Positions 1-21,835 of a stretch of DNA of 21,835 nucleotides are shown in pieces (positions within the stretch are counted from its first letter, which is position 1; every line of letters starts with the position of its first letter). Source of the stretch: a virus. The translations under genes and the position numbers were made by a program. A model generated the notes under the pieces. That model did no database searches. It saw only the letters and a list, made by a program, of their open reading frames with translations, and was not told where the DNA came from. The stretch is from IMG/VR virus record IMGVR_UViG_3300006990_000192, positions 1 through 21,835 of that record; one strand, given 5' to 3'.

Positions 1-164
1 CGTTCGTTTTCTTTTTGTATCCAATCCTGTAGTAGAGATATATAAATTTCCCTCTCCCACGGTATCATATTTTCCAATTCAGATAAACTGTATTGGTGAT
101 GTTGCATCATTGCAAAGTTAGTCTTATAATGGTTTACAAGACTTTCATGTGAGAGGCCTAGGTA
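1..164 (-). CDS. gp51: gp51-like hub assembly protein, expressed as -1 frameshift extension of gp26 (partial, runs off window)
   Basis: On the minus strand an open frame starts at the T run that ends gp26 and continues off the window edge. It reads ..FFYLGLSHESLVNHYK.. then ..SLSELENMIPWEREIY.., a pattern I recognise from gp51-type proteins of marine T4-like phages (from memory). This frame is closed by a TAG at 173-171, just upstream of the T run, so it opens only at the slippery site. The protein-like sequence starts well before the first Met codons (110-108 and 107-105), and those have no visible ribosome-binding site. I infer that it is made mainly as a gp26-gp51 fusion by -1 slippage, like lambda G/G-T. 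T4 gp51 acts catalytically in baseplate hub assembly. At least 54 post-slip residues are in view; the C-terminus is outside. Alternative: independent initiation at 110. Confidence 0.72.
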
Positions 165-856
165 AAAAAACTAGCAATCCCCTTTAATTCAACATCATTT
201 TTTTCACTACAATTAACACAATCAAATTTTACATTATGTGTTATTGCCGGTAGTTCCTCAAAGAATTGTGTTATCTTTTGGAATTGACCACTGTTTAATC
301 CATCAATAAATTCATTTAATTCTTTTTCACTATAAGAATTTGCTGAATATACATTGTCTGCATCGAATATATTCTCAATACATAATCCAATAATTTTCAT
401 CATCTCTTTAATTCCGCCTTCCTGATTCATATCTTCGACATCATTGATTGATGGGTATCTCATAGTAACGCCAACATCATCAGTTAATTTAATAATGGAA
501 TCAACACTTCCATCAGGTAGTTTGATTTCATCTAGGTCAATGTTTATATCATTAAGTGTTTCGCAAGCGGTACACTTTAATCTAACATCAATCTTTTCAC
601 CAACTGATTTCGATCTTAAAGCTAAAAATAAAGCTTCAATATCAAACATAGCAAGTTTTTCAACATTTATTTCATCAAGTACGCAAGCCTTGATAACATC
701 TTTTACGGCTCTCATAATTTGCTTATTGTCCTGGGACTCCATAGCAAGCATAAGAATCTTTTCCTCTTTTACAAGGTAAGGTCTAAAAGTGACCTCTTTA
801 TTCAGCGATGGTACCATTGTGGTATATTTCGCTGTATTTAATTGTGGCAAAGCCAT
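158..856 (-). CDS. gp26: Baseplate hub assembly protein gp26 (T4_baseplate family)
   Basis: A 232-residue protein matching the T4 gp26 family (T4 gp26 is about 208 aa), needed to assemble the central baseplate hub. The N-terminus (MALPQLNTAKYTTMVPSL) and the general plan are typical of marine T4-like homologues. Two CxxC pairs (Cys95/98 and Cys213/216) could form a zinc ribbon joining the middle and the C-terminal end. The start at 856 has a strong Shine-Dalgarno sequence (AGGAGA) upstream and follows the gp54-like gene by 22 bp. The last codons are AGT TTT TTT ACC TAG, a T7 run at which a -1 slip would replace the C-terminal Thr with a gp51-like extension. The protein is therefore probably made in short and long forms. 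Identity is from remembered family resemblance. Confidence 0.82.
   Translation of the reverse strand: MALPQLNTAKYTTMVPSLNKEVTFRPYLVKEEKILMLAMESQDNKQIMRAVKDVIKACVLDEINVEKLAMFDIEALFLALRSKSVGEKIDVRLKCTACETLNDINIDLDEIKLPDGSVDSIIKLTDDVGVTMRYPSINDVEDMNQEGGIKEMMKIIGLCIENIFDADNVYSANSYSEKELNEFIDGLNSGQFQKITQFFEELPAITHNVKFDCVNCSEKNDVELKGIASFFT
164..170 (-). promoter_or_regulatory. Candidate -1 programmed ribosomal frameshift slippery heptamer T TTT TTT
   Basis: The minus strand carries seven T residues, phased T TTT TTT in the gp26 frame, two codons before the gp26 stop (160-158). This fits the X XXY YYZ rule for tandem -1 slippage: both tRNA-Phe can re-pair perfectly. After a -1 slip the next codon is TAC at 164-162, leading into the gp51-like frame. 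The -1 frame has a stop at 173-171, so the only overlap between the two frames is the few bases around this run. I found no convincing stem-loop just downstream. Confidence 0.7.
179..184 (-). promoter_or_regulatory. Internal Shine-Dalgarno-like stimulator (AAGGGG) upstream of the slippery run
   Basis: Read on the minus strand, AAGGGG lies within gp26 and ends 8 nt before the T7 run. In E. coli dnaX a similarly placed internal Shine-Dalgarno element raises -1 frameshifting by pairing with 16S rRNA. No start codon sits at the right distance to use it for ordinary initiation, so a frameshift-stimulating role is the simplest reading. In an A+T-rich genome a four-G run is conspicuous, but chance is possible. 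Confidence 0.5.
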
Positions 857-878
857 AATATTCTCCTATAATATAATA

Positions 879-1514
879 TTAACCAAATATATCAAGTGCT
901 GCCCTGATACCACTGCCTGTACTGCTTAATGGTCCTTCAGGAACAAATTTGTCATATGCAAAAGTCACACTCATTTTTACAACATCCTGGCCATCCTGAG
1001 ATAATTCAATACCTTCAATGGCAGTGGGAAAGGCTTTTATAAGCTTTGTCCCATAAACAGGAGTATTTTGCTCATCTAACTGTTGTATAATTAGATCAAC
1101 CGCATAATTATTTTTATATCCTACGATATAATTATCTGCGGAAAAAATATTTGACATCCAATTGTCAAACATCTTTCTCATATAATAATCATTTGTCAAT
1201 AGGAACGATACTGTTACATCGTCATCGATAAATGTATATGGAAATTTATTACTTTGTTTAAAATCTTGATGTTCAAAGGTACTAATATTTCTACCCGGTA
1301 GTGTTATACTTTGACATAAAATAGATATATCTCTTGGGTCATTTATTAGATTATCCTTTTCAAAATTACCTGATATTATTGAACCTATAATACTATCAAG
1401 ATTTATATTTAATATTGACTGAGACGGTGGTGTAAAAATTACATTAAATCTGTTTGATTTTGCTAGTCCACCTTTTTTACTAATGGTTGATTTTAAATTT
1501 TCGATACTACTCAT
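879..1514 (-). CDS. gp54: gp54-like baseplate-tail tube initiator / tail-tube-fold protein
   Basis: A 211-residue protein with the landmarks of the T4 tail-tube fold family (gp19, gp48, gp54): a start like SNRFNVIF (residues about 21-28), the strand motif SITLPGRNIS near residue 70, and the C-terminal strand pair FPTAIEGIELSQDGQD followed by VTFAYDKF, which parallels T4 gp54 (PELSYDGDNQ then VTFAYR). T4 gp54 is about 320 aa, so this is a shorter version without the long C-terminal tail. In T4, gp54 binds gp48 on top of the hub and starts tail-tube polymerisation. The ATG overlaps the stop of the upstream gene (TAATG), with GAGAAG as ribosome-binding site. The alternative is another tube-fold subunit (gp19-like); the baseplate context favours gp54. 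Confidence 0.6.
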   Translation of the reverse strand: MSSIENLKSTISKKGGLAKSNRFNVIFTPPSQSILNINLDSIIGSIISGNFEKDNLINDPRDISILCQSITLPGRNISTFEHQDFKQSNKFPYTFIDDDVTVSFLLTNDYYMRKMFDNWMSNIFSADNYIVGYKNNYAVDLIIQQLDEQNTPVYGTKLIKAFPTAIEGIELSQDGQDVVKMSVTFAYDKFVPEGPLSSTGSGIRAALDIFG

Positions 1515-2107
1515 TAACTTCTCGCTATACTAATGCTATCCTTCCATACAGAAGATTTAGCTTTTCTTACAAATTGTTCTGTCGGTAAGAATATTGCTAT
1601 TTCCCAATCAGTCATTGGTACTCTGGAAAATGGTGATTTAACATGTTTACCTAAATAATGTTTAAAACACGGTTTAAATTCTTTATATTTTCTTACACCT
1701 TGTAACAAACTATATCTCATTTTTACTAATCTTGTTTTGTCTGTTACCTTATTTGGAGCAGTTTTCATTAATTGGTCAAGAAATTCTGCTCTTATATCTG
1801 GCCTTAAATAATGTAAGTTTAATCCATAAAAGCCATCTTTACCTGCTGGTTCCACAAATATTGTAAGTGGAAACCTATCGTAATATGGTAATGTTTTCTT
1901 ATATTTTGGGTCATAAAAATACATATACATACTACCAGGTAGTGTTCTAGTCGTTCTGTCAAGTGCACTATCCTTTAATATTCTACTTCTGCCCGGCATT
2001 TGTAGCTCTTGTACCTTCTTTTCAAACCATTTCTTTGAATCTTTAGTTCGTGCTGTAATACCTGCTCTTTGAGCTTGGGCCTGTAATGTATCGAATAAAC
2101 TTGCCAT
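1514..2107 (-). CDS. Conserved T4-like virion protein, possibly DNA end protector gp2
   Basis: A 197-residue basic protein starting MASLFDTLQAQAQRAG, with a central block MYMYFYDPKYKKTLPYYDRF followed by LNLHYLRPDIRAEFLD, and a C-terminal part with HYLGKHVKSPF and WEIAIFLPTEQF. I recognise these blocks as a family conserved in T4-like phages that is often annotated as the gp2 DNA end protector. T4 gp2 protects packaged DNA ends and is longer (about 274 aa). The gene lies directly downstream of a gp4-like gene; in T4, genes 2 and 4 are neighbours too, which supports the guess. The name is not certain, so no symbol is given. Its ATG follows a perfect late promoter octamer by only 6 nt and has no visible Shine-Dalgarno sequence. 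Confidence 0.55.
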   Translation of the reverse strand: MASLFDTLQAQAQRAGITARTKDSKKWFEKKVQELQMPGRSRILKDSALDRTTRTLPGSMYMYFYDPKYKKTLPYYDRFPLTIFVEPAGKDGFYGLNLHYLRPDIRAEFLDQLMKTAPNKVTDKTRLVKMRYSLLQGVRKYKEFKPCFKHYLGKHVKSPFSRVPMTDWEIAIFLPTEQFVRKAKSSVWKDSISIARS

Positions 2108-2113
2108 ATAATC

Positions 2114-2121
2114 TATTTATA
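2114..2121 (-). promoter_or_regulatory. T4-type late promoter octamer TATAAATA, near-leaderless arrangement
   Basis: A perfect TATAAATA on the minus strand in the 20-bp gap between the gp4-like and gp2-like genes. Taking the T4 late -10 element to span about -13 to -6, transcription would start at about 2108, one base before the ATG at 2107. The sequence from here into the gene (TATAAATAGATTATATGGCA) is nearly identical to that at gp25. Confidence 0.6.
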
Positions 2122-2127
2122 TGGTTT

Positions 2128-2568
2128 TTAGAGTACTTTGATGCCTATATTCTTTAAAGTTTCTTCAGTCCATACTTGGAACTTCCAACCTTTATGTTTG
2201 GCAAATGCGTCAGCTGCTTCCCATTTGTCTTGATTTTTAATGTAATCTAATTGTTCATTAATATATCTTTTGGTTTTGCGTGACCTTTTCTTTGGTGGTT
2301 GTGTTTGTGATTTAGGTTTTATTTCAACTAGATATGTTTCTTTGTTATCCATTTGGATTAAAAGGTCAACATAGTAACGATGCAATCTTTTATCCACAGT
2401 TGATTTATATGGTACTACTATCTCCTCACTATTCCAGAGTTTTACTTTTGGATTTGCCTCGCACCAACGAAATGCATTTCTTTCCCATAAGGAACGAAAC
2501 ACTACTGTATTTGGATTTCCGGCATATTTATCCGGATTCTTTATTTTGTATTTCCCTTTGTAAGCCAT
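2128..2568 (-). CDS. gp4: Head completion protein gp4 (gp50/65 family), nuclease-like fold
   Basis: A 146-residue protein, close to T4 gp4 (150 aa), which is required to complete DNA-filled heads before tail joining. Visible motifs: SLWERNAFRWCE (residues 26-37), HRYYVDLLIQ (63-72) and TYLVEIKPK (78-86). Glu29, Asp68, Glu82 and Lys84 fit a PD-(D/E)xK nuclease-type arrangement (E..D..ExK), also suggested for this family. A basic segment PPKKRSRKTKR follows (residues 91-101). It is the first gene of the minus-strand operon. AGG at 2581-2579 is the likely ribosome-binding site, 10 nt before the ATG, and its late promoter lies at 2604-2597. Confidence 0.75.
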   Translation of the reverse strand: MAYKGKYKIKNPDKYAGNPNTVVFRSLWERNAFRWCEANPKVKLWNSEEIVVPYKSTVDKRLHRYYVDLLIQMDNKETYLVEIKPKSQTQPPKKRSRKTKRYINEQLDYIKNQDKWEAADAFAKHKGWKFQVWTEETLKNIGIKVL

Positions 2569-2576
2569 TATAAATA
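2569..2576 (+). promoter_or_regulatory. T4-type late promoter octamer TATAAATA driving the plus-strand baseplate operon
   Basis: A perfect TATAAATA immediately next to the gp4-like start codon (which reads the other way). The predicted start is near 2582, giving a leader of about 36 nt to the gp48 ATG at 2618, with Shine-Dalgarno AGGA at 2606-2609. The late sigma gp55 and sliding-clamp system of T4-like phages recognises this octamer. Confidence 0.75.
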
Positions 2577-2596
2577 AACCTATATATGTTTTATTT

Positions 2597-2604
2597 TATT
2601 TATA
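2597..2604 (-). promoter_or_regulatory. T4-type late promoter octamer TATAAATA driving the minus-strand operon (gp4 to gp26/51)
   Basis: The plus strand reads TATTTATA, so the minus strand carries a perfect TATAAATA. The predicted start is near 2591 and the leader to the gp4-like ATG (2568) is about 23 nt. It forms a perfect 10-bp inverted repeat (2569-2578 with 2595-2604) with the opposing promoter, so the two elements face each other. Confidence 0.75.
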
Positions 2605-2617
2605 CAGGAAAAAAGGT

Positions 2618-3433
2618 ATGGCTACAATAGTATTTCCACCAAGCTTAAGAACATCTGGTCCCGACGGAGAAGGATTACCAACAATCAGATTTAGTGCAAG
2701 TAAAAAAGGCGAAGGTGTAGGAGAATTTGAAAATGTTCAATTATACATGCCATCAGGGTTACAATTTCAGGATAGTGCACAGTATAATAACATTGATTTA
2801 GGTGTTATACAGGCAGCAAGAGGATTAGTAAAAAGGACAGATGGTACATTTGGTTTTAATGATTCATTAAAAGGAGACCAACTCGAGGTTGCAGGATTAA
2901 AACTAGCTGATAAATTAGGTGCTGACCAATCACTAACAGGAGCTACAGCATTAAGTAAAGGTATCGCATTTAATCCACAAACTGCATTAGCATTTGAAGG
3001 GGTAAATTTAAGAACATTTTCATTTGCATTTACTCTTGTACCAGAATCAGAAAAAGATTCAAAGACCATTAGACAAGTTGAAAACTTTTTTAGGAAATAT
3101 CTCTACCCAGAGGTAAACGGATTTGTTGCACATTATCCACCAATTTTTTCTATTAGATTTTATGATGGTGTTAATGGCGATACAGAAAGCAGATATATGC
3201 CTATGATACACGATTCATATTTAACAGGTATGGATTTACAAATCAACCCAGAAGGAAATAGTTTTCACAAAACAAGCAATGGTTATGCACCAACTGCAAC
3301 TCAATTAACATTATCATTTGCTGAAGGCAGAATGCTTTCTAGGCATGATATATACAGAAAAGGTTCCTTGGAATATAATACAGATAGGCCAAACTCAGCA
3401 GGTATAACAGCCGAGACTAGTGGAGAAGGATAA
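2618..3433 (+). CDS. gp48: Baseplate tail tube cap gp48
   Basis: A 271-residue protein resembling gp48 of marine T4-like phages (T4 gp48 is 364 aa). Typical blocks are the N-terminal VQLYMPSGLQFQDSAQYNNI (residues about 41-60), the strand FSFAFTLVPESEKDSKTIRQ in the middle, YPPIFSIRFYDG, and the C-terminal ATQLTLSFAEGRMLSRHDI. In T4, gp48 caps the hub, binds gp54 and joins baseplate to tail tube; it shares the tail-tube fold. It is the first gene of the plus-strand operon, with AGGA 8 nt before the ATG and its own late promoter. The next gene overlaps it by one base (TAATG). Confidence 0.78.
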   Translation: MATIVFPPSLRTSGPDGEGLPTIRFSASKKGEGVGEFENVQLYMPSGLQFQDSAQYNNIDLGVIQAARGLVKRTDGTFGFNDSLKGDQLEVAGLKLADKLGADQSLTGATALSKGIAFNPQTALAFEGVNLRTFSFAFTLVPESEKDSKTIRQVENFFRKYLYPEVNGFVAHYPPIFSIRFYDGVNGDTESRYMPMIHDSYLTGMDLQINPEGNSFHKTSNGYAPTATQLTLSFAEGRMLSRHDIYRKGSLEYNTDRPNSAGITAETSGEG

Positions 3434-4245
3434 TGAGTTTTTTTAAACAATTTCCAAAAATAGATTACGATTTTAGAAATACAGGTACAAATCAAAAAAT
3501 GACGGATATTTATAGAAGTATTCGTGTTTTACCAACCTTTTTAGACCAAATATCTGGTTATAGATTTTATGAAATAGCAAATGGAGAAAGACCTGACATT
3601 GTATCACAAAGGTTATATGGTACAGCCAATTATTATTGGACATTTTTTGTTGTAAATGATTTTTTACATGATGGTTACAGAGCATGGCCAATGAGTCAAG
3701 AACAATTAGCGGCCTACCTTGCAAAAGAATATGAAGGATATGTTATTACAACAAACACAATCGTTCGTACTAATTCAGATGGTATTATTACCGACCATGA
3801 AAATAGTATAGCAGGTAGATTTCAATTAGGCGAAACTATTACTGGTGCCACATCTGGTGCGTCAGGAACATTAACCAAGAAGAACATTGATATGAATCAA
3901 TTAGTAATACAGAATGTGACTGGTAATTTTATTGGTAATCCGGATTTAGTACAAAACGAAACTGAATCAATTATTGGTGCCACATCAGACGATAATGTTT
4001 CAACATATCAAGCTTTTAAATATATAGATGCCCCGTATTATTATTTCCTTGAAAATGATGCTAATAAAAAACCAGTAAGTAATGCAGTCTTTGTAACTGG
4101 TGGTACACCACAAAGCGATTTGGCATATCAAACATACCGTGATTATGAATTTGAATTAAATGAGCAAAGGTCAAAAATTCGTTATATTGACCCTAATTAT
4201 ATAGAACAATTTGTAAATGATTTCGAAGAACTTTTAAATGAGTAG
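3433..4245 (+). CDS. gp53: Baseplate wedge subunit gp53, with an internal beta-module insertion
   Basis: The N-terminal 105 residues match gp53: MTDIYRSIRV (23-32), SGYRFYEIANGERPDIVSQR (41-60) and LYGTANYYWTFFVVNDF (61-77), paralleling T4 MTDIFR.., AGYRLRTYYI and IYGNPQLYWVLLMCND. The C-terminus (ELNEQRSKIRYIDPNYIEQF) matches the T4 end. T4 gp53 has 196 aa and locks neighbouring wedges together; this one has 270. Much of the difference is an insertion at residues about 127-190 (GETITGATSGASGTL..NVTGNFIG) that resembles modules in other proteins of this window. Ribosome-binding site GGAGAAGG; the start overlaps the gp48 stop. Confidence 0.85.
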   Translation: MSFFKQFPKIDYDFRNTGTNQKMTDIYRSIRVLPTFLDQISGYRFYEIANGERPDIVSQRLYGTANYYWTFFVVNDFLHDGYRAWPMSQEQLAAYLAKEYEGYVITTNTIVRTNSDGIITDHENSIAGRFQLGETITGATSGASGTLTKKNIDMNQLVIQNVTGNFIGNPDLVQNETESIIGATSDDNVSTYQAFKYIDAPYYYFLENDANKKPVSNAVFVTGGTPQSDLAYQTYRDYEFELNEQRSKIRYIDPNYIEQFVNDFEELLNE

Positions 4246-5566
4246 TGCAATAGGAGCAACAAGAGTTGTTGATGGCAACTCAGTCACACCAACCAGTTAT
4301 GTAGTCTCAAAGGCTATATTAAATACCAATTCAGGATTAGAATTAGATATATCTAATGTTGTTAATAGATTTTATATTATAGAATCCATTAATAATCCAT
4401 TCCTTGAAATGGATATACAAATAGTTGATGGTGCTAACTTATTAGAAGAACATAAAATTAATGGTAATGAAAAAATCTCTATTACAATTCAAAGAAATCC
4501 TATAAAAAATAGTGAACAAAATAAAATTAAATGGGAATTAAACTTAAGAATTGCAGAAGTATTTGGATATGTAAAGGATTTACCAACAAAACAATTTTAT
4601 AAATTTAAATGTGTATCAGAACATTTATATATTAATGCATCTAAAACTCTAGTAAAACCATTTGATGGTACGATAGGTACATTAATAAAAAAAATATGTA
4701 AAGATGATTTAAAAATAAAAAAATTTAATGTTAATACAAGTAGTAAAAATAATATTAAAGGAATATATCCACGTATCAGACCAATCCAGGCAGCAAATTG
4801 GTTATTAGAAAATGCATTCGAAGATAATACACATTTTTATTTTTGGGAATCAATATTAGATGGTGTACAATTAGATTCATATAAAAATTTAATAAACAAT
4901 AAGGTATATAAAAAATTAGAATTTAAACCTGGATTTAAATATGATGTAGGCACACCTGAATCATATGACGAACAGTCAAAAAGAATTAGAACAATAACTG
5001 GCCCTTTAGGTATGGGTAAAATGGCTCAAATATCAAGAGGTACTTATGCTTCTACATTACATACTGTTGATATTGCAGAGAAAAAATACGAAAAGTTTTT
5101 TTATCCAAAAAATACAACTAACAAGAGCAAAGGTGATAAGGTACATAAATTAAATAAAGAGCAACCATGGAATAGTAAAGATAAAATTGATGACCAAACA
5201 TATGACCAATTAAGAAATAGTAAAAATTATTTTGTATCACTTAATTCTAAAGCTTTTAACTTAGATAATTATCATGGTCCAACTAAACCAACATTGTTAA
5301 AAAATGAAGCTCATAAAAATTCATTATTATTTCAAAATTTTACCATTACAATACCTGGTGATTTTGAAATGAAGGCTGGCCAGATAATCGAAATGGATGT
5401 TATTAAATCATCTACATATGAATACTTAGGCGAACCAAAAAGTATGATTGACACATATATATCAGGTAAATATATTATTAAAAAAATTACTCATACTTTT
5501 GACCAAGAATTTTTATCTGAAGTCGAAATTATGAGAGATTCAGTGGGAGTAAAGATTAATGCGTAG
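4238..5566 (+). CDS. gp27: Baseplate central hub protein, gp27-like
   Basis: A 442-residue protein directly upstream of the gp5 spike gene. It begins with a tube-like beta domain (VSKAILNTNSGLELDISNVV, residues about 23-42; FLEMDIQIVDGANLLEEHKI) and continues with IRPIQAANWLLENAFEDN (residues about 182-199), a block typical of gp27/gpD-type hub proteins. T4 gp27 has 391 aa; three copies form the torus that holds gp5 and mimics the tail tube. The identification rests on these motifs and position, without an alignment. It is the most A-rich and Lys/Asn-rich gene here. It overlaps gp53 by 8 bp and gp5 by 8 bp, suggesting translational coupling. Confidence 0.65.
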   Translation: MSSAIGATRVVDGNSVTPTSYVVSKAILNTNSGLELDISNVVNRFYIIESINNPFLEMDIQIVDGANLLEEHKINGNEKISITIQRNPIKNSEQNKIKWELNLRIAEVFGYVKDLPTKQFYKFKCVSEHLYINASKTLVKPFDGTIGTLIKKICKDDLKIKKFNVNTSSKNNIKGIYPRIRPIQAANWLLENAFEDNTHFYFWESILDGVQLDSYKNLINNKVYKKLEFKPGFKYDVGTPESYDEQSKRIRTITGPLGMGKMAQISRGTYASTLHTVDIAEKKYEKFFYPKNTTNKSKGDKVHKLNKEQPWNSKDKIDDQTYDQLRNSKNYFVSLNSKAFNLDNYHGPTKPTLLKNEAHKNSLLFQNFTITIPGDFEMKAGQIIEMDVIKSSTYEYLGEPKSMIDTYISGKYIIKKITHTFDQEFLSEVEIMRDSVGVKINA

Positions 5567-6110
5567 TGACCAATTTATAGGTGGAGATTTTACTTGGTTT
5601 ACAGCTGTAGTGGAAGATATAAATGATACAGATAATTTAAATCGTGTAAAAGTACGATGCCATGGTTGGCATACAGATGATACAACAATTTTAAAAACGA
5701 GTCATCTACCTTGGGCAACAGTAATAATGCCTGTTACTTCAGCATCAATACAAGGTAATGGTGGCAATCATCATTTAGAAGTAGGTTCATGGGTCGTAGG
5801 ATTCTTTAGAGATGGACCAAGTGCTCAGGACCCTATAATAATGGGTTCAATTGCTACACAAACAAACGGTACACAAGATATACCAACGGAATCATCAGTA
5901 GATAATAAAGTATATAAATCAAAAGCAGGCCATTTAATTGAAATTGATAATACATCTGATGATGAAACATTAAGTGTAACTCATGCAAAAGGTGCAAAAA
6001 TAACTATTGATAAAGATAATAATTTATCGATTACAAATAGTGGTACAACAAAGATTGAATCAGATGGTATTATAACAATTAAATCAGATATTAAAACAAC
6101 TATAATATAA
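5559..6110 (+). CDS. gp5: Central spike gp5, OB-fold plus short beta-helix, no lysozyme domain
   Basis: A 183-residue spike. The N-terminal OB fold is clear: FIGGDFTWFTAVVEDINDTD (residues 6-25), NRVKVRCHGWH (28-38), SHLPWATVIMPV, then EVGSWVVGFFRDGPSAQDPI (74-93), as in T4 gp5 and VgrG proteins. The C-terminal part (about 118-183) has the alternating pattern of a triple beta-helix needle (GHLIEIDN, KGAKITIDKDNNLSITNSG, GIITIKSD). T4 gp5 is 575 aa because a lysozyme domain sits between these parts; here the OB fold passes into the needle through a short linker, so no muramidase is present. It probably trimerises and sits under the gp27-like hub. No PAAR tip gene is seen nearby. Confidence 0.82.
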   Translation: MRSDQFIGGDFTWFTAVVEDINDTDNLNRVKVRCHGWHTDDTTILKTSHLPWATVIMPVTSASIQGNGGNHHLEVGSWVVGFFRDGPSAQDPIIMGSIATQTNGTQDIPTESSVDNKVYKSKAGHLIEIDNTSDDETLSVTHAKGAKITIDKDNNLSITNSGTTKIESDGIITIKSDIKTTII

Positions 6111-7105
6111 TGACTATTCCTGCTATATCATTGCCACAAATTGAATGTCCTGGCGTTTTATTACCAACGCCGGCAAATTTAAGAAACCTATTTGGTGGTT
6201 TGGCTACTCATGCTTATCGATATGAAATAGATAGTTTAAAAGATGAGCTTGAGCGTATACGTTCTTTATTAGATATATATGACCCAAATTTTGAGAAGAT
6301 AGAAATACCAGAATTAGAATGGGAAATCATGATAACACGATTATCATCAGAATATCCTATGTATATTCAACAAAAAATATTATCATTAATTAATGATTTA
6401 TTTCCAATTGATTTTAATGTTACAATACTTGGTATTCAAATTGACATATTGGAATTTTTGGCTAATCCAAATAGTGTTTTGGATAATATATCATTAGATG
6501 AAGTTGATAGTATCTATGATTTAATACCAAGTGAATATAAAGTATGGAATAAATTTGATACTGCAGATTTTAAGAAAGAATCAATACGAAATTATATTAG
6601 GTCAGAGGTCGCTAAGAAAATGAATTTATTAATGAGTGGTGGATTTTCAGGCCTTATTGATTTATTCGATGAAATATGGGATTCATTAGGGTTACCATCA
6701 TTTCCAGGATTACAAGATATTGATTTAGAAGCTCTAATAAGAGATAAAACACTAGAGGAATTAGAACAGGTTCAAATATTTGGATTTAGTTTATTAGATT
6801 TACTAGGTGGTAAATTTGATGATAGTGTAGAGATACCAGAGTTTCAAAAAGAAAGATTATTAAAAAGAGCAAGAGAATTTACTGAGGAATGGCAAACATA
6901 TTTGGTAAAATTATGGATGCAAAAGGTAACATCGTTTTTCGATGCAATTGGATTAGGTTCAATAACTCAATGGATTACATTTAATTTCTGTAATTACCTT
7001 ACATTGGTTGGGTTTCCAAAGACAATAGATTTACCAGATTCAGTACAAATATTAATTAACAATACAGAGAGTCCACTTCCAAATACAACGGAAACCTCTG
7101 ATTAA
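6110..7105 (+). CDS. Unrecognised virion protein encoded between spike and gp25
   Basis: A 331-residue acidic, mostly helical-looking protein that I cannot assign. Visible: a proline-rich N-terminus (MTIPAISLPQIECPGVLLPT), a helix with heptad character at about residues 37-60 (YRYEIDSLKDELERIRSLLD), an amphipathic segment around YPMYIQQKILSLINDLFPID, a Leu/Ile/Phe-rich middle (LGLPSFPGLQDIDLEALIRD) and a C-terminal WQTYLVKLWMQKVTSFFDA. It has no signal peptide, no clear membrane segment, no CxxC and no PAAR-like repeats. Its TAATG overlap with gp5 and position before gp25 point to a hub or inner-wedge role, or an assembly chaperone. Not T4 gp28 by anything I can see, but that cannot be excluded. 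Confidence 0.6.
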   Translation: MTIPAISLPQIECPGVLLPTPANLRNLFGGLATHAYRYEIDSLKDELERIRSLLDIYDPNFEKIEIPELEWEIMITRLSSEYPMYIQQKILSLINDLFPIDFNVTILGIQIDILEFLANPNSVLDNISLDEVDSIYDLIPSEYKVWNKFDTADFKKESIRNYIRSEVAKKMNLLMSGGFSGLIDLFDEIWDSLGLPSFPGLQDIDLEALIRDKTLEELEQVQIFGFSLLDLLGGKFDDSVEIPEFQKERLLKRAREFTEEWQTYLVKLWMQKVTSFFDAIGLGSITQWITFNFCNYLTLVGFPKTIDLPDSVQILINNTESPLPNTTETSD

Positions 7106-7109
7106 CTTA

Positions 7110-7117
7110 TATAAATA
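7110..7117 (+). promoter_or_regulatory. T4-type late promoter octamer TATAAATA, leaderless arrangement at gp25
   Basis: A perfect TATAAATA lies in the 17-bp gap before gp25. With the octamer at -13 to -6, +1 falls at 7123, exactly the A of the gp25 ATG. There is no Shine-Dalgarno sequence between the previous gene's stop and the ATG. It would also boost gp6, gp7 and downstream genes. Confidence 0.65.
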
Positions 7118-7122
7118 GATAT

Positions 7123-7572
7123 ATGGCAAGTTTAGTAGGTTCAGATAAAACAATTAAGGGTAATTTAACTCAGGCAAGAATTGTATCCAAGAAAAAACCT
7201 TGGAGAGATTTTGACTTAAATTTTGTACCGCATCCAGTACGAAAGGATATAACACCTTTAAAAGATGATAATGCAATAAAACAAGCAGTAAGAAATTTAC
7301 TGATAAGTAACTTTTTTGATAGACCATTCCAACCAGAATTGGGTGCTAATTTAAAAGGTCTACTTTTTGAACCGGCAGATTATATTACACGAATTGATAT
7401 TAAAGATGGAATACATAATGTTTTAACAAGGCATGAACCAAGAATACAGCTGTTAGGAATTAATGTTATCGATTTAGAAGAACAAAATTCATATCAGATT
7501 ACAGTTGTATTTAGAATAAAAGAATATGATACTGAGGAATCAGTAGAAATAGTATTAAGAAGGTTAAGATAA
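7123..7572 (+). CDS. gp25: Baseplate wedge protein gp25 (GPW/gp25 family)
   Basis: A 149-residue protein matching T4 gp25 (132 aa), P2 gpW and type VI TssE. Landmarks: WRDFDLNFVPHPVRKDITPL (residues 27-46), AIKQAVRNLLISNFFDRPFQ (51-70), PELGANLKGLLFE, and the family signature EPRI at 105-108. gp25 sits at the sheath-baseplate junction of the inner wedge and provides the seed for sheath polymerisation. The gp6 start codon follows the stop directly with no spacer, and AGAAGG near the gp25 end is the gp6 ribosome-binding site. The promoter octamer ends 5 nt before this gene's start. Confidence 0.9.
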   Translation: MASLVGSDKTIKGNLTQARIVSKKKPWRDFDLNFVPHPVRKDITPLKDDNAIKQAVRNLLISNFFDRPFQPELGANLKGLLFEPADYITRIDIKDGIHNVLTRHEPRIQLLGINVIDLEEQNSYQITVVFRIKEYDTEESVEIVLRRLR

Positions 7573-9471
7573 ATGGCAAATAATTTAAATGTAACAGAAT
7601 TAGATTTTGATGAAATAAAGCAAAATCTTAAAAATTATCTCAAACAACAATCAGAATTTAATGATTACGATTTTGATGGCTCTGGTATGAGTGTACTATT
7701 AGATGTTTTATCATATAATACACATTATAATGCCTTAAATGCTCACTATTCTCTTAATGAAGCATTCCTTGATTCAGCACAAATTCGTGGTAATGTAGTC
7801 ACAAGAGCAAAATTATTAGGATATACTCCAAGGTCCACATTATCTCCAAGAGCCATTGTTAATATTGTAGTACTTGTTTCTAATGCAGATGGACAAGCCA
7901 CACCTACTCTCACAGTACCTAGAGGAGCAAAGTTAAATACATTATTACCTAGTGATTCATCAGAATTTCAATATGTTGTTTTTGAGGAACAACAGGCAGT
8001 TGGAGTTGCTGTTGTTATTGAGAATGTTAATTATGTTCAATATGCATTTTCTAATGTAGTAATAGTTGAAGGTACAGTAAGAGAATTAAAATATAGGGTT
8101 GATAACGATATAGAAAATCAAAAATTTCAATTATCAGATTTTAATGCCGATACCTCAACATTAAAAGTAAGAGTACAAACAAACGAAGAAGAAGAAGCAT
8201 TTGATATTTTTACACCATTCGAATCATTAAGGAATGTTAATTCAGCAAGTAAAGTTTATTATTTACAAGAAAATGCCTCTGGTTATTACGAAATATATTT
8301 CGGCGATGGTGTTACAGGATTTAAGCCATCAAATAATAATATTGTAACAGTTGATTATATTATAACTGAAGGTAGAGAATCCAATGGTGCTAATACCTTT
8401 TCCATGGTAGATAACATTGGAGGTTTTTCAAATATAACAGTCACTACTGTTACGGCTTCAGTAGGTGGTGCAGACCAAGAAACACTTGAATCAATAAGAT
8501 TTAATGCACCGTTAACATTTACTACACAAAACAGAGCTGTAACATCAGAGGATTATGCAGCAATTATTAAAAAGGAATTTAGTAATATTGATTCCATATC
8601 AACATGGGGTGGAGAAGATAATGACCCACCAGAATATGGAAAGGTTTATGTTGCCGTAAAACCTTTACTTTCAGCATCACTTACTGAATCAGAAAAAAAT
8701 GATATTACTGGTTCGATATTAAAAGGTAAAAATGTTGTTTCAATAACACCAGAGATTGTTGACCCTAATTTTACAAATTTGGAATTAGATGTAAACTTTA
8801 AATATAATCCAAACCTAACAGACAGAAGTGCTGTTGAATTGGATTCATTAGTAAGAGATACAGTATCAGATTATAATTTTAATAACCTAAATAAATTTGA
8901 TGGTGTATTTAGACATTCGCAATTAACAAGAGCAATAGATAATTCTGACCCATCAGTATTAAATACAATTGTAAGACCAAGAATGTTTCAAAATATTACT
9001 CCGACACAGGACTCAAATGGAAATATGGAATTACAAAATTTTACCTTAACATTTGTAGCTCCAATTTATACATCAAGTGGTTCGATCACATATACATTAA
9101 ATTCATCTGCATTTGGATTGGCCACTGACCCTACAGGTGAATATTATTTTGGTGATATTGTAATAGCTGGTTCAGAAAATAGAAAAGTAATTATTTATAA
9201 AGTCGTAAACAATCAAAACATTATTGTTAATAATGATGCAGGATTAATTGAACCTAATATAGGAAAAGTTACATTACATAGTTTTAGACCTAATAATACA
9301 AATCAAATTAAAATAACAGTAATACCAAATACATTAGATTTAGCACCCAAAAGAGACCAATTGATTTCAATAGATACTAATTTCTTAAACATAACACCGG
9401 AAATTGATACCATTGCTGTTGCTGGTTCTTCTGGTTCTATTAATTATACCAATACATCAAGATTTAAATAA
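7573..9471 (+). CDS. gp6: Baseplate wedge protein gp6 (gpJ/TssF-like)
   Basis: A 632-residue protein, close to T4 gp6 (660 aa), the wedge component whose dimers form the ring that holds the baseplate together. The N-terminal signature runs MSVLLDVLSYNTHYNALNAH (39-58) and continues YSLNEAFLDSAQIRGNVVTR and AKLLGYTPRS, very characteristic of gp6. Other typical blocks are YYEIYFGDGVTGFKPSNNN (about 238-256), the TQNRAVTSEDYAAIIKKEF segment, and GKVYVAVKP. The C-terminal third (after about residue 490) is a separate beta-rich region. The gene ends in TAATG, overlapping gp7. Confidence 0.92.
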   Translation: MANNLNVTELDFDEIKQNLKNYLKQQSEFNDYDFDGSGMSVLLDVLSYNTHYNALNAHYSLNEAFLDSAQIRGNVVTRAKLLGYTPRSTLSPRAIVNIVVLVSNADGQATPTLTVPRGAKLNTLLPSDSSEFQYVVFEEQQAVGVAVVIENVNYVQYAFSNVVIVEGTVRELKYRVDNDIENQKFQLSDFNADTSTLKVRVQTNEEEEAFDIFTPFESLRNVNSASKVYYLQENASGYYEIYFGDGVTGFKPSNNNIVTVDYIITEGRESNGANTFSMVDNIGGFSNITVTTVTASVGGADQETLESIRFNAPLTFTTQNRAVTSEDYAAIIKKEFSNIDSISTWGGEDNDPPEYGKVYVAVKPLLSASLTESEKNDITGSILKGKNVVSITPEIVDPNFTNLELDVNFKYNPNLTDRSAVELDSLVRDTVSDYNFNNLNKFDGVFRHSQLTRAIDNSDPSVLNTIVRPRMFQNITPTQDSNGNMELQNFTLTFVAPIYTSSGSITYTLNSSAFGLATDPTGEYYFGDIVIAGSENRKVIIYKVVNNQNIIVNNDAGLIEPNIGKVTLHSFRPNNTNQIKITVIPNTLDLAPKRDQLISIDTNFLNITPEIDTIAVAGSSGSINYTNTSRFK

Positions 9472-12400
9472 TGGCACATAAAACATCATTATCACCAGGC
9501 GTAGTAGAGATTGATAAATCCACATTACACGATACAAAGGAAGATCTTAGGATTAACCAATTAATACCTGAAGATATACTTACAGATAAAACTCGTTTAT
9601 CAAACTTCTTAAATGCTTATTATGCATTTATGAATATGGACGAATTTATATATCAGGAAACAGAAACATTTAATGATATTGTTTTAGATGGTCTTGCAAG
9701 ATTTAGAATACCAGACCCTGATAATGAAAATGATAAATTTTTTACTGATGAAACTGGTGCTTCTTCAACTTTAATTTTAACATCACCAACCGGAATTGCT
9801 CCTGCTGAATTTACCTTTGATGCCTCTAGTAATGAAATAGTAGATGTAGGCAAAGTAGACGAAATTACAATGACAAATACTGGTAGTGGATATACAACTG
9901 CTACTGTTACTTTTTCAGCTCCTCCAGGAAACGGAATTACAGCAACAGGTACTGCAGTAATTACAGATGAGTCAATTACAAGTATTACAATTACAAATCC
10001 AGGTAATGGATATACTTCACCTCCTTCAATTACTATTACCGGCGATGGTAATAGTGCACAAGCAGAAGCAATAATTGCCTCAAATAATAGGTTAAAATTA
10101 TCCAATTTTCAAATTAATGCCTTACCTATAGGAACTTTAATTCAATATAGCCAAGGCGATGGTACACCAATTGGTGGATTAACAAATAATAATCTATATT
10201 ATGTTGTATCACAAACCAATGATGCAGTTCAATTATCAAATAGTTTAGGCGGAACAGCAATTACACTTACAGCACCAGGTACAGGAACTTTACATAAATT
10301 TAGAGGTACCGCACCAACAATGGAAATACCTTTAGATTCTGTTAATGTTGCCGTAACAAATGGTAATGAATTGCCGGGAACACTAGCTCAATCAACATCT
10401 GAAATAGGTAAAACCTTTACTGTAAATGGGTTAAGTTCATTTAATAATTATACTGCAAAATTAACGACAATATCTAAATATTGGGTAGGCCCTGGTCCAT
10501 CGTGGGTAATGAATAATATTGAAACTGCAATGGACATTGATAAAAATGAGCTTAATTATTTAGAACTCATGCAAAGAGAAATTGCAGCTGCGGTACCAAG
10601 AGATGTTACAGTTAATAAAAGAAACCTTTATAAAAGAATTATTGATTTTTATAAATTAAGAGGTAGTTCAGACTCCATTGAAATATTTTTTAGATTATTA
10701 TTTAACGATAGCGTAACTGTTGAATTTCCATTTGATAAAACATTAGTACCTTCATCAGGTAAATGGGACCAACCAGAAGATATATCTGCAATTTTATCTA
10801 GTGCAGTAAATAATACTTCAACTTTAATACTAAAAGAAGAAAATAATGCAATAGGATTATCATCTAAATTGGTAGTAGATTCAATTTATAATAAGGTTGA
10901 TGATATAAGAGTTACAGGTAATACTCCTGTTATAGATGGTAATGGTAATATTACTGGAACCCAAATTACCATTTCTAGGCCTGCACCCACATTATTTGAT
11001 GCTTCTGAAACATCAATTATTGATACAACGAATAATTCAATTAAACTTTCAAGTGATGAAATTATAAAATATCCTGTAGGTACAAAATTAACATATAGAA
11101 TTCCTACTGGTGGAACAGTTATTACTGGTTTAACAGATGGCGATGATTATTTTGTTGTTGCTATAGCAGGTAATAGTATTAAATTATCAACGACTGAAAA
11201 TGGTTCTGTAATTAATTTAACAGGACTTGGCGGAGAGGCCGAACATGAATTAATTCGTTATATAAAATTAGATGCTGATACAAATCTCAAATTTGTACCT
11301 AGAGGAACATATTTGGACCATAAAGGTTTTGTTTCATATGATATTAAATTACATGATAGTTTAAGATACCAAAGATTTAGTTACCTAATTAAAACAGGTA
11401 AAAACTTGTCTGATTGGGAATATACATATGATAAATTAGTACATCCAGCTGGGTTTGTATATTTTGCAGAAATATTAATTTTCTTAGAACTTGTTGATGA
11501 TACATTAACAGCAGAATTAAATAGAGCATCTATGCCATTTAAGCAACCAGGTGTTATCGGACCAGAGGATATTCCACTTCTTGTGCAAATGTTTGCCTCT
11601 CAGTTTTTACCTAATACAAATGCAAAAATACATAAATCAGCAACACTTTCACTATCATTAAAAAATGGTGAAATAACTGGATTTAATATTACAGATGGTG
11701 GAAGTGGTTATACTGCTGCGCCGACAATTTCAACTGCTGATGCTAATGATGTATTATTTACTCCTGCTAATTTAACTACAGCAATAACAAATGGTAGTTT
11801 AACTGGTATTACAATAGTAGATGGCGGTAAAGGCTATAATTCACCTACGGGTTTAGTTTCAGCACCAACAAGAATTGTTTTTGATGGCTCTAGTTTCGGT
11901 TTTGGTAACATAGTACATAATGATACGATTACTTTAACTGCGGCACAAGTATCATCATTACAAACAGGAGATATAGTTACATATGATTCTGGTGGTTTAT
12001 TATCAGTTGGTGGTCTTACCAATGGCGACTCATATACAATTTTAGACACGCCTTCATCTACAACTATAAGACTAGAGGACCCAAATAATCCAGGTAGTTC
12101 AATTACATTTGGCAATGCTGGTGGTGGTACAAATCACGGATTTACTGGAGAAACCGCAACGGTAACATTCACAAAAACAGATGGTAGATTAGAATCCATT
12201 TCAGTTGTGGAACCAGGATTTGGCTATACATCAACACCCGCAATTACATTTGCCGGTGTTGAACAATCACCAGGAAGCGGTACTGCTCCAGTTGCCTCTA
12301 TTGCACTTGACTCTTTAGGCAGATTAGATAGAGATAATATCACAATAACCAGCGAGGGTTCAGGTTGGTCATCTCTTTTTGGAACAGTAGCAGCCAATCC

Positions 12401-13856
12401 AAATAATGGAACAGTCGCTACTGTATCAACTGTAGGTTTAGCAGATAAAACATATAAAAGGACACCAAAAATAGTATTTTCAGAACCTACTGCAGTAGAT
12501 TCATCTGGTGAATTATTACCTACTAATGTTACAGCATCTGCTAAATTTTTGTTGGAGTCAACATCTATATCACACATAGAACTTACAGCACAAGGAAATA
12601 ATTATACTGCAGCTCCTAGGTTGTTTTTTGACCAACCATTTTACACTTATACAGCATCTCCTATTTTTACAGAAGGATTTGAAAATGCTACAGTTGCCTC
12701 AAATTTTGATTATAATACTTGGAATATTCATGCCAATGATGGTGGTAATAATAATGGGACACATACAGCCTCAATAGAAACAACTGAAGTTGATACTGGT
12801 GCAAAATCATTAAAAATCCAAACAAGTGCACTTGATACAAATCCAACTGGAACACTTGGTGGTGTTGGTTATCAGCTACAATTAGGTAATCCTGAATATA
12901 CTGAAAGACTGGTAAATAATACAGTAAGGGTAAAATGTAGAGCAAAAGCTGATTCATCAAATGGTGCAACATTCTTTGAAATGGGTTATTCAACAAGTCA
13001 ATATGGTAATTCAGGTTGGCAAAGAAATAATTTAACTACGGATTGGGCTGATTATGAATTTGAATATGATATATCAACAACAATTCCAACCAATGATGAT
13101 TGTGTAGCATTCCAGGGTGATGGTAATGATGGAATAGTTTATATTGATAATGTTTCAATTGAAATGAAATATGATTATCCAAGGGCAATTACAGAAATAG
13201 ATAATGGAAAGGTAATAAGTATTAGGTTATTACATTCTGGTTCTGGTTATAGAGAAAACCCTACAATTACATTTAATACGAGTGGCGGTGCAGGAGCCGG
13301 TGCACAAGCGTTTGCTTATCTAACTTCTAGTGAAATTAATGGTGTTAGTATAATAAATCCTGGTAATGGATATGCCTTTGACCCAACAATAAGATTAGGT
13401 ATTGCTGTACAAAATGAACAAAGAGTTGCAGAAACACCAGAAGTATTGGACATTCAATGCAATCATAATAATGTAAAGCCTATAATTGGTACCACAATAA
13501 ATCCAAAACAAAGTTCTGGTTCATTAAGAGGATATACATTATATGATAATCAAAGATTTGATACAGCAATTGATTCATTAGATGCATCATCTAATCCGGA
13601 TTTAACAATTACTGAACAAACACCAGTGGCGGATAAAATAGTTGCAGAACATAGAGTTCGAACTAAAAATCCTAATTTTAGAACCATAATAAATAATGGT
13701 TATATACAAAGGAAAGGTACTGAGAACTTCTTTACGAGCTCAAGACTTTATAATACTAACCAAACAATTGAGTTTTTAGGTAACAATACATTGGAAACTA
13801 TAGACTCAACCGTTATAAATAAATATAACACAAGTGCAAATGTGCACATAGAATAG
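9471..13856 (+). CDS. gp7: Baseplate wedge protein gp7, enlarged with beta repeats and a carbohydrate-binding-like domain
   Basis: A 1461-residue protein in the gp7 position (T4 gp7 is 1032 aa), the long wedge arm that contacts gp6, gp8, gp10 and gp53. The N-terminus (SPGVVEIDKSTL.., LSNFLNAYYAFMNMDEFIYQ) and the core around residues 335-420 (YWVGPGPSWV, KRNLYKRIIDFYKLRGSSDS, EIFFRLLF) and 605-700 look like the conserved gp7 body of marine T4-like phages. Added material: nine GxGY-type repeats (near 138, 178, 744, 786, 916, 963, 1042, 1257, 1298); three copies of a 60-residue module with a GGLT/TGLT core (218-277, 534-593, 829-891); and a jelly-roll-like domain at about 1064-1233. The C-terminal segment (1360-1461) lacks repeats. 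ATG overlaps the gp6 stop. Confidence 0.85.
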   Translation: MAHKTSLSPGVVEIDKSTLHDTKEDLRINQLIPEDILTDKTRLSNFLNAYYAFMNMDEFIYQETETFNDIVLDGLARFRIPDPDNENDKFFTDETGASSTLILTSPTGIAPAEFTFDASSNEIVDVGKVDEITMTNTGSGYTTATVTFSAPPGNGITATGTAVITDESITSITITNPGNGYTSPPSITITGDGNSAQAEAIIASNNRLKLSNFQINALPIGTLIQYSQGDGTPIGGLTNNNLYYVVSQTNDAVQLSNSLGGTAITLTAPGTGTLHKFRGTAPTMEIPLDSVNVAVTNGNELPGTLAQSTSEIGKTFTVNGLSSFNNYTAKLTTISKYWVGPGPSWVMNNIETAMDIDKNELNYLELMQREIAAAVPRDVTVNKRNLYKRIIDFYKLRGSSDSIEIFFRLLFNDSVTVEFPFDKTLVPSSGKWDQPEDISAILSSAVNNTSTLILKEENNAIGLSSKLVVDSIYNKVDDIRVTGNTPVIDGNGNITGTQITISRPAPTLFDASETSIIDTTNNSIKLSSDEIIKYPVGTKLTYRIPTGGTVITGLTDGDDYFVVAIAGNSIKLSTTENGSVINLTGLGGEAEHELIRYIKLDADTNLKFVPRGTYLDHKGFVSYDIKLHDSLRYQRFSYLIKTGKNLSDWEYTYDKLVHPAGFVYFAEILIFLELVDDTLTAELNRASMPFKQPGVIGPEDIPLLVQMFASQFLPNTNAKIHKSATLSLSLKNGEITGFNITDGGSGYTAAPTISTADANDVLFTPANLTTAITNGSLTGITIVDGGKGYNSPTGLVSAPTRIVFDGSSFGFGNIVHNDTITLTAAQVSSLQTGDIVTYDSGGLLSVGGLTNGDSYTILDTPSSTTIRLEDPNNPGSSITFGNAGGGTNHGFTGETATVTFTKTDGRLESISVVEPGFGYTSTPAITFAGVEQSPGSGTAPVASIALDSLGRLDRDNITITSEGSGWSSLFGTVAANPNNGTVATVSTVGLADKTYKRTPKIVFSEPTAVDSSGELLPTNVTASAKFLLESTSISHIELTAQGNNYTAAPRLFFDQPFYTYTASPIFTEGFENATVASNFDYNTWNIHANDGGNNNGTHTASIETTEVDTGAKSLKIQTSALDTNPTGTLGGVGYQLQLGNPEYTERLVNNTVRVKCRAKADSSNGATFFEMGYSTSQYGNSGWQRNNLTTDWADYEFEYDISTTIPTNDDCVAFQGDGNDGIVYIDNVSIEMKYDYPRAITEIDNGKVISIRLLHSGSGYRENPTITFNTSGGAGAGAQAFAYLTSSEINGVSIINPGNGYAFDPTIRLGIAVQNEQRVAETPEVLDIQCNHNNVKPIIGTTINPKQSSGSLRGYTLYDNQRFDTAIDSLDASSNPDLTITEQTPVADKIVAEHRVRTKNPNFRTIINNGYIQRKGTENFFTSSRLYNTNQTIEFLGNNTLETIDSTVINKYNTSANVHIE
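12660..13169 (+). other. Carbohydrate-binding / galactose-binding-like domain inside gp7
   Basis: Residues about 1064-1233 of gp7 break the repeat pattern. The segment begins IFTEGFENATVASNFDYNTW, passes SIETTEVDTGAKSLKIQ, VRVKCRAKADSSNGATFFEM and DWADYEFEYDI, and ends GIVYIDNVSIEM. This order (glycine-Phe-Glu opening, SLKIQ strand, a strand of the form VRVKCRAKA, a W-x-x-Y/F-E-F strand, and a terminal YIDNVSIE strand) is typical of CBM4/9/22-like jelly-roll modules. A sugar-binding role is inferred only; aromatic residues (Trp1084, Tyr1134, Trp1183, Trp1192) are available for a binding site. Confidence 0.6.
13814..13821 (+). promoter_or_regulatory. T4-type late promoter octamer TATAAATA upstream of gp8
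   Basis: A perfect TATAAATA inside the last codons of gp7, with predicted start near 13827. That gives a leader of about 42 nt to the gp8 ATG at 13869, with AGGA at 13858-13861 as ribosome-binding site. It is in-gene, so chance is more likely than for the intergenic ones, but position and spacing are good. Confidence 0.5.
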
Positions 13857-13868
13857 CAGGAAAATAAT

Positions 13869-15485
13869 ATGGCAGCAATAGTAACATCAAATTTTAGAGT
13901 TTTAAACGCTAATAATTTCAAGGAAGATGTGGCAAATAGTAGTGTATATGTCGCTATTGGTAAATCAGATGTATGGTCTTTAACGACATCTGATACTACT
14001 GATACAACTCCATTTACACCAAATGACCACCTTGATGATTTAGGCGAAGCAAGAGAAAATCTTATTGGCATGAAGAAAATCGCTTCAAGTGACCTTTCTC
14101 ATGTTGTAGATAGATATACTTGGACATCAAATACAGTATATAATGAGTGGGATTCAAATGACCCTGAAATCTTTGATAAAAAATTCTATGTCATTACATC
14201 AGAATTTAAGGTATATAAGTGTATTAAAGCTCCAATTAATGTAGGTTCCACAATACAACCTACTCACACATTAACAAATCCTCAATTAGAATCAGATGGA
14301 TATACATGGAAATATATGTTTACGGTGGCTGTTGCTGACGCCGAAAAATTCTTAACGAATAGCTATATGCCTGTTAAAACAGTATCATTAGGTTCAGAGG
14401 GAGTAGTTGCTGCTGATTCAGCAGCTACAACAGTTGTACTTACAGATTCAAATCCTGATATTACTGCCGGTATGGCAATTAATGGTGGTTCAATAACAGT
14501 AAATGCAGTTAATGGTAATACCCTTACAACATCAGGTAATATTACTGTAAGTGCAGATGATATTTTAACATTTGCCTTTGCGTCAGATGCAGCTGCAGAA
14601 GCTTCATTAACTGAGGCTGATTTTGCTCAATACTTAAACCAAAAGGCTTCTCGTGATTCGTTAACAGCGGGAGGTATTGAAAGATTTGAAATAACTGCTG
14701 CCGGTTCAGGATATACAGATGGAACTCACACATTTGCAAGTGGTTCATCAGGCCCTCGTTTTGTAACAATTACTGGCGATGGTACAGGTGCTGAAGCTAC
14801 AGCAACAGTATCAGGTGGTGTTGTAACAGCAATTAATATTACAAATAAAGGAACAAATTATACAGTGGCTGATGTTGTTATTGCGGGCCAAGGCGGTGCA
14901 GATGCTACTGCAAGAGCAGTATTGGCACCAAAAGGTGGTCATGGTGTTGACCCAAGAGCAGAATTGGGTGGATTCTTTTTATCATTAAATGTACAATTGG
15001 TTGGTGCAACAGATGTGGATTTAACCACAGGTAATGATTTCAGACAAATTACACTAATTAAAGAACCAAGATTATATAATGCAGTTCCTTTGGCTGGGGC
15101 AATTTCATCTGCAGATACACTTAAGGCACTTAATTATTTAGATCTTACGGCTAGTGGTAATTCATTCCCGGCCTTTGTAGTTGATGAATTAATTGTTGGT
15201 CAAACATCTACTGCACAAGCATATGTTGTAGAAATTGATGCTGATGAGGGTTACCTTTATTATCATCAGAACTCTAAAACTGGTTACACGCCTTTTCAAC
15301 ATGACGAGGTTATAACAGGGCAAACATCCCAAGTATCAGGTACAATTGAATCATCTGCTAATAATGGTTTGAGAAATCCGGAAGTTGATAGAGCAAGTGG
15401 CCAAATACTATTTTTAGAAAATAGAGACCCAATTAATAGAACAACAACACAGATTGAAGATATTAAAGTTATATTAGAATTCTAA
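13869..15485 (+). CDS. gp8: Baseplate wedge protein gp8, enlarged
   Basis: A 538-residue protein (T4 gp8 has 334 aa; it dimerises and binds gp7 and gp10). Typical gp8 blocks: residues 1-35 (VTSNFRVLNANNFKEDV.., VYVAIGKSDVW), FYVITSEFKVYKCIKAP (106-122), ESDGYTWKYMFTV (141-153), GGHGVDPRAELGGFF (356-370), FRQITLIKEPRLYN (391-404), and the C-terminal QILFLENRDPINRTTTQIED. Extra material sits between these: residues about 172-345 with two GxGY/GTNY repeats (279-282, 328-331) like those of gp7, and a GQTS module at about 438-496. Ribosome-binding site AGGA is 7 nt before the ATG; a gap of only 12 bp follows gp7. Confidence 0.88.
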   Translation: MAAIVTSNFRVLNANNFKEDVANSSVYVAIGKSDVWSLTTSDTTDTTPFTPNDHLDDLGEARENLIGMKKIASSDLSHVVDRYTWTSNTVYNEWDSNDPEIFDKKFYVITSEFKVYKCIKAPINVGSTIQPTHTLTNPQLESDGYTWKYMFTVAVADAEKFLTNSYMPVKTVSLGSEGVVAADSAATTVVLTDSNPDITAGMAINGGSITVNAVNGNTLTTSGNITVSADDILTFAFASDAAAEASLTEADFAQYLNQKASRDSLTAGGIERFEITAAGSGYTDGTHTFASGSSGPRFVTITGDGTGAEATATVSGGVVTAINITNKGTNYTVADVVIAGQGGADATARAVLAPKGGHGVDPRAELGGFFLSLNVQLVGATDVDLTTGNDFRQITLIKEPRLYNAVPLAGAISSADTLKALNYLDLTASGNSFPAFVVDELIVGQTSTAQAYVVEIDADEGYLYYHQNSKTGYTPFQHDEVITGQTSQVSGTIESSANNGLRNPEVDRASGQILFLENRDPINRTTTQIEDIKVILEF

Positions 15486-15500
15486 TATAAATAATATTAG
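15482..15500 (+). promoter_or_regulatory. Late promoter octamer within a hairpin that overlaps the ribosome-binding site
   Basis: The 27-bp gap before the DUF4815-type gene contains CTAATAT-AAATA-ATATTAG, a perfect 7-bp stem with a 5-nt loop. The late octamer TATAAATA (15486-15493) lies inside it. The right arm ends in AG of the Shine-Dalgarno AGGA (15499-15502). Transcription from this promoter would start at about 15499, removing most of the hairpin and leaving a 14-nt leader. Read-through mRNA from gp8 would keep it. The stem is A+T-rich and therefore weak. Confidence 0.6.
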
Positions 15501-15512
15501 GAAAAGAAATTT

Positions 15513-18500
15513 ATGGCAACAACAGTAGTAAAAAATTATAACATAGCACCTTATTATGATGACTTTGCAGAAGCAAAAAATTATCATAGAATATTATTTA
15601 AACCTGGGTATTCAGTCCAGGCTCGTGAATTAACACAGTTACAAACTGCACTTCAAGCACAGATTGACCGACACGGCCAATTTGCATTTAAAGATGGTTC
15701 AAGAGTTATAAATGGTAAAGCTACATTAAATGTTAATTATGACTTTATAAAAATAGAATCTGATTTTACTCACTCAACACAAGGTGCATTAAATACAGAT
15801 AATTACCTATCAGATTTTGTTGGTACAAAAATTACTGGTACAGCAAATACAACAAATCAAGTTGTTGCAGAAGTTAAGGCTGTTATTGCCTCAGAAAATT
15901 CAGACCCTAATACACTTTATGTTGAATATTTAGAATCAGGTGGACAAAATAGGACAGTACAAAAATTTGTTGCTGGAGAGGAATTTGTTTCGGATGCATC
16001 TACAGTTGCTTATGGTATGGTTGGTGGTGGTTCCAATGTTGATGGAAGTAACACTGCCTCATCAATTACCAATCCAATAGGTTTAGGTTCAGTAGTATCA
16101 ATCGAAGAAGGTGTTTATTTTATTGCTGGTTCATTTGTATTTGTACCGGCCGGGTCATTAATATTAGATAAATATACAAACACTCCAAATTATATTGTTG
16201 GTTTAAAAGTTACTGAATCAACAATCACATCAGATGCTGATAATACTCTTGTTGATAATGCACAAGGTACACCAAACTTCTCAGCACCAGGTGCAGACAG
16301 ATATAAAATATCTACAGAGCTTGTAAAACAACCATTGGACCTTGCAAATCGTACTGAAGATAGTATGATTACATTAATTACCATTGAAGATGGTAAATCA
16401 AGTGCTGATAAAACAGATAAAAATTTAGATACAGAATTAACAAAAAGATTAGCTAAGAGAACATCTGAGGAATCAGGTGATTATTCATTAAATCCATATC
16501 AATTAAATATTCGTGAGCACTTAGATGACCAAGCTGGTAATAATGGTTATTTAACATCAGCCAATGGTGGTGACGCTGATAAATTAGCAATTGGTATTGA
16601 ACCAAATGTTGCTTATGTAAAAGGATTCAGAGTAGAAAATGCATTAACAAAATATGTTGAAATTGATAAACCAAGAAATGGTATAGGAAGTGCGAATCCG
16701 GATACAAGATTTATAGCATCCGAGGCTAACTCAATAAGAGTAGGTAATTACATCAAATTAAAGGCCTCTGCTCCTGCTCCATTAGGAATGCCAGATATTA
16801 ATACATATGACACATTAGAATTAAAAAGTGCAACTGGTGGTGGAGGTTCAACTCTTGGTACATGTAGAGCAAGAGGATTGGATTTTACGGGTGGTGAATA
16901 TAGATTATATATTTTTGATGTTGTAATGACTGGAAGTAATAATTTTAGTTCTGTAGTAAGTATTCAATGGAATGATGGTGGAACAATAAAATTTAGAGCT
17001 GATTTAGATGGTACAGAAACATCTGATGGTAGTTTTAATACATTAGTTTATAAATTACCTTATTCGGCTATTGAGACCTTAAGGAGACCAGGAGTAAACA
17101 ATAATTATTCCACAAGCATAGCTTCATATACCACAAAGCAACTTTTAGAAACTGCAGCAGGTCAAACACAAATGTCCCTTAGTGGTCAAGGAGCTACATT
17201 TGCAAATACAGATATTGTTGCAGCGATAGTACCAACAAGTGGTGATGCAACTTCAGCCACAATTGATAATTCTTTTAATGGAAGTTTTGATGCTGATGCT
17301 GATACAATTACATTCACAGATGTAGGAGGTGCAACACCATCTGGTTCAGAAAAAATAATATTTATTGCTGATGTTCAAAAAAGTGGATTAATTGAAAAAT
17401 CAAAAAATTTAGAGACAAATGGTTCGCTCACAAATGTAGGAGTAGCTACGGTTAATAATGTACCAAATGCAGTATCCTTAGGTAAAGCAGATATATTTAA
17501 AATAAAAACAATCACAGACCAAAATGGAGTCGATGTTAAAAACAAATTTTATTTAGATAATGGTCAAAGAGATAATTATTATGGATTAGGAATGATAGTT
17601 TTAAAACCAGGTCAAACAAATCCAGGAAACGTTGATATTACTTTTGATTATTTTACGCACAATGGTGGAGATTACTTCTCTGTTGATTCATATGGCGATA
17701 TTGATTACAAAGACATACCTTCATTCCGTGGCATTAATGGCTTTCATCAATTAAGAGATTGTGTTGATTTTAGACCAAGAATCGATGATGATGGAGCAGA
17801 CTTTACTACTTCAGGTGCTCAAACTTCAAATATTCCTGCTGATGGTACATTATTCACCTCAGATATTACTCACTTTTTACCAAGAATAGATAAGCTTGTA
17901 GTAACAAGAACTGGCGAATTTAAAACCATTCAAGGTGTTCCGTCAGAAAGTCCAGTATCACCAGAGGTACCAGATGATGCAATGGGAATATATGATTTAA
18001 GATTAAGACCATATATATTTAAAACCTCAGATGTAAAACCTGTTATTGTTGAAAATAAAAGATATACAATGCGTGATATTGGTAATATTGAAAAACGTGT
18101 TAAAAATTTAGAATATTATACATCACTTTCATTATTGGAACAGAGTGCTGCAAGTACACAAATTATGGATGGCAGTACAGAAAGGTTAAAAAATGGTTTC
18201 ATAGTAGATAGCTTTAAGGGTCACAGTATTGGAGATAGTGGTAATGTAGATTATTCCGCCTCGGTTGATAGAACCAGAGGGCATTTACGACCTAAATTTG
18301 ATGAAAGAAATGTTAATTTAATTAGAAAGGCTGGTGAGGCAAATGGTACAAGTAGTAAAGCCTTAAAGAGTAAATCAATTGTAACATTACCATTTACAGA
18401 AACAAATTATGTTAACCAACCATATTCATCCAATTTTTCAAATGTTAACCCATACGCAGTATTTAGTTGGGCCGGAACAATTGAACTTTCACCAGATACA

Positions 18501-20861
18501 GATGAGTGGAAGGAAGTAGATATTAGACCACCAGTCATTGTCGATGATTCATCACAGTATGAACAATTTAAGAAAATGGCCGAAGAAGAAGGAATTCTTG
18601 GAACAGTTTGGAATGAATGGGAAACAAACTGGGTGGGTGTTGAAGAACAAGTAGAGACACAATTTGTAGATGTAGATGATTGGATAACAGATATAGATGA
18701 TGATGAAGATGACGGTAATGGTCAAGGTAGAGCACAGATAACTACTACTACTACAATTACCACAACATCGCAACAATCCAGAACAGGCATTAATACTGAT
18801 TTAACATTTGATACTATTACCAAATCTGATGGTCTAAAGGTTGTTGAAATTAATTTTATACCATTTATTAGGTCAAGAGAAATACACTTTAAGGCTCAAT
18901 TATTAAAGCCAAATACACAGGTTTATGCTTTCTTTGATGGTGCCAATGTATCAAATTTTGTAAGAGAAGATACATTTGTAGAGTTTACAGACCAAACAAA
19001 TATTGATACATTTGAGGGTGTAACATCACACCCTGATACTCAAGGTGCACTTATTACTGATGCATCTGGTGTGGTTGAAGGTTCGTTTATTATACCAAGA
19101 AATGATGCATTAAAATTTGCAACAGGTGCAAGAGAATTTAGACTTACAGATAGTTCTACTAATGATAAAAATGCTGAAACAACATATGCAGAAAGTCAAT
19201 ATTTTGCACAAGGTATGTTGGAAAGTTTAGAAGAAAAAATAGTTTCAACAAAGGTACCAAGATTAGTAACATCTGAAATAAGAGAAGATAGAGTTGTTGT
19301 TGATACAGAAGTGTCGGAAACAACTGAATGGGTTGACCCAGTTGCAGAAACATTCCTTGTAGATAAAGCAGGTGGTATTTTTGTTAATTCAGTTGATTTA
19401 TATTTCAGAAGAGCAGATGCAAAAATTCCAGTAAGAGTTACAATTAGAACAACCAAAAATGGTTATCCAACTCAAAGAATAGTACCAGGTGCTGATAAGA
19501 TTTTATATCCAGAGACCACTTCACCAGCAGGAGAGGTAATTTATTTACCATCAGATTCCAATGCGAATAATGGATTTGGTAATGCTGATAGAGCAACTAA
19601 CTTTGCCTTTGATTATCCAGTTTATCTCTCACAAGATACTGAATATGCAATTGTTATTACTTCAATGTGTGATAATTATGAAGTATATGTTGCTGAAATG
19701 GGTGGACAAGATTTAACTAATGTAACAGAAAGAATTGTTAAACAACCATACGGTGGTGTGTTCTTTAGTTCAGCTAATGCTTCAACATGGACAGCAGAAC
19801 AATCTAAGGATTTAAAATTTAAATTAAATAGATGTTCATTTAGTACATCAGACCATGATATTAATTTTACAAATGATGTATTACCTAAAAAGAAATTGGA
19901 AGCAAATCCATTCTTCTTTACAAATACTAGTGGGAATGTAATTGTTTCACATAAAAATCATGGTATGTATAGTGGAGATGCAGAGGTTACAATTGATAAT
20001 GTGACATCAGGAACATATAATGGTATCCCACACACAGCCTTAGAAGGTACTCATACCATTACTGCATTTACTCACGATACATATACAATCGCTGTAGGGA
20101 CAAATGCAACAAGTACTGGTTATGCTGGTGGAACAGGAGCAAAGGCTACTGAAAATAGACACATTGATGCAATGTTCCCAGTTGTGCAAAATTTACAGGT
20201 ACCAGGAACGTCAATTAAATTTAGAGCCTCTGGTCACACAAGTAAAAGTTTGGATGGTATAGAAACGGCTTATATAGCTGTCCCTGAATATGAAATATTA
20301 CCAAATAGAAATATTTACTATAATGTACCACAATTAATTGGTTCGGCAACAGAAGAAGCTGAAAATTTTCCAAGTGGAGATAAATCATTTAATTTAAGAG
20401 CGACTTTATCTACAACGGACGAAGCATTATCTCCAGTTATTGATATGAGTAGATTATCAGTACATACAATTCAAAATATCATAAATTCTGATAGTGCAGT
20501 TACAGCAGAAGAGGTTGTATCTGGTGGCCCAGAACTTTCTAAATATATAACTAAAAAGATTGATTTAAATGAACAAGCAGATGTAGCAACTGTATTTATG
20601 AGTATATTAAAACCAGGTAATGCATCAGTAAATTTATATTATAGATTTACAACTGGTGATGAGGATTTATCAACAATAGCTTGGGATTATGCAGCACCAA
20701 GTGATAGTATACCAACAAGCTCTACAAGGTTTAGTGAAGTACGATGGGATATTAATCCAACAGATTTAATTGGTTCAATACAATTTAAGATTGTGATGAA
20801 ATCTACTATTACATCACAACCACCAATTATAAAAGATTTTAGAGCAATTTGTTCAACATAG
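15513..20861 (+). CDS. Giant tail/baseplate structural protein, DUF4815 type
   Basis: A 1782-residue protein. Its start (YNIAPYYDDFAEAKNYHRIL, then FKPGYSVQARELTQLQ, residues 29-44) and YSLNPYQLNIREHLDDQ (324-340) with GIEPNVAYVKGFRVEN (361-376) are hallmarks of the DUF4815 family found in marine T4-like phages and some other large phages. A second conserved block is NIEKRVKNLEYYTSLSLLEQ (858-877), probably a short coiled coil. An acidic stretch (1046-1070) and a Thr-rich linker (1077-1086) divide the protein. The C-terminal half has WVDPVAETFLVDKAGGIFVN (1273-1292) and ends with a beta-rich tail (SIQFKIVMKS). Genomic position after gp8 suggests a peripheral baseplate or fibre-attachment role, perhaps replacing T4 gp10; that is inference. 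Confidence 0.75.
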   Translation: MATTVVKNYNIAPYYDDFAEAKNYHRILFKPGYSVQARELTQLQTALQAQIDRHGQFAFKDGSRVINGKATLNVNYDFIKIESDFTHSTQGALNTDNYLSDFVGTKITGTANTTNQVVAEVKAVIASENSDPNTLYVEYLESGGQNRTVQKFVAGEEFVSDASTVAYGMVGGGSNVDGSNTASSITNPIGLGSVVSIEEGVYFIAGSFVFVPAGSLILDKYTNTPNYIVGLKVTESTITSDADNTLVDNAQGTPNFSAPGADRYKISTELVKQPLDLANRTEDSMITLITIEDGKSSADKTDKNLDTELTKRLAKRTSEESGDYSLNPYQLNIREHLDDQAGNNGYLTSANGGDADKLAIGIEPNVAYVKGFRVENALTKYVEIDKPRNGIGSANPDTRFIASEANSIRVGNYIKLKASAPAPLGMPDINTYDTLELKSATGGGGSTLGTCRARGLDFTGGEYRLYIFDVVMTGSNNFSSVVSIQWNDGGTIKFRADLDGTETSDGSFNTLVYKLPYSAIETLRRPGVNNNYSTSIASYTTKQLLETAAGQTQMSLSGQGATFANTDIVAAIVPTSGDATSATIDNSFNGSFDADADTITFTDVGGATPSGSEKIIFIADVQKSGLIEKSKNLETNGSLTNVGVATVNNVPNAVSLGKADIFKIKTITDQNGVDVKNKFYLDNGQRDNYYGLGMIVLKPGQTNPGNVDITFDYFTHNGGDYFSVDSYGDIDYKDIPSFRGINGFHQLRDCVDFRPRIDDDGADFTTSGAQTSNIPADGTLFTSDITHFLPRIDKLVVTRTGEFKTIQGVPSESPVSPEVPDDAMGIYDLRLRPYIFKTSDVKPVIVENKRYTMRDIGNIEKRVKNLEYYTSLSLLEQSAASTQIMDGSTERLKNGFIVDSFKGHSIGDSGNVDYSASVDRTRGHLRPKFDERNVNLIRKAGEANGTSSKALKSKSIVTLPFTETNYVNQPYSSNFSNVNPYAVFSWAGTIELSPDTDEWKEVDIRPPVIVDDSSQYEQFKKMAEEEGILGTVWNEWETNWVGVEEQVETQFVDVDDWITDIDDDEDDGNGQGRAQITTTTTITTTSQQSRTGINTDLTFDTITKSDGLKVVEINFIPFIRSREIHFKAQLLKPNTQVYAFFDGANVSNFVREDTFVEFTDQTNIDTFEGVTSHPDTQGALITDASGVVEGSFIIPRNDALKFATGAREFRLTDSSTNDKNAETTYAESQYFAQGMLESLEEKIVSTKVPRLVTSEIREDRVVVDTEVSETTEWVDPVAETFLVDKAGGIFVNSVDLYFRRADAKIPVRVTIRTTKNGYPTQRIVPGADKILYPETTSPAGEVIYLPSDSNANNGFGNADRATNFAFDYPVYLSQDTEYAIVITSMCDNYEVYVAEMGGQDLTNVTERIVKQPYGGVFFSSANASTWTAEQSKDLKFKLNRCSFSTSDHDINFTNDVLPKKKLEANPFFFTNTSGNVIVSHKNHGMYSGDAEVTIDNVTSGTYNGIPHTALEGTHTITAFTHDTYTIAVGTNATSTGYAGGTGAKATENRHIDAMFPVVQNLQVPGTSIKFRASGHTSKSLDGIETAYIAVPEYEILPNRNIYYNVPQLIGSATEEAENFPSGDKSFNLRATLSTTDEALSPVIDMSRLSVHTIQNIINSDSAVTAEEVVSGGPELSKYITKKIDLNEQADVATVFMSILKPGNASVNLYYRFTTGDEDLSTIAWDYAAPSDSIPTSSTRFSEVRWDINPTDLIGSIQFKIVMKSTITSQPPIIKDFRAICST

Positions 20862-20868
20862 GTAAAAT

Positions 20869-21078
20869 ATGGCAAAGAAAAAAGTAAAAGATTTTCCTGA
20901 TTTAGAAAAGGATACCTCTAGTGGAGCTGTTATAAATACTAATGGCAATGCATTTGCTGCAAGGCGAAAGCAAATAAAACTGGATAAGGAAAAAAATTCT
21001 AAAATTGCACAACTTGAAAAGGATGTTGCAGAACTTAAAAAACTAGTAAAAGGGTTGAGTAAAAATAATGGCAAATAA
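20869..21078 (+). CDS. Small coiled-coil protein of unknown function
   Basis: A 69-residue, Lys-rich protein. The N-terminus MAKKKVKDFPDLEKDTSSGA leads to NAFAARRKQIKLDKEKN and a C-terminal heptad stretch (IAQLEKDVAELKKLVKGL, residues 46-63) predicting an oligomeric coiled coil. Similar short genes follow the DUF4815 gene in marine T4-like phages, as far as I recall, but no function is known to me. Ribosome-binding site AGG overlaps the upstream stop codon, 7-bp gap; its end overlaps the next gene by 11 bp, so the three genes are probably translationally coupled. It may trimerise or act as a small linker or chaperone for a neighbouring fibre protein. Confidence 0.75.
   Translation: MAKKKVKDFPDLEKDTSSGAVINTNGNAFAARRKQIKLDKEKNSKIAQLEKDVAELKKLVKGLSKNNGK
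20931..20938 (+). promoter_or_regulatory. Possible internal late promoter octamer TATAAATA
   Basis: A perfect TATAAATA within the 69-aa gene (codons for V-I-N-T). It could drive the gene starting at 21068 with a leader of about 125 nt. In-gene position and long leader make chance a real alternative. Confidence 0.25.
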
Positions 21079-21835
21079 AGAAACAAGAGTATATAAATCC
21101 GATACATTAGAACAATTTAGGCAAAAGTCTAACGATGTTTCATTACATTTAGGTGATAACGAACAGTTAAATAGTAACCTTTCTGATAAAACATATAATT
21201 ATGTAGATGTATCTGCAGGTGATTTTATATTTAAAGATACTGATGATGATTCTAAGGCTGTAAGATTTGAAGTAAAACCAGAAGAGTCTTTGGACAATAC
21301 TGCCGGTTATATAATTCTTGTTGATTCACCAACAATAGGTACATATTTTGCTAATGGTAATATAATATCACAATCAGGTGGATATAGTGCAACAATTGAA
21401 TCGATTGTTGGTACTGAAAAAATATTAGTTAAAAATTCATCTGGTACATTTAATGCAGCACAGGATTTAACAGCAACTGATATTGGTGATTCAAATAATA
21501 CTTCAACTATTGCAAATGCAAATGTAGTCAGAGTAGAAGCTGAATCCTTTAATATTGGTGTAGTAAGAGTTTATAAAAATGGAACAGAACTTTCTCAAAA
21601 TTTATTAGAAGGTGGATTCCATGTACCTAATTATGTTGCATCTATTGCACTTTCTAATAGCCCAGATGTTTCAGAATTTACAGAAGGTTCATATGTATAT
21701 CAAAATGGTTCACAATTAACAACAGAATCAGCAGTAACAAGTAATTCAAACTGGTATGGTAAAATATTAAAAGCAACATCAACGGAATTATTACTTAAAA
21801 TTTCACAAGGTGTTAATAGTAATTTTAGTGCTACA
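21068..21835 (+). CDS. Large virion structural / tail protein, 5' part (runs off window)
   Basis: The ATG at 21068 opens a frame that stays open for 256 codons to the window edge. The N-terminus MANKETRVYKSDTLEQFRQK, followed by SNDVSLHLGD and LSDKTYNYVDVSAGDFIFKD, resembles the starts of large tail or fibre-like structural proteins of marine T4-like phages. The visible part is beta-rich and Ser/Thr/Asn-rich. At about residues 90-150 and again at about 204-256 it carries modules (GKILKATSTELLLKIS; ATIESIVGTEKILVKN) like the insertion in gp53. The start overlaps the 69-aa gene by 11 bp; GAG about 9 nt upstream may serve as ribosome-binding site. The true length and C-terminal function are unknown. 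Confidence 0.75.
   Translation, partial: MANKETRVYKSDTLEQFRQKSNDVSLHLGDNEQLNSNLSDKTYNYVDVSAGDFIFKDTDDDSKAVRFEVKPEESLDNTAGYIILVDSPTIGTYFANGNIISQSGGYSATIESIVGTEKILVKNSSGTFNAAQDLTATDIGDSNNTSTIANANVVRVEAESFNIGVVRVYKNGTELSQNLLEGGFHVPNYVASIALSNSPDVSEFTEGSYVYQNGSQLTTESAVTSNSNWYGKILKATSTELLLKISQGVNSNFSAT

Follow-up and report, generated by a model that had tools for sequence, protein, structure and literature searches.

In a 21,835-nt stretch of DNA from a marine T4-like virus (IMG/VR record IMGVR_UViG_3300006990_000192; hereafter the window), the gp26 gene very probably specifies two proteins by means of a programmed −1 ribosomal frameshift at the heptamer U_UUU_UUU, a reading drawn from sequence to which we assign a probability of about 0.93. 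Since the heptamer is conserved together with a 0-frame stop, an open −1 frame and a Shine-Dalgarno (SD)-like element, programmed −1 frameshifting is strongly supported by comparison. We infer that most ribosomes would stop at the TAG that closes gp26 and release the short chaperone, while a minority would slip back one base with both tRNAs on U_UUU_UUU and continue in the −1 frame, yielding a fused gp26–gp51 protein of about 294 aa. The SD-like element, 8 nt upstream, would pair with 16S rRNA and probably aids the slip, and a downstream RNA structure may also aid it. If the parallel with lambda G and G-T holds, the tape-measure protein would be coated by the short form, and the long form would use its tail to bring in tail-tube or hub subunits.

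The slip site and its conservation

Read directly on the minus strand, gp26 ends with GAA TTA AAG GGG ATT GCT AGT TTT TTT ACC TAG. The features of this junction are collected in Table 1; the positions that the preliminary description had given for the TAG on either side of the T7 run, the phase of the run and the 8-nt spacing of AAGGGG are all correct. Since one of these TAG triplets stands in the −1 frame just before the run, that frame opens exactly at the heptamer. The upstream −1-frame TAG is also found in loci L005, L052, L053, L064, L070, L072 and L075 but is not general among relatives. From the heptamer the −1 frame runs without a stop as far as the window edge (56 codons, FFYLGLSHESLVNHYKTNFAMMQHHQYSLSELENMIPWEREIYISLLQDWIQKENE), and no ATG, GTG or TTG occurs in it before codon 20. 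The window ends inside the tail, and the length given above for the fusion follows from the 65-codon tail of L005, the closest relative (gp26 86% identical). A bare T7 run is unremarkable in such AT-rich DNA, 10 having been seen in the window against 27 expected; the composite signal TTTTTTTNNNTARGCCTYTC occurs once in the window, with none expected by chance.

Table 1. Features at and around the gp26–gp51 junction (window coordinates)
Feature	Position	Strand	Basis or remark
Tail-tube-type protein, adjoining gp26 upstream	879..1514	−	phrog_45 tail tube 2.9e-37; PF06841 7.3e-8
gp26, putative short tail-assembly-chaperone form (TAC-N), 232 aa	158..856	−	ATG 856-854, stop TAG 160-158; PF12322, phrog_150, AF2 model
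SD-like AAGGGG, 8 nt upstream of the run	179..184	−	Read directly
−1-frame stop TAG directly upstream of the run	171..173	−	Read directly
Slippery heptamer U_UUU_UUU, in X_XXY_YYZ phase with the gp26 frame	164..170	−	Read directly
0-frame stop TAG, ending the short form one codon past the run	158..160	−	Read directly
−1-frame tail, gp51 type, putative C-terminal extension of the long form (TAC-NC)	1..170	−	phrog_634; codon-position divergence
Candidate stem, 5' arm CCTCTC, starting 7 nt after the heptamer	151..156	−	Candidate only
Candidate stem, 5' arm inner part CATG	146..149	−	Candidate only
Candidate stem, 3' arm inner part CGTG	58..61	−	Candidate only
Candidate stem, 3' arm GAGAGG	51..56	−	Candidate only

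Relatives were collected as 80 IMG/VR loci found by gp26 similarity and 160 found by the tail alone, with a further 13 GTDB contigs and about 20 stretches from named phages. The resulting junction set holds 185 distinct sequences, which form 57 clusters at 80% nucleotide identity. A heptamer in slippery phase is present in every one of the 185 (TTTTTTT in 99, TTTTTTC in 81 and TTTTTTA in 5) and in 57/57 clusters; a 0-frame stop likewise begins 7–13 nt downstream of the run's first base in 185/185, and the −1 frame is open and conserved across the set. One set of 118 distinct junctions was retrieved by the tail alone, with Phe-Phe excluded from the query. As for codon choice, T_TTT_TTY stands at the site in all of 89 distinct gp26 genes, compared with 2 of 71 Phe-Phe pairs elsewhere in these genes; of their other Phe codons, 26% are TTC. 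No synonymous escape from the slippery run was found in the related junctions compared. Where the second Phe has become Leu, the codon is TTA, so that T6 is retained despite the changed protein; Rhizobium phage RL2RES has TTTTTTG at its junction, with Leu encoded as TTG. The same heptamer is found in the cyanophages S-PM2, P-SSM4, S-SM1 and syn9, in Methylophilales phage Melnitz-3, Pseudomonas phage pf16, Sinorhizobium phage phiM12, Cronobacter phage S13 and Vibrio phage nt-1, and in Aeromonas phages 65, Aeh1 and CC2; in Aeh1 the tail is present after GAT TTT TTC GAC TGA.

Junctions of other kinds were also seen, and those of two distant relatives count against the slip. In these, Vibrio phages K364 (L090:2214-2405) and BX-1 (L101:2236-2420; Ackermannviridae), a TAATG overlap links gp26 to the following frame and there is no T6 run, the small ORF that follows being only a candidate homologue of the gp51 tail. 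In Salmonella phage Vi01 (L091:2290-2470), gp26 ends ATT TTC ATT TAA and the −1 frame is open (NFHLIFEIDLLSYF...), with neither a heptamer nor a usual start codon at the junction.

Elsewhere in the window, three genes on the plus strand drew attention. The gene at 5559-6110, of the gp5 type ('baseplate hub subunit and tail lysozyme'), encodes only 183 aa; it matches the N-terminal part of the profiles only, and its lysozyme domain seems absent. It is followed at 6110-7105 by a 331-aa ORF with no PHROG match, lying between the gp5-like and gp25-like baseplate genes. At 3433-4245 there is a gp53-like baseplate wedge protein whose inserted segment (residues ~125-193) has a weak match to a tail fibre family.

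Selection on both products and the competing explanations

The −1 frame is under protein-type selection from the codon after the slip site. Over codons 2-19, upstream of the first ATG, divergence at the three codon positions is 0.117, 0.091 and 0.403, a roughly fourfold excess at the third position over the other two, and relatives conserve the tail peptide. As its third base, −1 codon 3 has A in 71/71 cases (Leu, Val or Ile, for which other bases are allowed). Since this A is needed only for the 0-frame stop, the short product is selected too.

The strongest competitor, although improbable, holds that gp51 is a separate short gene with its own initiation, or one reached by re-initiation after the gp26 stop. 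Public records of P-SSM4, S-PM2, S-SM1 and syn9 annotate gp51 in this way. In addition, an ATG lies just after or overlaps the stop in a few genomes (S-PM2, nt-1 and S-CRM01), and the TAATG junctions of K364 and BX-1 would suit such a gene. However, the lack of a credible gp51 start, on which the preliminary description had remarked in the window, recurs among the relatives: before tail codon 18 the −1 frame has no ATG in 168/185 junctions and no start codon of any kind in 149/185. The check that the preliminary description proposed, on whether relatives share the run and the missing start, thus comes out in its favour. The selected codons 2-19 lie upstream of the first ATG, and a ribosome-binding site is lacking at the internal ATG of the tail (Met 21), where pairing with the anti-SD averages −0.95 kcal/mol, compared with −6.5 at gp26 starts. 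Re-initiation, moreover, leaves the retention of TTTTTT in 185/185 unexplained.

Slippage of RNA polymerase on the T run, by which transcripts with an altered number of Us would encode the fusion, is less probable again. The window does have a T7 homopolymer, and length-changed transcripts could give the −1 product, but 86 of the 185 junctions have six Ts only, followed by C or A, and slippage in transcription usually requires a longer run. The fixed spacing of 8–9 nt between the SD-like element and the run also points to the ribosome.

Two further explanations are refuted. The preliminary description had named as its own possible undoing a homopolymer-length error, through which gp26 and gp51 would truly be in one frame; the window does come from a metagenomic contig, and its junction does contain a homopolymer, but the same frame break and 0-frame stop occur in 185 distinct junctions from many projects, cultured phages and T6C forms included, and this escape fails because conservation extends to both the stop and the −1 tail and many relatives have T6C or T6A. 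Equally negligible is the idea, suggested by the two separate genes of T4, that the −1 tail is an untranslated remnant of T4-type gene splitting (a pseudogene), given the codon-position divergence in codons 2-19 and the conserved tail peptide.

Candidate stimulators of the slip

Considering programmed −1 frameshifting further, AGG or GGG ends 8–9 nt before the run in 177/185 junctions. The duplex of the SD-like element with the anti-SD has a mean energy of −5.5 kcal/mol, compared with −1.4 in the rest of gp26 and −6.5 where translation of gp26 starts. Because a conserved Lys/Arg/Glu-Gly pair partly accounts for the SD-like sequence, we treat the stimulatory role of the element as putative. An SD-like element upstream of the heptamer is also a feature of the Escherichia coli dnaX cassette, but the window's heptamer is of the type U_UUU_UUY/A and not A_AAA_AAG, and dnaX differs further in that the relatives studied here have no simple conserved close-range hairpin; the window's candidate stem encloses roughly 100 nt and is not shared generally. 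Counting against the slip, shifting in E. coli is reported to be far less frequent on U_UUU_UUU than on A_AAA_AAG (PMC5009743).

This candidate stem is a recurring pairing of CCTCTC.CAYG with CRTG.GAGAGG, the latter lying in Pro-Trp-Glu-Arg codons about 90 nt downstream. Compared with synonymous-codon shuffles, the tail RNA of window-like phages is more stable (mean z −2.3, gp26 control −0.7), whereas that of cyanophage-type loci shows no excess stability (z −1.2, gp26 control −1.1). The outer stem is intact in 40/68 sequences and lost in 28/68. Covariation between the distant arms (CTC with GAG, CTT with GAA; CCTTTC with GAAAGG) exceeds that in shuffles but is not significant, since it comprises only 3 independent changes on the tree. 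RNAalifold gave no structure for all 92 core sequences together and returned the inner part of the stem unprompted for 70 window-like sequences. We regard the downstream long-range stem as a candidate stimulator only.

The segment GCCTYTC just past the 0-frame stop (window 151-157, minus strand) is itself constrained: all 71 window-like loci have C as the last base of −1 codon 4 and CTC or CTT as codon 5, these two making up ~23% of Leu codons elsewhere in the tail. This constraint exceeds the need of the protein, and the candidate stem does not fully explain it.

Two other pairings were rejected. One, in which GCCTCTC would pair with an upstream AGAGGC instead of the distant arm, showed covariation no greater than in shuffles. 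The other, a perfect 10-bp hairpin in the window (AGTCTTGTAA/TTATAAGACT), is not conserved, with 71% of cells paired and no covariation.

Short and long chaperone forms in T4-like phages

The gp26 protein matched PF12322 (T4_baseplate; 1.2e-63, 215.2 bits against a curated cut-off of 24.5) and phrog_150 ('baseplate hub'; 2.2e-70), and the tail matched phrog_634 ('baseplate hub assembly catalyst', the gp51 family; 4.7e-25) as well as the end of phrog_150 (8e-8). Judged by sequence, gp26 and gp26 with the tail would be short and long forms sharing an N-terminal body. No PDB relative of gp26 was found by sequence. An AlphaFold2 model of gp26 was obtained with a mean pLDDT of 84, and residues 1-95 of this model had 3fgx, 2ob9, 3klu and 5ir0 as the best four of 789 PDB chains, with Z from 7.8 to 5.2 and the next at 2.8. 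Entry 2ob9 is the HK97 tail assembly chaperone and 3klu is YqbN; only 2ob9 is titled as a chaperone, and we take 3fgx, 3klu and 5ir0 to be chaperone-like. The model suggests, with moderate confidence and a best Z under 8, that the N-terminal domain of gp26 has a tail-assembly-chaperone fold. Downstream of the tail, L017 (2.8e-12) and Melnitz-3 (1.8e-6) have a tape-measure-like ORF, and in several genomes a small ORF intervenes; no tape-measure match was found downstream in L005, and cyanophages have an endolysin-like ORF there.

Two CxxC pairs of gp26, at residues 95-98 and 213-216, are invariant in 33 window-like phages and may form a zinc site; in marine cyanophages, Melnitz-3 and others they are replaced by an NPxT-type turn.

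In T4, genes 26 and 51 are separate, as the preliminary description had it, and divergent, and gene 26 ends with TTC TTT, which is not slippery. Residues 1-201 of T4 gp51 match PF12322 (3.9e-52), its last part matches phrog_634, and T4 gp26 aligns with T4 gp51 at 2e-6. Judged by these matches, T4 gp51 is a gp26-type body (a paralogue) with the window's tail fused in frame, so that T4 has a short gene and a long gene and the fusion of a gp26 body to this tail is a real protein elsewhere. T4 gp51 is required for hub assembly and is absent from the T4 particle (PMC3004832). The window thus resembles T4 in its families (PF12322), in the tail found at the end of T4 gp51 and in having a gp26-type body in both forms, but differs in that one gene and one slip site would give both forms, whereas T4 has two separate, divergent genes for them. 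The proposal that gp26/gp51 is the T4-type equivalent of lambda G/G-T is supported; it needs amending in that what is called 'gp51' here is the counterpart of no more than about the last fifth of T4 gp51. The first ~200 residues of T4 gp51 are a gp26 paralogue, and the window's tail matches only its C-terminal part.

The likeness to lambda G/G-T is one of arrangement and fold: the gene lies between tail-tube and tape-measure genes, and its product would have an HK97-chaperone-like N-terminal fold. In contrast to the lambda type, gp26 is larger and has a second domain, with CxxC pairs in the window's group. The lambda slip sequence also differs from that of the window. Xu, Hendrix and Duda reportedly found −1 frameshifted tail assembly chaperones widely in 2004 (lambda G/G-T; HK97, P2 E/E'). 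Frameshifting of the lambda type in tail chaperones is textbook knowledge (review PMC5009743).

The frameshift idea is not new for T4-like phages either, since T4-type chaperones and poly-T slip sites have been credited to Vladimirov, Gautam and Davidson 2022 (doi 10.1016/j.virol.2021.11.003). As cited by later authors, that study identified the T4-type chaperones (PMC10885494, PMC12846349), with a short gene and a fused long gene in some T4-like phages (PMC10885494) and poly-T slip sites known in T4-like TAC-N genes (PMC12846349); its title argues for a non-frameshift mechanism in T4-like phages, a point against the slip. Sullivan et al. 2010, in their account of T4-GC 12, described cyanophage gp51 as being without its first ~200 residues and as missing in Aeh1, and proposed no frameshift there for the short cyanophage gp51 (PMC3037559). 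No joined CDS for gp26 and the tail was found among roughly 20 public records whose annotation was checked.

A wider reading, which we offer tentatively and consider doubtful as a whole, is that T4-like phages have switched among three routes to a short and a long chaperone, the slip in the window's group being driven by the SD-like element together with the ~100-nt stem. On this reading the routes would be ribosomal −1 slippage (marine phages, cyanophages and several Straboviridae outgroups), duplication with the tail fused in frame (T4 and Aes508) and stop-start coupling through TAATG (Ackermannviridae-type vibriophages).

If gp26 is decoded by frameshifting, it offers a clear case of frameshifting and gene duplication as alternative routes to two isoforms. 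Fusion would also explain the 2010 puzzle of a cyanophage gp51 that lacks its N-terminal part and is 'missing' in Aeh1. The principle being already established, the use of the finding would be mainly in annotation: the cyanophage 'gp51', which has the same tail and is annotated as free-standing, is read here as a frameshifted extension of gp26, and what appears as a tiny free gene, or is omitted, in hundreds of cyanophage and marine phage records would become the C-terminal part of a frameshift fusion.
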